Shown piece after piece: positions 1-64,000 of a stretch of DNA of 64,000 nt. The translations under genes and the position numbers were made by a program. Origin of the DNA: Roseicyclus marinus (GTDB taxonomy: Bacteria > Pseudomonadota > Alphaproteobacteria > Rhodobacterales > Rhodobacteraceae); contig NZ_JASJOF010000002.1 in assembly GCF_030163795.1 (NCBI RefSeq), positions 124,001-188,000 of the forward strand, given 5' to 3'. Within the stretch, counting starts at the first letter, position 1; every line of letters begins with the position of its first letter. The notes under the pieces are model-generated. The model was not told the DNA's origin, did not search any database, and saw only the letters and a list, made by a program, of their open reading frames with translations.

Positions 1-218
1 GCGACCTGACTGGCCTGCCCCCTACGCGCCTGCACGCCGGGGCCGAAGAGGCCTTGGCCGATGAGGCGCGCCGCCTTGCCGCCGCCATGGATCACGCCGA
101 GCTGTCGCTCTGGCCGGTCCTGCCCCATGTCTGGCACCTCCACGCTGGCCGCGCCCCCGCCGCCGACCGCGCGCTGGCCGACCTTGGCACTTTCCTCGCC
201 GCCCATATCCCCCGATGA
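1..218 (+). CDS. C-terminal fragment of an alpha/beta-hydrolase fold protein
   Basis: The gene runs in from the left edge; the readable frame starts at base 3 and gives about 71 residues. The end of the protein, with a PHVWHLHAG segment followed by a helix and LAAHIPR, resembles the C-terminus of HSL/steryl-acetyl-type alpha/beta hydrolases, where the histidine of PHVW is the catalytic base. The nucleophile and acid are outside the window, so activity cannot be judged. Its TGA overlaps the ATG of the ligase by ATGA, which suggests translational coupling. In many proteobacteria this position before the ligase is taken by a ligase-associated exonuclease; this fragment does not look like one. 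Confidence 0.5.
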   Translation, partial: DLTGLPPTRLHAGAEEALADEARRLAAAMDHAELSLWPVLPHVWHLHAGRAPAADRALADLGTFLAAHIPR

Positions 219-1813
219 AGGATTTCGCCGCCCTTTTCACCACGCTGGACCAGACCACCAAGACCAGCGTCAAGACCGCAGCGCTGGCGGAATATTTCCG
301 CACCGCCCCCGAGGATGACCGCCTCTGGACCGTGGCGCTTCTCTCGGGGCGCCGCCCGCGCCGCTCCATCACCTCGACACGCCTGCGCGAATGGGCGGCC
401 GAACGGGCAGGCATCTCCCTGTGGCTGTTCGAGGCCTGCTACCCGGTCGTGGGCGACCTCTCGGAAACCATCGCCCTCGTCCTGCCCCCGCCCGCCACGC
501 AGATCGAGAAATCCCTCACCGGCTGGATCACCGCCCTGCGTGCGCTGGACAAGGCCGACGACCCCACCCGCAAGGACTTCGTCTTCACCGCTTGGGACGG
601 GCTCGCCCCCACCGAACGCTTCGTCTTCAACAAGCTCATCACCGGCGGCTGGCGCATGGGCGTGAGCCAGAAATTGATGACCCGCGCGCTCGCCCAGGCA
701 ACCGGCATCGACGAGGCCGAACTGACCCACCGCCTGATGGGCGATTGGTCCCCCGACCGCATCACCTGGGATGGCCTTATCACCGCCCCCGATCCCGCCG
801 CCGACCTCTCCCGCCCCTATCCCTTCAGCCTCGCCCATCCGCTGGAGGACGCGCCCGAAACGCTCGGGCCTGTCACCGACTGGATCGCCGAACACAAATG
901 GGACGGCATCCGTGGCCAGCTGATCTTGCGCGGCGGCGACCACCACCTGTGGTCCCGCGGCGAAGAGTTGATGACCGACCGCTTTCCCGAACTGGCGCAA
1001 CTGACCGATTTCCTGCCCCACGGCACCGTCATCGACGGCGAGGTTCTCGCCTGGAACAATGCCGCCGATACGCCCCTCGGTTTCTCCAGCCTGCAACCCC
1101 GGATCGGCCGCAAGACCGTGCCGAAAAAACTCCTGACCGACGCCCCGGTCATCGTGATGGCCTATGACCTCCTCGAATGGCAGGGCGCCGATATCCGCGA
1201 CTGGCCGCTGTCGCGCCGCCGCGCCACCTTGGCCACGGCGCTCTTTGACCTCCCCCTCGGCCTGCCGCTGCGCCTCTCCCCGCCCGTGCCCGCGCAGGAC
1301 TGGACCGACCTCGCCCAAGCCCGCGCGACAGCACGCGACATCGGGGCCGAGGGGCTGATGCTCAAACGCGCCGCCTCCCCCTACCTGCCGGGCCGCCGCC
1401 GCGGCGATTGGTGGAAATGGAAACTCGATCCCCTGACCATCGACGCCGTGATGATCTATGCGCAGGCAGGCTCCGGGCGGCGCGCCACGCTCTACACCGA
1501 TTTCACCTTCGCCGTGCGCGACGGCGAGGCGCTCGTCCCCTTCACCAAGGCCTATTCGGGTCTCACCGACGCGGAATTCCGCGAAATCACCGCTTGGGTG
1601 CGCAAGAACACCACCGACCGTTTCGGCCCGGTGCGCGCCGTCAGGCCCGAACATGTCTTCGAAATCGCCTTCGAAGGGATACAGGCCAGCCCCCGCCACA
1701 AATCCGGCGTGGCGCTCCGCTTTCCCCGGATGGCGCGCTGGCGGCGCGACAAACCCGTGGCCGAGGCCAATACGCTCGACGATCTCAAGGCAATGCTGGC
1801 GCAATACGGCTGA
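215..1813 (+). CDS. ATP-dependent DNA ligase (cisplatin-damage-response type)
   Basis: A 532-residue ligase that would seal nicked duplex DNA with ATP through an enzyme-AMP intermediate. The nucleotidyltransferase motifs are all visible: motif I KWDGIR with the adenylated lysine near residue 228, motif III DGEVLAWN near 274, motif IV EGLMLKR, motif V WWKWKLDPL and a C-terminal motif VI region RFPRMARWRRDK. The first roughly 200 residues form the extra DNA-binding domain of this family, followed by the adenylation domain and an OB fold. Length fits the family. The ATG overlaps the preceding stop. A repair role is known for relatives; the usual partner exonuclease is not visible next to it. Confidence 0.93.
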   Translation: MKDFAALFTTLDQTTKTSVKTAALAEYFRTAPEDDRLWTVALLSGRRPRRSITSTRLREWAAERAGISLWLFEACYPVVGDLSETIALVLPPPATQIEKSLTGWITALRALDKADDPTRKDFVFTAWDGLAPTERFVFNKLITGGWRMGVSQKLMTRALAQATGIDEAELTHRLMGDWSPDRITWDGLITAPDPAADLSRPYPFSLAHPLEDAPETLGPVTDWIAEHKWDGIRGQLILRGGDHHLWSRGEELMTDRFPELAQLTDFLPHGTVIDGEVLAWNNAADTPLGFSSLQPRIGRKTVPKKLLTDAPVIVMAYDLLEWQGADIRDWPLSRRRATLATALFDLPLGLPLRLSPPVPAQDWTDLAQARATARDIGAEGLMLKRAASPYLPGRRRGDWWKWKLDPLTIDAVMIYAQAGSGRRATLYTDFTFAVRDGEALVPFTKAYSGLTDAEFREITAWVRKNTTDRFGPVRAVRPEHVFEIAFEGIQASPRHKSGVALRFPRMARWRRDKPVAEANTLDDLKAMLAQYG

Positions 1814-1826
1814 CACGCCGCCCATG

Positions 1827-1861
1827 CGCCCATTCCTTGGGCGGCCGCCCGGTTTCCGGGC
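1827..1861 (+). terminator. Tandem hairpins after the ligase gene
   Basis: Two perfect stem-loops follow the ligase stop: CGCCCA/TGGGCG with a 5-base loop, then GCCCGG-TTT-CCGGGC with a 3-base loop. There is no T-run, so this is a terminator or 3' stabilising structure by inference only. Confidence 0.45.
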
Positions 1862-1965
1862 AGAACACGGGATAGACCGGTGCCCCCCTTCCGCGCTATC
1901 CTGCCCCTCCACCGGAACCGGGCCCGCGCCCGCGCGTCGGCCCCCAAGGAACGGGAGATCGACCG

Positions 1966-2148
1966 ATGGACCACAAGGATCTCGTGCAATACGCGCGCAG
2001 CCTCTACGACGCCCACGGCGACAAGGCCGAGGCCGAGGCGGCTCAAAAAGCCCTCGCCGCGCGCGAAGCCGGACATGCGAAAGACGCAGACAAATGGGGC
2101 AAGATCCGCACCCATATCCGCGAATTGCGCGGTCCCCGCGCGACCTGA
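1966..2148 (+). CDS. Small charged hypothetical protein, 60 aa
   Basis: A 60-residue reading frame starting with MDHKDLVQYARS and rich in Ala, Lys, Glu and Asp, predicted as one or two soluble helices without signal peptide or membrane segment. A GGGAGA sequence lies 8-13 bases before the ATG and fits a ribosome binding site. I do not recognise the family. Codon positions show the strong third-position G/C bias of neighbouring genes, which supports a real gene. It sits alone between the ligase hairpins and an 11-base tandem repeat. Confidence 0.5.
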   Translation: MDHKDLVQYARSLYDAHGDKAEAEAAQKALAAREAGHAKDADKWGKIRTHIRELRGPRAT

Positions 2149-2180
2149 GCGCGATCTGACAGCGATCTGACAGCGATCTA
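2140..2180. repeat. Short tandem repeat, 11-base unit
   Basis: Unit GCGATCTGACA is present twice exactly (2151-2161, 2162-2172), followed by a partial copy (GCGATCT) and preceded by a degenerate one. The 11-base period is close to one helical turn. It lies in the leader of the DUF4149 gene. Confidence 0.7.
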
Positions 2181-2253
2181 AGGCGACCCTGCGACAAGCC
2201 ACCGCGCCGCGTCCCGGCTGGTCCTGCGCGTGCGGGCCGCTAGTTGGCCCACC

Positions 2254-2643
2254 ATGAGCATGATCGCCCTTCTTCTCGCCGCCACCCTGCTTGGGGGCAT
2301 GGTGTTTTTCAGCTTCGGCTTCGCGCCGGTCTTGTTCGCCCAATTGCCGATGGACAAGGTGCGCCCGCTCCTGCGCGGAACGTTCCCCTACTATTACCTG
2401 GCCGTGATCGCGCTGTCGGGCGTGGCGGCGCTGGCGACGATCCCGGTGTCGGGCATGGCCTCGGCGCTTTTGGGGGTGATCTGCCTCACCACGATCTATG
2501 CACGGCAGGACCTGATGGGCCGGATCAATGCCGCCACCGACCGGGGCGACAGCGCCGCGTTCAAACGGCTTCACGGACTGTCGGTCGTGGTCCAACTGAT
2601 CCAGATCGGCCTTGCCGGTTGGGCGGTCGTTTTGCTCGGCTGA
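2254..2643 (+). CDS. DUF4149-type inner-membrane protein
   Basis: A 129-residue protein with about four hydrophobic segments: residues 1-25, two in the middle around the ALSGVAALATI and SALLGVICLTT stretches, and one at the C-terminus (VQLIQIGLAGWAVVLLG). The pattern of helices and the short charged loop before the last helix (TDRGDSAAFKRLHG) match DUF4149 proteins, whose function is unknown. ATG at 2254 is preferred over an in-frame GTG at 2230 because the first helix begins there; 2260 is another possible start. It ends 7 bases before the 3' end of the convergent amidotransferase gene, so the two transcripts probably share a termination region. Confidence 0.7.
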   Translation: MSMIALLLAATLLGGMVFFSFGFAPVLFAQLPMDKVRPLLRGTFPYYYLAVIALSGVAALATIPVSGMASALLGVICLTTIYARQDLMGRINAATDRGDSAAFKRLHGLSVVVQLIQIGLAGWAVVLLG

Positions 2644-2650
2644 TCGTCGT

Positions 2651-3430
2651 TCAGGCGACGGCAGCCACAGGCATCGGACGCCGGCTTTCCGCCCAGGCCC
2701 GCGCCGCCCGGCCGAAGGCCTCGAACAGCGGCCGGCTCACCGGATCCTGCGCCGCGCGATATTCCGGATGCCATTGCACCGACAGCGTGAACCCCGGCGC
2801 GCCCTCGATATAGATCGCCTCGGGTGTGCCGTCGGGCGCATGCCCGTCGATCACCACGCGCCCGCCCGGCCGCTTGATCCCCTGCCCGTGCAACGTGTTG
2901 GTCATCACCTCGGTCGCGCCGAGAATGCGGTGAAACGGCCCGCCCTCGGTCAGGGTCACGACATGGCGCAGCGCGAATTTCTCTTCGATCGTGCCATCGG
3001 GCGGCATCCGGTGGTTCATCCGTCCCGGCAGATCGCGGATCTCGGGATAAAGCGAGCCGCCCATGGCGACATTCACCTCTTGAAAGCCCCGGCACACGCC
3101 CAGAAACGGCTGCCCCCGTTCCACGCAGGCCCGGATCAGCGGCAGGGCCACCGCGTCGCGCGCCCGGTCGAATGCGCCATGCGCCTCGGTCTCGGCCTCG
3201 CCATATTCCTCGGGATGCACGTTCGGACGCCCGCCGGTGAACAGGAACCCGTCGCAGACTTCGACCAGTTCGGCCACGCTCACAAACCTTGGATCGGCCG
3301 GGATCACCAGCGGCAGACCGCCCGAAACATCGGCCACCGCTTCGGCGTTCATCGCGCCGCCCGCATAGGTGCGGTACTGCTCGTTCACGAGATGCTGGTT
3401 TCCGATGATGCCGATGACGGGCCGCGCCAT
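2651..3430 (-). CDS. Class I glutamine amidotransferase-like hydrolase (peptidase C26, PuuD-like)
   Basis: A 259-residue cytoplasmic enzyme of the gamma-glutamyl-gamma-aminobutyrate hydrolase family, which cleaves gamma-glutamyl amides. The catalytic triad is visible: Cys113 in GVCRG, and His221 and Glu223 in QWHPEY. MARPVIGI is a typical family N-terminus, so the start at 3430 is preferred over upstream in-frame starts. In PuuD the substrate is gamma-Glu-GABA from putrescine; no other putrescine gene is present, so the substrate here is open. It lies 133 bases downstream of the RidA-like gene in the same direction and may be the last gene of that group. Confidence 0.88.
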   Translation of the reverse strand: MARPVIGIIGNQHLVNEQYRTYAGGAMNAEAVADVSGGLPLVIPADPRFVSVAELVEVCDGFLFTGGRPNVHPEEYGEAETEAHGAFDRARDAVALPLIRACVERGQPFLGVCRGFQEVNVAMGGSLYPEIRDLPGRMNHRMPPDGTIEEKFALRHVVTLTEGGPFHRILGATEVMTNTLHGQGIKRPGGRVVIDGHAPDGTPEAIYIEGAPGFTLSVQWHPEYRAAQDPVSRPLFEAFGRAARAWAESRRPMPVAAVA

Positions 3431-3563
3431 GTGGTCTCCCCTGTGCTTGGCCACCAGATCTAGCGCGATTTCCTGCAAACGAAAAGACCGCGCCGGAACC
3501 AGATGCCCCGCAGCACCGCATCTGCCTGCAAAACAGGCACTGGCAGGGCCCCTCTGCCCCGGC

Positions 3564-3977
3564 TCAGACCGGGGCGGCCACGCCCCCCTGCCCCGCACCC
3601 GGCAGACGGGCCGTCACCTCGATCTCGATCAGCATCCGCGGATCCTGCAACCCCGCCACGATCATCGTCGCCGCAGGCCGGACCTCCCCCAGCCACGCGC
3701 GTGTGACAGGCCAGCAATCAGGCCAGAGCGAGGCATCGGGCAAGATGTAATGCACCCGCACGACATCGGCCATGGAAGCCCCCGCCTGCCGCAGCGCCGC
3801 GTCGATATTGGCGAAGGTCTGCTCGGCCTGCGCCGCGACCTCGGAGGAAATCTCCATCTTCGCGTAATCGAACCCCGTCGTCCCCGCGACGAAGACCCAG
3901 CCGTCCTGCACCACGGCGCGGGAATAGCCGATCTCTGCCTCGAAGGGCGACCCCGAAGAGATCAGTCGCCGGCTCAC
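3564..3977 (-). CDS. RidA/YjgF-family protein
   Basis: A 137-residue RidA-fold protein. Family members hydrolyse reactive enamines and imines made by PLP enzymes, or act as specialised amidohydrolases in catabolic operons. The central strand FVAGTTGFDY, the helix SEVAAQAEQTFANIDAAL and the C-terminal IEIEVTARLP follow the family. In place of the usual arginine motif near the end it has DPRMLIEIEV, with the arginine retained. The start overlaps the stop of the upstream HbpS-like gene by 4 bases, so the two are translated together. A specialised detoxifying role tied to that partner is inference. Confidence 0.88.
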   Translation of the reverse strand: MSRRLISSGSPFEAEIGYSRAVVQDGWVFVAGTTGFDYAKMEISSEVAAQAEQTFANIDAALRQAGASMADVVRVHYILPDASLWPDCWPVTRAWLGEVRPAATMIVAGLQDPRMLIEIEVTARLPGAGQGGVAAPV

Positions 3978-4393
3978 GCCAGCGCCTCGAACCCCGCCGC
4001 CGTGATCCCGGCCACAGCCACGGCCGCATCATTGTCCGACGTGTCGCCTGTCACGCCGACAGCCCCCACAACCGCGCCATCGCGCAAGACCAGCACACCG
4101 CCCGGCACCGGCACGACCTTCCCCTCGAAGGCCCCGTTCACAGCCGCCATGAAATAGGCCTGCGCCTCGGCGCGGGCCATCTGCGCGCTGCCGGGCATCC
4201 CCAGCATGACCGCGCCATAGGCCTTGGCCCGCGCGATCTCGAACCGGCCCGGGCTTGCCCCGTCCTCCCGCTCGAAGGCCAGAAGATGTCCGCCCGCATC
4301 CAGAACGCAGACCGACAGCGGCTTCAGCCCCATCTCGCGCCCCGTCGCGCGCGCCACCGCGATCATCTCGCGCGCCGCTCCCAGAGTAATCAT
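3974..4393 (-). CDS. GlcG/HbpS-family protein
   Basis: A 139-residue protein of the DUF336 (GlcG/HbpS) family, with the typical SVCVLDAGGHLLAFER segment, RFEIARAKAYGAV helix and a glycine-rich VPVPGGVLVLRDG turn. Relatives bind heme or corrinoids, or are encoded beside glycolate and malate synthase genes with unknown role. Malate synthase G lies on the same strand just upstream, which echoes the glc locus of E. coli where glcG and glcB are neighbours. No signal peptide is seen, so it is probably cytoplasmic. An unusual cluster of TTAA motifs lies directly upstream of its ATG. Confidence 0.85.
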   Translation of the reverse strand: MITLGAAREMIAVARATGREMGLKPLSVCVLDAGGHLLAFEREDGASPGRFEIARAKAYGAVMLGMPGSAQMARAEAQAYFMAAVNGAFEGKVVPVPGGVLVLRDGAVVGAVGVTGDTSDNDAAVAVAGITAAGFEALA

Positions 4394-4395
4394 CT

Positions 4396-4458
4396 CTTAA
4401 CACTCCCTGTGATGTCTTAACCTGCCGTTAAGGCGCTTAACCCCCTGTCAAGGTTAAC
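4396..4458 (-). promoter_or_regulatory. TTAA cluster with CtrA-like site upstream of the glcG-like operon
   Basis: Five TTAA tetramers, each flanked as CTTAAC, GTTAAG or GTTAAC, fall within 63 bases. The pair at 4417-4420 and 4428-4431 is spaced as TTAA-N7-TTAA, the CtrA consensus of alphaproteobacteria. TTAA is rare in DNA of this composition. Binding by CtrA is inferred. Confidence 0.45.
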
Positions 4459-4474
4459 GCGCCCCCCGGCACCC

Positions 4475-4497
4475 CTTCATCTTGGCCCGAAAACTCC
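4475..4497 (-). repeat. Dispersed 23-base intergenic repeat, copy 1
   Basis: Identical over 23 bases to 21363-21385 on the plus strand. It starts GGAGTTTT and ends CCAAGATGAAG. A looser relative (TATTTGGGGGAAGATGAAG) is at 13785-13803 between two convergent genes. Confidence 0.7.
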
Positions 4498-4531
4498 GGG
4501 GGAGCCCGGAACGGGCGGGGGCAGAGCCCCC
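4475..4531 (-). terminator. Terminator region after malate synthase G
   Basis: Reading in the direction of glcB, the stop is followed by GGGGGC-TCT-GCCCCC (4517-4531), then a short stem ending GGAGTTTT and the motif CCAAGATGAAG. The last part is an exact copy of a sequence at 21363-21385. Confidence 0.6.
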
Positions 4532-4535
4532 AGCC

Positions 4536-6680
4536 TCAGGCCGCCTTCAGCTCCAGCCGCCGGGCATGAAGCACCGGCTCGGTATAACCCGAAGGCTGCT
4601 CGCGGCCCTTGAAAACAAGGTCGCAAGCGGCGGCAAAGGCGATGCCGTTGAACCCCGGCGCCATCGGCGTATAGCCCGGATCGCCGGCATTCTGCCGGTC
4701 CACCACCGCCGCCATCCGGCGCAGGATCTCCATCACCTGCGCCTCGCTGATCACGCCGTGATGCAGCCAGTTGGCGATGTGCTGGGCAGAAATCCGGCAG
4801 GTCGCACGATCCTCCATCAAGGCTACATCGTTGATATCAGGCACTTTCGAACAGCCCACGCCCGCATCGATCCAGCGCACCACATAGCCCAGGATCCCTT
4901 GGGCATTGTTCTCGACCTCGCGGGTGATCTGCGCCTCGGTCCAGCGCTGGTAGGAGGCCAGCGGGATGTCGAGAAGCGCATTCACATAGGCTCGCCGCCC
5001 GCCCGCCTCCAGCTTTTGCTGGACGGCCGCGACATTGACCTGGTGGTAATGCAGCGCATGAAGCGTGGCCGCCGTCGGGCTCGGAACCCAGGCGCAATTG
5101 GCACCCGCGCGCGGATGCTCGATCTTGACCTCAAGCATCTCGGCCATGGCATCGGGCTTGGCCCACATGCCCTTGCCGATCTGCGCGCGCCCGCGCAGCC
5201 CGCATTCCAGGCCGATATCGACATTCTGGTTCTCGTAGGCCGCGATCCAGCTCTTGCGCTTGATGAAATCCTTGCGGCTGAAGGGACCGGCCTCCATCGA
5301 GGTATGGATCTCGTCGCCCGTCCGATCGAGGAACCCGGTGTTGATGAAGGCTACGCGATGCTTGGCCGCGCGGATGCATTCCTTGAGGTTGACGCTGGTG
5401 CGCCGCTCCTCGTCCATCACGCCCAGCTTGACGGTATAGCGCGGCAGGCCCAGCAATTCCTCGACCTTGGTGAAGGTCTCGTCGGCGAAGGCCACTTCCT
5501 CCGGCCCATGCATCTTGGGTTTGACGACATAGACCGAACCCGCATGGCTGTTGCGCAGGCCCTTGTCCTTTTTCAGGTCGTGCAGCGCGATCAGCACCGT
5601 GATCATCGCATCCATCAGACCCTCGTAGGCCTCGGATCCGTCCTCGAGCAAGATCGCCGGATTGGTCATCAGGTGGCCGACATTGCGCACCAGCATCAAG
5701 GCGCGGCCCTTGACCTCAAGCGCCGTGCCATCGGGCGCGACATAGTCGAGGTCGGGGGACAGCTTGCGGGTCATCATCTGCCCGCCCTTCTCGAAGGTCT
5801 CCGACAGATCGCCCTGCATCAGGCCCAGCCAGTTGCCATAGGCCTGCACCTTGTCCTCGGCATCGACGCAGGCGACCGAATCCTCGCAATCCATGATCGC
5901 GCTGACCGCCGCCTCCATCCGCACATCGGCAAGCCCCGCCTGATCGCGCGACCCGATGGGATGGGTGCGGTCGAAAACCAGTTCGACATGCAAACCGTTG
6001 TTGACCAGCAGCACCCGCTCGGGCGCCTTGGGATGGCCACGGTAGCCCGCGAATTTGGCGGGCTGCTCCAGCGGCTTGTCGTCGATCAGCAGCTGGCCCT
6101 TGTCGACGTGGTAACGCCGCGCGTCGGCGTGGCTGTGACCGACGATCGGGAAGGCGCTGTCGAGAAACACCCGCGCCCGCGCCACAACCCGCGCGCCACG
6201 CCCCCGGTCATAGCCACCGGCTTTGGGCAAGCTGCCCATCGCGTCGGTGCCGTAGAAGGCATCGTAAAGGCTGCCCCAACGGGCATTGGCCGCGTTCAAC
6301 GCGAACCGCGCATTGGTGATCGGCACCACCAGCTGCGGGCCCGCGACGGTCGCGATCTCGGGGTCGATGCGATCGGTCTCAAGGGAAAACGCCTCGCCCT
6401 CGGGCATGAGGTAACCGATCTCGCGCAAGAAAGCCTCGTAGGCGTCGGCATCATGGGGTTTGCCCCGACGCGCGATGTGCCACGCGTCGATCTTTGCCTG
6501 AAGATCCTGACGCTTGTCCAAAAGCGCCCTGTTCTTGCCGGCCGACCCATGCAGCAGGTCCGAAAACCCGGTCCAGAACGCCTCTGTCGCCACGCCGGTT
6601 CCGGGCAGAGCCCGCTGTTCCAGAAAGTCCGCCAGAACCGCCGCCACCTGCAGCCGTCCGCGTGTCACATACTCAGCCAT
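4536..6680 (-). CDS. glcB: Malate synthase G
   Basis: A 714-residue enzyme that condenses glyoxylate and acetyl-CoA to malate in the cytoplasm, needed for growth on C2 compounds or glycolate. Length and sequence fit the single-chain G isoform (about 720 residues): N-terminal [13 protein letters not shown], the metal-binding region with [16 protein letters not shown], the [16 protein letters not shown] stretch and the C-terminal helical plug. An AAGGGG ribosome binding site lies 5-10 bases before the ATG at 6680, which rules against longer in-frame starts. No isocitrate lyase is in the window. A perfect palindrome about 66 bases upstream of the start is a candidate operator. Confidence 0.97.
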
Positions 6681-6745
6681 GTTCACCCCTTCGATGCAAT
6701 GTCGCCGGTATCCCGCAGCATACCGGCCCCTCGCGGAGCGGATTA

Positions 6746-6760
6746 CGGAAAAAGTTTCCG
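6746..6760 (-). promoter_or_regulatory. Perfect inverted repeat upstream of glcB
   Basis: CGGAAA-AAG-TTTCCG, a perfect 6-3-6 palindrome in the 111-base gap between the Hint gene and glcB. It is a candidate regulator site; the protein that would bind it is unknown. Confidence 0.35.
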
Positions 6761-6791
6761 ATCGGCAACAGCCTGACCGCGACAAGTCGGC

Positions 6792-7649
6792 TCAGCGCAG
6801 ACGCGCAATCGCCTCGGCTTCGGTCAGGCGCGGCAGGATCGGGGTCATGTCGACCTCACGCGATCCGACAGCCTCCGCGCGCCACCAGCTTTCGCAGGAA
6901 AGACCTTGGGCCAAGATCAGGCTATGACGCGGCAACAGGATCTGGTGCCATGTCACACTCGCCCCGAACTCGGCGCGCCCATGGCCCAACTCTGTCAGCG
7001 CCGAGGCCGGAACCAGCACCGCCTCGCCCTGAAGCTCGGCACGGAGCGCGTGGTTGCCCGAAATCAGAAGATCCTCGCTCAGCCCCCAAAACCCCCGCCG
7101 AAAGCGGATCGGCGCGGCGACGCCGCGGGCCACCACCGTCCGGATCTCGATCCGGACGATCGGCTCGAACTTGTCCGCACCGGTCCAGACCAGATCACCG
7201 TGCGACAGCGTTTCCACCGGACGCTTGCCTTGGGCGGTCATGATGCGCGTGCCGCTGACGAAACCGCCGTGAAAGGCGGCATCGCCCCCCTCGCCCGTGA
7301 CCGGCAGGGACAGCAGGTAATCGCGCCCCGCCCGCAGCGGCAGAGAGGTCGCGATGGCGGTGACCGCCCCGCCCTCCGCATCGATCCGGTAGCCGACAAG
7401 GCGGACGTTCTTGGCGGTATCGACAAGAGTCCAAAGCGGTGTGGCCGTGTCACCCAAGGCAAGCTCGATCCCGTCGATCCTTGCGGGCGCGGCCAGCCGC
7501 CCCCCGTCCAGCTCCAGCGAAACGGGCACGGCATGGCGCGACAGGCTGACGGTCAGTTGCCGTCCGGTCTGGGCGGCGAGATGCGGATCGGGCGGCAGCG
7601 TGGTGCCGAAATCGGACGGCAGATAGGCATAAAGTGCGACCCGTGGCAT
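6792..7649 (-). CDS. Degenerate Hint (hedgehog/intein) domain protein
   Basis: A 285-residue protein with a beta-rich N-terminal half (about residues 1-130) and a Hint domain from about 132 onward. The Hint core is recognisable: GFVSGTRIMTAQGKRPVETL, then GDLVWTG, LLISGNHAL and the terminal HSLILAQGLSCESW. In active Hint domains the first residue is cysteine (CFTPGT-like); here that position is glycine, so autoprocessing is unlikely. Similar Hint proteins are common and multicopy in Rhodobacteraceae, with no agreed function. No signal peptide is seen. It ends 111 bases before glcB. Confidence 0.8.
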   Translation of the reverse strand: MPRVALYAYLPSDFGTTLPPDPHLAAQTGRQLTVSLSRHAVPVSLELDGGRLAAPARIDGIELALGDTATPLWTLVDTAKNVRLVGYRIDAEGGAVTAIATSLPLRAGRDYLLSLPVTGEGGDAAFHGGFVSGTRIMTAQGKRPVETLSHGDLVWTGADKFEPIVRIEIRTVVARGVAAPIRFRRGFWGLSEDLLISGNHALRAELQGEAVLVPASALTELGHGRAEFGASVTWHQILLPRHSLILAQGLSCESWWRAEAVGSREVDMTPILPRLTEAEAIARLR

Positions 7650-7693
7650 CGTTACCCCTTATCCGCGCCACACCTGCACGGGGCGCGAAACCC

Positions 7694-7879
7694 TCACCCC
7701 GAGCGCCGCCCGGTCGGACCCGGCGCCTGCGCCTGCTTTGGCCGCGTGTCGCGGCACCGATCCGAACAATACCGGACCTCGTCCCAGACCTTTTCCCACT
7801 TCTTGCGCCAGGTAAAGGGCCGGCCACAGGTGACGCAGGTCTTTTGGGGAAGGTCGGATTTCTTGCGCATCTTGGCCAT
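7694..7879 (-). CDS. DUF2256 zinc-ribbon-like small protein
   Basis: A 61-residue basic protein with [14 protein letters not shown] and a second pair RYCSDRC, giving a CxxC-x(n)-CxxxC zinc knuckle. This matches DUF2256 almost end to end. These small proteins are repeatedly found next to cryptochrome/photolyase genes, and here one directly follows the cryptochrome gene by 42 bases on the same strand. A role as a partner of that flavoprotein is inferred from the pairing; no activity is known to me. Confidence 0.85.
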
Positions 7880-7921
7880 GAGGGCGGAGCTATGCCGCCC
7901 CGCGCACCCGGCAAGGGCGCG

Positions 7922-9457
7922 CTAGAGATCGAGGCTCAATTGCCCCACCGCCGCAGTGCGCCGCCCGCGTCGGGGCGCACGATCATTGACGAAATGCCGC
8001 CCCGCGCCGCCATCCTTGCGGCTGGCGTGTTTCTCGACGATCTGGGCCGCCTCCGACCGGAAGGCATCACCGTGGCGCACGGCCCACACTTTCTCGCGGG
8101 CGGTCCGGCCAGCTTGGGCCAGATCGATCAGGGGCACGGGGTAGCGCTTGCCAAGCACGCGGCCCGCACCGTCCCAGCGCCACGGTTCTTGCAAAAACGC
8201 GTCGGGCACATCGCGCAATTCGGGGCACCAGTGCCGGGTGAACGCACCGGTCGGATCCTGTTCCAACCCCTGCTTGACGGGATTGTACATGCGCACGGTG
8301 TTCATGCCCGTCGTGCCCGATTGCATCTGCATCTGCGGCCAGTGGATACCGGGTTCGTAATCGGTGAACATCCGCGCCAGATGTGGCCCCGTGCTGCGCC
8401 AATCGAGCCAAAGGTGATAGCTGGCAAAGGACACAAGCATCGCGCGCATCCGGAAATTGAGCCAACCGGTTGCGATCAGCGACCGCATACAGGCATCGAC
8501 AAAGGGAAATCCGGTCTCCCCCGCCTCCCAGGCCGCGCGGCGGGTCGCGTCGTCGCCGCGCAAACCCTCGTAGGCGGAATGCAGGCAACGATGTTCGAGC
8601 GCCGGCTCATCCTCCAGCTTCTGCATGAAATGGTCGCGCCAGGCGAGCCGCGCCTCGAAACTCTGCATCGCGCCCGCCCATCCCTCGCGCGTGCCCTTGG
8701 CCTCACGCTTGCGCAGCGCAGCGGCCTCGGCCGCCTCGCGGGGGGAAATCGTGCCCCATGCCAAATGCGGGCTGAGGCGCGAACAGGCGGTTGCCCCCTC
8801 AAGCGGCGATGACATGGCGCGGCGATACTGTCGGCCCCGGCTGTCGAGGAAGGAGGACAAAAGCGTCAGCGCCTCGGGCCTGCCACCCTTTTGCCGACCG
8901 GGACAGGGGTCGAAGCCAAGACCCAGATCACGCGCCTCGGGCATCGGCCCGGGCTCGATGGGAAAGCCCCTCAGCGCCTTGGGCGTGGCAACCTGCCCCG
9001 CCCGGATCACGCGGTCGCGCCGCGCCGCCCAGCCGTCCCGCCCATCAAGCCGCCGCACGACCCCCATTTGCGGAATCTCGCGCCACGTGACACCAGCCGC
9101 GCGCAGTACAGCCGCGACAGCGCGGTCGCGCGCATAGCTCCAGCCGTTTCCGGTTTCCTCAAGGCTCAGAACCTCGCGGATACCGGTCGCGACCAAAACC
9201 TCCTGCAGTATAGGGATGGCCGCGCCTGTCCGAACGACCAGCGGCGCGCCGATCTGCGCAAGATCGCCCCGCAGTATCGCAAGACTTTCGGAGACAAAGC
9301 GCCACTGGCGGGCAGAGGCGTCGGGTTGCGCCCAAGCCTCAGGTTCCACGATGAACAGCGGCAGAATTCGACTGCCCCGCGCGGCCGCCTCGGCCAACAC
9401 GGGGTTGTCCTGCACGCGCAGATCGCGCTTGAACCAAACAAGAACATCCGTACCCAT
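7922..9457 (-). CDS. Cryptochrome/photolyase-family FAD protein
   Basis: A 511-residue blue-light flavoprotein. Residues 1-130 form the photolyase alpha/beta domain (VLVWFKRDLRVQDNPVL), and the C-terminal helical half contains the FAD-binding signature with WLNFRMRAMLVSFASYHLWLDW-like sequence, followed by TGMNTVRMYNPVKQ. This arrangement fits the bacterial cryptochrome/DASH-like group that binds FAD and either repairs pyrimidine dimers or signals light. Which of the two cannot be decided by eye. Together with the DUF2256 gene it forms a likely two-gene unit. A hairpin separates it from the upstream 59-aa gene. Confidence 0.88.
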   Translation of the reverse strand: MGTDVLVWFKRDLRVQDNPVLAEAAARGSRILPLFIVEPEAWAQPDASARQWRFVSESLAILRGDLAQIGAPLVVRTGAAIPILQEVLVATGIREVLSLEETGNGWSYARDRAVAAVLRAAGVTWREIPQMGVVRRLDGRDGWAARRDRVIRAGQVATPKALRGFPIEPGPMPEARDLGLGFDPCPGRQKGGRPEALTLLSSFLDSRGRQYRRAMSSPLEGATACSRLSPHLAWGTISPREAAEAAALRKREAKGTREGWAGAMQSFEARLAWRDHFMQKLEDEPALEHRCLHSAYEGLRGDDATRRAAWEAGETGFPFVDACMRSLIATGWLNFRMRAMLVSFASYHLWLDWRSTGPHLARMFTDYEPGIHWPQMQMQSGTTGMNTVRMYNPVKQGLEQDPTGAFTRHWCPELRDVPDAFLQEPWRWDGAGRVLGKRYPVPLIDLAQAGRTAREKVWAVRHGDAFRSEAAQIVEKHASRKDGGAGRHFVNDRAPRRGRRTAAVGQLSLDL

Positions 9458-9478
9458 GGCGGGTCAGATAGCAGGTGG

Positions 9479-9501
9479 GCAGGGCCTGTCAAAGGCCCTG
9501 C
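9479..9501 (-). terminator. Hairpin after the 59-aa membrane protein gene
   Basis: A 9-base perfect stem GCAGGGCCT/AGGCCCTGC with a 5-base loop directly follows the stop of the small leftward gene. There is no T-run. Confidence 0.5.
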
Positions 9502-9512
9502 GCGCGATGGGA

Positions 9513-9692
9513 TCAGTTCGAGGGGGCGGGTGCGATCACACCATCTTCAGCAGCGTCGTCGCTGCCTGCGACCTGCAGAGCGATGAAGCCCAAAAGGATC
9601 ACGACAGCCAGAACGATGAGACCGCGCAGGATCGTCAGGACGGGCTTGTGGCGGCGTTCCTGTTTCTCGACATTGGTTCCGGGTGCGGACAT
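9513..9692 (-). CDS. Small single-helix membrane protein, 59 aa
   Basis: A 59-residue protein starting MSAPGTNVEKQERRHK, then one hydrophobic segment (about residues 18-41, ending GFIALQV) and a short acidic tail GSDDAAEDG. Positive residues before the helix predict an N-in, C-out orientation. A strong AAAGGAGA ribosome binding site sits 6-13 bases before the ATG, which is the main support for a real gene. The family is not known to me. It is flanked by a hairpin and by the start of a regulator-controlled region, so it is probably expressed on its own. Confidence 0.65.
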   Translation of the reverse strand: MSAPGTNVEKQERRHKPVLTILRGLIVLAVVILLGFIALQVAGSDDAAEDGVIAPAPSN

Positions 9693-9892
9693 GACAGTCT
9701 CCTTTCGTCTTTGGTGTCGATAACGTCACTCGACCGGGCTGACCGATGACACACCAAAGTTCACCTATGGTCTTTCGCCGGGGCTTCAACCCTTGACAGA
9801 CCTGACCGACGCCGGGGCCGTCGCGACCTACACCCCTTCAAGCACCTGATTTACAACAGGATAAAAGAGGAAAAAAGGTGTCCGTCTCGCCC

Positions 9893-10612
9893 TTAAGGGC
9901 GGCGGAACGGCAAGGGCCCGTGGTCTGCTGCCCGGGGCTCGGCCTCGACACGGGCGTAAAAGTCGACAAGCCGCTTGCCGCGCTCGGATCGGAACCTGTC
10001 GCCGGGCGTCATGTCCGCGATGCGGTCGGCGCGGAACATGCGGAAATCCTCGCGCAGTTCGCACCACGCGATCAGGGTCCAGACCTTGCCCCAGAAAAGC
10101 TGGCCCAAGGGGCGGACGCTGCGCGCGGTCAGCACGCCCGCCTCGTCACGGTAGGAAAGATGCAGTCTGAACGCGCCGTCGATGGCCGATTGCAGCACGT
10201 CGAGCCGGTCGCGCAGGGGCGCGTCGAAACCGATGCCGATGGCCGCCAGCGCCACGTCGCGCGCGGGGCCCTGTTCGGCCTCGGGAAGGACGGCGCGGAT
10301 CTTGACCAGCGCCTCCTCGGCGGCGCGGCCCATCTCGGCCCCGCCAAAGGCTTGCAACAGACGCGCGCCCGCCACCAGCGCCGTCACCTCGTCGCGGGTG
10401 AACATCAGCGGCGGCAGGTCGAACCCCGCCGCCATGACGTAACCCACGCCCGCCTCACCCTCGATCGGCACGCCCGTGCCCTGAAGATCGGCAATGTCGC
10501 GGTAGATGGTGCGGGTGCTGACCTCCAGCCGTTCGGCCAGCCCTTGCGCGGTGACAAGCCGACCGCCGCGCAGATATTGCACGATCTGGAACAGACGGTC
10601 GGCCCGGCGCAT
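9893..10612 (-). CDS. YafY/WYL-family transcriptional regulator
   Basis: A 239-residue regulator with an N-terminal helix-turn-helix (residues 1-55, LVTAQGLAERLEVSTRTIYRDI), a linker, and a WYL domain around 140-205 (LHLSYRDEAG ... FWGKVWTLIAWCELR), the part that senses ligands or nucleic acid in relatives. The start overlaps the stop of the VOC gene by one base (TGATG). The VOC gene carries a perfect palindrome in its promoter, so this regulator probably controls its own operon through that site. Effector unknown. Confidence 0.88.
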   Translation of the reverse strand: MRRADRLFQIVQYLRGGRLVTAQGLAERLEVSTRTIYRDIADLQGTGVPIEGEAGVGYVMAAGFDLPPLMFTRDEVTALVAGARLLQAFGGAEMGRAAEEALVKIRAVLPEAEQGPARDVALAAIGIGFDAPLRDRLDVLQSAIDGAFRLHLSYRDEAGVLTARSVRPLGQLFWGKVWTLIAWCELREDFRMFRADRIADMTPGDRFRSERGKRLVDFYARVEAEPRAADHGPLPFRRP

Positions 10613-10995
10613 CAGGCGCGCTTCGCCTCGAAAAGCCCGATGGAATTGCCGTCAGGATCGGTGATGTAGGCAAAGCGGCCCGCCGGGATCTCGATGGGGG
10701 GCGAGATCACGGTGCCACCTGCGGGCGCGACGCGGGCCAATGCCGCCTCCAGCGCATCCGCGATGGCCAGATGCACGGTCGGTCCCACGCCGCCCCGCGC
10801 GGGCGTGCCGGGGTAAAGATGGACGCCGCCACCCGAATGTGGCGGGTCGGACCGGCAGGTTGCGGTCTCGTTGGGACCCATCAGTTCTTTCTCGTAAAGC
10901 GCGCCGGTGACGGTCTGGTAAAAGGCGATCCCGGCATCGAGATCGGCGACGGGGATCTCCGTCCAGGCGACGGGAAGGGCGGGGGTAAAGGTCAT
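10612..10995 (-). CDS. VOC-family (glyoxalase/bleomycin-resistance fold) protein
   Basis: A 127-residue single-domain VOC protein made of two beta-alpha-beta-beta-beta modules: ALPVAWTEIPVADLDAGIAFY at the start and FAYITDPDGNSIGLFEAKRA at the end. The closing Glu of SIGLFE is the usual metal ligand, and the T of WTEIPV replaces the usual first ligand His, so metal binding may be altered. Family members isomerise, cleave or bind small molecules. MTFTPALP is taken as the start. It is translationally coupled to the WYL regulator downstream. Confidence 0.85.
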   Translation of the reverse strand: MTFTPALPVAWTEIPVADLDAGIAFYQTVTGALYEKELMGPNETATCRSDPPHSGGGVHLYPGTPARGGVGPTVHLAIADALEAALARVAPAGGTVISPPIEIPAGRFAYITDPDGNSIGLFEAKRA

Positions 10996-11045
10996 GTCGG
11001 GATACTCCATTTGACGTGACTGGCCCTGGCGTCATGACATACCCC

Positions 11046-11067
11046 TGCTGACAGCCTGCTGTCAGCA
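11046..11067. promoter_or_regulatory. Perfect 10-2-10 palindrome, candidate operator
   Basis: TGCTGACAGC-CT-GCTGTCAGCA in the divergent promoter between the VOC-yafY operon and pepN. It lies about 50 bases upstream of the VOC start and 77 upstream of pepN. The likely binder is the WYL regulator of the adjacent operon. Confidence 0.65.
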
Positions 11068-11143
11068 GTGTTTCGGGCGGTCCGCTTGCGGCGGGCGCGC
11101 CTGCGGCCTAGCTTGGCCCACGTCCGATCCCCGAGAGGTCCCG

Positions 11144-13744
11144 ATGAAAGACGCCGCACCCCAGCCCATTCACCTGGCCGATTACCACCCGCCCTCGCAT
11201 CTGGTCGAGGCGGTGGAACTGACCTTTCGGCTGGCCCCCAAGGGAACCCGCGTCCTGTCGAAAATCCGGTTCCGCGCCAATCCCCTTGGGTTGGAAAACG
11301 GCAACCTGCGCCTCGATGGCGAAAACCTGCGCCTTCTGTCCTGCGCGATCGACGGGGCCCCGCTGACGGCGCTCGATTACCTGCTGACGCCAGAGGGGCT
11401 GACCGTGCCCGCCGAACGCCTGCCCGGTCGCGCCTTCACATGGGAGGCGGAAGTCGAGATCGACCCGGCTGACAACACAGCACTCGAAGGGCTCTACACC
11501 TCCGGCGGCATGTTCTGCACCCAATGCGAAGCCGAAGGGTTCCGCAAGATCACCTTCTACCCCGACCGCCCCGACGTGATGGCCCCCTTCACCGTGCGGA
11601 TCGAGAGCGATCTGCCAGTGCTTCTGTCCAACGGCAATCCCGGCGCCTCGGGCCCCGGATGGGCCGAATGGCACGATCCCTGGCCCAAACCCGCCTATCT
11701 GTTCGCGCTGGTCGCGGGCGATCTGGTGGCGCACAGCGACAATTTCACCACGATGTCGGGCCGCAGTGTCGATCTCAACATCTGGGTCCGCCCCGGCGAC
11801 GAGGGCAAATGCGCCTATGCGATGGACGCGCTCAAACGATCCATGCGCTGGGACGAAGAGGTCTATGGCCGGGAATACGATCTCGATGTGTTCAACATCG
11901 TCGCCGTCGACGATTTCAACATGGGCGCGATGGAGAACAAGGGGCTGAACATCTTCAACTCCAAATATGTCCTCGCCAGCCCAGAAACCGCGACCGACCG
12001 CGACTACGATTTCATCGAAAGCATCGTCGCGCATGAGTATTTCCACAACTGGACCGGCAACCGCATCACCTGCCGCGACTGGTTCCAGCTCTGCCTCAAG
12101 GAGGGGCTGACGGTCTTCCGCGACCAGCAGTTCAGCGCCGACACCCGCAGCGCAGCGGTTCAGCGGATCGAGGATGTGTTGCAACTCCGCGCCCGCCAGT
12201 TCCGCGAGGATGCGGGGCCCCTGGCGCATAACGTGCGACCCGACAGCTATGTCGAGATCAACAATTTCTACACCGCCACCGTCTACGAAAAGGGCGCCGA
12301 ACTGATCGGGATGCTGCGGCGGATCGTGGGCGCGCAGGAATACCGCGCCGCCTTGGACGAATATTTCCGCCGCCATGACGGACAGGCCTGCACGATCGAG
12401 GATTGGCTGGCCGTGTTCGAGGATGTGACCGGCCGCGACCTGTCGCAGTTCAAGCGCTGGTACACGCAGGCCGGAACGCCGCGTGTCGCCGCGCACTGGC
12501 AGGTGGCCGACGGGCGGCTGCATCTGCGGCTGTCCCAAACGGTCCCGCCGACACCGGGCCAGCCCTTGAAGGAACATGTGGTGATCCCGGTCGCGCTGGG
12601 TCTTCTGTCGCCCGAGGGGGCGGAGCTTTTGCCCGAGACCACCGTGATCCTCGACGGACCGGAACTGACCTTGGATTTCGATTTGGACGAGATGTCCCGG
12701 CGGGCGGGTGTCGCACGACCCGACCGCGTGATCCCGTCTCTGCTCAGGGGGTTTTCCGCCCCCGTCATCCTCGATGCATCCCTGTCGCGCGCGGACCGGC
12801 TGGTGCTGCTCGCCCATGACCCCGACCCCTTCAACCGGTGGGAGGCCGGGCGCAGCCTGATGCGCGAGACCCTGATGGGGATGCTCACGGGCGCGGAGGC
12901 AGATCCGGCGCTTTTCGACGCGCTCGATCGGCTCTTGAACGACGACAGCCTCGATCCGGCCTTCCGCGCGCTCTGCCTTGCCCTGCCGTCCGAGGATGAC
13001 ATGGCGCAGGCGGCCCATGACGCGGGCCTCGTGCCCGATCCAACCGCGATCCACGCGACCCGCCGCGCCATGCAAACGGCCATGGCGACCGCATTGGCAG
13101 ACACCCTGTCGGCGCTTTACGACGCGATGGACCCCGGCCCCGCCTACAGCCCCGATGCCGATCAGGCGGCCAGACGGTCGCTCAGGAACGCGGCGCTGAC
13201 GCTGCTGGGCCGTATCGAGGGGTCGGCGCGCGCCAAGGCGCATTACGAGGCCGCCAGCAACATGACGGACGAGATCGCGGCCTTCACCACGCTGTTGGAG
13301 GCAGGCGATACGGAGGTGGCCGGACACTTCCACGACCGGTGGAAAGCGGACCGGTTGGTGATGGACAAATGGTTCATGGCGCAGGTCGCCCATGCCGCCC
13401 CGGATCGGGCCGTCGCCATGGCGGAAGAACTGACCAACCATCCGCTCTTCGACTGGACGAACCCCAACCGGTTCCGGTCGGTGATCGGGGGGCTGACGGC
13501 AGGCAACCCGGCGGGCTTTCACGATCCGACGGGCGCGGGCTACCGGTTCTTGGCCGATTGGCTGATCCGGGTCGACGCCAAGAACCCGCAGACGGCGGCG
13601 CGCCTGTCGACGGCCTTCGAGACATGGAAACGGTATGACGCGGACCGTCAGGCGCTGATCACGGGCGAGTTGGACCGGATCGCGGGCACCGAAGGTCTGA
13701 GCCGCGACCTGTCGGAAATGGTGGCGCGGATGCGGGGGGCCTGA
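11144..13744 (+). CDS. pepN: Aminopeptidase N
   Basis: An 866-residue M1 zinc aminopeptidase that removes N-terminal residues from peptides in the cytoplasm. The exopeptidase motif GAMEN is present, and the zinc site is HEYFH (His297, Glu298, His301) with the third ligand Glu320 in LCLKEG, the same numbering as the E. coli enzyme. Domain order is the beta-saddle, the thermolysin-like core, the small beta domain and the helical C-terminal domain; the length is full. Transcription diverges from the VOC operon, and an inverted repeat lies in the shared region. The gene is convergent with the DUF1624 gene. Confidence 0.97.
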   Translation: MKDAAPQPIHLADYHPPSHLVEAVELTFRLAPKGTRVLSKIRFRANPLGLENGNLRLDGENLRLLSCAIDGAPLTALDYLLTPEGLTVPAERLPGRAFTWEAEVEIDPADNTALEGLYTSGGMFCTQCEAEGFRKITFYPDRPDVMAPFTVRIESDLPVLLSNGNPGASGPGWAEWHDPWPKPAYLFALVAGDLVAHSDNFTTMSGRSVDLNIWVRPGDEGKCAYAMDALKRSMRWDEEVYGREYDLDVFNIVAVDDFNMGAMENKGLNIFNSKYVLASPETATDRDYDFIESIVAHEYFHNWTGNRITCRDWFQLCLKEGLTVFRDQQFSADTRSAAVQRIEDVLQLRARQFREDAGPLAHNVRPDSYVEINNFYTATVYEKGAELIGMLRRIVGAQEYRAALDEYFRRHDGQACTIEDWLAVFEDVTGRDLSQFKRWYTQAGTPRVAAHWQVADGRLHLRLSQTVPPTPGQPLKEHVVIPVALGLLSPEGAELLPETTVILDGPELTLDFDLDEMSRRAGVARPDRVIPSLLRGFSAPVILDASLSRADRLVLLAHDPDPFNRWEAGRSLMRETLMGMLTGAEADPALFDALDRLLNDDSLDPAFRALCLALPSEDDMAQAAHDAGLVPDPTAIHATRRAMQTAMATALADTLSALYDAMDPGPAYSPDADQAARRSLRNAALTLLGRIEGSARAKAHYEAASNMTDEIAAFTTLLEAGDTEVAGHFHDRWKADRLVMDKWFMAQVAHAAPDRAVAMAEELTNHPLFDWTNPNRFRSVIGGLTAGNPAGFHDPTGAGYRFLADWLIRVDAKNPQTAARLSTAFETWKRYDADRQALITGELDRIAGTEGLSRDLSEMVARMRGA

Positions 13745-13805
13745 TCCCCGCGCGTGGCGCGAGACGCCCCGTCGGTTTTTCCCGTATTTGGGGGAAGATG
13801 AAGGA

Positions 13806-14573
13806 TCAGCCGCGCAGTTGGGCGGCAAGCCAGACAAGCGAGATCAGAACCGGCTGGTGGACCAGGTAGACCGCAAGGCTGTATCGCCCGGGAAGGGCGA
13901 GGGCCCGGGCCATGGGTCCTGCCTGCCAGCGCGCGAGCCTCTCCCAAACTCCCGCCTTCTGCATCAGCCGGGCCGCGGCGATGCCCAAAAGCACCGGGGC
14001 GAACCACGGAAAGATCGGCACGTAATCCACCGACCGGATCCCCACCGCCTGCAATCCCGTCCACCAGAACCACGGCGCGTCGAAGGCCGGAAAGCGCATG
14101 GCATTCGGCAGCCACAAGACCACGGCCCCAATCGCCAGAAGCACCGGCGCGGGCAGACGCAAGAACGCGAGGCCGAGCAGGCTTGAGGCGGCGATGCAAT
14201 GCAAGATGCCGAAGAAGATGAAGGCCTCTGGCATGGCGATCCAAGTCGCCAGCGTGATGACGGCGGCGGCAGCGGCGATCTTGAGGAGACGCCAGCCAAA
14301 GCCGCGCCAGCGGATGCCCTGCCCGTGCCCAAGAACAAGGCCCATGCCCACAAGAAACAGGAAAGAGCCCGCCGTTAGATAGGCCAGCCAACGCCATCCG
14401 GGCAGCATCGTCGTGCCCGGCGCTGCGAAGCCGAAGAGTTCGAGATCGAAGGCGAAATGGAACACCGCCATCGCCAGAAGCGCCGCACTGCGCGCGAGAT
14501 CGAGCGCCACCAGCCTGCCCGCCGCGATCCCCGCGCCCTGCCCCATCTTTGATGTTTCCGTCACGCTTGTCAT
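13806..14573 (-). CDS. DUF1624-type multispan membrane protein (acetyltransferase-like)
   Basis: A 255-residue integral membrane protein with about seven hydrophobic helices. The first segment, RLVALDLARSAALLAMAVFH, with an Arg-Asp pair and a histidine in the helix, resembles DUF1624/HGSNAT-like acyltransferases, which move acyl groups across membranes. The start at 14573 gives MTSVTETSKM ahead of the first helix. Substrate is unknown. It is divergent from metZ, and its promoter lies in the same 230-base region as the metZ promoter. Confidence 0.7.
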   Translation of the reverse strand: MTSVTETSKMGQGAGIAAGRLVALDLARSAALLAMAVFHFAFDLELFGFAAPGTTMLPGWRWLAYLTAGSFLFLVGMGLVLGHGQGIRWRGFGWRLLKIAAAAAVITLATWIAMPEAFIFFGILHCIAASSLLGLAFLRLPAPVLLAIGAVVLWLPNAMRFPAFDAPWFWWTGLQAVGIRSVDYVPIFPWFAPVLLGIAAARLMQKAGVWERLARWQAGPMARALALPGRYSLAVYLVHQPVLISLVWLAAQLRG

Positions 14574-14633
14574 GCCGCCAAGCCTAGCAGGCCCGCCGCG
14601 CCCTGCCCATCGCCAACAGCGCCCTTCAGCCGC

Positions 14634-14662
14634 TTGACGGAACGCCCGGGGCGGCGTAGCCA
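14634..14662 (+). promoter_or_regulatory. Sigma-70-type promoter of metZ
   Basis: A TTGACG -35 box (14634-14639), exactly 17 bases, then a TAGCCA -10 box (14657-14662). Transcription would begin near 14668-14670, which is the first base of the riboswitch P1 stem. Confidence 0.6.
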
Positions 14663-14667
14663 GCGCG

Positions 14668-14721
14668 CGTGGAGATTTGTGAACCGGATTGCGGGCCACG
14701 TTAAACAAGCCGCTAAAGAGG
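14668..14721 (+). promoter_or_regulatory. SAM-II riboswitch upstream of metZ
   Basis: The conserved SAM-II layout is present. The P1 stem CGTGG (14668-14672) pairs with CCACG (14696-14700); the loop strand contains GATTTG and TTGC-like sequence; then come TTAAA and the 3' pseudoknot strand GCTAAAGAGG. SAM-II elements bind S-adenosylmethionine and in alphaproteobacteria sit before metA, metX and metZ genes, lowering expression when SAM is high. The aptamer ends 85 bases before the metZ ATG, rather far for direct masking of the ribosome site, so the read-out may use an extra structure (see the small hairpin at 14764-14783). Confidence 0.9.
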
Positions 14722-14806
14722 TCGAGGACGTCCAGCCTGACCGCTCGCCCCCGACCATGTCCGCCCCGGCGTATCACCCGGGGCATGAGATGAGAGGAAT
14801 GGGGCC

Positions 14807-16012
14807 ATGACGGACCAGAACCACCTGAAATCCTTGCGCAAACGCACGCGCGCCGTCCATGCGGGCACGCGCCGCAGCCAATATGGCGAGGTGAGCGAGG
14901 CGATCTTCCTGACACAAGGCTTCGTCTATGACAGCGCCGAGGCCGCCGAGGCGCGGTTCATCGAAACCGGGCCCGACGAATTCATCTATGGCCGCTACGG
15001 CAACCCGACGGTTGCCATGTTCGAGGATCGCATCGCCTCGCTCGAAGGGGCGGAGGATGCCTTTGCCACGGCAAGTGGCATGGCGGCGGTCAACGCGGCG
15101 CTTGTGTCGATGCTGCGCGCGGGCGATCACGTGGTGGCGGCGCGCGCGCTCTTCGGCTCCTGCCTCTACATCCTCGAAGAGGTGCTGACCCGCTACGGCG
15201 TCGAGGTCAGTTTCGTCGACGGCACCGATCTGTCGCAATGGGAGGCGGCCATCCGCCCCGGCACCAAGGCGGTGTTCTTCGAATCGATTTCGAACCCCAC
15301 GCTCGAGGTGATCGACATCGCCGCCGTCTCGCGGCTGGCCCATGCGGTCGGCGCGCTTGTGATCGTGGACAATGTCTTTGCCACGCCCGTCTTTCAGGAC
15401 ACCTTGGGTCTTGGCGCGGATGTCGTGGTCTATTCGGCCACCAAGCATATCGACGGTCAGGGCCGCTGCCTTGGCGGCGTGATCCTTGGGTCCAAGCAGT
15501 ATATCCGCAAGGTCGTGGAACCCTATCTCAAGCATACCGGCGGGGCGATGTCGCCCTTCAACGCCTGGGTCATGCTGAAGTCGCTCGAAACGGTGGACTT
15601 GCGCTGCCGCGCACAGGCCCAAAGCGCGCAGCGCATCGCCGAAGCGCTCGAGGGGATGCCGGGCCTCTCGCGCGTGATCTTTCCGGGCCTGCCCAGCCAT
15701 CCCCATCATGCGCTGGCCCGTGCGCAGATGGAAACCGGCGGCACGGTCATCGCGCTGGAGATCGCGGGCGGACAGGCGGCGGCGTTCCGTTTTCTGAACG
15801 CGCTCAAGATCGTGGCCATCTCGAACAACCTCGGCGATGCGAAATCGATCATCACCCATCCCGCCACCACGACCCACCAGCGCCTGACCGAGGAACAGCG
15901 TCAGGGCCTCGGAATCACGCGGGGGCTGGTGCGGCTGTCGGTGGGGCTCGAGGATGCCGAGGATCTGATCGCGGATCTGTCCACGGCGCTCGACGCGGCG
16001 CGGGGCGCATGA
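14807..16012 (+). CDS. metZ: O-succinylhomoserine sulfhydrylase
   Basis: A 401-residue PLP enzyme of the Cys/Met metabolism family that makes homocysteine from an activated homoserine and sulfide. The PLP lysine is Lys213 in YSATKHIDGQG; SGMAAVNAAL and the SNPTLEV substrate segment are also seen. The upstream SAM-II riboswitch supports a methionine biosynthesis role. The frame is closed by a TGA 21 bases upstream, so the ATG at 14807 is the earliest start, with a GAGAGGA ribosome site. A 17-codon open frame starting at 14757 ends on this ATG (ATGA). The stop overlaps the GNAT gene by 4 bases. Confidence 0.95.
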   Translation: MTDQNHLKSLRKRTRAVHAGTRRSQYGEVSEAIFLTQGFVYDSAEAAEARFIETGPDEFIYGRYGNPTVAMFEDRIASLEGAEDAFATASGMAAVNAALVSMLRAGDHVVAARALFGSCLYILEEVLTRYGVEVSFVDGTDLSQWEAAIRPGTKAVFFESISNPTLEVIDIAAVSRLAHAVGALVIVDNVFATPVFQDTLGLGADVVVYSATKHIDGQGRCLGGVILGSKQYIRKVVEPYLKHTGGAMSPFNAWVMLKSLETVDLRCRAQAQSAQRIAEALEGMPGLSRVIFPGLPSHPHHALARAQMETGGTVIALEIAGGQAAAFRFLNALKIVAISNNLGDAKSIITHPATTTHQRLTEEQRQGLGITRGLVRLSVGLEDAEDLIADLSTALDAARGA

Positions 16013-16506
16013 ACGGGCTGATCATCCGGCCCTGTCGCGTGACCGACGCGCCGGAACTGGCCGAGCTGTATCACCGGGCCGTGCGCGAGGGGGCGGCCGC
16101 CCATTACGATGCCGCGCAACGGGCCGCATGGTCGCCCGCGCCCCCCAAGGGCGAGGCGTGGCGCCGGCGCCTGATCGAGGCGCAGACCGTGGTGGCCGAA
16201 CGGGCGGAGCGGCTGCTCGGGTTCATGACGCTCGACATGTCGACGGGCTGGATCGATTTTGCCTATGTCGCGCCCGAGGCGATGGGCCAAGGCGTGGCCG
16301 AAACGCTCTATGCCGTGCTGGAGGGGCGCGCGCGGGCCGCGGGCCTCACCCGGCTCGAGACCGGGGCGAGCCTGTTGGCGGAGCGGTTCTTTGCCCGGCG
16401 CGGCTGGCATGTCGTGGCGCGGCAGACCGTGGAACGGGACGGGCAGCTTCTGGCCAACGCCACCATGGCCAAGGACCTGCACCAAGCCAGCCGCCGCGTG
16501 GCGTGA
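16009..16506 (+). CDS. GNAT-family N-acetyltransferase
   Basis: A 165-residue acetyl-CoA-dependent transferase. N-terminal strand LIIRPCRVTDAPELAELY, central FMTLDMSTGWIDFAYVAPEAMGQGVAETLY containing the acetyl-CoA loop (MGQGVA, a variant of QxxGxG/A), and C-terminal ARRGWHVVARQTVERDG fit the GNAT fold. Substrate cannot be told from sequence. It overlaps metZ by ATGA and so is presumably under the same SAM-responsive promoter, which would be worth knowing when interpreting its role. Confidence 0.88.
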   Translation: MNGLIIRPCRVTDAPELAELYHRAVREGAAAHYDAAQRAAWSPAPPKGEAWRRRLIEAQTVVAERAERLLGFMTLDMSTGWIDFAYVAPEAMGQGVAETLYAVLEGRARAAGLTRLETGASLLAERFFARRGWHVVARQTVERDGQLLANATMAKDLHQASRRVA

Positions 16507-16532
16507 CGCCACTCTCCCCGGCCGGTCGATGA

Positions 16533-16590
16533 CCAAATCTTGATCCGAAGCCGCGGTCTTAGCGTAAAAAAAACCCCGGACAAGATTTGG
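16533..16590 (+). promoter_or_regulatory. Long inverted repeat in the folE2 upstream region
   Basis: CCAAATCTTG (16533-16542) and CAAGATTTGG (16581-16590) are perfect 10-base inverted copies with a 38-base spacer containing a run of eight A residues. It may be a transcript hairpin or a paired operator. A weak promoter (TTGGAA, 16 bases, TATCTT) overlaps the right arm. No Zur-like palindrome is seen. Confidence 0.4.
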
Positions 16591-16650
16591 AACCTCCGTT
16601 GGGGCACCTATCTTGCAGCTTCGTGCCCGGACGGAAGAGGAACGACGAAG

Positions 16651-17742
<1,092 letters not shown>

Positions 17743-17767
17743 AGTCGCAGGGCGATACGGAAACTGA

Positions 17768-17800
17768 AAAGGGCGCCCCCGGCAACGGAGGGCGCCCTTT
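17768..17800. terminator. Bidirectional terminator between folE2 and the convergent gene
   Basis: An 11-base perfect stem AAAGGGCGCCC/GGGCGCCCTTT with an 11-base spacer. With A residues on the left and T residues on the right it serves both directions. Confidence 0.9.
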
Positions 17801-17804
17801 GTGA

Positions 17805-18155
17805 TCAGCGCTGCGGGCCGCGCCCCTGTCCGCCTGCATCCACAATCGGACCATTGTCGCGGTCGGTCCAGCCGGTGTAGCGCCCGTGCCGCGGGCCGCG
17901 CCCGTTTCCGCCCGCATCAAGGATCGGGCCGTTGTCGCTATCGGTCCATCCCGAGCGGGAGGTGATCACCGTGGTCGTCGTGGTGGTCGGCACGCATCCC
18001 GCCACCCCGGCCATGCCAAGACCCAGCGTCCCGATGCCGAACCCGCGCAGCATCATGCGGCGGTCCATGCCGTGCCGGGTCTTGATGTTGTCATCCGTCA
18101 GCGTCGCCTTGTCCGGCCCTTGGCCGTCGTCCCTGTCGTCGGTTCCGTCATTCAT
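17805..18155 (-). CDS. Exported lipoprotein with repeated GWTD-DNGPI motif
   Basis: A 116-residue protein of no named family. After an acidic N-terminus it has a twin-arginine-like RRMMLRGFGIG followed by a hydrophobic stretch ending in GVAGC, a lipobox, so it looks like a Tat-type lipoprotein. The mature part holds two near-identical units, GWTDSDNGPILDAGGNGRGP and GWTDRDNGPIVDAGGQGRGP. GGAGGA lies 7 bases before the ATG at 18155, favouring this start over the in-frame ATG at 18173, which has no ribosome site. It follows a small gene by 42 bases. Confidence 0.65.
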   Translation of the reverse strand: MNDGTDDRDDGQGPDKATLTDDNIKTRHGMDRRMMLRGFGIGTLGLGMAGVAGCVPTTTTTTVITSRSGWTDSDNGPILDAGGNGRGPRHGRYTGWTDRDNGPIVDAGGQGRGPQR

Positions 18156-18197
18156 TCCACTGTCCTCCGTCATGAATACTTGGTCTTTGTTATCGGC

Positions 18198-18383
18198 TCA
18201 GGCGTCACGATCCGTTGCGGGGCTCGCGTCGCTCTCGCTGGAACGCGCGGGGGCCGCATCCGCATCGGTGTGGACATGCGCGTCGGCATCGGTGCCCGGT
18301 GGCCCGCCCGCGGGGCCGCCGCGGCGCTGGTATGTGGCAATGTCGCTGTCGGACAAGGTCTTCTTCGGCTTGGTATCGCCCAT
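18198..18383 (-). CDS. Small low-complexity acidic protein, 61 aa
   Basis: A 61-residue protein starting MGDTKPKKTLSDSDIATYQRR and continuing with a Gly/Pro-rich stretch and a tail rich in Asp, Ala and Ser with histidines (DADAHVHTDADA). It is probably disordered. An AGGAA sequence stands 7-11 bases before the ATG at 18383. It is upstream of, and in the same direction as, the GWTD-repeat lipoprotein, so the two may form an operon. Function unknown. Confidence 0.5.
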   Translation of the reverse strand: MGDTKPKKTLSDSDIATYQRRGGPAGGPPGTDADAHVHTDADAAPARSSESDASPATDRDA

Positions 18384-18549
18384 GCACGTGTTCCTGTCTG
18401 GCTGTGCCGACCGACCGGCCGCCACTGGCTTGATCGGGCTTCACCAAAGCGCCCGGGGACTCTCTTTTGTCTACGGCGAACGTTGCACAAGCCACGGCGG
18501 TGTTTCAACGATTTCCTTCTCGGCTCGGCAAGATAGCAGGGCGCTTTGC

Positions 18550-18579
18550 TTGACAGCACAAGTCGGGCGCGCCAACGCT
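18550..18579 (+). promoter_or_regulatory. Possible promoter close to the trkH start
   Basis: A perfect TTGACA box (18550-18555) lies 37 bases before the trkH ATG. A -10 box at normal spacing (near AACGCT, 18574-18579) would start RNA almost at the ATG, and no ribosome binding site is visible, which suggests a leaderless or near-leaderless message. Confidence 0.4.
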
Positions 18580-18586
18580 CCGCCTC

Positions 18587-20035
18587 ATGCTCGACCTGCG
18601 CCCCGTCGGATATGTGCTTGGCCTCCTGACCATCGTGATGGGGGTGGCGATGCTGTTCCCGATGGCGCTGGACCTGGCCGATGGCAACCGCAACTGGCAG
18701 GCCTTCGCGGTGTCGGCGGCCGTGGCCATCGCGCTTGGGGGCAGCGTCGCGCTGGCTTCGGCCAATTTCGACCTGCGCCAGATGAGCGTGCGCGAGGCCT
18801 TCCTCTTGACCACCTCGACATGGGTGGTGTTGCCCATGGTGGGCGCCATCCCGCTGATGCTGGGCGAACCCGACGTTTCGCTCACCGATGCCTATTTCGA
18901 GGCGGTGTCGGGCATGACCACGACCGGGGCCACGGTCTTTCCCGGCCTCGATGACCTGCCGCGCGGCGTGAATCTCTGGCGTGGCATCCTGCAATGGCTG
19001 GGCGGCCTCGGGATCGTGATCGTGGCGCTATTGTTCCTGCCCGTCATGCGGGTCGGCGGGATGCAATTCTTCCGCTCCGAAGGCTTCGATACGCTGGGCA
19101 AGGTGCTGCCGCGCACCATCGACATCTCGCGCGGGCTGATCCAGGCCTATGTCGTGCTGACCTTGGCCTGTGCGCTGACCTATGGCGCGCTCGGGATGAC
19201 CTGGTACGAGGCGACGGTCCATTCGCTCACCACGTTGTCGACCGGCGGGTTTTCCACCACGGACGGAAGCTTTGCGACCTTCGCGGGCCCCCTCGAATAT
19301 GCCGCCGTCGTCTTCATGATCTTGGCCTCGGTGCCCTTCATCCGCTTCATCCAGTTCGCGAACGGCAACCGGAGAGCGCTCTTTCGCGACGTGCAGGTGC
19401 GGGCCTTCCTGCGCTGGATGGCCTATGCGATCGTCACGCTGACGCTCTGGCAGATCGTGGTGTTGGACTATCCGGTGGAACCGGCCCTGCGGGAAAGCAC
19501 CTTCAATCTCGTCACGATCTGGTCCGGGACGGGCTATTCCAGCACCGATGTCACCGCATGGGGCAGCTTTGCCTTCGGGATCCTGTTCATCGCCGGGCTG
19601 ATCGGGGGATGCACCGCCTCGACCGGCTGTTCGGTCAAGGTGTTCCGCTACCTCGTGCTGAAGGAGGCGCTGGTCAGCCAGCTGCGCCTCCTCGTCAGCC
19701 CGCGCACGGTGACGGTGCCGCGTCTGGACGGGCGTCCGATCGAACGGGACGTGATCGATTCGGTCATGACCTTTACCGTCTTGTTCTTCCTCACGATGGG
19801 CATTGTCGCCGTGGCGCTGTCACTGACCGGGATGGCGACGCAGACGGCGATCACGGCAGCCTGGACTTCGGTTGCGAATATCGGCCCCGCCTTCGGGCCC
19901 GAGGTCGGCCCCACAGGGGCGATGAACGCGTTCCCGACCTCGGCCAAATGGATCATGATCTTCGCGATGCTGATCGGGCGGTTGGAGCTTCTGGCGGTCT
20001 TCGTGCTGTTCACCGCCGCCTTCTGGCGCGGGTGA
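18587..20035 (+). CDS. trkH: Trk-type potassium transport membrane subunit
   Basis: A 482-residue inner-membrane protein with about ten to twelve helices and four pore-loop repeats, including EAVSGMTTTGATVF, SLTTLSTGGFSTTDGS, VTIWSGTGYSSTD and SVANIGPAFG. These carry the selectivity-filter glycines of TrkH/KtrB potassium channels, and the length matches TrkH. The partner TrkA (NAD-binding) is not in the window. The protein starts directly with the family-typical LDLRPVGYVLG. No ribosome site is seen ahead of the ATG. The gene ends 7 bases from the end of the convergent flavoprotein gene. Confidence 0.95.
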   Translation: MLDLRPVGYVLGLLTIVMGVAMLFPMALDLADGNRNWQAFAVSAAVAIALGGSVALASANFDLRQMSVREAFLLTTSTWVVLPMVGAIPLMLGEPDVSLTDAYFEAVSGMTTTGATVFPGLDDLPRGVNLWRGILQWLGGLGIVIVALLFLPVMRVGGMQFFRSEGFDTLGKVLPRTIDISRGLIQAYVVLTLACALTYGALGMTWYEATVHSLTTLSTGGFSTTDGSFATFAGPLEYAAVVFMILASVPFIRFIQFANGNRRALFRDVQVRAFLRWMAYAIVTLTLWQIVVLDYPVEPALRESTFNLVTIWSGTGYSSTDVTAWGSFAFGILFIAGLIGGCTASTGCSVKVFRYLVLKEALVSQLRLLVSPRTVTVPRLDGRPIERDVIDSVMTFTVLFFLTMGIVAVALSLTGMATQTAITAAWTSVANIGPAFGPEVGPTGAMNAFPTSAKWIMIFAMLIGRLELLAVFVLFTAAFWRG

Positions 20036-20042
20036 TGCGCGC

Positions 20043-21239
20043 TCAGGCGGCCGCGATGGCGCGTCCCGCCGCCACGCCCGAGGCCCAAGCCCATTGGAAA
20101 TTGTAGCCGCCCAGCCAGCCGGTCACATCCAACGCCTCACCGATGATGTAGAGCCGCGGGGCAAGACGGGATTCGAGCGTGCCCGAACTGATCTTGTCGG
20201 TCGCAACCCCCCCGAGCGTCACCTCTGCCGTCCGGTATCCTTCGGAAGAGGTCGGGGCGAGGGTCCAGGTCTCCAGCCTTTCGGCCAACTGACGCAGCGC
20301 GGTATCGGATTGATCGGCCAGATTGCCCGAAAGCCCCCATGCCTCGACAATATGGCGCGCCAGCGCCTTGGGCAGAGTCTCGGACAGGATCGTGCCCAGC
20401 GCCCTGCCCCCGGCTTCGGCACGACGGGCGCGCAGGTGATCGAACACGTCGAGATCCGGGCACAGGCGCAACGCGATCCGGTCGCCCTCTCGCCAATAGC
20501 TTGAAATCTGCAAGATCGCAGGCCCCGACAAGCCGCGATGGGTGAACAGCACCGCCTCCTCGAAGGCCGCGCCATTGCAGCTGACGGCCGCCTCGACCGA
20601 ACTGCCCGAAAGCCCCGCGAAAACCGTCTTCTGGGCCTCGTCGAAGGTCAGCGGCACAAGCGCGGGCCGCGTTTCGGTGATCTTGTGACCAAAGCTTTCG
20701 GCGATCCGGTAGGCCAGACCAGTCGCCCCCATCTTGGGGATCGACTTGCCGCCCGTGGCCAGTACGAGATGCTCCGCACTGACCCGGCACGCCCGCCCCT
20801 CCCGCGTCAGGTCGACATGAAAACGCCCGTCGCGCTGCGCGACATCCCCGATCTCCGTCTGGAGCCATAGATCGGCCCCCGCCCGGTCCATCTCCGCGCG
20901 GAGCATGGCGATGATGTCCTTGGCGGACCGATCGCAAAACAATTGCCCCAGCGTCTTTTCATGCCACGCGATGCCATGCCGCGTGACCAGATCGAGAAAG
21001 TCGAAAGGGCTGTAGCGGCTGAGGGCGGATTTGCAGAAATGGGGATTTTCCGACAGGAAATTCGCAGGTTCGGTGTTGAGATTGGTGAAATTGCAGCGCC
21101 CGCCGCCGGAGATGCGGATCTTTTCGCCCGGCGCCCTTGCGTGGTCGACGACAAGCGTTCCGGGACCCGAATGAGCCGCGCACATCATCCCCGCCGCACC
21201 CGCGCCGAGGATCAGGGTTCTGACGTGATGGACGGACAT
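20043..21239 (-). CDS. BaiN/HI0933-family FAD flavoprotein
   Basis: A 398-residue NAD(P)/FAD-dependent oxidoreductase of the HI0933/YhiN family. The dinucleotide-binding motif LILGAGAAGMMCA opens the protein, followed by the very conserved GEKIRISGGGRCNFTN segment, LVLATGGKSIPKMGATG in the middle and the closing VTGWLGGYNFQWAWASG with a second FAD contact. Members reduce steroid-like or unknown substrates; the physiological substrate is unknown in most bacteria. The gene is monocistronic as far as the sequence shows. Confidence 0.9.
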   Translation of the reverse strand: MSVHHVRTLILGAGAAGMMCAAHSGPGTLVVDHARAPGEKIRISGGGRCNFTNLNTEPANFLSENPHFCKSALSRYSPFDFLDLVTRHGIAWHEKTLGQLFCDRSAKDIIAMLRAEMDRAGADLWLQTEIGDVAQRDGRFHVDLTREGRACRVSAEHLVLATGGKSIPKMGATGLAYRIAESFGHKITETRPALVPLTFDEAQKTVFAGLSGSSVEAAVSCNGAAFEEAVLFTHRGLSGPAILQISSYWREGDRIALRLCPDLDVFDHLRARRAEAGGRALGTILSETLPKALARHIVEAWGLSGNLADQSDTALRQLAERLETWTLAPTSSEGYRTAEVTLGGVATDKISSGTLESRLAPRLYIIGEALDVTGWLGGYNFQWAWASGVAAGRAIAAA

Positions 21240-21362
21240 CGGGACCGATCAGGAGTTGCACAGGGCCCACCGCCGCCCGGGCGCGCGCCGCGCAGCGCCC
21301 ATGGCGGGGTTCGACCCGGCTGGATTGCGGGGTGCCGGTGGCGCCTGCGGGAGCCTCCGGCG

Positions 21363-21385
21363 GGAGTTTTCGGGCCAAGATGAAG
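21363..21385 (+). repeat. Dispersed 23-base intergenic repeat, copy 2
   Basis: An exact 23-base match to 4475-4497 (minus strand). It is preceded by CCTCCGGCGGGAG, a short stem followed by TTTT. It sits between two leftward genes, so here its orientation is opposite to transcription, unlike copy 1. Confidence 0.7.
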
Positions 21386-21396
21386 CCGGGCAGCGG

Positions 21397-22026
21397 TCAA
21401 TCGGGGAAGTTCCGGCTGTCCTTGATCTGGTCCCACGCCCAGACGACCTCTTGCAGACGTTCTTCATCGGAGCGGTCGCCGCCGTTCATGTCGGGATGAA
21501 GGATCTTGATCAGGGCCTTGTAGCTCTTGCGGATCTCGGCCTTGGTCCAGTTGTCGCGGGCCTCGAGGATCTCGATCGCCTTGCGTTCGGTGGGCGGCAG
21601 CTTGCGTCCCGCGCCATTGCCGCGGCCGGGATTGCGCGTGGCGTTGCCGCCCAGCACCTGGTGGGCATCATCAACCCCAAGCCGGGCCCAGGCGCGTTCC
21701 TCGACCGTTTTCTTGAAGGGTTTCGTGGGCCGGTCCCAGACGCGGTCGCGGTCGAGCTGGGCTTCCATCTCGGCCTCGGTCGTGCCTTCGAAGAAGTTCC
21801 ACTTGAGATTGTACTCGCGCACATGCTCGCGGCAAAACCACTTGTATTCCTCGAGATTGTCCGGGCTCTTGGGCGCGCGGTACTGGCCGACCTCCTCGCA
21901 ACCCTCGACCTCGCAGACGCGCTGCGAGGTTTCGAAGGCCCCCGACATGCCGCGCCGACCCGAGCGGCGCTTCTTCTTGTCGGTGGACACGCGGAGGTCG
22001 AAATTGAACGGGTCCTTGTCGGGCAT
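21397..22026 (-). CDS. J-domain (DnaJ-like) protein
   Basis: A 209-residue cytoplasmic protein with the J-domain at its C-terminus rather than at the front: residues about 150-205 contain RKSYKALIKILHPDMNGGD with the HPD tripeptide that activates Hsp70 ATPase. The N-terminal part has a possible zinc site CEVEGCEEV ... WFCREHV. This architecture is frequent in Rhodobacterales and is separate from canonical DnaJ. The start at 22026 (MPDKDPFNFDLRVS) follows a GGGGAGC ribosome site. It is divergent from bolA, with 85 bases between the starts. Confidence 0.88.
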   Translation of the reverse strand: MPDKDPFNFDLRVSTDKKKRRSGRRGMSGAFETSQRVCEVEGCEEVGQYRAPKSPDNLEEYKWFCREHVREYNLKWNFFEGTTEAEMEAQLDRDRVWDRPTKPFKKTVEERAWARLGVDDAHQVLGGNATRNPGRGNGAGRKLPPTERKAIEILEARDNWTKAEIRKSYKALIKILHPDMNGGDRSDEERLQEVVWAWDQIKDSRNFPD

Positions 22027-22111
22027 CGCGCTCCCCTTTTCGACTCGGAAGCGGGAGTTTAGGGTTTTGGACGGCAAGGTGAAGGGCCCCGGGCGGGAAA
22101 AGGCGAAAAAC

Positions 22112-22369
22112 ATGACACGGACCGAACGGATCGAGGCGCGATTGCGCGAAAGCTTCCAGCCCCGCGTGCTGGAGGTGATCGACGAAAGCGAGCGTCACCG
22201 GGGCCACGCGGGCTATCAGGATGGCGGGGAGAGCCATTTCAAGGTGACGATCGCCGCCGATGCCTTTGCCGGCATGAGCCGGATCGCGCGGCACCGGGCC
22301 GTCCACGCGGCACTGGGGCACGACCTCGTGTCCGAGATCCACGCCCTCGGCCTGACGATCAGCGACTAG
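22112..22369 (+). CDS. bolA: BolA-family protein
   Basis: An 85-residue class II KH-like protein. The pattern ESHFKVTIAADAFAGMSRIARHRAVHAAL is the BolA signature, with the conserved helix-turn histidines that can bind an iron-sulfur cluster together with a monothiol glutaredoxin. Known roles are in iron handling and stress morphology. The last 11 bases overlap the 3' end of the convergent DUF4177 gene, so the two messages are antisense at their ends. Confidence 0.92.
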   Translation: MTRTERIEARLRESFQPRVLEVIDESERHRGHAGYQDGGESHFKVTIAADAFAGMSRIARHRAVHAALGHDLVSEIHALGLTISD

Positions 22370-22754
22370 TCTTGGGGTCGCGCTCCGCGCGATCCTCCTC
22401 GTCGGCGAGCGCGAAGAGATTGGCCAGATCGGCCTCTTCCGCGTCATCGGCCTCCTCCGCCACGGGCGGCGGCACGGGCGTGTTGCGCGCAGCGACCTCG
22501 GCCGCGGGCATGACCGCCTCCTCGGGCAAGGCGCGCTGGAACACCAGCAGCGTGCGATAGGTCGTCGCGCGGGAGGTCAGGCCGCGGCGCACTTCTTCGG
22601 GCAAGATGTCGGCGCGCAGATAGGTCCATCCCTCGGCGCCCATCGCGTTCAGCACATCCTCCAGCGTGGCGGCGAAATTCTCGGGTCCCTTGAGACCCTT
22701 GTGCTTCGTGGCACGATGCGGGGCGGGAACGAGCCTGTATTCGTAACGGGGCAT
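22359..22754 (-). CDS. DUF4177-domain protein
   Basis: A 131-residue protein. The first 70 residues (MPRYEYRLVPAPHR ... VLNAMGAEGWTYLRADIL) match DUF4177, a small alpha/beta domain of unknown function in which the NxxGxEGW segment is typical. The C-terminal third is acidic and low in complexity (PPPVAEEADDAEEADLANLF), probably disordered. The start at 22754 is chosen because it begins at the domain. Its 3' end overlaps bolA. Confidence 0.68.
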   Translation of the reverse strand: MPRYEYRLVPAPHRATKHKGLKGPENFAATLEDVLNAMGAEGWTYLRADILPEEVRRGLTSRATTYRTLLVFQRALPEEAVMPAAEVAARNTPVPPPVAEEADDAEEADLANLFALADEEDRAERDPKTSR

Positions 22755-22881
22755 GGCGGATCCTTGCTGGCGTGATGCGGTGTAACGCCGGGAGCGGCGG
22801 ACGGGCAAGGCTGCAATCGACCGACTTAAGCTGGGGAAAGCCCGCCACCGCACCCGGGCACCGCCGTTGCGGCGCTCATCG

Positions 22882-23742
22882 TCAGCGCGACGCGGCCACC
22901 TGTGTGGCAGGCCGGACCGGGCGCGGCTGCGGGCGCAGCGCCATTCGCTCGGTCGGGTCCAACCGGGGCTCCGGGCGCAGGACGGGCCGAACCTGCGCGC
23001 GGCAATACTCCTGAATCCGCACCCAGTTGCGCATATCCTCCCGCTTGCGCGTCGAATGGAAGGGACCCCAATCCGCCGCGACGCCGCGCATGCCTTCGGC
23101 GATCACACCGTCGCGGGGCACGGTGGCCGCCATGATCCGGATGCCGCAACGCAGGTTCGCGGGCCCGTCCAGCAGGGCTTCGCCCGTGCCAACCTGACAG
23201 TTGCGCCATTGCGCGGTCCCGGGCGCGATCTGCACCAGTCCGAACCAGCGCCCGTCACCGCCCACCGCGTCCGGGTCATGGGTGCTCTCATGCCAGGCCA
23301 GCGTCGAGACGAGGCCCGCCCAAAAGGCGGCCCGCTGTTCTGCATCGGCGGTCGGATAGGCCGGGCACCACTGCGCGATATCGCGCGGGACCACATCCAA
23401 CAAAGGCGCGCCCGGTCCGCGCAAGGCGGCCATGACAGCCGCGCTCCAGCGGGGACCGCGCGGATGCGTGTCCCAGCGCAGGCGCGGCACGTCCCACGTG
23501 TCACGCAGCCGCGGGCGCAGGCTGCGGTCGGGGGCAAGGGCGCTGGGGCCAAGCGGCGTTTCGATCGGGCGCGGACGGGGCATCGTGCGGGGCAGATCCG
23601 AGGGCTGAAACTGCATCTGCGCCAGGGTCGGCGGCCGGCCGCTACCGGGGGATGACGCTGCGCCCTGTGCCGCGACCGGAGCCGCGCACCAAAGGCCGAA
23701 CAAGGCCAATCCGGCACCGAACAAGACGCCCAACCGCGTCAT
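22882..23742 (-). CDS. Exported lysozyme-fold (SLT-like) protein, paralogue A
   Basis: A 286-residue protein with a signal peptide (MTRLGVLFGAGLALFGLWCAAPVAAQGA), a Pro/Arg-rich linker, and a lysozyme-like domain at about 110-245. The catalytic glutamate is probable in LAWHESTHDPDAVGGDGRWFGL, matching the ES...GLxQI pattern of soluble lytic transglycosylases; VQIAPGTA follows. It would act on peptidoglycan in the periplasm. The next gene upstream encodes a shorter homologue, so the pair arose by tandem duplication. The N- and C-terminal extensions are unique to this copy. Confidence 0.78.
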   Translation of the reverse strand: MTRLGVLFGAGLALFGLWCAAPVAAQGAASSPGSGRPPTLAQMQFQPSDLPRTMPRPRPIETPLGPSALAPDRSLRPRLRDTWDVPRLRWDTHPRGPRWSAAVMAALRGPGAPLLDVVPRDIAQWCPAYPTADAEQRAAFWAGLVSTLAWHESTHDPDAVGGDGRWFGLVQIAPGTAQWRNCQVGTGEALLDGPANLRCGIRIMAATVPRDGVIAEGMRGVAADWGPFHSTRKREDMRNWVRIQEYCRAQVRPVLRPEPRLDPTERMALRPQPRPVRPATQVAASR

Positions 23743-23832
23743 GCGTCTCCTCCCCAGGCAGCGCATCGCCGCAGATTGCCTGCGCGCGCTGCGTCTTGCA
23801 AGGGAAACGGTGGGGCCGTCGACGCAGAGCTG

Positions 23833-24423
23833 TCAGCCTTGGCAATAGGCCTGTTGGCTGACCCAGTTCCGGATCTCTTCGCGCTTGGACGCCTGGCTGG
23901 GATGGAAGGGGCCCCAATCGGCGGCAACACCGCGGGTGCCTTCCGAGATCACGCCATCGCGGGGAACGGTCGTGGCCCAGATCCGGAGCGCGCAGCTCAC
24001 GTTCGCGCCACCATCGAGCAGGGCGTCGCCGCTGGTCGCGTTGCAGCCATAGTGCCGCGCAGTCGCCGGGCTGATCTGCACCAGGCCGAACCAACGCCCG
24101 CCGCCGCCTACGGCAACCTCGTTCCAAGTGCTTTCGTATCGCGCCAGCGCCGAGAGCAGGCCAAGCCAGAAGGCGGCGCGCTCTTCCTCGGTCGCGTCGG
24201 GATAGCCGGGGCACCAGGTCTCGACATCGGCCGGAACGATATGGGGCAGGATCGATGCGTGGCTGTCCAGAGCGGCGAAGCCTTCCGCCTCCCATGCCTG
24301 CGATTGCGGGACGTGGTCCCACGCCATCACGGTGGTCTCGAGCGGGCGATCCGACGAAATCGCCCCGCAAGACGACATCAGGAGACCAAGACCGGCAAGG
24401 GCGGCGAAGCGGAAGGGGGTCAT
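23833..24423 (-). CDS. Lysozyme-fold (SLT-like) lipoprotein, paralogue B
   Basis: A 196-residue protein whose N-terminus (MTPFRFAALAGLGLLMSSCGAIS) has a lipobox at LMSSC, so it is probably anchored to a membrane. The domain parallels paralogue A segment by segment: ARYESTWNEVAVGGGGRWFGLVQI, DALLDGGANVSCALRIWATTVPRDGVISEG, and GVAADWGPFHPS. The acidic residue of YES is the presumed catalytic glutamate. The start follows the signal sequence. The spacing of 90 bases to paralogue A suggests one transcript. Confidence 0.78.
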   Translation of the reverse strand: MTPFRFAALAGLGLLMSSCGAISSDRPLETTVMAWDHVPQSQAWEAEGFAALDSHASILPHIVPADVETWCPGYPDATEEERAAFWLGLLSALARYESTWNEVAVGGGGRWFGLVQISPATARHYGCNATSGDALLDGGANVSCALRIWATTVPRDGVISEGTRGVAADWGPFHPSQASKREEIRNWVSQQAYCQG

Positions 24424-24604
24424 GCTGGGCAAACTTGTGCTGTTGAAGATGGCGCTCTGTGGCGGCGATCCTCCTCCGCTGGCAAGCGTCCCGTCCCGGC
24501 AGCGGCGATTTCGGCGGTCAACCGCCGATGATCGCACGGCGGCGGGCCTTGCCCCGCTGCCCGGGCTGACCTAAACGCAAAGCGCACGGCTGACGGAGGC
24601 GCAG

Positions 24605-26119
24605 ATGCTCGACCTGACCTATCAGACCCCGAAACCCAAGGTGATCGCGGGCGCGAAACACGATTGGGAACTGGTGATCGGCATGGAGGTTCATGCCCAG
24701 GTCGCGTCGAAATCCAAGCTCTTTTCCGGGGCCTCGACGCTCTTCGGGGCGGAGCCCAATTCCAACGTGGCCTTCGTCGACGCGGGAATGCCCGGCATGT
24801 TGCCCGTCATCAACGATTTCTGCGTTGCACAGGCCGTGCGGACCGGATTGGGGCTGAAGGCGGCGATCAACCTGCGCTCGGCCTTCGACCGCAAGAATTA
24901 TTTCTACCCCGACCTGCCGCAGGGCTACCAGATTTCGCAGCTCTACCACCCGATCGTGGGCGAAGGTGAAGTGCTGGTCGAGATGGGCGATGGCACCGCG
25001 CGGATCGTGCGGATCGAGCGCATCCATCTCGAACAAGATGCCGGCAAGTCGATCCATGACATGGACCCGGCGCTGTCCTTCGTCGATCTGAACCGCACGG
25101 GCGTGGCGCTGATGGAGATCGTCAGCCGCCCCGACATCCGCGGCCCCGAGGAAGCGGCGGCTTACGTCGCGAAGCTCCGTCAGATCATGCTTTATCTCGG
25201 CACCTGCGACGGCAACATGCAAAACGGCAACCTGCGCGCGGATGTGAACGTTTCGGTCTGTCGCCCCGGCGCCTACGAGCGCTATCAGGAAACGCAGGAT
25301 TTCAGCCATCTTGGCACGCGCTGCGAGATCAAGAACATGAACTCGCTGCGCTTCATCCAGGCCGCCATCGATTACGAGGCGCGGCGTCAGATCGCCATCC
25401 TCGAGGCGGGCGGCACGATCGATCAAGAAACCCGGCTCTACGATCCCGACAAGGGTGAAACGCGGTCGATGCGTTCCAAGGAAGAGGCGCATGATTACCG
25501 CTATTTCCCCGACCCCGACCTGTTGCCGCTCGAGATCGAGCAGGCCTGGGTCGACGAGATCGCGGCCAATCTGCCCGAATTGCCCGACGCGAAAAAAGCG
25601 CGCTTCATCGGCGACTACGGCCTTTCGGATTACGACGCGAGCGTGTTGACCGCCGATCTGGACGCGGCGCAGTATTTCGAGGTCGTGGTGGCCGAAGCCG
25701 GCGACGGCAAGATGGCGGCGAACTGGGTCATAAACGAATTGTTCGGCCGCCTGAAAAAGGACGAGGCCGACATCACCGCCAGCCCCGTCAGCCCCGCACA
25801 GCTTGCCGGGGTCATCCGCCTGATCAAATCCGGCGATATTTCGGGCAAAATCGCCAAGGACCTGTTCGAGATCGTCTATACCGAAGGCGGCGATCCGGCG
25901 CAGATCGTCGAGGCGCGCGGGATGAAGCAGGTGACCGACACCGGCGCGATCGAAGCCGCCGTTGACCAGATCATCGCCGAGAACCCGGCGCATGTAGAAA
26001 AGGCCAAACAGAACCCCAAGCTGGCGGGCTGGTTCGTGGGCCAGGTGATGAAGGCCACGGGCGGCAAGGCGAACCCCGCCACCGTCAACGAATTGGTAAC
26101 GGCCAAGCTCGGTCTGTAA
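24605..26119 (+). CDS. gatB: Aspartyl/glutamyl-tRNA amidotransferase subunit B
   Basis: A 504-residue subunit of the GatCAB complex, which converts Glu-tRNA(Gln) and Asp-tRNA(Asn) to the amidated forms. GatB holds the kinase site: [33 protein letters not shown], and [12 protein letters not shown] are the cradle-domain signatures; the C-terminal YqeY domain (about 410-504) contacts tRNA. GatA and GatC are not adjacent, as is common in alphaproteobacteria. Its presence implies that the organism lacks, or does not rely on, glutaminyl-tRNA synthetase. Confidence 0.98.
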
Positions 26120-26255
26120 ACCTTTCGGTAACGGGTGAGGCCGTTCTGTTAACTCCGTGGCAAGCTTTGGCCTGTCACGGAGCTGTCGCAGCGCCTTAAC
26201 CCGGATGTCGCGGGACCTGCGTAAAACACCCCCAGATGTGGCAGGGGTGATCGGC

Positions 26256-27161
26256 ATGGCGCTGGTGTCCGTGAACGCGACGGAAACGGGATGGACGGAC
26301 CGGCCTCACCTGCTTGCCGTCCTGAAAAACCTGCCCCGTGACGCGCCCGTGGTCATCATGATCCATGGCTACCGCTTCTCGCCTTGGGTCGCGGACGAAG
26401 ACCCTCACCGCCACATCCTGTCGGCCAAGCCCTGCAAGTCGTGCTGGAAAGCCGTCAGCTGGCCACGTCACCTGCGGCTCGACCAAGATGATGGGGCGCT
26501 CGGCATCGGATTTGGCTGGCACGCCCGCGGCCCGCTCCCGCGCGTGGCGCGAAGCGCCTTTCGCATCGGCAAGACGCTGGCCGGTTTGATCCATGAAATC
26601 AACCACCTGCGCGACGATCTGCGGGTTCACATCCTGGCCCATTCGCTGGGCGCGCGGGTGGCGCTGGCCGCGTTGGCCGACGTGCCGCCCGGTGCGCTGC
26701 GCCGGATCATCCTCCTGTCAGGTGCGGAATACGGGGCCAATGCCTGGGCGGCCATGACCAAGGCCGGGGGGAACCACCCCGACATCATCAATGTCACAAG
26801 CGGCGAGAACGCGCTTTTCGACGCGCTGTTTCGGCTCGGGGTGCCCCCGCCAATGCGGGGCGACCGACCAATCTCTGCGGGGTTCGGTGATCTGGCTGGC
26901 TGGACCGACCTGCGCATCGATTGCCGCGCGACCCGGGGTCTGCTGCGGGACGCAGGCTATCCGACCCGCCCGCCCCGGACGCGCATCTGTCATTGGTCGA
27001 CCTATCTGCGGCCAGGCCTGTTCCGGCTGTATCGCGACCTGTGCGATCCCTTGGGCAGCGACCCCCTTCCCCGTCTTGCGGCGCACATGTCCAACCGGCT
27101 CGAACAGCCATCGCGCACCGGCGCGACCGGGGGACGAACCGCCCTCCTTTCCCCCTTGTGA
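26256..27161 (+). CDS. Alpha/beta-hydrolase fold protein
   Basis: A 301-residue hydrolase. The oxyanion segment VVIMIHGYRFSPWV and the nucleophile elbow AHSLGARVAL (variant of GxSxG) are clear; the catalytic acid and final histidine are less certain, with RICHWSTYL near the end a candidate. MALVSVNATETGW at 26256 is preferred as start because CAGGGG stands just before it. Relatives include DUF900-like esterases in alphaproteobacteria; substrate unknown. It lies between gatB and the XpaC-TelA group without obvious link to either. Confidence 0.7.
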   Translation: MALVSVNATETGWTDRPHLLAVLKNLPRDAPVVIMIHGYRFSPWVADEDPHRHILSAKPCKSCWKAVSWPRHLRLDQDDGALGIGFGWHARGPLPRVARSAFRIGKTLAGLIHEINHLRDDLRVHILAHSLGARVALAALADVPPGALRRIILLSGAEYGANAWAAMTKAGGNHPDIINVTSGENALFDALFRLGVPPPMRGDRPISAGFGDLAGWTDLRIDCRATRGLLRDAGYPTRPPRTRICHWSTYLRPGLFRLYRDLCDPLGSDPLPRLAAHMSNRLEQPSRTGATGGRTALLSPL

Positions 27162-27290
27162 CCCGCCGGAACCGGCCCGATCTGCTTAGAACGGGCGGGA
27201 AACCACCACCCGTCGTTGCATTGTCTGGTTTTTCAAGGAAAACCTTTCTAACGTGACGATCACGACCGAAAGACTACCAACGGGGATGGC

Positions 27291-27380
27291 ATGAGTTCGA
27301 GTTTCCTGCAGGGCGTGGCGTTCTTTGCCCTTGTCGTCGTCACCGTGATGGCCAGTTTCGGCGGCTTCGGGGTTCTCTGA
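27291..27380 (+). CDS. 29-aa single-helix membrane peptide ahead of xpaC
   Basis: A tiny reading frame encoding a 29-residue peptide that is almost entirely one hydrophobic helix (FLQGVAFFALVVVTVMASFGGFGVL). An ACGGGGA sequence lies before the ATG, and the stop is one base from the ATG of the XpaC gene, so it is very likely translated as part of that operon. No family known to me. Small hydrophobic peptides at such a position often regulate or anchor membrane complexes; that is inference. Confidence 0.55.
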   Translation: MSSSFLQGVAFFALVVVTVMASFGGFGVL

Positions 27381-27381
27381 C

Positions 27382-28296
27382 ATGTCCAAGCGCTATGGCG
27401 GAGAATTCAGCCCCAGCGGACGGCGCGATGCCAGCGCACCGCGCGAGACGGTGTCCGCCGAACGGCTGGAAGTGCCCAGCTTCAAGGGCCGCAAGCCGAT
27501 GCGGCACGGGGCCAAGCTCAACATCCTGTTCCTGCTGCCGCTGATCGCGGCGGCGGCCGCGCTGTTTCAGCCGGTCGCAGGCCTTGCGGTCGATCTGGCC
27601 GGTGCGGCGGCCCTGATGCTCTCGGCTTGGCTGACGCGCGATGGGGTTCGGGCCGAGGATGCCTTTGACGAACGCACGGTTGCCCGCCGCCCGGCCATCC
27701 CGCGCAAGATCTTCGGCTCGGTCCTCATGGGGGCTGGCGTTGGTCTTCTGGTGTTCGGTGGCCAATGGAACCTTGCCGCCGCGATCATCATGGGCGCGGT
27801 CGCCGGGGGCTTGCATCTGGCGTCCTTCGGGCTCGACCCGTTGGCCGACAAGGGGCTGGAAGGGCTCGACCGCCGCGAGACCGACCGCATCGCGCGCAAG
27901 ATCGAAGAAGCCGAGGCGGTACTGGCGCAGATGACGGATGCGATCAAGCGCGCCCGCGACAGGCAGCTCGAGGCCCGCGTTGAGGCGTTCGAGGATACCG
28001 TGCGCCAGATGTTCCGGCAGGTGGAGGCCGATCCGCGCGACCTGACCGCGGCCCGCCGCTACCTTGGCGTCTACCTTCAGGGCGCACGGGATGCGACGGT
28101 GCAATTCGTCGATCTTTACGCCCGCAACCGCGACCCGCAGGTACGCGCTGATTACGAGGCGTTCCTGACCGACATGGACACCAATTTCGCCAAGCGGACA
28201 ACGGCCATGCTCACCGATGACCGCACGAATTTCGACGTGGAGATCGAGGTCTTGCGGGACCGATTGACCCGCGAAAACCTGCGTATCGAGGGATAA
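27382..28296 (+). CDS. XpaC-family (5-bromo-4-chloroindolyl phosphate hydrolysis) protein
   Basis: A 304-residue protein. A basic N-terminus of about 45 residues precedes two or three membrane helices (KLNILFLLPLIAAAAALF, LAVDLAGAAALML, IFGSVLMGAGVGLLVFG), then a long coiled-coil-like domain (ADKGLEGLDRRETDRIARKIEEAEAVLAQM). This is the XpaC pattern; the name comes from an X-Pal phenotype in Bacillus, and no enzymatic residues are established. XpaC and TelA are a known gene pair. Its position between the 29-aa peptide and telA supports the assignment. Confidence 0.78.
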   Translation: MSKRYGGEFSPSGRRDASAPRETVSAERLEVPSFKGRKPMRHGAKLNILFLLPLIAAAAALFQPVAGLAVDLAGAAALMLSAWLTRDGVRAEDAFDERTVARRPAIPRKIFGSVLMGAGVGLLVFGGQWNLAAAIIMGAVAGGLHLASFGLDPLADKGLEGLDRRETDRIARKIEEAEAVLAQMTDAIKRARDRQLEARVEAFEDTVRQMFRQVEADPRDLTAARRYLGVYLQGARDATVQFVDLYARNRDPQVRADYEAFLTDMDTNFAKRTTAMLTDDRTNFDVEIEVLRDRLTRENLRIEG

Positions 28297-28307
28297 GGAC
28301 CAAAACC

Positions 28308-29516
28308 ATGACCACGAACATCCGCCAACAAGCCGAAGACGCGACAAAGCTCGTCGAGGAAATCAACGCCGTGGTTCTGCTGGAACCTGCCGCCGATCTG
28401 GTGCCCCTGCCCGAGGCCGACGCGCCCACCGCCGAGGAAATCCGCAAGCGCGTGGCCGAGATCGACATGACCGACACGAATTCCATCGTGACCTTCGGCT
28501 CGGCTGCTCAGGCCGAATTGCAGCAGATCAGTCAGGCGATGCTGCAAGGCGTCAAGAACAAGGATGTGGGCCCCGCAGGTGACAGCCTGCGCGAGATCGT
28601 GGGCACGATCCGGGGTTTTTCGGTCGACGAACTGGACCCCAACCGCAAGCGCAGCTGGTGGGAGCGCCTGTTCGGCAAGGCCAAGCCGATCCATAATTTC
28701 ATGGCGCGCTACGAACAGGTGCAGGACCAGATCGACCGGATCACCGAGAACCTCTTGAGCCACGAGCACACGCTGATGAAGGACATCAAGTCGCTCGACA
28801 AACTTTACGAGAAGACGCTCGATTTCTACGACGAGCTGGCCCTCTATATCGCCGCGGGCGAGGAAAAGCTGCGCGAGCTCGATCAGGACACGATCCCCGC
28901 GAAGGAAGCGGAGGTGCAGGCCGCCCCCGAGAACGATCAGGTCATCAAGGCGCAGGAATTGCGCGACCTGCGCGCGGCCCGCGACGATCTGGAACGCCGC
29001 GTCCATGACCTGAAACTGACGCGGCAGGTGACCATGCAGTCGCTGCCCTCGATCCGGCTGGTGCAGGAGAACGACAAAAGCCTTGTCACCAAGATCAACT
29101 CGACCCTCGTGAACACCGTGCCGCTGTGGGAAACCCAGCTCGCGCAGGCGGTCACGATCCAGCGCTCGACCGAAGCCGCCCGCGCGGTGCGCGAGGCCAC
29201 CGACCTGACCAACGAGTTGCTGCAGCAGAATGCGACAAACCTGCGCGAAAGCAACAAGATGGTCCGCGAGGAAATGGAGCGCGGCGTCTTCGACATCGAG
29301 GCTGTCAAGGCCGCCAATGCCGAACTGATCGCCACGATCGAGGACAGTCTCCAGATTGCCGACGAGGGAAAGCGCCGCCGCGCCGCGGCCGAAGTCGAGA
29401 TGCAGCGGATGGAGGCCGAATTGCGCGATACTCTGGCGGCCGCTTCCTCGCGGGCGACGCAAGCTGCATCCGGCGCGACCGGTTCGGGCGCCACCCCGCC
29501 GCCGCCGGCCCGCTGA
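28308..29516 (+). CDS. telA: TelA-family toxic anion resistance protein
   Basis: A 402-residue soluble, largely helical protein. The family core is visible: GDSLREIVGTIRGFSVDEL, RLFGKAKPIHNFMARYEQVQDQI, ITENLLSHEHTLMKDI, KLYEKTLDFYDELALYI, and LTNELLQQNATNLRESNK. TelA/KlaA proteins were named for tellurite resistance but occur broadly in stress and membrane-response loci; the biochemical activity is unknown. A Pro-rich tail (ATPPPPAR-like) ends the protein. It follows xpaC by 11 bases. Confidence 0.93.
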   Translation: MTTNIRQQAEDATKLVEEINAVVLLEPAADLVPLPEADAPTAEEIRKRVAEIDMTDTNSIVTFGSAAQAELQQISQAMLQGVKNKDVGPAGDSLREIVGTIRGFSVDELDPNRKRSWWERLFGKAKPIHNFMARYEQVQDQIDRITENLLSHEHTLMKDIKSLDKLYEKTLDFYDELALYIAAGEEKLRELDQDTIPAKEAEVQAAPENDQVIKAQELRDLRAARDDLERRVHDLKLTRQVTMQSLPSIRLVQENDKSLVTKINSTLVNTVPLWETQLAQAVTIQRSTEAARAVREATDLTNELLQQNATNLRESNKMVREEMERGVFDIEAVKAANAELIATIEDSLQIADEGKRRRAAAEVEMQRMEAELRDTLAAASSRATQAASGATGSGATPPPPAR

Positions 29517-29524
29517 TCGTGCCC

Positions 29525-30460
29525 ATGCCGCTGCGCCTGACCTGTCTGTCCCTTTGCGCGGCGGCCCTTGCCCTGTCTGCCTGCATGCCCAGCATGCAAC
29601 AGGTGAACGTGTCGCCCCGGCCCGAGCAGCGGGCCGAGGCACCCGAACCCTCGCCCGAGAGCCTCGCGCTGGCGCGCTACTACCGCGGCATCGAGGAACG
29701 GCTCACCGCCGACGGGCTATTGCGCACCGACACCGGGCAACGCGACGCGCCCTTCAGCGCGCAGGTTCTGGCCGCGAATTTCGAACGGATCGCGCTTTAC
29801 GACGAATACGTCCTCATGGGCGGGCGTTTCGTGCAGCAGCAAACCCCCGCACGGTTGCGCCGCTGGGAACAACCGGTTCGCATCCAGCCGCATTTCGGGG
29901 CCTTTGTGGATTCGGCCCAACAGGCCGAAGACCGCGCCATCCTTTCGACCTATGCCACGAGGCTTGCGCGGGCCACGGGGCATCCCGTCTCGACCGTGCG
30001 GACCGGGGGCAATTTCCACGTGCTCTACCTTGGTCGTGACGATCTGCGGGACGTGGGTGATCTAGTGCGCAGCCTTGTACCCGGCATCGGAGACGCGGTG
30101 GTAACCGAAATCGAAACCTTGCCGCGCTCGACCTTCTGCTCGGTCTATGCCTTTTCCGAGAGCGGCGGGCGGTCCGTCTATGTCGCGGCCATCGCCATCA
30201 TCCGCGACGAGCATCCCGGTCTCTTGCGGCGCTCCTGTGTCCACGAGGAGGTGGCGCAGGGTCTGGGCCTGCCCAATGACAGCCCCGCGGCACGACCCTC
30301 GATCTTCAACGATGACGAGGAATTCGCGCTTCTGACACGGCACGACGAATTGCTCCTGCGGATGCTCTACGATCCACGCCTCACCCCCGGCCTCCGACCC
30401 GAGGAGGCACGCCCGACCGTGCGCCTGATCGCCGAGGAACTGCTGGGCGGATCAAGTTGA
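29525..30460 (+). CDS. DUF2927 lipoprotein, copy 1
   Basis: A 311-residue protein with a lipoprotein signal (MPLRLTCLSLCAAALALSAC, lipobox LSAC). The DUF2927 domain occupies the C-terminal part and has a metallopeptidase-like segment RRSCVHEEVAQGLGLPNDS followed by SIFNDDEEFALLTRHDELLLRMLYDPRL. HEE-type histidine and glutamates could bind metal, but no proteolysis has been shown to my knowledge. It starts 9 bases after telA, or 3 bases after it if the in-frame GTG at 29519 is used. A longer paralogue is encoded at 41.6-43.0 kb. Confidence 0.82.
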   Translation: MPLRLTCLSLCAAALALSACMPSMQQVNVSPRPEQRAEAPEPSPESLALARYYRGIEERLTADGLLRTDTGQRDAPFSAQVLAANFERIALYDEYVLMGGRFVQQQTPARLRRWEQPVRIQPHFGAFVDSAQQAEDRAILSTYATRLARATGHPVSTVRTGGNFHVLYLGRDDLRDVGDLVRSLVPGIGDAVVTEIETLPRSTFCSVYAFSESGGRSVYVAAIAIIRDEHPGLLRRSCVHEEVAQGLGLPNDSPAARPSIFNDDEEFALLTRHDELLLRMLYDPRLTPGLRPEEARPTVRLIAEELLGGSS

Positions 30461-30584
30461 CCCCTCAGCCTGCGCGCGGTGAAAAATCCATGGAAATTCC
30501 CGCCCCGCATTCCCTGTAGCGACACGGAGCGGCAGCCTATATCATCTTTCGCGACAAACAGACTTTTCGACAGGGGATTGCCAG

Positions 30585-31691
30585 ATGCCGATCATGGATT
30601 TTCTCAGGGGCCAGTTCATCGATGTCATCGAATGGACCGACGACACCCGCGACACGATGGTCTACCGGTTCGAGCGTTACGGCAATGAAATCAAGTACGG
30701 TGCCAAGCTGACCGTGCGCGAGGGGCAGACGGCCGTCTTTGTCCACGAGGGACAACTGGCCGATGTCTTCACCCCGGGTCTCTACATGCTGGAGACCAAC
30801 AACATGCCGATCATGACGAACCTGCAGCATTGGGATCACGGGTTCGCCTCGCCGTTCAAATCCGAGATCTACTTCGTCTCGACCGCGCGGTTCACCGATC
30901 TGAAATGGGGCACCAAGAACCCGATCATGCTGCGCGACCCGGAATTCGGGCCGACGCGCATCCGCGCCTTCGGCACCTATACCGTGCGCGTCGCAGATGC
31001 CGCGCGCTTCATGACCGAGATCGTGGGCACCGACGGAGAATTCACCACCGACGAGATCACCAGCCAGATCCGCAACATCATCGTGCAGCAGTTCAGCCAG
31101 GTCGTGGCGGGATCGGGCATCCCGGTGCTCGACATGGCGGCCAATACCGGTGACTTCGGCAAGATCGTGGCGGACCGGATCTCGGCCACGTTGACGGACT
31201 ACGGTCTGACCCTGCCCGAGCTTTACATCGAGAATATCTCGCTGCCCCCCGCGGTCGAAGAGGCGCTGGACAAGCGGACTTCGATGGGCGTGGTCGGAGA
31301 TCTCAACAAATACACGCAGTTTCAGACCGCCGAAGCGATGCGCGCGGCCGCCGAAAACCCCGGCGGCGGTGGCATGGGCGAGGGTCTCGGGATGGGGATG
31401 GGCATGGCCATGGCGCAGGGCCTGACACAGGCGATGGGCGGCGGCCGGGCTGCGGCACCCGCCGCCCCGCCGCCCCCGCCCGTCGAACATGTCTGGCACA
31501 TCGCCGAGAATGGCCAGACGCGGGGCCCGTTCTCGCGCGCCGATCTGGGGCGCATGGCCAGCGCAGGCGAATTGACCCGGCAGACCCATGTCTGGACGCA
31601 AGGGCAGGATGGCTGGAAGCGCGCCGAGGAGGTGACGGAGCTTGCCCAGCTTTTCACCGTGATGCCGCCGCCGCCCCCGCCGGGCGTGTGA
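30585..31691 (+). CDS. SPFH-domain protein with C-terminal GYF-like domain
   Basis: A 368-residue protein. Residues about 1-255 form an SPFH (band-7) domain: KYGAKLTVREGQTAVFVHEG, GTYTVRVADAARFM, and a helical ending. A glycine/methionine-rich linker (GGGMGEGLGMGMGMAMAQ) and an Ala/Pro stretch lead to a GYF_2-like domain (VWHIAENGQTRGPFSRADL ... VWTQGQDGWKRA). There is no N-terminal membrane helix, so it is probably peripheral. Such SPFH proteins are commonly encoded next to zinc-ribbon membrane proteins and TelA; together they are thought to respond to membrane or envelope stress. AGGGGA precedes the ATG. Confidence 0.88.
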   Translation: MPIMDFLRGQFIDVIEWTDDTRDTMVYRFERYGNEIKYGAKLTVREGQTAVFVHEGQLADVFTPGLYMLETNNMPIMTNLQHWDHGFASPFKSEIYFVSTARFTDLKWGTKNPIMLRDPEFGPTRIRAFGTYTVRVADAARFMTEIVGTDGEFTTDEITSQIRNIIVQQFSQVVAGSGIPVLDMAANTGDFGKIVADRISATLTDYGLTLPELYIENISLPPAVEEALDKRTSMGVVGDLNKYTQFQTAEAMRAAAENPGGGGMGEGLGMGMGMAMAQGLTQAMGGGRAAAPAAPPPPPVEHVWHIAENGQTRGPFSRADLGRMASAGELTRQTHVWTQGQDGWKRAEEVTELAQLFTVMPPPPPPGV

Positions 31692-31706
31692 GACCCGACG
31701 CATGAC

Positions 31707-31732
31707 GGTCGGCCCGCGGATGCGGGCCGTCC
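31707..31732 (+). terminator. Strong hairpin between the SPFH and zinc-ribbon genes
   Basis: An 8-base perfect stem CGGCCCGC/GCGGGCCG with a 4-base loop, extended by two more pairs after a T-T mismatch. With no T-run and the same-direction gene 52 bases on, it may tune expression inside the operon rather than end it. Confidence 0.5.
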
Positions 31733-31783
31733 CCGCCCGCGCCCCATCCGGGGCCAAAGCCCATTCGCGACGCGAAAGCCAAG

Positions 31784-32938
31784 ATGTCCGACAGTTTCGA
31801 CAGCACCAAAGAAGCGGCCCGCCCCGAGGATGAACACCGCTTTCCCTGTCCGCAATGCGGCTCGGATCTCCGCTTTGCTCCAACCGAGGGAAAGCTGGTC
31901 TGCGACCATTGCGGGCATGAGGAACCGATCGAGGATGACCGCGCGGCAGGCCCTTGGGGCGGGGAGGCCCCCGCGCTCGTCGAACTGGATTACGAGACCG
32001 CAATCGCCGCCCAACTCCCCGCGCAGGAGATGGAGGAAACCCGCGTCAGCCAATGCCCGTCTTGCGGCGCACAGGTCAGTTTCGAAGGGGCGACCCATTC
32101 CGCCGAATGCCCGTTTTGCGCAACACCCGTCGTGGCCGACACCGGCACCCATCGCCATATCAAGCCCAAGGGCGTCCTGCCCTTCAAACTGACCGAGAAG
32201 CAGGCTCATGACGCGATGAACGGCTGGCTGGGGCGGCTGTGGTTCGCGCCGAACGGCCTGCAGGACTACGCCAAGAAGGGCCGCAAGATGGACGGCATCT
32301 ATGTCCCCTACTGGACCTATGATGCCGATACGGCCACCAATTATCAGGGCCAGCGGGGCGACGCCTATTACGTCACCGTGCGCGGGCCCGATGGCAAGTC
32401 CCGACAGGAACGCCGCGTCCGCTGGAGCCGCCGCTCGGGCCGCGTGGCGCGGTTCTTCGACGATATCCTGATCCTCGCCTCGCGATCGCTGCCCAAACGC
32501 TTCACCGACCGGCTTGCGCCGTGGGACCTGCGGGACCTTGACGCATATCGGCCGGAATTCCTGTCCGGTTTCCGGGCCGAGGGCTATCAGGTCGAGCTTG
32601 CCGAAGGTTTCGAGGAAGCCAAGCAGGTGATGGAGGCACAGATCCGGCAAGACATCCGCCGCGACATCGGCGGCGATGAACAGCGCATCGACCACATGCA
32701 GATCCGCATCGACGACGTGACCTTCAAGCATGTCCTGCTGCCGGTCTGGCTGGCCGCCTACAAGTATCGTGGGCAGACCTACCGCTTCGTCGTGAACGGA
32801 CAGACCGGCAAGGTGCAGGGCGAACGCCCATGGTCGTGGATCAAGATCGCGATCGCCGTGATCTTGGCGGCAATCGTGATCGGGGCGGGCCTTTATGTTT
32901 ATGGAATGGTCGAGGGTGGCGGAACGGCCCTCAAATAG
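31784..32938 (+). CDS. Double zinc-ribbon membrane protein
   Basis: A 384-residue protein. Two zinc ribbons lie at the front: CPQC ... CDHC (residues about 22-46) and CPSC ... CPFC (about 88-112). A middle domain with PYWTYDADTATNYQGQRGDAYYV and a VWLAAYKYRGQTYRFVVNGQTGKVQG segment follows, then one C-terminal membrane helix (IKIAIAVILAAIVIGAGLYVYG). Databases often label such proteins as primosomal or TFIIB-like by the zinc ribbon alone; nothing here indicates DNA replication. It is the last gene of the XpaC-TelA-SPFH group. Confidence 0.8.
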   Translation: MSDSFDSTKEAARPEDEHRFPCPQCGSDLRFAPTEGKLVCDHCGHEEPIEDDRAAGPWGGEAPALVELDYETAIAAQLPAQEMEETRVSQCPSCGAQVSFEGATHSAECPFCATPVVADTGTHRHIKPKGVLPFKLTEKQAHDAMNGWLGRLWFAPNGLQDYAKKGRKMDGIYVPYWTYDADTATNYQGQRGDAYYVTVRGPDGKSRQERRVRWSRRSGRVARFFDDILILASRSLPKRFTDRLAPWDLRDLDAYRPEFLSGFRAEGYQVELAEGFEEAKQVMEAQIRQDIRRDIGGDEQRIDHMQIRIDDVTFKHVLLPVWLAAYKYRGQTYRFVVNGQTGKVQGERPWSWIKIAIAVILAAIVIGAGLYVYGMVEGGGTALK

Positions 32939-33017
32939 CCAACACCCCAAGAAGGGACTGGCCTGCGCGCCTGTCCCGTCTTAGTCAGACGCTCAGGAAA
33001 TACAGCGGAGACATTCC

Positions 33018-33944
33018 ATGTTGCTATGCGCGGGCGAGGCCCTGATCGACATGCTGCCGCGCCAGACCGAGGCGGGCGAGGCGGGCTTTGCCCCCTATCC
33101 CGGAGGCTCCGTCTTCAACACCGCGGTCGCCGCCGCGCGTCTGGGTCTTGGCACGCGGTTTTTCAGCGGCATCTCCACCGATCTCTTCGGGGAACGTCTG
33201 GCCGCGGTCCTGAAGGCGTCGGGTGTCGATCACGGGCTTGCGTCACGGTCCGATCGGCCCACCACGCTGGCCTTCGTTACCCTGACCGGCGGTCAGGCGC
33301 GCTATGCGTTCTATGACGAGAACACGGCGGGCCGAATGCTGACGGATGCCGACCTGCCCGCGCTGCCGCCCGAGGTCAGGGCCGTCTTTTTCGGCGGGAT
33401 CAGCCTTGCCGTCGAACCCTGCGCCGAGGCCTATGCGACGCTGGCCACGCGGACAAGCGCCGACCGGTTGGTGATGCTCGACCCCAACATCCGCCCCGGC
33501 TTCATCGCCGACGAGGCGCGCTTCCGCGCCCGGATGGACCGGATGTTGGCCGCCGCTGATGTGGTCAAGATCTCGGACGAGGACATGGAATGGCTGATGG
33601 GCGCAGGCCCCCTGCCCGACCTGGCCGCGGCCTTGCTGGCCAAGGGCCCGGCATTGGTTCTGGTGACCCAAGGTGCCGACGGTGTCACCGCTTATGGGGC
33701 GGGCACACCCCGCCATGCCGCCGCCCCCAAGGTCGAAGTGGTCGATACCGTGGGCGCGGGCGATACGTTCAACGCGGGCTTTCTGGCCGGGCTGGCCGAT
33801 GCGGATGCGCTCGACAAGACGCGAGTTCGCGCCGGTCTGCCGCCCGAGATCCTGCGCGCGGCGCTGGATCTGGGCGTGCGCGCCGCGGCCGTCACTGTGG
33901 CCCGCGCCGGGGCCAACCCGCCGCATCGGTCCGACCTCGCATGA
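33018..33944 (+). CDS. PfkB-family carbohydrate kinase
   Basis: A 308-residue sugar kinase of the ribokinase fold. [15 protein letters not shown] and the [17 protein letters not shown] glycine motif open the protein; the ATP and catalytic-base signature [17 protein letters not shown] is near residue 245, with Asp of GAGD as base. Fructokinase is the closest type by eye, but the sugar is not settled by sequence. The gene overlaps dtd by ATGA, so the two are co-translated although the functions differ. Confidence 0.9.
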
Positions 33945-34378
33945 GGGCATTGGTCCAAAGGGTCACCGAAGCCCGGGTCGAGGTGCAAGGCACGCTGATC
34001 GGGCAGACGGGGCCGGGCCTCCTGATCCTCGTCTGCGCCATGCAGGACGACACCGAGGCACAGGCCGATGCGCTGGCCGCCAAGGTGGCCAAGCTGCGCA
34101 TCTTCAAGGACGAGGCGGGCAAGATGAACCGCTCGCTTCTGGACACGGGCGGGGGCGCGCTGGTCGTCAGCCAGTTCACGCTGGCCGCCGATACGCGCAG
34201 CGGCAACCGTCCCGGGTTTTCGACGGCAGCCGCGCCAGAGCTTGGCGAAGCGCTCTACCGGCGCTTCGCCGCGGCGCTCGCGTCGCTTGGCCCCAAGGTC
34301 GAAACCGGACGCTTCGGGGCGGACATGGCGGTGACGCTGACAAACGACGGGCCGGTTACCATTTGGCTTGAAACTTAG
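33941..34378 (+). CDS. dtd: D-aminoacyl-tRNA deacylase
   Basis: A 145-residue proofreading enzyme that removes D-amino acids from tRNA. The two active-site motifs of the DTD fold are present: SQFTLAAD and GNRPGFS (the NxP motif). [15 protein letters not shown] is the family N-terminus. Full length. It overlaps pfkB by 4 bases. Its stop codon lies inside the left copy of a direct repeat in front of the Anbu operon. Confidence 0.96.
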
Positions 34379-34404
34379 GCAAATTGTCTAAAGGCTAGGC
34401 AAAT
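34376..34404 (+). promoter_or_regulatory. Direct repeats TAGGCAAAT ahead of the Anbu operon
   Basis: TAGGCAAAT occurs at 34376-34384 and 34396-34404, a 20-base period or two helical turns, which is typical of a dimeric activator or response-regulator site. The operon start is 90 bases downstream. Confidence 0.4.
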
Positions 34405-34493
34405 ACAGAAGCGGGCTCCTTAATCGCCGCCGATCCACTGGCGCTTGCCTCCGGGCTTTGCGCCTATGAGGACAGGGTTTTCGACAGGATGAC

Positions 34494-35921
34494 ATGACCG
34501 ATACACCGCGCTTTTTCGACGAGATGCACCACGGGGACGGATCGCCCCGCCCGCCCTATGACACCTATTGCGGTTGGTTCGGCTCCGAGGATCTGCGCGA
34601 CCTGCGCAAGAAATCCACGGATGCCGAACAGTTCTTTCGCCGCACCGGCATCACCTTCAACGTCTATGGTCAGGCCGAGGCCGATGAACGGCTGATCCCC
34701 TTCGACATCGTGCCGCGCATCATCTCCGCACGGGAATGGGCGCGGCTGACGCGCGGCATCGAACAACGCGTGCGCGCCATCAATGCCTTTTTGCACGACA
34801 TCTACCACCGGCAGGAAATCCTGCGCGCGGGTCGTGTTCCCGTGGACCTGATCGCGCGCAACGAGGCGTTCCTGCCGCAGATGATCGGCATGTCCCCGCC
34901 CGGCAATGTCTACACCCATATCGTCGGCGTCGATCTGGTGCGGACCGGGGAAGATGAATTCTACGTTCTCGAGGACAATGCCCGGACGCCGTCGGGTGTC
35001 AGCTACATGCTGGAAAACCGGGAAACGATGCTGCAGATGTTCCCCGAGCTGTTCACCCGCATCAAGGTGCAGCCCGTGTCCGACTATCCGCGCGACCTGC
35101 GCCGCTCGCTCGCGGCAAGCGCGCCGCCCAATTGTTCGTCCGACTGCACGGTCGCGGTGCTAACCCCGGGCATCCACAACTCGGCCTATTTCGAACATGC
35201 GTTTCTGGCCGACCAGATGGGCGTAGAACTGGTCGAGGGGCACGATATCCGCATCACCGGTGGCAAGGTGCAGATGCGCACGACCCAAGGGTACAAGCCC
35301 ATCGACGTGTTGTACCGCCGCGTCGACGACGATTTCCTCGACCCGCTGAACTTTCGCCCCGACAGCATGCTGGGCGTACCGGGGGTCATGGATGTCTACC
35401 GCGCGGGCGGCATCACCATCGCCAACGCGCCGGGGACGGGCATCGCCGACGACAAGGCGATCTACAGCTATATGCCCGACATCGTGGAATTCTACACCGG
35501 CGAGAAAGCGATCTTGCAAAACGTGCCGACGTGGCGCTGCGGCGACGCAGACTCGCTTGCCTATGTCCTCGATCACCTGCCCGAATTGGTGGTGAAGGAA
35601 GTGCATGGCTCTGGCGGCTACGGGATGCTGGTGGGTCCCGCCGCCTCGAAAAAGGAGCTGGCGGCGTTCCGGGCCAAGTTGACGGCCAAACCGGGCAATT
35701 ACATCGCGCAGCCGACGCTGGCGCTGTCGACCGTGCCGATCCTGACCAAGGCGGGGCTGGCCCCGCGCCATGTCGACCTACGCCCCTTCGTTCTGGTCGC
35801 GCCGGACAAGATCTCGATCACGCCGGGGGGGCTGACACGCGTGGCGATCAAGAAAGGGTCTTTGGTCGTGAACTCGTCGCAGGGTGGCGGCACGAAAGAC
35901 ACCTGGGTGTTGGAGGAATAG
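34494..35921 (+). CDS. Circularly permuted type 2 ATP-grasp protein
   Basis: A 475-residue ATP-grasp enzyme whose segments are circularly permuted (CP-ATPgrasp). Signatures are GSGGYGMLVGP with an ATP-binding glycine loop, HVDLRPFVLVAPD, and LTRVAIKKGSLVVNSSQGGGTKDTWVL near the end. ATP-grasp enzymes join a carboxylate to an amine or thiol through acyl-phosphate; the product here is unknown. This gene with alpha-E, transglutaminase and Anbu genes makes the four-gene cluster seen with Anbu, so it probably makes a peptide-like product handled by the others. Confidence 0.92.
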   Translation: MTDTPRFFDEMHHGDGSPRPPYDTYCGWFGSEDLRDLRKKSTDAEQFFRRTGITFNVYGQAEADERLIPFDIVPRIISAREWARLTRGIEQRVRAINAFLHDIYHRQEILRAGRVPVDLIARNEAFLPQMIGMSPPGNVYTHIVGVDLVRTGEDEFYVLEDNARTPSGVSYMLENRETMLQMFPELFTRIKVQPVSDYPRDLRRSLAASAPPNCSSDCTVAVLTPGIHNSAYFEHAFLADQMGVELVEGHDIRITGGKVQMRTTQGYKPIDVLYRRVDDDFLDPLNFRPDSMLGVPGVMDVYRAGGITIANAPGTGIADDKAIYSYMPDIVEFYTGEKAILQNVPTWRCGDADSLAYVLDHLPELVVKEVHGSGGYGMLVGPAASKKELAAFRAKLTAKPGNYIAQPTLALSTVPILTKAGLAPRHVDLRPFVLVAPDKISITPGGLTRVAIKKGSLVVNSSQGGGTKDTWVLEE

Positions 35922-35925
35922 GGCG

Positions 35926-36867
35926 ATGCTGGGCAAGACCGCTGGCGGCCTGTTCTGGATGTTCCGCTATCTTGAACGCTCCGAAAATACCGCGCGCCTG
36001 ATCGAGGCAGGGTTCCGCATCGCATTGACGCGGGCCGATGGCGATGACGACGAATGGACGAGCGTCCTGCAAACGGCCGCCGTCTCGCATCTGTATTTCC
36101 AGAAGCATGAGCAGATAGACGCTGCGAAGGCGATCGACTTCATGCTGCGCGATATGTCGAACCCGTCGTCGGTGTTGTCGGCCATCGCCGCGGCCCGGAT
36201 GAACGCGCGCCTTGTGCGCACCGCCATCACCCGCGAGGTCTGGGAGGCGGTGAACGACACCTACATGATCCTTAAGCGCGAACTGGCCCGCCCGGTCAGC
36301 GCGCGGGATCTGCCCGAGGTTCTGGCCCTGATCCGTCAGCAATCGGCCTTGGTGCGGGGGGCGATGCACGGCACGATGCTCCGCAACGACATCTTCGATT
36401 TCTGCCGGCTCGGCACGTTCCTGGAACGCGCCGACAACACCGCCCGTATTCTGGACGTGAAATATTACGTCCTTCTCCCGTCGATCAGCCAGATCGGGTC
36501 GAGCCTCGACAATGTGCAATGGGAAACCATCCTGCGCTCTGTCGCGGGGATGCGCGCCTATCGTTGGATCACCCAAGGCGAGACCAGCCCCATCGGCATC
36601 GCGGATTTCCTGATCTTCGACACGCGGATGCCCCGCAGCCTTGCGTTTTCGGCAGGCAAGATCGCGACGAACCTCGCCTATCTCGAAAAGGCCTACGGGC
36701 TCCGCCACCCCAGCCACGACCAGATCGACGTGATCTCGGCCCGGCTTACCCATGGCACCATCGACCGCGTCTTCGAAGACGGGCTGCATGAATTCATCAC
36801 CGATTTCCTGACCGATATCGCCCGTCTTGGGCAGCAGATCGAAACCGATTACCGGTTCTTGGGATAA
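35926..36867 (+). CDS. Alpha-E domain protein
   Basis: A 313-residue, almost wholly helical protein of the alpha-E (DUF403) family. GGLFWMFRYLERSENTARLIEAG at the start and FLERADNTARILDVKYY in the middle are the repeated ER-NTAR motifs typical of the family. Alpha-E proteins always travel with CP-ATPgrasp and transglutaminase-like genes; they are proposed to serve in peptide ligation, with no tested activity known to me. It starts 4 bases after the ATP-grasp stop. Confidence 0.92.
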   Translation: MLGKTAGGLFWMFRYLERSENTARLIEAGFRIALTRADGDDDEWTSVLQTAAVSHLYFQKHEQIDAAKAIDFMLRDMSNPSSVLSAIAAARMNARLVRTAITREVWEAVNDTYMILKRELARPVSARDLPEVLALIRQQSALVRGAMHGTMLRNDIFDFCRLGTFLERADNTARILDVKYYVLLPSISQIGSSLDNVQWETILRSVAGMRAYRWITQGETSPIGIADFLIFDTRMPRSLAFSAGKIATNLAYLEKAYGLRHPSHDQIDVISARLTHGTIDRVFEDGLHEFITDFLTDIARLGQQIETDYRFLG

Positions 36868-36871
36868 ATAC

Positions 36872-37675
36872 ATGCGGCTCAAGATCCTTCACACCACGAC
36901 CTACCATTTCGACATGCCCGTGTCCTATGGCCTGCAACAATTGCGTCTCGTGCCCAAAAGCCGAGCGGGTCAGGCGATCTTGCACTGGAAGATGGAGATC
37001 GAGGGCGGCACGCTGGAAACCGAATTCACCGATCACCACCAGAACCGGGTATCGCTGATTTCCTTCGACCCGCAGGCCAATTCGATCGTCGTGCATTGCG
37101 AGGGAGAGGTGGAGACTTCGGATGTCGCAGGCGTCACGGGGCGGCACGCGGGCTTTGCGCCCCTGTGGTTCTTTCGCGGCGCCACCGATCTGACGCGGGC
37201 CGGGCAAAAGGTCCGGGCCCTGACCCGCGGCCTGAAGGAAGAAGAGAGCGGCGATATCCCCCGGCTTCACGCGCTGTCCGCAAGGGTTCTTGCCGCCGTT
37301 CCCTACGAGATCGGGGTGACCCAATCCAACACCTCCGCCGAGGAAGCGATCGACCTTGGCGGTGGCGTGTGCCAGGACCATGCCCATATCTTCATCGCCG
37401 CGGCTCGGTACATGGGCTACCCGGCACGCTATGTGTCGGGCTACCTGATGATGAACGACCGCGTGCATCAGGATGCCAGCCATGCCTGGGCCGAGGTCTT
37501 TGTCGAACCGCTGGGCTGGGTCGGCTTCGACATCTCGAACGCGATCTCACCCGACACGCGGTATGTCCGTGTCGCGACCGGCCTCGACTACCGCGATGCG
37601 GCCCCGGTCAGCGGTTTGCGCTTTGGCCGATCGGGCGAAGCGATGTCCATCGACATCCAGGTTCAGCAGCAGTAA
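36872..37675 (+). CDS. Transglutaminase-like cysteine peptidase
   Basis: A 267-residue protein. An N-terminal beta domain (MRLKILHTTTYHFDMPVSYG) is followed by the transglutaminase core with the catalytic Cys in GGGVCQDHAHIFIAAAR, His in ASHAWAEVFV and Asp in GWVGFDISN. In bacteria such enzymes mostly cut or transfer amide bonds of peptides. It is the third gene of the Anbu operon. The start is 4 bases after the alpha-E stop. Confidence 0.92.
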   Translation: MRLKILHTTTYHFDMPVSYGLQQLRLVPKSRAGQAILHWKMEIEGGTLETEFTDHHQNRVSLISFDPQANSIVVHCEGEVETSDVAGVTGRHAGFAPLWFFRGATDLTRAGQKVRALTRGLKEEESGDIPRLHALSARVLAAVPYEIGVTQSNTSAEEAIDLGGGVCQDHAHIFIAAARYMGYPARYVSGYLMMNDRVHQDASHAWAEVFVEPLGWVGFDISNAISPDTRYVRVATGLDYRDAAPVSGLRFGRSGEAMSIDIQVQQQ

Positions 37676-37721
37676 TCCTGACCGTGACAGGCGGGGGCAG
37701 GCAGGGGATGGTGGCAGGCGC

Positions 37722-38462
37722 ATGACATATTGCGTGGGGCTCAAGCTCGACCGGGGGCTGGTGTTCATGTCGGACACCCGCACCAATGCAGGCGTCGACA
37801 ACATCAGCGTGTTTCGAAAGATGTTCCTTTGGGAACGAGCCGGCGAACGCTCGGTGACGCTGATGACGGCAGGCAACCTTGCGACCACGCAAGCCGTGGT
37901 GTCCTTGCTGAACGAGCGTGCGAAACCGGCCGACGAACGCGGCGCGCCCTCGATCCTCGAGGCGCAGTCTATGTTCCAGGTGGCCAAACTGGTCGGAGAG
38001 ACCCTGCGCGAGGTCATCTTCGAGCAATCGGGCCGGGCCGGGCCCGTGGCCGACAGCCCGTTTTCCGCGACCCTTATCCTCGGCGGTCAGGTTCAGGGCG
38101 GGGAGCCGCGCCTGTTCATGATCTACCCCGAGGGGAATTTCGTGGAAGCCAGCGCCGACACGCCCTTTTTCCAGATCGGCGAGACGAAATACGGCAAACC
38201 GATTCTCGTACGCGCCTATGATCCGGGCATGAGTTTCGAGGATGCCGTGAAGCTCCTGATGCTGAGCTTCGATTCGACGATCAAGGCGAACCTGTCGGTC
38301 AGCCTGCCGCTGGACCTGCATCTCTACGATGCGGACAGCCTGCGGACAGGTCGCGTCCACCGGATCGAGCGTGACGATCCCTTTTACGAAATGATTTCCT
38401 CGGGTTGGGGCGAAGCCTTGCGCGCGGCCTTCGACAAATTGCCGGCCTATCGGTTGGAGTGA
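37722..38462 (+). CDS. Anbu-type proteasome-like peptidase
   Basis: A 246-residue Ntn-hydrolase of the proteasome/HslV superfamily, in the ancestral beta-subunit (Anbu, BPH) branch. After removal of Met the active threonine is at position 1 (TYCVGLKLDRGLVFMSDTRT), with Asp17 and Lys32 (in FRKM) in the usual catalytic places. It has no propeptide, like Anbu. Relatives assemble into open helical rings and have no known ATPase partner; none is found here. The preceding three genes are the known Anbu companions, so the whole unit probably makes and breaks a special peptide. Confidence 0.9.
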   Translation: MTYCVGLKLDRGLVFMSDTRTNAGVDNISVFRKMFLWERAGERSVTLMTAGNLATTQAVVSLLNERAKPADERGAPSILEAQSMFQVAKLVGETLREVIFEQSGRAGPVADSPFSATLILGGQVQGGEPRLFMIYPEGNFVEASADTPFFQIGETKYGKPILVRAYDPGMSFEDAVKLLMLSFDSTIKANLSVSLPLDLHLYDADSLRTGRVHRIERDDPFYEMISSGWGEALRAAFDKLPAYRLE

Positions 38463-38468
38463 TCGCGG

Positions 38469-38483
38469 CCGCGCCCTGCGCGG
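38469..38483. terminator. Hairpin between the Anbu operon and the convergent monooxygenase gene
   Basis: A perfect stem CCGCGC/GCGCGG with a 3-base loop, 7 bases after the Anbu stop; a second small stem (CGCCG/CGGCG) follows at about 38519. No T-run. Confidence 0.4.
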
Positions 38484-38569
38484 CATCTGAAGGCGCCGCC
38501 TGCCCCGCTTAATGGTTCGCCGCAGAACGGCGTACCGGGTACAATTTCAAAAGCCGCAACCTTGAGCAG

Positions 38570-39733
38570 TTACGCTGTCACGTCGAACCGATGCACCCAA
38601 TCGAACTTTCCCGTCACCACATGTGGCGCGAAGCGTTGCGCGGCGCGCAATGCCGTATGGGCGGCGAACCGAAGCGGTCCCGGCCTCAGATGGTAATTCC
38701 CGGCATTATCATTGGCCGCCTGCACGACGCGCGCGCAGCGCGGGCGGCGCAGCGCCTCGTAGCGCGCCAAAGCGGAACGTGTCTCGGGCTCTTCGGACAG
38801 GCAGCGCGCCAGCACATAGGCATCTTCCAGCGCCATGTTGGCACCTTGCGCCAGAAAGGGCAGCGTAGGATGTGCCGCATCGCCCAAGAGCGCCAGCCGA
38901 TGGTCTTGCCAGACCTGCGCCACCGGATGGCGAAACAGGCCCCAAAGAAACACATCCTCCGCCCGGTCGAGCATGTCCCGCAATTCCGGGCAGAAATCGG
39001 TGAAGGCGCGCGATAGCCGCGCGGGGTCATCCCGGTGCTGCCAGCCTTCGGCGGCCCATCCATCGCGCTCTTCGACCGCCACGATATTCACCAGCCGCCG
39101 GTCGCGCAGCGGGTAGCGCACCACGTGCCGCCCGGGCCCCATGAAGACATGCGCCTCGGGCGCCATGGGCTCGGCCACGGGAATGATGCAGCGCCACGCC
39201 ACCTGCCCGGTGAAGAAGGGCCGCGATTTGGGGTTGAGGGCCAGCCGCGCGGGCGAATGCAACCCGTCGGCGGCGATGGTCAGGCCATGGCGCTCGACCC
39301 GTCCATCCGCCAGCGTCAGTTCGGTCGCCATCGGCCCCGGTGTGATGGCGGCAACCCGCGCGCCCAGCCGGATCGTGACGCCGCGCGCCTCTGCCTCCTG
39401 CGCCAGAAGCTCGACAAGATCGGCCCGATGCACCAGATGCCACGGCTGGTCTTGCCGCGTGAGCGGCATGGTGAACACCTCGGCCCCACGCCGGAAATCG
39501 CGCAACCGCACCGCCTGTGACCGGGGGCTGAGCGCGGCCAACTGATCCGCCACGCCAAGGGCCTGCAACACGCGCCAGCCATTGGGACTGATCTGGATGC
39601 CGGCACCGACCTCGGTGATCCGGGGGGCCTGTTCCAGCACGGTCACGACCGCCCCGCGCGCGGCCAAGGCCAGCGCGGCCGCAAGACCGCCGATCCCGCC
39701 GCCGACGATCGTCACCTCCTGCCCGATCAGCAT
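38570..39733 (-). CDS. FAD-dependent aromatic-ring-type monooxygenase
   Basis: A 387-residue flavoprotein of the salicylate/p-hydroxybenzoate hydroxylase class. The FAD-binding GGGIGGLAAALALAARGAVV at the N-terminus, the DG-type segment ERHGLTIAADGLHSPARLAL, and the second FAD motif LALLGDAAHPTLPFLAQGAN are all there. These enzymes use NAD(P)H and oxygen to add OH to an aromatic or heteroaromatic ring. Substrate cannot be told; no ring-cleavage genes are nearby. It lies downstream of the dksA terminator and probably has its own promoter in the short gap. Confidence 0.9.
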   Translation of the reverse strand: MLIGQEVTIVGGGIGGLAAALALAARGAVVTVLEQAPRITEVGAGIQISPNGWRVLQALGVADQLAALSPRSQAVRLRDFRRGAEVFTMPLTRQDQPWHLVHRADLVELLAQEAEARGVTIRLGARVAAITPGPMATELTLADGRVERHGLTIAADGLHSPARLALNPKSRPFFTGQVAWRCIIPVAEPMAPEAHVFMGPGRHVVRYPLRDRRLVNIVAVEERDGWAAEGWQHRDDPARLSRAFTDFCPELRDMLDRAEDVFLWGLFRHPVAQVWQDHRLALLGDAAHPTLPFLAQGANMALEDAYVLARCLSEEPETRSALARYEALRRPRCARVVQAANDNAGNYHLRPGPLRFAAHTALRAAQRFAPHVVTGKFDWVHRFDVTA

Positions 39734-39749
39734 GTCATCCCCCGATATG

Positions 39750-39774
39750 AAAAGGGCACCCCGAAGGATGCCCC
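39750..39774 (-). terminator. Rho-independent terminator of dksA
   Basis: Leftward: GGGCATCC, loop TTCG, GGGTGCCC, then TTTTC. An 8-base stem with a stable tetraloop and a T-run directly downstream of dksA. Confidence 0.9.
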
Positions 39775-39811
39775 TGATGTGTTCCAGCCAAACCGCCGAA
39801 AGGCAGCGCGG

Positions 39812-40234
39812 TCAGTCGTCGCGATGCACCTTTTCGCGGCGTTCGTGACGTTCCTGCGCCTCGAGGCTCATGGTGGCGATGGGGCGCGCATCCAGCCGCT
39901 TGAGGCTGATGGGTTCGCCGGTCACCTCGCAATAGCCGTATTCGCCCTCCTCGATGCGGCGCAGCGCGCTGTCGATTTTGGCGATCAGCTTGCGCTGGCG
40001 GTCGCGCGTGCGCAGCTCCAGCGCGCGATCGGTTTCCTCGCTCGCCCGGTCGGCGATGTCGGGAATATTGCGCGTGCCGTCCTGAAGCGCCTCGACCGTG
40101 GTCCGGCTCTCGTCCAGCAACTCGTTCTTCCAACTGATCAGCTTACGCCGAAAATATTCGAGCTGACGCTCGTTCATGAATGGTTCGTCCTCGGCGGGAC
40201 GGTAATCCTCGGGCAGAAAATTCTCGGCCTTCAT
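39812..40234 (-). CDS. dksA: DksA-family RNA polymerase-binding protein, single-cysteine type
   Basis: A 140-residue regulator that enters the RNA polymerase secondary channel and, with ppGpp, controls rRNA and amino-acid promoters. The coiled-coil tip motif DIADRA (DxxDxA) is conserved. Canonical DksA has four zinc cysteines; here only one is left (EYGYCEVTG) and the other three positions are Thr/Gly, Arg and Thr-like, so a zinc finger cannot form. Single-cysteine DksA is known in some alphaproteobacteria. The start at 40234 (MKAENFLPEDYRP) is preferred; an in-frame ATG at 40279 is possible. Ends at a strong terminator. Confidence 0.92.
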   Translation of the reverse strand: MKAENFLPEDYRPAEDEPFMNERQLEYFRRKLISWKNELLDESRTTVEALQDGTRNIPDIADRASEETDRALELRTRDRQRKLIAKIDSALRRIEEGEYGYCEVTGEPISLKRLDARPIATMSLEAQERHERREKVHRDD

Positions 40235-40507
40235 GTCGCTCCCCTCAGCGGAGCCGGCGTGGTCTTGTCGGTCTGGCATGACACCCTCCCGGCCCCTCGC
40301 CGCCCGATTACTAGACGACGCGCGGCTTGTCGACACTCTATTGCGTGACCCCGATCAATCCCGCCGGACGACGGCTTGCGTTTCCTTATGAGGCAGGTTT
40401 TTTGCCTTATGCCCGCTGTTTGGGCGTTTTTCCGGCGGAGCCGGAGCCGGCCCTTTCCCCGCAGGGCCCAAGCCGCTACGACTGATCCAAGCAAGGAGAG
40501 CACCGCC

Positions 40508-41353
40508 ATGACCACCCGCTTCGAAGGCAGCGACAGCTATGTGGCGACCGAGGATCTGACCGTTGCGGTCAATGCCGCGGTCACGCTGGAACGTCCGCTT
40601 TTGGTCAAGGGCGAACCGGGCACAGGCAAAACCGAATTGGCCCGGCAGGTCGCGGCCTCGCTCGGGCTTCCGATCCTCGAGTGGCACATCAAATCCACCA
40701 CCCGTGCCCAGCAGGGCCTTTATGAATACGATGCGGTCAGCCGTTTGCGCGACAGCCAGCTGGGGGATGAGCGGGTCAACGACGTGCGCAACTACATCCG
40801 CAAGGGCAAGCTGTGGCAAGCCTTTGAACAGGAGGGGAAATGCGTCCTCCTGATCGACGAGATCGACAAGGCGGACATCGAATTTCCCAACGATCTTTTG
40901 CAAGAATTGGACCGGATGGAGTTCTTCGTCTACGAGACCGGAGAAACGATCCGCGCCCGGACGCGACCCATCGTCATCATCACGTCCAACAACGAAAAGG
41001 AACTGCCCGACGCGTTCCTCAGGCGCTGTTTCTTTCACTACATCCGCTTTCCCGACATGGAGGTGATGAAGCAGATCGTCGAGGTGCATTTCCCGGGCAT
41101 CAAGGCGCAGCTTCTGACCACGGCGCTTACGCAATTCTACGAGATTCGCGAGCAGCAGGGGCTCAAGAAAAAGCCCTCCACCTCCGAGGTGCTGGATTGG
41201 CTGAAGCTGCTTCTGGCTGAAGATCTGTCGCCCGAGGATCTGCGCCGTGACGGCGCCTCGGCGCTGCCCAAGCTGCATGGCGCGCTGTTGAAGAACGAAC
41301 AAGACGTGGCCCTGTTCGAGCGCCTCGCCTTTCTGGCACGGCGGCAAAGGTAA
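40508..41353 (+). CDS. MoxR-family AAA ATPase
   Basis: A 281-residue AAA+ ATPase. Walker A GEPGTGKTE, Walker B CVLLIDEIDK, sensor 1 IVIITSNNEKELPDAFLRRC and sensor 2 in the C-terminal helical part are present. MoxR ATPases act as chaperones for metal centres or complexes, usually with a VWA-domain partner. The CoxE-like VWA gene lies 1.8 kb downstream on the same strand, separated by a DUF2927 lipoprotein and a small membrane protein. AAGGAGA precedes the ATG. Confidence 0.93.
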   Translation: MTTRFEGSDSYVATEDLTVAVNAAVTLERPLLVKGEPGTGKTELARQVAASLGLPILEWHIKSTTRAQQGLYEYDAVSRLRDSQLGDERVNDVRNYIRKGKLWQAFEQEGKCVLLIDEIDKADIEFPNDLLQELDRMEFFVYETGETIRARTRPIVIITSNNEKELPDAFLRRCFFHYIRFPDMEVMKQIVEVHFPGIKAQLLTTALTQFYEIREQQGLKKKPSTSEVLDWLKLLLAEDLSPEDLRRDGASALPKLHGALLKNEQDVALFERLAFLARRQR

Positions 41354-41369
41354 AGGCCCGGTAAACAAA

Positions 41370-41406
41370 TCGCCCCAATCGTTTTCAAAGTATGAAACGA
41401 TGGCGA
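41370..41406 (+). other. Stem-loop downstream of the MoxR gene
   Basis: Left arm TCGCC (41370-41374), 3-base bulge, ATCGTTT; loop of 10; right arm AAACGAT plus GGCGA. Twelve base pairs, but no T-run, 17 bases after the ATPase stop. It could be an end structure or a processing site. Confidence 0.5.
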
Positions 41407-41578
41407 AACAAAGTCCGCGGGGCGGGAGACTTCGGATGGTTCACCGAATTGATGCCACAATCGGTCCGCATCGTGCGATGGAGAAAGCCCACGTTCCGAT
41501 TCCCGCCGGGATTGTCATGACCTTGCCGTTCGCCAGCCTCTCACCGCGCCGTGCTGCGCCGACCGGGTCCGCCCGCGG

Positions 41579-42958
41579 ATGAAAGCCGTGCGTCACCTGG
41601 GCCTCGCGACAACCTCGGCGCTCGTCTTGTCGGGCTGCGTGGCCTCGACCATGCCCGTCGGAGAGATGCCCGAGCGCCGGATGCCGCCCGCCATCGCGCA
41701 GGCCGTGCCGACGATGAGCCAGTTCGGCGCGGCGCAACCGAGCCCCACCACAAGGTCAAATTCCCAGATCGCGGCCGATTTCATGGAGCTGTCGTTCCAG
41801 ATGGAATCGGGACGCCGGATCGAGCGGCTGTCGCGGTTCGAGGGACCGATCACCATCGCCGTCGCGCCGGGCGCGCCCGCCACGCTGTCGCCGGACCTCG
41901 ACCGGTTGATCGACCGCCTGCGGACCGAGGCGCGCATCGACATCCGCCGTGTCGCCCATGGGCAGGAGGCGAACATCACCATCGAGACCCTGCCGCGCGC
42001 CCGGATGCAGCGCATCGTGCCCGAGGCCGCCTGTTTCGTGGTGCCGCGCGTCACGTCATGGGCAGAATTCCGGCGCGCGCGCAATTCGCGTGACATGGAC
42101 TGGACCACGCTCGACAGCCGCGAGCGTGTCGCCGTCTTCTTGCCCAACGATGTCGCGCCGCAAGAGGTGCGCGATTGCCTGCATGAAGAGGTGGCGCAGG
42201 CGCTGGGGCCGCTCAACGACCTGTATCGCCTGCCCGATTCCATCTTTAACGACGACAATTTCCATGCCGTCCTGACCGGTTTCGACATGCTGATCCTGCG
42301 CGCCTATTACGATCCGGCGCTTCGGTCGGGGATGACGCGGGCCGAGGTCGCCGCGGCCTTGCCCGGTATCCTTGCCCGGATCAATCCGCGCGGACAGACG
42401 ATCGGCGGCGGCGGCGCGACCACGCCGACACCGCGCGCGTGGATCGAGGCGATCGAGACCGCGCTGGGGCCGGGGACGCGCGACGGGCTGCGCGTCGCGG
42501 CCGCCGAGCGCGCGGTGTCCATCGCCGTTCAAGAGGGGCTGACGGATGCGCGGCTGGCCTTCAGTTATTTCGCGCTTGGCCGGTTGGCGCTCGGGACCGA
42601 TGTGGAACGCTCGGTGAGCGCCTTTCTGGCGGCCTCCGACATCTACGACGGGATCGCGCCGGGCGGCATTCATTCGGCCCATATCGACATGCAGCTTGCC
42701 GCCTTTGCGCTGAGTTCAGGCCGCGCGGACGAGGCGCTGCGCCTGTCGGGACGTGCGATGCCCGCCGCGACGCAGGCGCAGAATGCATCGCTTCTGTCCA
42801 CGCTCCTGATGATCCGGGCCGAGGCGCTGGACGCGCTTGGCCGGGCGTCGGAGGCGCGTCAGGTGCGGCTCGACAGCCTCGCCTGGGGTCGCTATGGGTT
42901 CGGCAATTCCGCGGCGGTAGGCGCGCGCCTCACAGAGGTCGCTGCGCTTGCGCCGTGA
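41579..42958 (+). CDS. DUF2927 lipoprotein with helical repeats, copy 2
   Basis: A 459-residue paralogue of the lipoprotein at 29.5 kb. The signal peptide MKAVRHLGLATTSALVLSGC ends in a lipobox (LSGC). The DUF2927 domain includes RDCLHEEVAQALGPLNDLYRLPDS and SIFNDDNFHAVLTGFDMLILRAYYDPAL, parallel to copy 1. A second part from about 285 onward is helical and TPR-like, with repeated ALGRLALGTDVERSVSAFLAAS-type stretches. It lies between MoxR and VWA genes, while copy 1 lies in the TelA module. Confidence 0.8.
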   Translation: MKAVRHLGLATTSALVLSGCVASTMPVGEMPERRMPPAIAQAVPTMSQFGAAQPSPTTRSNSQIAADFMELSFQMESGRRIERLSRFEGPITIAVAPGAPATLSPDLDRLIDRLRTEARIDIRRVAHGQEANITIETLPRARMQRIVPEAACFVVPRVTSWAEFRRARNSRDMDWTTLDSRERVAVFLPNDVAPQEVRDCLHEEVAQALGPLNDLYRLPDSIFNDDNFHAVLTGFDMLILRAYYDPALRSGMTRAEVAAALPGILARINPRGQTIGGGGATTPTPRAWIEAIETALGPGTRDGLRVAAAERAVSIAVQEGLTDARLAFSYFALGRLALGTDVERSVSAFLAASDIYDGIAPGGIHSAHIDMQLAAFALSSGRADEALRLSGRAMPAATQAQNASLLSTLLMIRAEALDALGRASEARQVRLDSLAWGRYGFGNSAAVGARLTEVAALAP

Positions 42959-42982
42959 CAATGGACCGGGCGGGACGAGAGC

Positions 42983-43147
42983 ATGTTGAACTTGATCGGA
43001 GGGGCCTGCGGCATCGCGCTGGGGCTGATCGTGGCACGCCGCAAGGGCGGCAACAGGCTTGACCTGCTGCATTACGCCACGATTTTCGGCATCATCGGCT
43101 TTACGATCGGGGCCTTTGCGATGCTTGTGATCCCGGCGCCCGCCTGA
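42983..43147 (+). CDS. Small two-helix membrane protein, 54 aa
   Basis: A 54-residue protein with two hydrophobic segments: MLNLIGGACGIALGLIVA, a basic loop (RRKGGNRLD), then FGIIGFTIGAFAMLVIP. It lies 24 bases after the DUF2927 stop and ends just before the VWA gene. The upstream region has only a weak GAC-GAGA ribosome site. Family unknown. Position suggests co-expression with the neighbouring lipoprotein and VWA protein. Confidence 0.55.
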   Translation: MLNLIGGACGIALGLIVARRKGGNRLDLLHYATIFGIIGFTIGAFAMLVIPAPA

Positions 43148-43163
43148 CATCTTGTCGGGCAAG

Positions 43164-44348
43164 ATGTTCCTGCCCTTTTTCGAAACACTCCGCGCCGCGC
43201 GCATTCCCGTCAGCCTCAGGGAATACCTCGCCTTCCTTGAGGGCGTGTCGCGCGGGCTTGTGACCTATGACGTGGACGGGTTCTACTATCTTGCCCGCAC
43301 CGCCATGGTGAAGGACGAGCGCCATCTCGACCGGTTCGACCAGTGTTTCGCCCATACCTTCGGCGGGTTGGAGCAGATCACGCCCGAACAGGTGCTGGAG
43401 GCCGCCGACATCCCGCGCGAATGGCTGGAGAAACTGGCCGAAAAGCACCTGACGCCCGAGGAACGCGAAGAGATCAAGGCGCTTGGCGGGTTCGACAAGC
43501 TGATGGAGACGCTGCGCGAGCGGTTGCGCGAGCAGCAAGGCCGCCACCAAGGTGGCAGCAAGTGGATCGGCACGGCGGGCACATCCCCCTTTGGCGCCTA
43601 TGGCTACAATCCCGAGGGCGTAAGGATCGGCCAGGTTGAGTCCCGCCACCGACGCGCGGTCAAGGTTTGGGATAAGCGGGATTTCAAGGATTTCGCGGGC
43701 GACGTGGAATTGGGCACGCGCAACATCAAGGTGGCGCTGAAACGGCTGCGGCAATGGGCGCGGGACGGCGCGGCCGAGGAGCTGGATCTGGATGGCACGA
43801 TCCGCGCCACCGCCGAACAGGGCTGGCTCGACGTGAAAACGCGGCCGGAACGGCGCAACGCGGTCAAGGTTTTGCTGTTTCTCGACGTGGGCGGGTCGAT
43901 GGACGATCACATCAAGGTGGTGGAGGAATTGTTTTCCGCCGCGCGCGCCGAGTTCAAACACCTCGAACATTATTATTTCCACAATTGCCTGTATGAAAAC
44001 GTCTGGCGCGACAACCGCAGGCGATGGACCGAGCAGATCCCGACCCATGAGGTGATGAACACCTACGGGTCTGATTACAAATGTATCTTTGTGGGCGATG
44101 CCGCCATGTCGCCCTATGAGATTGCCTCTGCGGGCGGGGCCAACGAACATTGGAACGAGGAGGCCGGACAAGTCTGGCTGGAGCGCGCGCGCACCCAATG
44201 GCCCGACCATCTGTGGATCAACCCGACACCCGAGAAGCTGTGGGGCTATACGCAATCCATCGGCATGATCCGCGAGATTTTCGAGGGGCGGATGGTGCCC
44301 ATGACGCTCGAGGGTCTGGATCGGGGCATGCGGGATCTGGGACGGTGA
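43164..44348 (+). CDS. CoxE-like VWA-domain protein
   Basis: A 394-residue protein. The N-terminal helical region carries the family start FLPFFETLRAARIPVSLREYL; the VWA domain with the metal site LLFLDVGGSMDDH starts near residue 235. The usual DxSxS of MIDAS is D-V-G-G-S here, so one of the coordinating serines is Gly. VWA proteins of this type partner with MoxR ATPases. ATG at 43164 is chosen because family members begin at MFLPFF; a TTG 12 bases upstream is the alternative. Confidence 0.9.
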   Translation: MFLPFFETLRAARIPVSLREYLAFLEGVSRGLVTYDVDGFYYLARTAMVKDERHLDRFDQCFAHTFGGLEQITPEQVLEAADIPREWLEKLAEKHLTPEEREEIKALGGFDKLMETLRERLREQQGRHQGGSKWIGTAGTSPFGAYGYNPEGVRIGQVESRHRRAVKVWDKRDFKDFAGDVELGTRNIKVALKRLRQWARDGAAEELDLDGTIRATAEQGWLDVKTRPERRNAVKVLLFLDVGGSMDDHIKVVEELFSAARAEFKHLEHYYFHNCLYENVWRDNRRRWTEQIPTHEVMNTYGSDYKCIFVGDAAMSPYEIASAGGANEHWNEEAGQVWLERARTQWPDHLWINPTPEKLWGYTQSIGMIREIFEGRMVPMTLEGLDRGMRDLGR

Positions 44349-44695
44349 GCGCGCGCCCGGGCGCGTTTGGCTATCTGTGGCGACACCATCGCGCGGCCCT
44401 GATAGCCCTTGGCCTTGCCCTGTGCGTCGCGTTGTTTTTCGTGGTGCGGCTGGCGGTTTTTGCCGTCTATTGGGCAGACCCCGCCCATCGCGACCAGCGG
44501 ATCGAGGGATGGATGACGCCGGGCTATGTCGCGCGATCATGGGACCTGCCGCGCGAAGCCCTGCAAGATGCCCTGCCCGACCTGCGCCCCGGCGCGCGCG
44601 CCACGCTGGCCGAGATCGCGCAGGCGGAGGGTGTGCCCCTGTCCGAGGTGATCGCGCGGATGGAGGCCGCCATCGACGCGGCGCGCGCGCCATGA
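44345..44695 (+). CDS. Single-helix hypothetical membrane protein, 116 aa
   Basis: A protein starting with GTG that overlaps the VWA stop (GTGA) and ending in ATGA with the DedA gene. It has one hydrophobic helix (about residues 18-39) after a basic start, then a soluble C-terminal part with WMTPGYVARSWDLPREAL and a helix-turn-helix-like segment LAEIAQAEGVPLSEVIARME. No named family recognised. Both overlaps argue for co-translation with the two flanking genes. Confidence 0.7.
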   Translation: MSARPGAFGYLWRHHRAALIALGLALCVALFFVVRLAVFAVYWADPAHRDQRIEGWMTPGYVARSWDLPREALQDALPDLRPGARATLAEIAQAEGVPLSEVIARMEAAIDAARAP

Positions 44696-45318
44696 CCGAA
44701 ACGGTGTTGGCCTTGGTTCCGACCTACGGGCTGGGCCTGATCGCGCTGGCGACCTTTCTGTCCTGTCTTGCGCTGCCGATGCCAGCCTCGCTGGTGATGC
44801 TGTCGGCGGGAGGGTTTGCGGCGGCGGGCGACCTGGTGTTGTGGCAGGCGGCGGCTGCGGCGCTGGCGGGCGCGGTTCTGGGCGATCAGGCGGGATACCA
44901 GATCGGGCGGATCGGTGGGCGGCTGGTGTCGGGGCGCGCGCCATTTGATCGCCGCGCGGCCCCGCGCGCGCCATCTGATCGCCGCGCGGCCCTGCGCGCG
45001 AGGGCGACCGAGTATCTGGCAACCCGTGGTAGCTGGGCGGTGTTTTTCAGCCGTTGGCTGGTGTCGCCGCTTGGGCCTTACGTGAATTTTGCGGGTGGGG
45101 CGGCGCAACTGGACTGGGGGCGGTTCACCCGGGCGGGGGTGGCGGGCGAGGCGATCTGGGTCGCGCTTTACATCGGTCTTGGCGCGGCCTTTGCCGAGGA
45201 TATCGTGGCGCTTGCCGATCTTTTGGGCAGCGCCTCGGGGTTGCTGGTGGCCTTGGCGGTGGCCGGGGGTCTGGCGGCATGGCTGCGCGCAGCCCTGCGA
45301 CATCGGGCGCATCCCTGA
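44692..45318 (+). CDS. DedA-family membrane protein
   Basis: A 208-residue integral membrane protein of the SNARE-associated/DedA family, which flips lipids and supports envelope stability. GDQAGYQIGRIGG and FFSRWLVSPLGPYVNFAGG hold the re-entrant loop and conserved arginine of the family. Between them is a stretch RAPFDRRAAP RAPSDRRAAL in which a 10-residue unit occurs twice, coded by a tandem 30-base duplication. The loop is therefore 10 residues longer than it would be with one unit. It overlaps the gene before it by ATGA. Confidence 0.85.
   Translation: MTETVLALVPTYGLGLIALATFLSCLALPMPASLVMLSAGGFAAAGDLVLWQAAAAALAGAVLGDQAGYQIGRIGGRLVSGRAPFDRRAAPRAPSDRRAALRARATEYLATRGSWAVFFSRWLVSPLGPYVNFAGGAAQLDWGRFTRAGVAGEAIWVALYIGLGAAFAEDIVALADLLGSASGLLVALAVAGGLAAWLRAALRHRAHP
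44934..45000 (+). repeat. 30-base tandem duplication inside the DedA gene
   Basis: Two 30-base units (44934-44963 and 44964-44993) differ at only two bases, followed by the first 7 bases of a third. The duplication keeps the reading frame and adds a 10-residue Arg/Pro-rich unit. Confidence 0.9.
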
Positions 45319-45361
45319 TTGCGCCGTTGCCGATGCCCGGGGCGCGCCCCATATCCGGTTC

Positions 45362-46060
45362 ATGTTGAAGTTGACCCCGATCCTTCTGGCCATCGGCTAC
45401 GCGCTGGTGATGTATCAATTCTCGGCTTGGCGCACCAAGCGCGAGCTGGACGCGCGGTCGACCGAACTGGCCGATCCGCGCCTGCGCACGATCATGGCGC
45501 GGATGGCCGAGGCGTTGGGGGTCGAGCGCATCCGCGTGAACATCTACGAGGTGGAGCCGGTGAACGGGCTGGCCGCGCCCGATGGGCGGATTTTCCTGAC
45601 GCGGGGCTTTTACGACAAGTATCGGTCGGGCGAGGTTACGGGCGAGGAATTGGCCAGTGTCGTGGCGCATGAATTGGGCCATGTGGCGCTGGGGCATTCG
45701 CGGCGCCGGATGATCGACTTTTCGGGCCAGAACGCTGTGCGCGTGGCGCTGGCCACCGTTCTGGGGCGTCTGGTGCCGGGCGTTGGCGTGTGGATCGCCA
45801 ACATGCTTGCGGGGCTTTTGGCCGCGCGGCTGAGCCGGCAGGACGAATACGAGGCAGATGCCTATGCCGCGGCCCTTCTGACCAAGGCGGGGATCGGGAC
45901 GGACGCGCAGAAATCGCTGTTCCTGAAGCTGGAAAGCCTGACGGGGATGGGCGGGCGCGGGATGCCCGCGTGGTTGATGAGCCATCCCAAGACCGCCGAC
46001 CGCGTCCACGCCATCGAAGCGCTGGAGGCGCGCTGGTCCAAGGAATTGCCGCAGGAGTGA
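45362..46060 (+). CDS. M48-family zinc metallopeptidase
   Basis: A 232-residue metallopeptidase. One N-terminal membrane helix (MLKLTPILLAIGYALVMYQF) anchors it; the zinc site is HELGH (His103, Glu104, His107) with a third ligand in DEYEADAYA. SGEVTGEELASVVAHELGHVALGHS is the M48 core. Relatives (HtpX, BepA, LoiP types) remove damaged membrane or envelope proteins. MLKLTP is chosen as start at 45362. It is 43 bases after the DedA stop. Confidence 0.92.
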   Translation: MLKLTPILLAIGYALVMYQFSAWRTKRELDARSTELADPRLRTIMARMAEALGVERIRVNIYEVEPVNGLAAPDGRIFLTRGFYDKYRSGEVTGEELASVVAHELGHVALGHSRRRMIDFSGQNAVRVALATVLGRLVPGVGVWIANMLAGLLAARLSRQDEYEADAYAAALLTKAGIGTDAQKSLFLKLESLTGMGGRGMPAWLMSHPKTADRVHAIEALEARWSKELPQE

Positions 46061-46064
46061 GGGC

Positions 46065-46082
46065 GTTTTGCTGCGGCAAAAC
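46065..46082. terminator. Hairpin between the M48 gene and the convergent PIN gene
   Basis: GTTTTGC-TGCG-GCAAAAC, a perfect 7-base stem directly after the peptidase stop. The A and T residues give it some features of a bidirectional terminator. Confidence 0.4.
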
Positions 46083-46118
46083 TGCGGGTGGCCCCCCGGC
46101 CGCCCGCGCGGTTTGCCT

Positions 46119-46661
46119 TTATGCCAAAGCCTTGGCGAGCCGTGGCAGGCGCACCCGTTTGAGCAGGGCGCGCTTGTCCAGCTGTTCGCCAGACAGGTGC
46201 TGCGCCGTTGCATGAACCCCTGCGACAACCCCGGCCACCTGTTCGGGATGGGAGAGCCAGAGATCGTACAAGGCTGCATCGGGATGAAGCGCCCGCACCC
46301 CCTGCCCCGACACTTCACGCGCGGGAAAATCGCGCAGGTTCAGCGTGATGATCGCCTCCGCCTGTCCGGAGACGGCGGTGGCCAGCACATGAACATCGCC
46401 CTCGTCGGGGAGCCAAAGCCGCGCCTCGACCCCTAGATCGGCGGGGATCTTGGCTTGCGGAAAGGAGAGCGCAAGCGCCGCGATATCGCCCCGCGCGATG
46501 GCCTCGTCGACCGCGCCGCCATGACGGGCGGCCGTGCGCGCCCATTCCTCCAGCAGGCGGTCGGACCAGAGCGGCTCAATCAGGCCCGCACGCGCCACGC
46601 CCAACACGATCTCGCGCAGGACCGTGGGATAGAGGACGCAGGCGTCGATCACCGCCCTCAT
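46119..46661 (-). CDS. PIN-domain protein
   Basis: A 180-residue PIN-fold protein, probably a nuclease or a toxin-type RNase. Acidic residues in the expected places are Asp6 (MRAVIDACVLYP), a Glu in LLEEWAR, and DEGDVHVLATAV. It overlaps the RlmI-like gene by ATGA and is the end of that operon. A matching antitoxin is not visible: the next gene is a methyltransferase. The closest named group is DUF-type PIN proteins related to VapC. Confidence 0.72.
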   Translation of the reverse strand: MRAVIDACVLYPTVLREIVLGVARAGLIEPLWSDRLLEEWARTAARHGGAVDEAIARGDIAALALSFPQAKIPADLGVEARLWLPDEGDVHVLATAVSGQAEAIITLNLRDFPAREVSGQGVRALHPDAALYDLWLSHPEQVAGVVAGVHATAQHLSGEQLDKRALLKRVRLPRLAKALA

Positions 46662-47866
46662 GGCATCAGGCGGAAGACCAGCGCCTTGAGATAGCCCGTT
46701 TCCGTGAGCGCCGGATGCTGCGGGTGATCGGGCCCGGCAAAGCCGGTGTGGATCAGGCGCGGATCGCCGCTCGCCCGCCCGATGCCGCGCAAACAGGCGG
46801 CGCGGAATTTCGACAGGTCGGCGGCATGAGAACAGGAACACAGGATCAAGATACCGCCCGGTGCCACCAGCGCCGTCGCAAGCCGCGCCACGCGTTCATA
46901 GGCGCGCAGGCCCGCCTCGAGCGCCGTCTTGCCGGGGGCAAAGGCGGGCGGGTCGCAGATCACGAGGTCGAACCGCGCGCCTTCGGCGGCCAGCGCCTCC
47001 ATCTCGGTGAAAGCATCGCCGCGCCGCGTGGTGAATTTTTCCACGACACCCATGGCCGCCGCGCCATCTTGCGCCAGCGCCAAGGCGGGTTCCGACCCGT
47101 CGACCGCCACGGCGCTTTCCGCCCCCGCCGCAAGGCAGGCAAGCGCGAAGCCACCGACATGGGAAAACACGTCGAGAACGCGCGCGCCGCGGGCCAGTCG
47201 CGCGGCAAAGGCGTGGTTGTCGCGCTGGTCGTAGAAAAGGCCCGTCTTCTGCCCGCCCATGACATCGGCCATGTAGGTCGCGCCATTCATCGGCACGGTG
47301 ATCGGCCCCTCGGGCGCCTTGCCCGCCAGAACCGCCGTCACCTCGGGCAGACCTTCGGCCAGACGCGCGCGGCCGGTGCCGTTCTTGATGAGCGTGCTGC
47401 AGCCCGTCGCCGCCAAGAGGCCACTGACCAGCATCTCTTCGCGGTCTTCGAGCCAGATCGCATTGGGCTGCATCACCAGCGTGTCGCCGAACCGGTCCAC
47501 GATCAGGCCGGGCAGGCCATCGCCCTCGGCATGGATGAGCCGATAGAAGGGCGCGGCGAAGGCGCGGTCGCGCAACGCCAGCGCCGCCGCGATGCGGGCG
47601 GAAAGCCAGGCGGCGTCAATGACTGCGGCGGGATCGCGGTCCAAAAGGCGCAGGCCGATCTTGGCCTCGATCGTGGCGACGCCAAGTCCGAGCGGTTGAC
47701 GCTCGGCATCTTCCAGCACGGCCAAGGCCCCGGCGGGGATGGCGCGCGACCGGCGGTCGAGGACGAGATCATCCGCCCAGGCCCAGGGGGCGCCGTGGCG
47801 GATCTTGCGGGCATCTGCCTTGGGTTTCAGGCGCAGCACCGGATGGGAATGGGGGGGCATGGTCAT
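46658..47866 (-). CDS. RlmI-type class I SAM-dependent rRNA methyltransferase
   Basis: A 402-residue protein with an N-terminal PUA domain (VLRLKPKADARKIRHGAPWAWADD) and a C-terminal Rossmann methyltransferase. The SAM site ARVLDVFSHVGGFALACLAAG, motif IV ICDPPAF, and the catalytic cysteine motif LILCSCSHAAD match the RlmI family that makes 5-methylcytosine in 23S rRNA. ATG at 47866 and ATG at 47860 are both possible; a GAGGGG ribosome site suits the second somewhat better. It is followed by an overlapping PIN gene. Confidence 0.88.
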   Translation of the reverse strand: MTMPPHSHPVLRLKPKADARKIRHGAPWAWADDLVLDRRSRAIPAGALAVLEDAERQPLGLGVATIEAKIGLRLLDRDPAAVIDAAWLSARIAAALALRDRAFAAPFYRLIHAEGDGLPGLIVDRFGDTLVMQPNAIWLEDREEMLVSGLLAATGCSTLIKNGTGRARLAEGLPEVTAVLAGKAPEGPITVPMNGATYMADVMGGQKTGLFYDQRDNHAFAARLARGARVLDVFSHVGGFALACLAAGAESAVAVDGSEPALALAQDGAAAMGVVEKFTTRRGDAFTEMEALAAEGARFDLVICDPPAFAPGKTALEAGLRAYERVARLATALVAPGGILILCSCSHAADLSKFRAACLRGIGRASGDPRLIHTGFAGPDHPQHPALTETGYLKALVFRLMP

Positions 47867-47903
47867 GCCCCCCCTCTATCCTTGCGCGCGGATCAAAGGA
47901 AGA

Positions 47904-48536
47904 TCAGTTCTGCGCCTGAGCCACCGCGATCAGATCGGCGGCGGGCATCGGAAACTCGGCCCGCGCCCAAGCTTGCAGGCGTTCGGTGACGCGGACACGC
48001 TGGGTGATGCCCTGCGCCTCTTCGGCAAGCGCGGCCTGCCCACCCGCCGCGCGGAAGGTCAGATCGACGGGGCGCGGTCCGGACAGGACGCGGCCGGTCC
48101 GTGCATCGGCCACGGTCAGCATGAAGACGATCTCATGCGCGCCGCCCGTCGTGTAGCGCGCCCGCTCGGTCAGGGCGTGGAATTGCATGACCTCGAGCGA
48201 GACGATCACGGGCGTCGAGGCGGCGTCGCGCGGGCGCAGGACCGGCGCCAGCGCCTCGGTCATCAGCGCCTCGACCTGCTCGTAGCGGTCGCCCATCGGA
48301 TCCTCGCGCCAGACGATATCGGCGAAGGGGCGGATGGAATTGGCTTCGGAGACGGTGAGGCTGCGCGGCACGTCGATGCGCACCTCAACGATCGACCAAT
48401 CCTGGGTCGGGGTGGCGATCACGGGCGAAATGTTTGTGATCGACGCGTCGCGCGACACGTCGAAGGGCATCGCGCAGGCCGACAGGCCTGTCATGGCCGC
48501 AACGATCAGGGCGGATTTGAGAAGTTTTTTCATCAT
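47904..48536 (-). CDS. Lipoprotein of unknown family
   Basis: A 210-residue lipoprotein: MMKKLLKSALIVAAMTGLSAC contains a signal peptide with lipobox LSAC. The mature domain starts DVSRDASITNISPVIATPTQDWSIVEVRIDVPRSL and has alternating beta and helical segments. It resembles DUF6778-type outer-membrane-associated proteins of Rhodobacterales. AAGGAGG stands 7 bases before the first ATG, deciding the start at 48536. The 38-base gap to the methyltransferase gene and the shared direction permit a common message. Confidence 0.72.
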   Translation of the reverse strand: MMKKLLKSALIVAAMTGLSACAMPFDVSRDASITNISPVIATPTQDWSIVEVRIDVPRSLTVSEANSIRPFADIVWREDPMGDRYEQVEALMTEALAPVLRPRDAASTPVIVSLEVMQFHALTERARYTTGGAHEIVFMLTVADARTGRVLSGPRPVDLTFRAAGGQAALAEEAQGITQRVRVTERLQAWARAEFPMPAADLIAVAQAQN

Positions 48537-48747
48537 GGCCGTGCCTCCTTGCCGTTCTTGTCGGGCCTGCGGGCGTTTTGTTCGAAATCGGTGCCGTCCG
48601 GTGAGGGCCGACAGGATCAAGATCGCCCGTCGAGGCGGCGAAAAGAGGGTCGGACCGCGACAGGGGCGCGATATTCCAGCGGTGATTTCCCGCCCTGTTT
48701 GCGTCGGATTTTCGGCAATTGTGGCGGAAAGCGGGTGCTGGCCCGGT

Positions 48748-49509
48748 TCATTCGGGGGTGAGGCCCGCCTTGGCGGCACGCGCGCCCGCCACGATCCAAG
48801 CCTGTTCGGAGGCGACGAACCACGCGTTCACGCCATGGACCGCAAGGGCGCGCCCGGCTTGGGCATCGGTGACGAAGGTCGCGTAGCCCTTGCCCGCGCC
48901 GCGCGCCGCCTGCCCCACATGGTCGAAGGCCGCGCGGAGTTCGGCGCTGGATTGATCGGTCTTGCCCAAGGCGACCGAGAGATCGGCGGGACCGAGGAAC
49001 AGGGCGTCGATGCCGTCCACCGCCGCGATGGCATCGGCCGCGGCCACCGCTTCGGGGTCTTCGATCTGGGCGATGACCACGGTTTCCTCGGCCGAGCGGG
49101 CCAGAAGCGTGGCCATGTCCGTCCCGCCGAAACCCGCCCAGCGCGTGGAGCCGGCAAAGCCGCGCCCCTGCGGGCCGAACCGCGCGGCGCGGGCGATGCG
49201 CGCGGCCATGGCGGCATCCGTCACATGGGGCACGACGACGCCCGTCGCCCCCAGGTCGAGCGCCGCGCCGATCTGGTCGGGCGCGTCCGAAGGAACGCGC
49301 ACCAGAAGCGGCAGGCCGGTGGCCCAGGCCAGCGCGCCGCAGGCATTCATCGCGGCGCGGTCGAAGGGCGCGTGTTCCCCGTCGAGGCAGACAAAATCGA
49401 GACCGGCATGGATCAGGATCTCGAGCACGTCGAGGGCCGGTGTCTTCATGAAAGTGCCGACCAGTGTTCGCCCCGCGATCAGGTCGCGGCGGAAGGTGGT
49501 GTGGCGCAT
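48748..49509 (-). CDS. HpcH/HpaI-family aldolase
   Basis: A 253-residue class II aldolase of the HpcH/HpaI (2-keto-3-deoxy acid) family. LVGTFMKTPALDVLEILIHAGLDFVCLDGEHAPFD, VVIAQIEDPEAV and DALFLGPADLSVALG are the family signatures with metal-binding Glu and Asp. Such enzymes cleave 4-hydroxy-2-oxo acids to pyruvate and an aldehyde. The start MRHTTFRRDLIAG lies inside the domain border. It stands between a FliM-like and a lipoprotein gene with no clear pathway partner. Confidence 0.9.
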   Translation of the reverse strand: MRHTTFRRDLIAGRTLVGTFMKTPALDVLEILIHAGLDFVCLDGEHAPFDRAAMNACGALAWATGLPLLVRVPSDAPDQIGAALDLGATGVVVPHVTDAAMAARIARAARFGPQGRGFAGSTRWAGFGGTDMATLLARSAEETVVIAQIEDPEAVAAADAIAAVDGIDALFLGPADLSVALGKTDQSSAELRAAFDHVGQAARGAGKGYATFVTDAQAGRALAVHGVNAWFVASEQAWIVAGARAAKAGLTPE

Positions 49510-49587
49510 ATGACGGCCCCCTTTGTCTATCCCCGGAGGCAGAGTGGCGGCGCGCCCGCAACTTGGCAATCCGTCGTGGGCCCGTGG

Positions 49588-50607
49588 TCAGGGCGGCGCG
49601 GGATCTGGCGGCAGTGTCGGCAGTGGCGGCATCGGGGGTGTTGGCGCGGATTGCACCGCCAAGCCCGGTGGCGGAGCGGGTTCGGGCCGGGGCGTTGCAC
49701 CGGCCCCGGCCGCGTCGCGGGCCGCAAGACAGATCGCGCGGCGACCGCCCTTTTGCCCCAACCGCCCCGTCGCCAGCGCACGGCCCCCCGGCGCCTCGAG
49801 CGTGACCGAGTGCAGATCGGCGGCGTCGAAGCGCATCAGATCCCCGACGGCGAGGCCCTGCACCTCGGCCAAGGGACGGCGCAGGCGCAGCAGAACCGCC
49901 TCGAGCGGGAGTTCCAGCGCCTCGACCATCCGGGTGCGCGCGGCGAGCCAGGACGGATCGGGGGAGATCTGCGCCCCATCGGGCCGGGAGGCCCCCATGG
50001 CGGTCGGATCAAGCGGGAGGACAAGGACAAGGGGCGCGCGCCGCGTCACCCCGTCGAAACCGACCGTGGCCGAGAGAAGGCGATAGTCGCCTTCGGGGAG
50101 CAGGAGCGCGACCTGACCGCGATCCCTGATCCGGCTGGCATAGGAAAACCGGGCAGGCCAGTCGCGGCCGGGGATCCCTGCCAGTTCGCGGCCGAGGGCT
50201 GCCAGCGCAAGATCGACGAAATCCCGCGCCAAGGCCTCGTCTATGCGGGTGACGGGGCGCGGCGACATTTCCACCGATTCGATGCGGCCAGTGGTCTGCA
50301 CCTCGACCAACGCGTCGATCAGGCCATGGCCAAGGGCGATCAGGCCGCGCAGGCCCGCCGCATCCTCGATCACGGCCAAAAGCCCGCGTTCGGGCAAGGC
50401 GGAGAGGCAAGCGTCCAGATCGCACGGTGCGCCAAGGGCTGCATCACCGGGCACAAGGCCAAGCCCGTCGAACGGGGTTGCGGCATGGCGCAGGGCGCGG
50501 CCGAGCCCGCGCGCGGCCAAGGGCGCGGGATCGGGCCGGGCCGCGGGCGGCCGCCTGTGGGCCGCGATCTTGCGGCGCAGCACGGTGGGATCGACCGGGA
50601 ATGTCAT
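49588..50607 (-). CDS. FliM/FliN-like (SpoA-domain) protein with a Pro-rich tail
   Basis: A 339-residue protein. The front half resembles the FliM middle domain (LLAVIEDAAGLRGLIALGHGLIDALVEVQTTGRI), and a C-terminal SpoA domain is seen at about 230-300 (VEALELPLEAVLLRLRRPLAEVQGLAVGDLM), as in flagellar motor or type III secretion C-ring proteins. The last 40 residues are Pro/Ala-rich. No other flagellar gene is in the window. The neighbour upstream is a histidine kinase. Either an orphan switch-like regulator or a secretion component is possible. Confidence 0.68.
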   Translation of the reverse strand: MTFPVDPTVLRRKIAAHRRPPAARPDPAPLAARGLGRALRHAATPFDGLGLVPGDAALGAPCDLDACLSALPERGLLAVIEDAAGLRGLIALGHGLIDALVEVQTTGRIESVEMSPRPVTRIDEALARDFVDLALAALGRELAGIPGRDWPARFSYASRIRDRGQVALLLPEGDYRLLSATVGFDGVTRRAPLVLVLPLDPTAMGASRPDGAQISPDPSWLAARTRMVEALELPLEAVLLRLRRPLAEVQGLAVGDLMRFDAADLHSVTLEAPGGRALATGRLGQKGGRRAICLAARDAAGAGATPRPEPAPPPGLAVQSAPTPPMPPLPTLPPDPAPP

Positions 50608-50685
50608 GCCTGCCAAAGCTCTTGCGACCGGGAAACAGGGCCCGACCCTGCCATGCCGAGGCTTAACAGGGCGTGAACGCCCCCG

Positions 50686-53370
50686 TCAGGCGGCGCGCAA
50701 GGCCCGGGCGGGCAGGCGCACCCGGAAGCGCACCCCGCTGTCACTGGGGATGTAGCTGAGACCGCCGCCCAGCCGCGCCATGATCTCGCGGCTGATGGCA
50801 AGCCCGAGGCCCGCGCCCGGTGCGCCCTTGGCGGTATCGGCGCGGGCGAATTTCTCGAAGATCAGGGCGCGTTGCCGGGTCGGGATGCCACTGCCGTTGT
50901 CGGCGAATTCCACCTCGACCCGGCCGGGACGCTGCTGGACGGAAATGGTCAGTTCGGGCCGGTCGGCGTCGCAATATTTCTGCGCATTCGAGATCAGGTT
51001 GATGAAGACCTGCGCCAGCCGGTCGGCATCGGTCCAGAGCGTGACGGCCTCGGCGGCGGGATCGCGGCGGATCGCGAGCTGTTCGGTGCCGACCTGCGCC
51101 CCCGCCGATCGGATCGCGCGGTCGAGCACGTCGCCAAGGCTGGTTTCGCCCTCATGCAGCGTGACGCGGCCATGTTCGAGAACGGCCAGGTCGAGCAGGT
51201 CGTCCAAAAGCCGCGTCAGCCGCAGGCTTTCGTCGTGGATGATCCGCGAGAACCGCGCGCGGGCGGCATCGTCGACCGGATCGGCCTGCATCAGGATTTC
51301 CGAAAACGCCCGGATGGAGGTCATCGGGGTGCGCAATTCGTGGCTGATCTGGCCGAGGAAAGCATCCTTTTGCCGGGAAAGCTCGGTCAGTTTGGCATTG
51401 GCTTCGCGCAGGCGCGCGGCGGTCTGGGCGAGTTCGGTCGATTTCGCCTCGAGCTGGCTGGAATATTCCATGATCTGGGCGGTTTCATCGGCAACCGCCA
51501 AGAGATCGCGGACCGAGACGCTGGCCCCGCCGATGATCTGGGCGACCATGGCATGGGCGGTCGCGGCCCCGACGGAACCGGCCATCTCGCGTTCCAGCCG
51601 TTGCAGGAAATCGGGTGTCAGATCTGGCAGGGTTCCCGGGCGTCCCTGCGTTTCGGCCGCCGCCTGAAACAGCCGGCCTGCCCGCCCTGCCCCAAGGATG
51701 CGCTGCGCCATGATCAAGAGGTCGTCGGCCATGCCCACGGCGCCTTGCCAGCCGTAAAGCGGGCGGGAATGGTCGTAGACATTGACGAATTGCGCGCCCT
51801 GCAGGCGTTCCAGGGGGCTCGGGAAGGACAGGAGCGAGCCGAGGATGAACAGGAGCGTGTTGACGCCGAGCGACAGGATCATCGCGGTCAGGAGCGGGTC
51901 GGTCGCCTGCAATCCCAGCGGTGTCGCGGGACTGAGCCAGCCGATGCCGAAAGGCCCGGCCTCGAGCACGGGCGTGATCAGGCCACCGGTTTCGGCGACA
52001 TTGGGGATGAGCAAAAGCCAAGCCCAGATCGCAAAGCCCGAGCCGATGCCCAAGGCAGCCCCGATCCGCGTCGCGCCGCGCCACAAGATCCCCCCCAGAA
52101 GGGCGGGCAGGATCTGCGCCACGCCCAGAAAGGCGATCAGCCCGATATCGGCCAGCGCATCGGCCCCGCCCGACAGCCGGTAGTACCCATAGCCAAGGAA
52201 CAGGACACCCCCGATGGACAGACGCCGCGCCATCAGGGCCACGCGCCGCATATCGCCCGACATCGGGTCGTCATGGCGCGTCAGGCGCAACCACAGGGGC
52301 ATGATGATGTGGTTGGACAACATGGTCGAGAGCGCGAGGGCCGCCACGATCACCATCGAGGTGGCGGCCGAGAAACCGCCAAGGAACACGAGCAGGGCCA
52401 GACCCTGCTGGCCCATGCTGAGCGGCACGGTCAGCACGAAAAGGTCGGGGTTGCCCGAGGTCCCGAAGATCTCGAGCCCCACGACCGCGATGGGCACGAC
52501 GAAGAGGCTGATGAGAAGGAGATAGAGCGGAAAGGCCCATGCCGCTGTCGCAAGGTGGCGTTCGTCCGAATTCTCGACCACCAGAACCTGAAACATGCGC
52601 GGCAGGCACAGGATCGCGGTCGCGGCCAGAACCGTCAGGCCGAGCCAGCGCGCCCCGTTCCAGCTGGCCTGCGAGACCGGGCTCGCCTCGATCCGGGCGA
52701 GCATGTCGGCGGGCCCGTCCGCGACACCCCAGACGACGAAAATCCCGACGGTCAGGATCGCGGTGAGTTTCACGATGGCCTCGAGCGCGATGGCCGAGAC
52801 CAGGCCCGGATGCCGTTCGTTCACGTCGAGCGAGCGTGTGCCGAAGATGATGGTGAAAAGCGCCAGCCCCGCCGCGACCCAGATCGCGGTCTGTTCGGCA
52901 TCAGGCGTGCCGAAGGCGCCGGGGCTGGCAAAGACCGAGAAGGAGAGCGTGACCGATTGCAGTTGCAGCGCGATATAGGGCGTCGCCCCCAGCACCGAGA
53001 GAAGCGTGACGAGCGCTGCCAAGGCACCCGATTTGCCGTAGCGGCTGGAGATCATGTCGGCGATGGAGGTGATGCGCTGCGCGCGCCCGATCCGGACCAT
53101 TTTCCTGAGGAGCCAGAACCAGCCGATGAAGATGAGCGTCGGCCCGAGGTAGATGGTGAGAAATTCGAGCCCCGTGCGCACCGCCGATCCGACCGCGCCG
53201 TAAAAGGTCCAGGCGGTGGTGTAGATCGACAGCGACAGCGTGTAGGTGATGGGCGAGTTGAGCCAGCGCGCCTTGCCTTCGGCCGCGCGTTTCTCGGCCA
53301 GGAAGGCGATCCCGAAGAGCATCAGCACATAAAGGACGCAGACGGCGACCAGACCGTCGAAGCTGAGCAT
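50686..53370 (-). CDS. Sodium:solute-symporter-fused histidine kinase
   Basis: An 894-residue sensor. Residues 1-570 are a transporter-like part with about 12-13 helices of the SSS/PutP fold (LGPTLIFIGWFWLLRKMVRIG, NERHPGLVSAIALEAIVKL); a coiled linker follows, then a DHp domain with the phospho-acceptor histidine in LGQISHELRTPMTS and a HATPase domain (NLISNAQKYCD, VEFADNGSGI, GAGLGLAISREI). There is no receiver domain. Similar CbrA-type kinases sense carbon or nitrogen nutrients. It overlaps the two-helix protein gene by one base. Confidence 0.9.
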   Translation of the reverse strand: MLSFDGLVAVCVLYVLMLFGIAFLAEKRAAEGKARWLNSPITYTLSLSIYTTAWTFYGAVGSAVRTGLEFLTIYLGPTLIFIGWFWLLRKMVRIGRAQRITSIADMISSRYGKSGALAALVTLLSVLGATPYIALQLQSVTLSFSVFASPGAFGTPDAEQTAIWVAAGLALFTIIFGTRSLDVNERHPGLVSAIALEAIVKLTAILTVGIFVVWGVADGPADMLARIEASPVSQASWNGARWLGLTVLAATAILCLPRMFQVLVVENSDERHLATAAWAFPLYLLLISLFVVPIAVVGLEIFGTSGNPDLFVLTVPLSMGQQGLALLVFLGGFSAATSMVIVAALALSTMLSNHIIMPLWLRLTRHDDPMSGDMRRVALMARRLSIGGVLFLGYGYYRLSGGADALADIGLIAFLGVAQILPALLGGILWRGATRIGAALGIGSGFAIWAWLLLIPNVAETGGLITPVLEAGPFGIGWLSPATPLGLQATDPLLTAMILSLGVNTLLFILGSLLSFPSPLERLQGAQFVNVYDHSRPLYGWQGAVGMADDLLIMAQRILGAGRAGRLFQAAAETQGRPGTLPDLTPDFLQRLEREMAGSVGAATAHAMVAQIIGGASVSVRDLLAVADETAQIMEYSSQLEAKSTELAQTAARLREANAKLTELSRQKDAFLGQISHELRTPMTSIRAFSEILMQADPVDDAARARFSRIIHDESLRLTRLLDDLLDLAVLEHGRVTLHEGETSLGDVLDRAIRSAGAQVGTEQLAIRRDPAAEAVTLWTDADRLAQVFINLISNAQKYCDADRPELTISVQQRPGRVEVEFADNGSGIPTRQRALIFEKFARADTAKGAPGAGLGLAISREIMARLGGGLSYIPSDSGVRFRVRLPARALRAA

Positions 53371-53657
53371 CAGGTGCCCCCCTCGCGGTCGGGATCGGGG
53401 GAGGCGGCGGCCGCATCGACACGTTCCGTCCGCATCAGCGCCCGGGACAGGAACCCTGCCACGACGATAAGGCCAAACCAGACGCTGAAATAATAGATGA
53501 GCCAGCCCGACAAGAGCTCGTCGGAGGCCGGGGCCTCGCCGCGGATGAAGCTGGGGCTGAAGAACAGGACGAGGCCCAACACCGGCAAGAGCCGCGCGGC
53601 ATCTTGCAGCCGTGCCTGCCGGTAGGTCCGGCGTTCGAGGAAAAGCCGCCGCGCCAC
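53370..53657 (-). CDS. Small two-helix membrane protein linked to the symporter-kinase
   Basis: A 95-residue protein starting with GTG. A basic helix (ARRLFLERRTYRQARLQDAARLL) is followed by two membrane segments: LLPVLGLVLFFSPSF and WLIYYFSVWFGLIVVAGFLSRAL. The tail is Asp/Pro-rich. Its stop overlaps the kinase start by one base, so the two are coupled. In acetate and other SSS transporters a small two-helix partner (YjcH/DUF4212 type) precedes the transporter in the same way; this similarity of layout is inference. Confidence 0.7.
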   Translation of the reverse strand: MARRLFLERRTYRQARLQDAARLLPVLGLVLFFSPSFIRGEAPASDELLSGWLIYYFSVWFGLIVVAGFLSRALMRTERVDAAAASPDPDREGGT

Positions 53658-53667
53658 GATTGCGGCC

Positions 53668-54063
53668 CTAGCCCGCGCCGCGCGCGTGACCTGCGGGGTC
53701 CGCGGCCAGCCGGTCGATGGTCGCCACGAGATCGGCGTTGGAAAACGGTTTGGTGAGGTAGCCCGTCGCGCCCAGTTCCAGCGCGGTTTCGCGATCCTTG
53801 GCCTGACCGCGCGCGGTCAGCATCAGGATCGGCAGATCGGCTGTGGCCGCATCGGCGCGCAGGTCGCGCAGGATGTCGAGGCCGGAGCGACCCGGCAGCA
53901 TGACGTCGAGCACGACCATGTCGGGCGCGACGCGTCGCACCGCGTCAAGCGCGGTCGCGCCATTGCCATGGCCCTGCACCTCCCATCCCGCGCGGGACAG
54001 GATGAAGGTGATGGCCTCGAGGATATTGCCCTCGTCCTCGATCAACAGGATCCGTCCGCCCAC
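53668..54063 (-). CDS. Receiver-only response regulator
   Basis: A 131-residue CheY-like protein with no output domain. The phospho-acceptor is Asp53 in VVLDVMLPG; Asp10-Glu11 of the acidic pocket, Thr83 and Lys105 (LTKPF) complete the set. GGAGGGAGG lies 6-14 bases before the GTG start. It is 10 bases upstream of the small membrane gene and the symporter-kinase, so the kinase probably phosphorylates it; the output must be through another protein, perhaps the FliM-like product. Confidence 0.92.
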   Translation of the reverse strand: MGGRILLIEDEGNILEAITFILSRAGWEVQGHGNGATALDAVRRVAPDMVVLDVMLPGRSGLDILRDLRADAATADLPILMLTARGQAKDRETALELGATGYLTKPFSNADLVATIDRLAADPAGHARGAG

Positions 54064-54178
54064 GGCTGTCCTCCCTCCGCCTTGGGTGGAGGGAGTGTGC
54101 AGCGCGGCGCGGGATTAGGCAATGGGGATGACGGACCGGCCAAGACGGAGGCGCGCGGGATGCCAAGTGGCCATCGGC

Positions 54179-54201
54179 GCGGGCCGAATGCCCGAGCCCG
54201 C
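54179..54201 (-). terminator. Hairpin after the catabolic operon
   Basis: A GCGGGC/GCCCGC stem lies within the 173 bases between the RraA-like gene and the response regulator. No T-run, so weak. Confidence 0.35.
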
Positions 54202-54236
54202 CCATTGCAGCGCGACGCCTGTGCCCGTGGCAGGGG

Positions 54237-54938
54237 TCAGGTACGGGCTTTTTCGAAGGCGCTCCACGCCGCCTCGAAGGCTGCAAAGTCGAAGCCGGGT
54301 TGGCGCGCGGGATCGAGGATCAGGCGTTCGGTGTCCAGAAGCTTGCGGATCGCGCCGGCCAGCTGCGGCACGACCTCGGGCGGGATGACGAGCGCGCCGT
54401 GGCGATCGGCGTGGATCAGATCCCCCTGGGCGATGGTCAGGCCGAAGATGGTGACAGGCTCCCCGATGCTGCGGACATGGACGAAGCCGTGGCTGGGGCC
54501 GACAGAGCCCGCCACCACCGGAAAGCCGTCGGGCAGATCGCCGAGGTCGCGCATGACGCCATTGGTCAGTGCGCCCGACATGCCAAAGCCCTTGTGGATC
54601 GTGGTGTTCACCTCGCCCCAATAGGCGCCGATGCAATGGGGGTAATCGAGATCTTCGACCACGGCGACCGACGGTTTGGGGCCGTCGTGCATCGCCTTGT
54701 AATAGGCCATGCGACGGGCACGGATCACCTCGGGCGGCTCGGTTGGCGGGGCGAGCGCGGCGATCTGGGCGGTGACGGCAAAGCCCACGATGGCGCGGCC
54801 CGGTTCGGAACAGAGCATGGTGCCGCGGGTGAAGGCGGCAAAGCCGCGCTTGCCTTGGGCCACCTCGATGGCGTTGCAGACGGTGGGCGTGTCGACGCGC
54901 GACAGGAGATCGAGAAGTTCGGGGGTCAACGGGGTCAT
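54237..54938 (-). CDS. RraA-family protein
   Basis: A 233-residue protein of the RraA/HMG-aldolase fold. Signatures are VDTPTVCNAIEVAQGKRGF, GALTNGVMRDLGDL with the Arg-Asp pair that binds oxaloacetate and metal, and GDLIHADRHGALVIPPE. Relatives are RNase E inhibitors, oxaloacetate decarboxylases or 4-hydroxy-4-methyl-2-oxoglutarate aldolases. In a catabolic operon an aldolase or decarboxylase role on a keto acid is most likely. It is the last gene and overlaps the hydrolase by 4 bases. Confidence 0.88.
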   Translation of the reverse strand: MTPLTPELLDLLSRVDTPTVCNAIEVAQGKRGFAAFTRGTMLCSEPGRAIVGFAVTAQIAALAPPTEPPEVIRARRMAYYKAMHDGPKPSVAVVEDLDYPHCIGAYWGEVNTTIHKGFGMSGALTNGVMRDLGDLPDGFPVVAGSVGPSHGFVHVRSIGEPVTIFGLTIAQGDLIHADRHGALVIPPEVVPQLAGAIRKLLDTERLILDPARQPGFDFAAFEAAWSAFEKART

Positions 54939-55621
54939 GGGTCAAGCCAGTCCTTGAATGTGGCCAGTGTCGGGCCGGGGGTTTCGAGCGGCGGCAGATG
55001 GCCCGCGCCGGGCACGATCACCAGCCGCGATTGCGGCATGAGGGCGTGCATCAGGTCATGCCGGTCGCGGGGGCAGAGCCGATCCTCCGCCCCCATCAAA
55101 ACGAGCGCGGGGCCAGTGAAGCGGGCGAGCGTCGCGGTGCGATCCGCCCTGCCCTGCAAGGCGAGCGACTGGCGGCGGAACACATCGGGGCCGAGCGCCT
55201 TGGCCATGGCGAGGCAGAGGTCGAGCGTGGCGGTATCGCCCGCATCGGCGAGGTAATTGGGCTTGAGTTCATCGCGCATCACGCCCGTCAGATCGCCGGA
55301 CAGGGCGCGCGCGATCTGGGGCGCGCGGCGGGCCGCGACCTCCGCACGCTCAGCGAGCGGATTGGTGTCGAGAAGGGCCAGACGTTCGACCCGCTCGGGT
55401 TCCTGTTCGAGCATCTCCATTGCCACGATCCCACCCATCGACAGGCCCGCCAGCGCGAAACGCGGCGGGGCGGCCGACAAGATCGCCGCCGCCATCTCGG
55501 GGATGGTGTCACCCGTCACCGGCAAGGCGTGATGCACCGGCCGGGGGGCCAGCGCATCGGGCAGGTCCCCCCACATGCGCGCGTCGCACATCATGCCGGG
55601 GATCAGGACAAGGGGTGTCAT
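54935..55621 (-). CDS. Alpha/beta-hydrolase
   Basis: A 228-residue hydrolase: the nucleophile elbow is AGLSMGG, the catalytic acid probably Asp in LMGAEDRLCP, and the histidine in VPGAGHLPPLE. MTPLVLIPGMMCDARMW is the oxyanion strand. Size and pattern suggest an esterase or lactonase. The start at 55621 follows ATGA overlap with the MetE-like gene. In this operon it may open an ester or lactone intermediate. Confidence 0.88.
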   Translation of the reverse strand: MTPLVLIPGMMCDARMWGDLPDALAPRPVHHALPVTGDTIPEMAAAILSAAPPRFALAGLSMGGIVAMEMLEQEPERVERLALLDTNPLAERAEVAARRAPQIARALSGDLTGVMRDELKPNYLADAGDTATLDLCLAMAKALGPDVFRRQSLALQGRADRTATLARFTGPALVLMGAEDRLCPRDRHDLMHALMPQSRLVIVPGAGHLPPLETPGPTLATFKDWLDP

Positions 55622-56739
55622 CCCGCCCGCCTTGCCCCCTCGGACAGGGTGGCGAGCTTGGCCCATGCGATCTCGGGATCGACCGCACCGAAGCCCGCGA
55701 AGGTACCGAAACCGCAATCGCTGCCCGCGATCACGCGGTCCTTGCCCACGATCTGGGTGAAGCGTTCCAGCCGCTGAGCGACCAGATCGGGGTGTTCGAT
55801 GAAATTGGTGGTCGTGTCGACGGCACCGGGGACCAGCACCTTGTCGGACGGGATATCCCCCGCCCGGTCGCGGAAGACGGCCCATTCGTGGCCGTGACGC
55901 GGATTGGCGGTTTCGAACAGGACGTAGCGCGCGGGCACCCGCATCAGGAGCGGGAACATCGTGGCCATGTCGATGTCGCAGCAATGCGGCCCTTCGTAAT
56001 TGCCCCAGCAGATGTGGAGCCGCACCCGGTCGGTCGGCAGACCGTCAAGCGCGCGTTCCAGCGCCTCGACATGGGTTTCCGCCACGGCCACGAATTCGGC
56101 ATCGCTGAGATCCGTGAAAAGCATGTGCCGCGACAGCGCGAGGTCGGGACAATCGAGTTGCAACTCGAGGCCCGCGTCGAGGATCGTCTTGTATTCGTCG
56201 CGCATCGCATCGGCCAGCGCGGCGAGATAGGCGGCGCGGTCGGGGTAATGCGCGTTTTGCAAGAACAGCGAAATGACGCCCGGCGAGGCCGCGTTCATGA
56301 AGCCGCGTTCAACCCCGTGGGCGGCCATTGCAGCCTTGAGGTTGGCGATATCCTTTTGCAGCTCCCCCTGCCCTTTCGAGGTCACGGGGCCGGTGCATTG
56401 CGGGCGCGCGTAGGTCGGTGTGCCGCCCGATTTCGCCAGACGTTCCAGAAAGGTCGGGAACATCTTGAGATCGGCGGGTGCGTTGCGTTTGCTTTCGCCG
56501 GAAAAGCCGGTGTAGCGGTCCTTGACGTAGGTGGCGTAGCTGATCTTGGAGCATTCGCCGTCCGACACGATGTCGATGCCTGCCTCTTTCTGGCGGCGGA
56601 CATTTTCCATCACGGCCTCGGCCATGCAGGCGTCGAAGGCATCCGCGTCATAATCCTCGCCGCGTTCGCGGGTGAAGAGGAAATCCACGACCTTCTGGCT
56701 GCGCGGCAGGCTGCCGACATGGGTGGAAAGAAGCGTCAT
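55618..56739 (-). CDS. MetE-like (cobalamin-independent methionine synthase II family) protein
   Basis: A 373-residue homologue of the C-terminal catalytic barrel of MetE. All four zinc ligands are kept: His242 and Cys244 (LHICWGN), Glu276 (YVLFETANP) and Cys342 (GSDCGFG). The N-terminal MetE half is missing, as in the archaeal and coenzyme-M-type relatives that move methyl or alkyl groups between thiols. The start is ATG at 56739 (an overlapping GTG at 56742 is possible), with CGGAG ribosome site. Substrate in this operon unknown; it is not a methionine biosynthesis gene by context. Confidence 0.88.
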   Translation of the reverse strand: MTLLSTHVGSLPRSQKVVDFLFTRERGEDYDADAFDACMAEAVMENVRRQKEAGIDIVSDGECSKISYATYVKDRYTGFSGESKRNAPADLKMFPTFLERLAKSGGTPTYARPQCTGPVTSKGQGELQKDIANLKAAMAAHGVERGFMNAASPGVISLFLQNAHYPDRAAYLAALADAMRDEYKTILDAGLELQLDCPDLALSRHMLFTDLSDAEFVAVAETHVEALERALDGLPTDRVRLHICWGNYEGPHCCDIDMATMFPLLMRVPARYVLFETANPRHGHEWAVFRDRAGDIPSDKVLVPGAVDTTTNFIEHPDLVAQRLERFTQIVGKDRVIAGSDCGFGTFAGFGAVDPEIAWAKLATLSEGARRAG

Positions 56740-57704
56740 CACAATCTCCGTGTCAGGCCGGCGGGATCATCGGTGTTGCGCACCCGGTAGAGCGAGGCCT
56801 CGCCCGTCATCGAAGGGGTGAGGCTGCGCGCGATGCCGGGGGGCACGGCCATGGTGTCGCCGGGGTTGAGAACGGCCGCGCCACCGTCCCAGGACAGCCG
56901 CCAATGGCCGCGCATGGGCATCAGCACCTCGTGCCGGTCGGTGGTGTAGGGCGTATCGGGGATCGAGCCGCGCGAGAGGAATTCGACCTCGAACCCGGGC
57001 CGGTCGCGCAAGATGCCGTCGGCGGCGATCACGCGGGCAGGCTGCCGGTCGGACAGCGCCATGAGGTCCCAGTAGCGGGCGACGAATTCGGGCACGACAT
57101 CGGCGGTGGTGGGTTCGGGGAAAGCGGCCAGTTCCGCATCGGTCAGGAGCGGCATGGGGACCACCCCGTCGGGCAGGTTCTGGCCCTGCTTGGTATCGTA
57201 GAGCTTGCCGTTCTTGCCGAGGACAAGGCCATGATCGCGCGCATCCTCGATCACCTGCGGGGCCCAGATCACGCCGCCGCCCGCGTCATCGCCACCCAAA
57301 ATGGCCATGATCATCCCGTAATCCGTGCCGATATTCTCGAAGCCACGGAAAATGCCGGTGGGAATGTTGAAGATGTCGCCCTCTTCCAGAACGACTTCGC
57401 CTGCGTTGCCCCAGCGGCCCCAGAAGAAACGCCAGCGTCCCTTGAGGACGAAGAACACCTCGGCGGTGCGGTGGCTGTGCAGGCTGTTGCGGCATTTGGG
57501 CGGCTGGCCTGCCGCACCGATGTTGAAGCCGGGTGTGTCGCGGATATGGACATGTTGATCGGGGCTTTCGCTGACGCCGCCGCCGATGATGGTGAAATTC
57601 TCCTTCTGGTTCGAGCCGGGGGTATGGGCGTCGATGAAGGCGGTCTTGCAGGGTCTCAGATCGCCGTAGCGGACGATGCGGGCTTCCATCTCTTGCGGGG
57701 TCAT
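56739..57704 (-). CDS. Double-cupin protein
   Basis: A 321-residue protein with two cupin barrels. The first (about residues 55-140) has metal-binding histidines in NSLHSHRTAEVFFVLKG and a GDIFNIPTGIFRGFEN closing motif. The second (about 225-305) has TDRHEVLMPMRGHWRLSWDG. The layout resembles gentisate dioxygenase-like and sugar-processing cupins. Whether it is a dioxygenase, isomerase or binding protein cannot be told. It overlaps its neighbours at both ends. Confidence 0.82.
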   Translation of the reverse strand: MTPQEMEARIVRYGDLRPCKTAFIDAHTPGSNQKENFTIIGGGVSESPDQHVHIRDTPGFNIGAAGQPPKCRNSLHSHRTAEVFFVLKGRWRFFWGRWGNAGEVVLEEGDIFNIPTGIFRGFENIGTDYGMIMAILGGDDAGGGVIWAPQVIEDARDHGLVLGKNGKLYDTKQGQNLPDGVVPMPLLTDAELAAFPEPTTADVVPEFVARYWDLMALSDRQPARVIAADGILRDRPGFEVEFLSRGSIPDTPYTTDRHEVLMPMRGHWRLSWDGGAAVLNPGDTMAVPPGIARSLTPSMTGEASLYRVRNTDDPAGLTRRL

Positions 57705-58702
57705 TCCGTGTCACCTGTGTGTAGTAGGATTTGTTTCCAGATCGCGATTTCGTCCCAGAGCGCGCATTCACGGCGCAGCCCCCCGGTCTCGCGCGGGCCG
57801 TCCGGTCCGAAGGGGCCGAATTCGGCATGGGCCATGCCCATGACATGGACGCGCGCGCCCGTGGGCGGGCCGAAGGCGCCCCAACCGTCATGGATGCCGT
57901 CAAGCGACCAGCGGATCGCGGCGCGCGGCGGCATCATCCCGCCCTCCATCCCGATCACGTGGTGGATGGTGAAGCGCGCCGAGGGGAAGGAGGCGCGCAG
58001 GGCCATCCAGCTGTCGGCGATGGCACGCGCGCCGACCAGATGCCTGCCGCCCGCGTGGTCCGCCTGTGCGGCGCGGTCGTGGCTGTCAAGCACATGGGCC
58101 AGATCGCCCGCCATGATGCGGGTCAGCGTTTCGGCATAGCGCGTGCCCCATGGATTGTCGTTGCCGCGCCCGGTGTAGGGGCCGGGGCAATCGGCATCGG
58201 GGGTGAAGGGGCGGCGAGCCTTGTCCGGTCCGCCCGCCCGCATGATGAGGGCGCGGGCGAAATCCCGGGGATCGCCGCCCAGTTGACGGATCAACCCGCC
58301 ATTGTCGCGCACCAGCCATTCGTCGTCGATGATATCGCCGCGCGCCGCGCAATCGGCGATGACGCGCACGGCGAACCGCCGCCCCGTCGCGGCCCCGAAA
58401 TAGCCGTCGCCCGTATGGGTGCCGGTGGAGAGGATCCGGTGGGAGGAGAGGTAATGCCCATCGGTTTCGGACCAGATCACATCTTCGCCCAGCAATTCGC
58501 GGTCGGGAAATTCATGCAGCGTCGCCATGGTCGAGGCGATGACGCCCGCATTGCCGGTGGCGACCCCCATCGGCGTGCGCACCGGGATGTCGGGTGCGTA
58601 CCAATGGTCGAGGCCCGCGATGTCGCGGCCTTCCCAGATGTCGCGGGTGATCCCGAGGATGTAATGGGGGAAATCGCTCCAGCGGTTCGAGAAGCCCTTC
58701 AT
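57701..58702 (-). CDS. SnoaL/NTF2-like double-domain protein
   Basis: A 333-residue protein with two NTF2-like (SnoaL) domains. The first, from about 10-140, has ILGITRDIWEGRDIAGLDHWYAPDI and IIDDEWLVRDNGGLI; the second, from about 180 on, has YAETLTRIMAGDLAHVLDSHDRAA and TIHHVIGMEGGMMPPRAAIRWSLDG. Such folds bind or isomerise small substrates and are often called polyketide cyclases. Relation to the smaller SnoaL-like protein of the same operon suggests a shared substrate class. Confidence 0.8.
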   Translation of the reverse strand: MKGFSNRWSDFPHYILGITRDIWEGRDIAGLDHWYAPDIPVRTPMGVATGNAGVIASTMATLHEFPDRELLGEDVIWSETDGHYLSSHRILSTGTHTGDGYFGAATGRRFAVRVIADCAARGDIIDDEWLVRDNGGLIRQLGGDPRDFARALIMRAGGPDKARRPFTPDADCPGPYTGRGNDNPWGTRYAETLTRIMAGDLAHVLDSHDRAAQADHAGGRHLVGARAIADSWMALRASFPSARFTIHHVIGMEGGMMPPRAAIRWSLDGIHDGWGAFGPPTGARVHVMGMAHAEFGPFGPDGPRETGGLRRECALWDEIAIWKQILLHTGDTE

Positions 58703-59724
58703 GGCTTGTATCCTTGGGGTATGCGGGCCGAGCGGCGCACCATCAGCGGGCCGTCGATGCGGGTTTTCTGGGGGCTGGCCGTGCCATCGATCAGGCCAAG
58801 GATGGCGGTCGTGGTCGCCTCGACCATGCGGTTCACGGGTTGGCGGATCGTGGTGAGGTCATAGGCGGGCCAAGCCGCCATCGGCACGTCGTCATAGCCC
58901 ACGATCGAGATCTCGCCCGGCACGTCGAGACCGAGGCCGAAGCGCAATTCATCCATCACGGCGAAAGCCATGTGATCGTTGCCGACAAAGATCGCGTCGG
59001 GCCGGTCGGGACCTTCGCACATGGCGCGGGCGGCGGCGGCAGCGGTGTCGCGCGCAAACATGCCGTCGACCATCGCCACGGGGGCGAGGCCTGCGGCGGC
59101 CATCGCCTGCCGGAACCCTTCGGCGCGGTCGCGGCCGGTCGATGACCCCTGCCAGCCCATGACATGGGCGATGCGTTCATGCCCGCCCGCGATCAGGAAT
59201 TCGGTCGCGCGCCGCCCACCCGCGACATTGTCCGACGTGATGTCGGTCAGCCGCGCGTCATCCTGCCCGCGGTTGAAGTTCACGACCGGGATGCCCAGCG
59301 CCAGAAGCCGCGCGGTCAGGTCGTTGGACATGGAGACGGAGGCGGTGATGATCCCGTCGACGCGGTAATCGATCAGTTCCTGCACCACCTCGGCCACTTT
59401 CTCGGTCGAGTTCTCGGCCATGAAGACGAGGATGTGGTAGCCGCGATCCTGAAGCGCGCGGCTGAGGCGTTCGAGCGCCATGGGGTAGAACTGGTTTTCG
59501 AGATAGGCGACGACGAGCCCGATGATGCGGGTGCGGCCCGTGATCATGGCGCGCGCCAAGGGATCGGGGCGATAGCCCAGTTGTTCGGCCGCCGCGCGCA
59601 CCTTGGCCACGGTCGCCTTGCTGGCGGAGGCACCGGGGGTGAAGACGCGGCTGACCGCCGATTGGCTGACGCCTGCAAGGCGCGCGACATCATGGGCGGT
59701 GACCTTGGCGGGCGCGTCGCTCAT
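58699..59724 (-). CDS. LacI-family transcriptional regulator
   Basis: A 341-residue repressor with an N-terminal helix-turn-helix (VTAHDVARLAGVSQSAVSRVF), hinge (about residue 50-60) and a periplasmic-binding-protein-like effector domain (GLVVAYLENQFYPMALERL, DAIFVGNDHMAFAVMDELR, DVPGEISIVGYDDVPMAAWP). It presumably senses the operon's substrate or a breakdown product and represses the operon; its gene lies within that operon. The start overlaps the SDR stop by ATGA. Confidence 0.93.
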   Translation of the reverse strand: MSDAPAKVTAHDVARLAGVSQSAVSRVFTPGASASKATVAKVRAAAEQLGYRPDPLARAMITGRTRIIGLVVAYLENQFYPMALERLSRALQDRGYHILVFMAENSTEKVAEVVQELIDYRVDGIITASVSMSNDLTARLLALGIPVVNFNRGQDDARLTDITSDNVAGGRRATEFLIAGGHERIAHVMGWQGSSTGRDRAEGFRQAMAAAGLAPVAMVDGMFARDTAAAAARAMCEGPDRPDAIFVGNDHMAFAVMDELRFGLGLDVPGEISIVGYDDVPMAAWPAYDLTTIRQPVNRMVEATTTAILGLIDGTASPQKTRIDGPLMVRRSARIPQGYKP

Positions 59725-60488
59725 TCGGCGGTCCACCCGCCGTCGACGATCAGATGGGTGCCGGTGATCAGTGCCGCTGCGGGCGAGGCGAGAAAGACGA
59801 CCGGCCCCATGATATCGGCGATCTCGCCGACGCGGCCGAGCTTGATCTTGGACAGGATCCACGCCTTTTTCGCCGGGTCCTTGAGCGTTTGTTCGCCAAG
59901 GGGCGTCCGGATGAAGGTGGGGCAGATCGTGTTGACGCGGATGCCCTGCGGGGCCCATTCGAGCGCCATGGCCTTGGTCATCCCCTCGATCGCGTGCTTG
60001 GAGGCGCAATAGACGCTGCGGTCGGGGCCGCCGACATGGCCCATCTGGCTGGAGATATTGATGAGGCTGCCGGGTTTACCCGCATCGATCAGGCTGCGCG
60101 CCACGGCACGGGTCAGGAAATGCGCGGCCCGCAGGTTCAGGCCCATGACGGCGTCGAAATCCTCGGGCGTGGTGTCGAGCGCGGGGGCGTGGCGGGCGAG
60201 CCCTGCCGAATTGACGAGGATGTCGAAGGGGCCATGATCCGCGACGGTCTTGGCCGTGGCGGCGATATCGGTGATGTCGAGGACGAGCGCCTGCGCCTGC
60301 CCGCCCGTGGCGCGGATCGCATCGGCCACGGCATCGAGTTCGGCCTGACGGCGGGCGACAAGCGTCACATGCGCCCCGGCCCCTGCCAGCGCGGCTGCAG
60401 CGCCAAGCCCGATGCCGGAGGAAGCACCCGTGACGAGCGCGCTGAGACCATCGAGCCGGAAGGAGGGGGTTTGGGGCAGATCGATCAT
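59721..60488 (-). CDS. Short-chain dehydrogenase/reductase
   Basis: A 255-residue classical SDR. The NAD(P)-binding motif is ALVTGASSGIGLGAA, the catalytic serine is in LINISSQMG, and the Tyr/Lys pair is YCASKHAIEG. GTHLIVDGGWTAE at the end is the family closing strand. It likely oxidises a hydroxyl of the operon's substrate with NAD+. It overlaps genes at both ends by 4 bases. Confidence 0.93.
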   Translation of the reverse strand: MIDLPQTPSFRLDGLSALVTGASSGIGLGAAAALAGAGAHVTLVARRQAELDAVADAIRATGGQAQALVLDITDIAATAKTVADHGPFDILVNSAGLARHAPALDTTPEDFDAVMGLNLRAAHFLTRAVARSLIDAGKPGSLINISSQMGHVGGPDRSVYCASKHAIEGMTKAMALEWAPQGIRVNTICPTFIRTPLGEQTLKDPAKKAWILSKIKLGRVGEIADIMGPVVFLASPAAALITGTHLIVDGGWTAE

Positions 60489-60988
60489 GTCCCCTCCGGC
60501 GCGGGCGGGGTGGCGCGGCCCTCGTCATAGGCTTCCCAGCCTTCGCCGCCAAAGACATCGCGGCCAAGCTGGAACAGAACCTCGGCGAAATCGACGAAAA
60601 CCGGGTTGTCGGCGATGCGCCCCTCCTCGATGCGCCAGAAATCCATGTAGGGGATGCGCACGCGCTGACCCGTCGGCGCGATCCCCATGAAGGGGCCGGA
60701 ATGGGTCGCCGCGATATGCCCGAAACAGGCGGCCCAATCGCCATCCGCGATCATCTGTTCGGTCTTGTAGACACGCTCGGTAAAGGCCGCGCGCAAGGGG
60801 CGTTGCCAGTTGCGGCGAAACTCCTCCAAGCCCCGCTTGGTCCCCGAGCCGCGATTGCCGCGCCACAGGAAATCCGGTGTGAAATGGGGCGTCATGTCGG
60901 TCTCGCCGCGGCCAAGCGCCTCCTCCATCGCGCGGACTGCGGCGAGGGAAGCCCGGCTGCGGGCCATGTGTTCTTCCGCGTCGGTCAT
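60485..60988 (-). CDS. SnoaL/NTF2-like small protein
   Basis: A 167-residue single-domain NTF2-like protein: [27 protein letters not shown] at the start and [29 protein letters not shown] at the end. This is the ester cyclase/polyketide cyclase pattern. Its partner in the same operon is about twice as long. Both overlaps (ATGA) show co-translation with the SDR and the dehydrogenase. Confidence 0.85.
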
Positions 60989-62295
60989 TCGGCGGCGACC
61001 CCGTAGGGCACGTTGCGCCCACCGTAGCGGCGCACGCGGATGTTGCATTGCTCGGCATGGCCCACGAAGCCTTCGAGCATGCAGAGCCGCGAGCCGTATT
61101 CGCCCACCATCGCCGCCGCCGCATCGGTCGTGACGCGCTGGTAGCTGTGGGTCTTGAGGAACTTGCCCACCCAGAGCCCGCCGGTATAGCGACCGGCCTT
61201 TTTCGTTGGCAGGGTGTGGTTGGTGCCGATGACCTTGTCGCCATTGGCGACATTGGTGCGCGGCCCGAGGAACAGCGCGCCGTAGCTGTGCATGTTCTCG
61301 AGATACCAGTCATCGCGGTCGGTCATGACCTGCACATGTTCATAGGCCATGTCATTGGCGACCTTGAGCATCTCGTCATGCGTGTCGCAGACGATCACGT
61401 CGCCATAATCGCGCCAGCTGACGGCGGCGGTGTCGCGCGTGGGCAGGATGGTCAGCAGGCGGTCGATTTCGGCCAGCGTCGCCTCGGCCAATTTGCGGGA
61501 ATTGGTGATAAGGCAGGCGGGCGAATTGTAGCCATGCTCGGCCTGCCCCAGAAGGTCGGTGGCGCACAGTTCTGCGTCGACGGTATCGTCGGCGATCACC
61601 ATGGTTTCGGTCGGACCGGCGAAAAGGTCGATGCCCACGCGGCCATAAAGCTGCCGCTTGGCCTCGGCCACATAGGCATTGCCGGGGCCCACCAGCATGT
61701 GGACGGGTTCGATCGTCTCGGTCCCGATCGCCATGGCGCCGACGGCCTGGATACCGCCCAGCATGTAAATCTCATGCGCGCCGCCCATGTGCATGGCGGC
61801 GACGATGGCGGGATGGGGTTCGCCCTTGACCGGGGGGGCGCTGGCGACGATGCGCGGCACACCGGCGACCGAGGCCGTCAGCACCGACATATGCGCCGAG
61901 GCGACCATGGGAAACTTGCCGCCCGGCACGTAGCAGCCGACCGATTGCACGGGGATGTTCTTGTGGCCGAGGATCACGCCCGGCAGCGTTTCGACCTCGA
62001 TATCGGTCATGGAGGCGCGCTGCGCCTGCGCAAAGCGGCGGATCTGGTCCTGCGCGAAGCGGATATCCTCCATGTCGCGGGTCGACACGCGGTTCACCGC
62101 TGCCTCGATCTCCGACGTGGTCAGGCGGAAGGCGGGCCGGGTGACGCCGTCGTATTTCTGGCTCAGCTCCGATATGGCGGCATCGCCGCGCGCCGCGATA
62201 TCGGCCAAGATCCCTTCGACCGTGGCCCGAACGGCGGCGTCATCCTCGGCGCGTTCGGCTTCGGGTTTGCCGGATTTCAGATGCGTGATGGGCAT
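60985..62295 (-). CDS. Histidinol-dehydrogenase-like enzyme
   Basis: A 436-residue NAD-dependent dehydrogenase of the HisD fold. All key residues are kept: Gln251 and His254 (QAEH), catalytic Glu319-His320 (AYEH), Asp353 (NGDKV), and His413 (VGHAEQ). The gene is in a transport and catabolism operon with no other histidine gene, so histidinol is unlikely. In Rhodobacterales such homologues (for example HpsN, which oxidises sulfopropanediol) act on other diols, so oxidation of an alcohol to a carboxylate is the likely role. The substrate is open. Confidence 0.9.
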
Positions 62296-62320
62296 GTCTG
62301 TCTCTTCCTTGGCAGAACGA

Positions 62321-63373
62321 TCAGGGGCGTTCGATTCGCTGGCCTGTGGCCGCGTCGAACAGGTGGCAGATATCGGCCGGAACATGGGCGGCAATGGGCT
62401 GTCCGATCTGGGCCATGAAATCCTTGGCGGCCTTGATGGCGACCAGCGCGCCGCCGGCCTGAACGGTGGCCATGGAGGCATCGCCCAGAAGTTCCATCGA
62501 ATAGACGGGGGCAGCGATTTCACCGGTGTCGGCGATGCGCGCATCCTCGGCCCGGAAGCCCAAGGTGACGGGGCCATCGGCGATGCCGCCGAAACCGGGG
62601 ATGCGGACGCGATCCGCCTCGAACACGCCGCCGGTCATCCGCCCCTCGATCAGGTTCATCGCCGGGCTGCCGATGAAGCCCGCGACGAAGGTGTTGGCGG
62701 GCCGGTCGTAGATGTCGAGCGGTGTTCCCACCTGCTGGACCGCGCCCTTGTTCATCACCACGACCCGGTCGGCGAGCGTCATCGCCTCGATCTGGTCGTG
62801 GGTGACGTAGATCGTCGTGGTCTTGAGTTCGTGGTGCAGGTTCTTGATCTGCGCCCGTGTCGAGACGCGGAGTTTCGCGTCGAGGTTCGACAGGGGTTCA
62901 TCCATCAAGAAGACCTTGGGCTTTCTGACGATGGCGCGCGCAAGCGCCACACGCTGTCGCTGCCCGCCCGACAGGGCCGCCGGTTTGCGCTGCAAGAAAT
63001 CGTCGAGTTCCACCGTGGCCGATGCCCGCATGACACGTTCATGATGTTCGGCTTGCGGGATGCCGCGCACCTTGAGCGGGAAGCGGATGTTCTCGTAGAC
63101 CGTCATGGTCGGGTAAAGCCCGTAGGACTGGAACACCATGGCGATGTCGCGGTCTTTCGGTTCCAGATCGTTGACGCGCGCGCCGCCGATCAGGATGTCG
63201 CCCTCGGTCGTGTCCTCGAGCCCCGCGATCATGCGCATCGTCGTGGTCTTGCCGCAGCCCGATGGCCCGAGCAGCACGAGGAATTCCCCGTCCGCGATAT
63301 GCAGGTTCATGGTCTGCACACCGACAAAGGTGCCCCAGCGTTTGGACAGGTTCTGCAACTGGATATCGGCCAT
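62321..63373 (-). CDS. ABC transporter ATP-binding protein (MalK/UgpC type)
   Basis: A 350-residue ATPase. Walker [13 protein letters not shown], signature [14 protein letters not shown], Walker [13 protein letters not shown] and H-loop YVTHDQ are all present; the C-terminal regulatory OB-like domain (about 240-350) marks the carbohydrate-uptake MalK/UgpC group. It powers the permease encoded just upstream. It ends 25 bases before the HisD-like gene. Confidence 0.95.
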
Positions 63374-63378
63374 GTCTG

Positions 63379-64000
63379 TTATCCTTTCACGGCGCCGGCG
63401 GTCAGGCCGCTGACGATTTGGCGCTGGAAGAACATCACGAGGATGAAAAGCGGTGCGGTGACCGACACGACCGAGGCGACGGCGAACATCACGTTGCCCC
63501 GCGTCTGGGTGGTGCCAAGGAAGCTTTCGATCTTGGGCACCATGGTCAGGTTCTCGCGGCTGAGGAGCATCGAGGTGACGGCGAAGTCATTGTAGGCAAG
63601 CAGGAACGAAAACAGCCCCGTGGTGATGACGCCCGGCCACATCACCGGGATGATCACATGCCGGAACGCCTGGAACCGCGAACAGCCGTCGACCATGGCG
63701 CTTTCGTCCAGATCCTTGGGGATGTTGCGGAAGAAGCTGGTCAGCATCCACAGGGTAAAGGGCTGGTTGATCGCAACCAAAACGATGATCGTGGTCGGTA
63801 GATGCCCCCAGAGGTTCCATTCGAAGAAGGGCAACAGGTAGCCCGACACGAGCGTGATCGGCGGCATGGCGCGGAAGACCAGGGCGATGATCAGGAGCCA
63901 GAAAGCGTAGCGATAGGGCGAGCGCGACAGCGCGTAGCCCCCGAGCGTGCCGAAGGTCAGCGAGATGACTACGACCGACACGGTGACGATCACGGTATTG
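63379..64000 (-). CDS. ABC transporter permease, MalG type (partial)
   Basis: The C-terminal 206 residues of a sugar-type permease; the gene continues past the right edge. Several membrane helices are present (VVVISLTFGTLGGYAL, YAFWLLIIALVFRAM, VITTGLFSFLLAYNDFAV). The EAA-type loop facing the ATPase is DLDESAMVDGCSRFQAFRHVIIPVMWPG, with its conserved Gly. It would transport a carbohydrate or polyol-like solute. It ends 5 bases before the ATPase start, so the transporter is the first visible part of the operon. Confidence 0.93.
   Translation of the reverse strand, partial: NTVIVTVSVVVISLTFGTLGGYALSRSPYRYAFWLLIIALVFRAMPPITLVSGYLLPFFEWNLWGHLPTTIIVLVAINQPFTLWMLTSFFRNIPKDLDESAMVDGCSRFQAFRHVIIPVMWPGVITTGLFSFLLAYNDFAVTSMLLSRENLTMVPKIESFLGTTQTRGNVMFAVASVVSVTAPLFILVMFFQRQIVSGLTAGAVKG

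Follow-up and report, generated by a model that had tools for sequence, protein, structure and literature searches.

A six-gene module joining XpaC, TelA and SPFH proteins with a microprotein, a DUF2927 lipoprotein and a zinc-ribbon protein is kept near-universally in sampled genomes of the Rhodobacteraceae, yet has no assigned function in the literature that we searched. We analysed this module in a window of 64,000 nucleotides from Roseicyclus marinus (NZ_JASJOF010000002.1, positions 124,001 to 188,000) and put at roughly one half the probability that it maintains the inner membrane, with an envelope lipoprotein as an addition. Two elements are new here: a conserved microprotein that has no family-library match and is paired with XpaC, and a lipoprotein family predicted to be protease-shaped, whose zinc site appears to have been exchanged and then held invariant. 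The analysis separates the genes that behave as one unit from those that do not, and turns first the microprotein and likewise DUF2927 from vague items into testable ones.

Open reading frame calls, Pfam matches and hydropathy confirmed six ORFs at 27291-32938, all on the + strand and in the order proposed by the first-pass annotation. The features are as follows:

27225..27252, + strand: putative promoter-like element CTGG[CT]-N19-[TC]A[TA][ACT], located ahead of the small ORF
27291..27380, + strand: 29-aa hydrophobic microprotein, proposed XpaC partner and new family
27382..28296, + strand: XpaC (PF10112) membrane protein; Pfam 94.7 bits, E 9e-27
28308..29516, + strand: TelA (PF05816), soluble, with long helices; Pfam 370.5 bits, E 9e-111
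29519..30460, + strand: DUF2927 (PF11150) lipoprotein; Pfam 204 bits, E 3e-60; lipobox LSAC
30585..31691, + strand: SPFH (PF13421) with C-terminal GYF_2; Pfam 341.7 and 76.1 bits, SPFH E 2e-102
31784..32938, + strand: zinc-ribbon protein with C-terminal membrane anchor; four CxxC, hydrophobic segment 355-373

The DUF2927 gene starts with GTG at 29519, with ATG at 29525 as an alternative. The promoter-like element occurs in 51 of 133 upstream regions, whereas 50 shuffles averaged 1.8 and never exceeded 6, a comparison in which the loci are related and the shuffles preserve base content only. EcfG, RpoE, RpoH, CtrA, LexA-like and sigma-70 patterns lie upstream at roughly the shuffled level, and a Gibbs motif search of the same region gave nothing convincing. 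Predicted terminators within the module number 3 (shuffled mean 4.8), and the hairpin between the SPFH and zinc-ribbon genes is unremarkable (z -1.6).

Full-length TelA, XpaC and SPFH were all found in 117 of 121 sampled family genomes; three of the remaining four have none of the three at full length and one is without SPFH alone (Fisher p 1.4e-5 for co-occurrence across the 121 genomes, a statistic that ignores kinship). In one genome, G081, SPFH is missing and XpaC and TelA are retained. Among 60 genus-representative loci, XpaC-TelA-DUF2927-SPFH occur in that order in 52, and XpaC lies directly beside TelA in 56. Thus, the expected linkage of SPFH, zinc-ribbon and TelA genes holds in relatives, and the mixture of genes, which had been called unusual, is not so, because the set is conserved across the whole family. 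In Roseicyclus-type loci, and in some others, no zinc-ribbon gene was found near the module. Four genomes from outside the family carry a contiguous XpaC-TelA-SPFH-zinc-ribbon set without DUF2927; the lipoprotein and the small peptide therefore look like later additions to an older four-gene core. Adjacency within the set is not required, since in six of the sampled genomes, all belonging to one genus, XpaC and its peptide are encoded apart from TelA.

The 29-aa ORF is a genuine gene, beyond chance. In 125 of 133 loci a small ORF with a product of 27-29 aa lies ahead of XpaC, as compared with 0/135, 0/136, 1/134, 7/115 and 20/69 in the controls for the same ORF rule. Its dN/dS is 0.213 in frame and 1.35 and 3.12 in the shifted frames, and it sits beside the relocated XpaC in 6/6 genomes where XpaC has moved. 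The highest control value comes from the region upstream of pfkB, where the rule probably picks up the C-terminal membrane helix of the zinc-ribbon protein. The ORF rule failed at 8 of the 133 loci and a stricter version at 12; a profile search of two missed loci recovered the peptide in L076 and gave none in L088, where XpaC is present. At the additional XpaC copies of L212 and L214, profile searches gave no peptide match, and in L213 only one with E 0.45, nor was there a match at the B. subtilis XpaC-TelA pair. The microprotein has no Pfam or NCBIfam match. As first described, the tiny membrane peptide stands at the front of the module, and it does precede XpaC; its movement with XpaC shows, however, that it is not a general front piece, and it is probably an XpaC partner. 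XpaC itself has hydrophobic segments at 48-66, 110-128 and 131-149, and most homologues have hydrophobic segments too, in agreement with its annotation as a membrane protein.

The DUF2927 protein is confidently predicted to have a metzincin fold. Its model (mean pLDDT 90.4) matches MMP-7 with a VIA Z of 11.7 and an rmsd of 2.9 over 151 residues, and the 50 VIA matches listed are all MMPs or karilysin (Z 10.5-11.7), at 8-14% identity. Foldseek alone gave only 2 matches at E<=0.001, and a sequence search of solved structures found no relative of note. The HEE motif that had been read as metallopeptidase-like does not survive this comparison: its histidine is out of register, and the zinc-histidine positions of the matrixins are occupied by E243, Q247 and N253/D254 within an EExxQxxGLxND motif (general form EExxQxxGxxND), although the glutamate at the catalytic position is retained. 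Each of the 132 distinct module proteins carries E243, E244, Q247 and D254, as established by pattern in 129 and by eye in 3. None of the module proteins has the HExxHxxGxxH/D motif; the canonical form occurs only in distant members of the family, six of which retain the zinc histidines. A further difference from the matrixins is that DUF2927 is a lipoprotein, as annotated: the lipobox rule is satisfied in 112 of 136 homologues. The peptidase-like part of the earlier description therefore stands for the predicted shape and not for the zinc site, and on this model the protein probably acts by binding instead of cleavage, or employs a different metal.

DUF2927 is also separable from the core genes. 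Two or three lineages lost the core genes yet kept DUF2927, and two loci show the reverse. Core genes are absent on both flanks of DUF2927 at L086 and L156/L157, and in the genome that carries L086 (G106) TelA, XpaC and SPFH are absent altogether. The lipoprotein likely has an envelope role of its own, not tied to the core. No paper in the open-access literature searched mentions DUF2927.

The substituted site raises the possibility that the module handles metal, with TerC exporting Mn, the locus loading or protecting extracytoplasmic metalloproteins, and DUF2927 as a client with an oxygen-ligand metal site. The EExxQxxGxxND site has oxygen or amide ligands only. In 29 of about 130 loci a TerC gene (PF03741) precedes XpaC in the same orientation, at a distance of 110-304 nt, and TerC is directly upstream of DUF2927 in L041, L156 and L157, three loci in which neither XpaC nor TelA was found. 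In B. subtilis, TerC proteins load exported enzymes with metal and are co-immunoprecipitated with translocon proteins and FloT, as described in parts of PMC10550928. However, this gene, the point of likeness to Ter/TerC systems, does not adjoin the module in this window or in the majority of loci, and the available text of PMC12791056 confines the tellurite link to TelA relatives. We consider metal handling unlikely, if credible. An elaboration that we hold still more tentatively is that the EExxQxxGxxND branch may be a metzincin whose zinc site was rebuilt, through hard oxygen or amide ligands, as a conserved site for a non-zinc metal (for example, Mn or Ca) loaded with TerC assisting, and that the 27-29 aa peptide may be a dedicated regulatory subunit of XpaC. 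If true, EExxQxxGxxND DUF2927 would be a new class of envelope metalloprotein.

The SPFH protein is of the PF13421 type without its own membrane anchor, with no hydrophobic segment here nor in any of 134 homologues, and its sequence gave only two weak matches among solved structures. The zinc-ribbon protein, correctly described as a double zinc-ribbon membrane protein, has four CxxC motifs within the first 150 residues in 112 of 115 homologues and one C-terminal-type hydrophobic segment in 112 of 115. Because an SPFH scaffold, a zinc-ribbon membrane protein and a protease-fold lipoprotein share one locus, they could form a membrane-protein quality-control complex with a layout like that of HflK/C-FtsH, in which SPFH organizes a protease or translocon and DUF2927 provides the periplasmic substrate-binding side. 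This arrangement is doubtful, given that DUF2927 is without the zinc histidines and that its presence or absence is independent of SPFH.

TelA is soluble by hydropathy and has long helices in its model (127-205 and 208-320), as the first reading had it. The model has a mean pLDDT of 70, falling below 50 at the end of the second helix. Foldseek found no structure at E<=0.001; among the 50 matches listed are alpha-pore toxins, designed bundles, axoneme proteins, and BAR and ALIX/HD-PTP domains. The TelA sequence has no relative at E<=0.1 among solved structures. We also considered TelA as a structural stand-in for PspA or ESCRT-III; with this weak model and no match at the Foldseek threshold, a PspA-like role is without structural support.

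TelA is not solely a housekeeping gene, because its relatives are frequent on predicted conjugative plasmids (594 of 72,556 plasmid records, 549 of the 594 predicted conjugative). Relatives also occur on 68 of 50,697 phage records, and a jumbo Sinorhizobium phage encodes flotillin-XpaC-TelA. This mobility would suit an anti-phage or anti-toxin defence system. However, PADLOC models matched none of the five main module proteins, from XpaC to the zinc-ribbon protein, below E 0.001. Among eight genes nearby, the AAA ATPase at 40505 was alone in matching defence models (nine models, best E 1.5e-9). The module is near-universal in the family and its setting conserved; the recurrent neighbours resemble housekeeping genes. 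A defence system is thus very improbable, and the phage-defence part of the earlier proposal is not supported. The membrane-stress or envelope part is kept, as the set is linked and its best-studied relatives act at the membrane in the portions of PMC8581546 and PMC12791056 consulted.

Inner-membrane maintenance, resembling that by the B. subtilis PspA-YdjGHI system and XpaC-TelA pair, is by this analogy the likeliest core function. XpaC would be held with the 27-29 aa membrane peptide in the inner membrane, as would the tail-anchored zinc-ribbon protein. Together these would recruit the soluble SPFH-GYF scaffold and helical TelA to stressed or over-fluid membrane patches, similar to the recruitment of YdjI and PspA by YdjG/H in B. 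subtilis, and we infer that the assembly would stabilize the membrane against permeabilizing agents. DUF2927 would lie outside the cytoplasm as a lipoprotein, acting for the envelope apart from the core. The literature matches listed in our open-access search include no experiment on the module, and no paper there combines 'toxic anion resistance', SPFH and zinc ribbon.

PspA/IM30 (PF04012) is absent from the module's own genome and present in 40 of 121 genomes (39 over the cut-off), in none of them within about 20 kb of TelA by position; the module is therefore independent of PspA. Nor does the module appear to be a PspA substitute: PspA is patchy and the module near-universal, with no clear pattern of replacement.

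A PF13421 match was found in B. subtilis, which we take to be YdjI, and the zinc-ribbon protein may resemble YdjG/YdjH. Like B. subtilis pspA-ydjGHI, the module combines genes for membrane proteins with one for a soluble SPFH protein, but it has no PspA, and TelA, XpaC, the peptide and DUF2927 are extra here. In that system PspA is placed at the membrane: soluble YdjI needs membrane partners and recruits PspA together with YdjG/H, according to parts of PMC8581546. The topology here can be set beside that of YdjI in the same source, with SPFH and TelA soluble and hydrophobic segments in most XpaC and zinc-ribbon homologues. The PF10112 gene followed by a PF05816 gene on one strand gives the two families and order of the XpaC-TelA pair (B. 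subtilis xpaC-yaaN; Listeria lmo1966-lmo1967). The Listeria operon is upregulated after exposure to a bacteriocin, and mutation of telA is said to confer sensitivity to nisin and tellurite, in the sections available of PMC12791056 (citing Collins 2010). However, xpaC-yaaN has no SPFH, zinc-ribbon or DUF2927 neighbour in the 9-kb stretch viewed. Vibrio plasmids carry an SPFH-zinc-ribbon pair (SPFH 46% identical over 96% of the query, with the zinc-ribbon relative next, E 2e-107), and the 13 kb viewed contain neither XpaC nor TelA. The Rhodobacteraceae module combines the XpaC-TelA pair with the SPFH-zinc-ribbon pair at one locus.

The first-pass annotation described six open reading frames (ORFs) in this region, and all six are present on the forward strand:

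27291-27380, +, 29-aa membrane peptide, without a match in Pfam or NCBIfam
27382-28296, +, XpaC protein (Pfam PF10112)
28308-29516, +, TelA protein (Pfam PF05816)
29519-30460, +, DUF2927 protein (Pfam PF11150)
30585-31691, +, SPFH protein with GYF_2 (Pfam PF13421 and PF14237)
31784-32938, +, zinc-ribbon protein (Pfam zinc-ribbon models, one above cut-off)

The first four genes are tightly packed, with successive gaps of 1, 11 and 2 nt, followed by gaps of 124 nt (DUF2927-SPFH) and 92 nt (SPFH-zinc ribbon). Median gaps over homologues are 21 nt for XpaC-TelA, 26 nt for TelA-DUF2927, 36 nt for DUF2927-SPFH and 69 nt for SPFH-zinc ribbon. Terminator-like sites within the module region showed no excess over shuffled expectation. 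A promoter-like element, CTGG[CT]-N19-[TC]A[TA][ACT], lies ahead of the small ORF (27225-27252) and was found in 51/133 upstream regions in all. The gene directly upstream (26190-27161) is alpha/beta-hydrolase-like, has only sub-threshold Pfam matches (DUF900, Abhydrolase_1, Tle3) and occupies the same position in many close relatives.

The module is real and widespread. Among 121 genomes from 59 genera of the Rhodobacteraceae, TelA was matched in 119, DUF2927 in 120, PF10112 in 118 and PF13421 in 118 (117 above cut-off). Full-length TelA, XpaC and SPFH occur together in 117 (Fisher p = 1.4e-5 for co-occurrence across the 121 genomes, uncorrected for relatedness). Genomes G011, G085 and G106 have none of the three at full length, and G081 has TelA and XpaC with SPFH missing. 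G085 contains a divergent, aberrant TelA match (locus L078, 4917-5822, E 8e-12) and no PF10112, PF13421 or PF11150 match. The linkage seen in the window extends to relatives: of 60 neighbourhoods, which represent each genus once plus G106, 52 have the order XpaC-TelA-DUF2927-SPFH, and the zinc-ribbon gene is next in line in 47. The same order is found in 77/80 named loci, with the zinc ribbon in 63, although this set comprises the best 80 of 583 DUF2927-query matches and is hence biased towards having DUF2927; the closest named relative by DUF2927 among these best 80 is Roseicyclus mahoneyensis (77%). The two locus sets overlap, their 136 TelA proteins being 131 distinct, with five identical groups of which four span both sets. 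Contig ends account for several zinc-ribbon misses; the gene was not found within several kb downstream in Roseicyclus-type loci L038, L094, L098, L099, L100 and L104, or in L049, L117 and L138.

Some loci carry insertions. A number of loci with a long SPFH-zinc ribbon gap have a small membrane protein within it (for example L067, 8887-9420, and L062, 8201-8623); the cluster holds 28 ORFs, and 17 loci gave a tblastn match. The Pfam match of the L067 protein is cytochrome b561 (PF01292, 41.5 bits), and the L062 protein has no Pfam family at E 0.01. L050, L131, L135 and L151 have an insertion of some 0.8-0.9 kb between XpaC and TelA, where a cluster of four loci encodes an extra protein of ~233 aa with an N-terminal hydrophobic stretch.

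The peptide is a genuine gene. In 125/133 loci the XpaC start is closely preceded by the end of a hydrophobic ORF roughly 27-29 aa long, and the same rule applied upstream of other genes gave 0/135 for TelA, 0/136 for DUF2927, 1/134 for SPFH, 7/115 for the zinc ribbon and 20/69 for pfkB. A stricter rule recovered it in 49/56 genus-representative and 72/77 named loci. In the 123 anchored cases its stop lies between -8 and +5 nt relative to the start of XpaC, with a one-base overlap in 62, and glycine is the third residue from the C-terminus in 110. Its dN/dS is 0.213 in frame versus 1.35 and 3.12 in the shifted frames (pooled over 208 non-independent pairs). In one sampled genus, g7, XpaC is located apart from TelA; a profile search placed the peptide beside the moved XpaC in 6/6 genomes (L204-L209) and gave no match in the TelA loci L037, L210 and L211. 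The profile also had no match in the examined stretches of L041, L086, L156 and L157, where XpaC was likewise not found. Counting against a link to XpaC, L088 has XpaC without a peptide match, and for the additional XpaC copies of L212-L214 the profile gave at best a weak match. On balance, the peptide belongs with the main XpaC gene rather than with the operon front. The tiny membrane ORF proposed earlier stands, as a companion of XpaC more than a general piece at the front.

The DUF2927 protein is predicted to adopt a metzincin fold in which the zinc site has been rebuilt. Its AlphaFold2 model (64 sequences) has a mean pLDDT of 90.4. Foldseek ranked MMP catalytic domains highest, with only two rows at E<=0.001, and VIA-align superposed the model on MMP-7 with Z 11.7 and an rmsd of 2.9 over 151 residues; each of its top 50 entries is an MMP or karilysin (Z 10.5-11.7). 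The conserved segment has the sequence C-V-H-E-E-V-A-Q-G-L-G-L-P-N-D. In the alignment register, E243 and Q247 replace the first two zinc histidines, N253 or D254 the third, and E244 occupies the position of the catalytic Glu. The 'HEE' earlier read as a metallopeptidase-like motif does not survive this register, as H242 falls outside it and is substituted in some members (L104). All 132 distinct proteins of the module retain E243, E244, Q247 and D254 (pattern matching for 129, reading by eye for three). Outside the family, 16 of the 19 class-wide DUF2927 matches were read, three short ones being left out. EExxQ occurs in eight (L181, L184-L188, L195, L196) and a canonical zinc motif in six: L190 (HEMGHVMGLRFH), L191 (HELAHGFGFAH), L192 (HEMMHALGFRGH), L193 (HELMHALGFPGH), L197 (HELMHVLGLSGH) and L199 (HELLHAVGFFNH). 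L189 and L194 have neither by pattern. L190 and L192 were assigned from the motif alone (E 0.02 and 0.27 against our DUF2927 profile; PF11150 matches at 6e-13 and 1.5e-12). EExxQ is also present in both further copies of the R. marinus genome (window 41579-42958; L198). The zinc-site exchange is thus widespread and maintained. The second copy (41579-42958, +, 459 aa, HEEVAQALGPLND) has a weakly TPR-like C-terminal extension, below cut-off, and adjoins an AAA ATPase (40505-41353) and a VWA/CoxE-like gene (43152-44348); the third is on contig C23 (EELVQAMGLPTD).

DUF2927 is separable from the core of XpaC, TelA, SPFH and zinc ribbon. It is retained in L156 and L157 (one lineage, 95% identical) and in L086, where peptide-XpaC-TelA on one side and SPFH-zinc ribbon on the other were not found. 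In L086 it lies between what we take to be RluB-like and Hsp20-like genes, ahead of pfkB. TelA, XpaC and SPFH are absent genome-wide from this genome (G106), and the full set is present in G099 of the same genus. G011 (L041) similarly retains DUF2927, with TelA, XpaC and full-length SPFH absent from the genome. In L088, DUF2927 is 11 kb from TelA. The reverse is seen in L039 and L048, where the core is present and DUF2927 is missing at the locus; because other copies remain in those genomes, it may have moved elsewhere.

Among 142 class-wide genomes (two from the family, 140 others), the non-family genomes yielded TelA in 11, full-length PF13421 (over 240 bits) in five and DUF2927 in 15. Five have both TelA and full-length SPFH: four carry a contiguous XpaC-TelA-SPFH-zinc ribbon core (L171-L174) with DUF2927 absent between the genes and no peptide-profile match, and in G132 the two genes are apart. 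Each pair also occurs by itself: XpaC-TelA as xpaC-yaaN on a B. subtilis plasmid record, and SPFH-zinc ribbon on a Vibrio plasmid. The core is therefore the union of two pairs, XpaC-TelA and SPFH-zinc ribbon, to which the family appears to have added DUF2927 and the peptide. Sinorhizobium phage Phosso (469 kb; L203, 2497-6044) encodes consecutive flotillin, XpaC (PF10112, 81 bits) and TelA (40% identical), a phage-borne counterpart of part of the module.

SPFH and the helical TelA are soluble, the zinc-ribbon protein is tail-anchored, and most XpaC homologues have at least two hydrophobic segments. Integral partners, XpaC with the membrane peptide and the tail-anchored zinc ribbon, would recruit the soluble SPFH and TelA scaffolds to the membrane. 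The Listeria XpaC-TelA operon is upregulated following exposure to garvicin KS, and sensitivity to nisin and tellurite is reported for a telA mutant (PMC12791056, the latter citing earlier work). The Listeria data, with a parts list fitting YdjI/PspA-type recruitment, lead us to favour inner-membrane maintenance, with a probability of about one half. The main rival, metal handling through TerC, draws on the presence of TerC (PF03741) 110-304 nt upstream of XpaC in 29 loci and immediately upstream of DUF2927 in L041, L156 and L157; in the window, no TerC lies beside the module, and we consider this function unlikely. TelA's tellurite label is not in itself a sign of tellurite resistance in the module. 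Of the roles first proposed, membrane stress remains plausible, whereas defence is unsupported. What is new here is a microprotein linked to XpaC, the assignment of DUF2927 to the metzincins (from a predicted fold) with an exchanged zinc site, and the finding that DUF2927 is separable from the core. A parallel for the favoured function is in B. subtilis, where the integral partners YdjG/H are shown to recruit soluble YdjI/PspA to the membrane (PMC8581546); the parts list of the module fits the same scheme.
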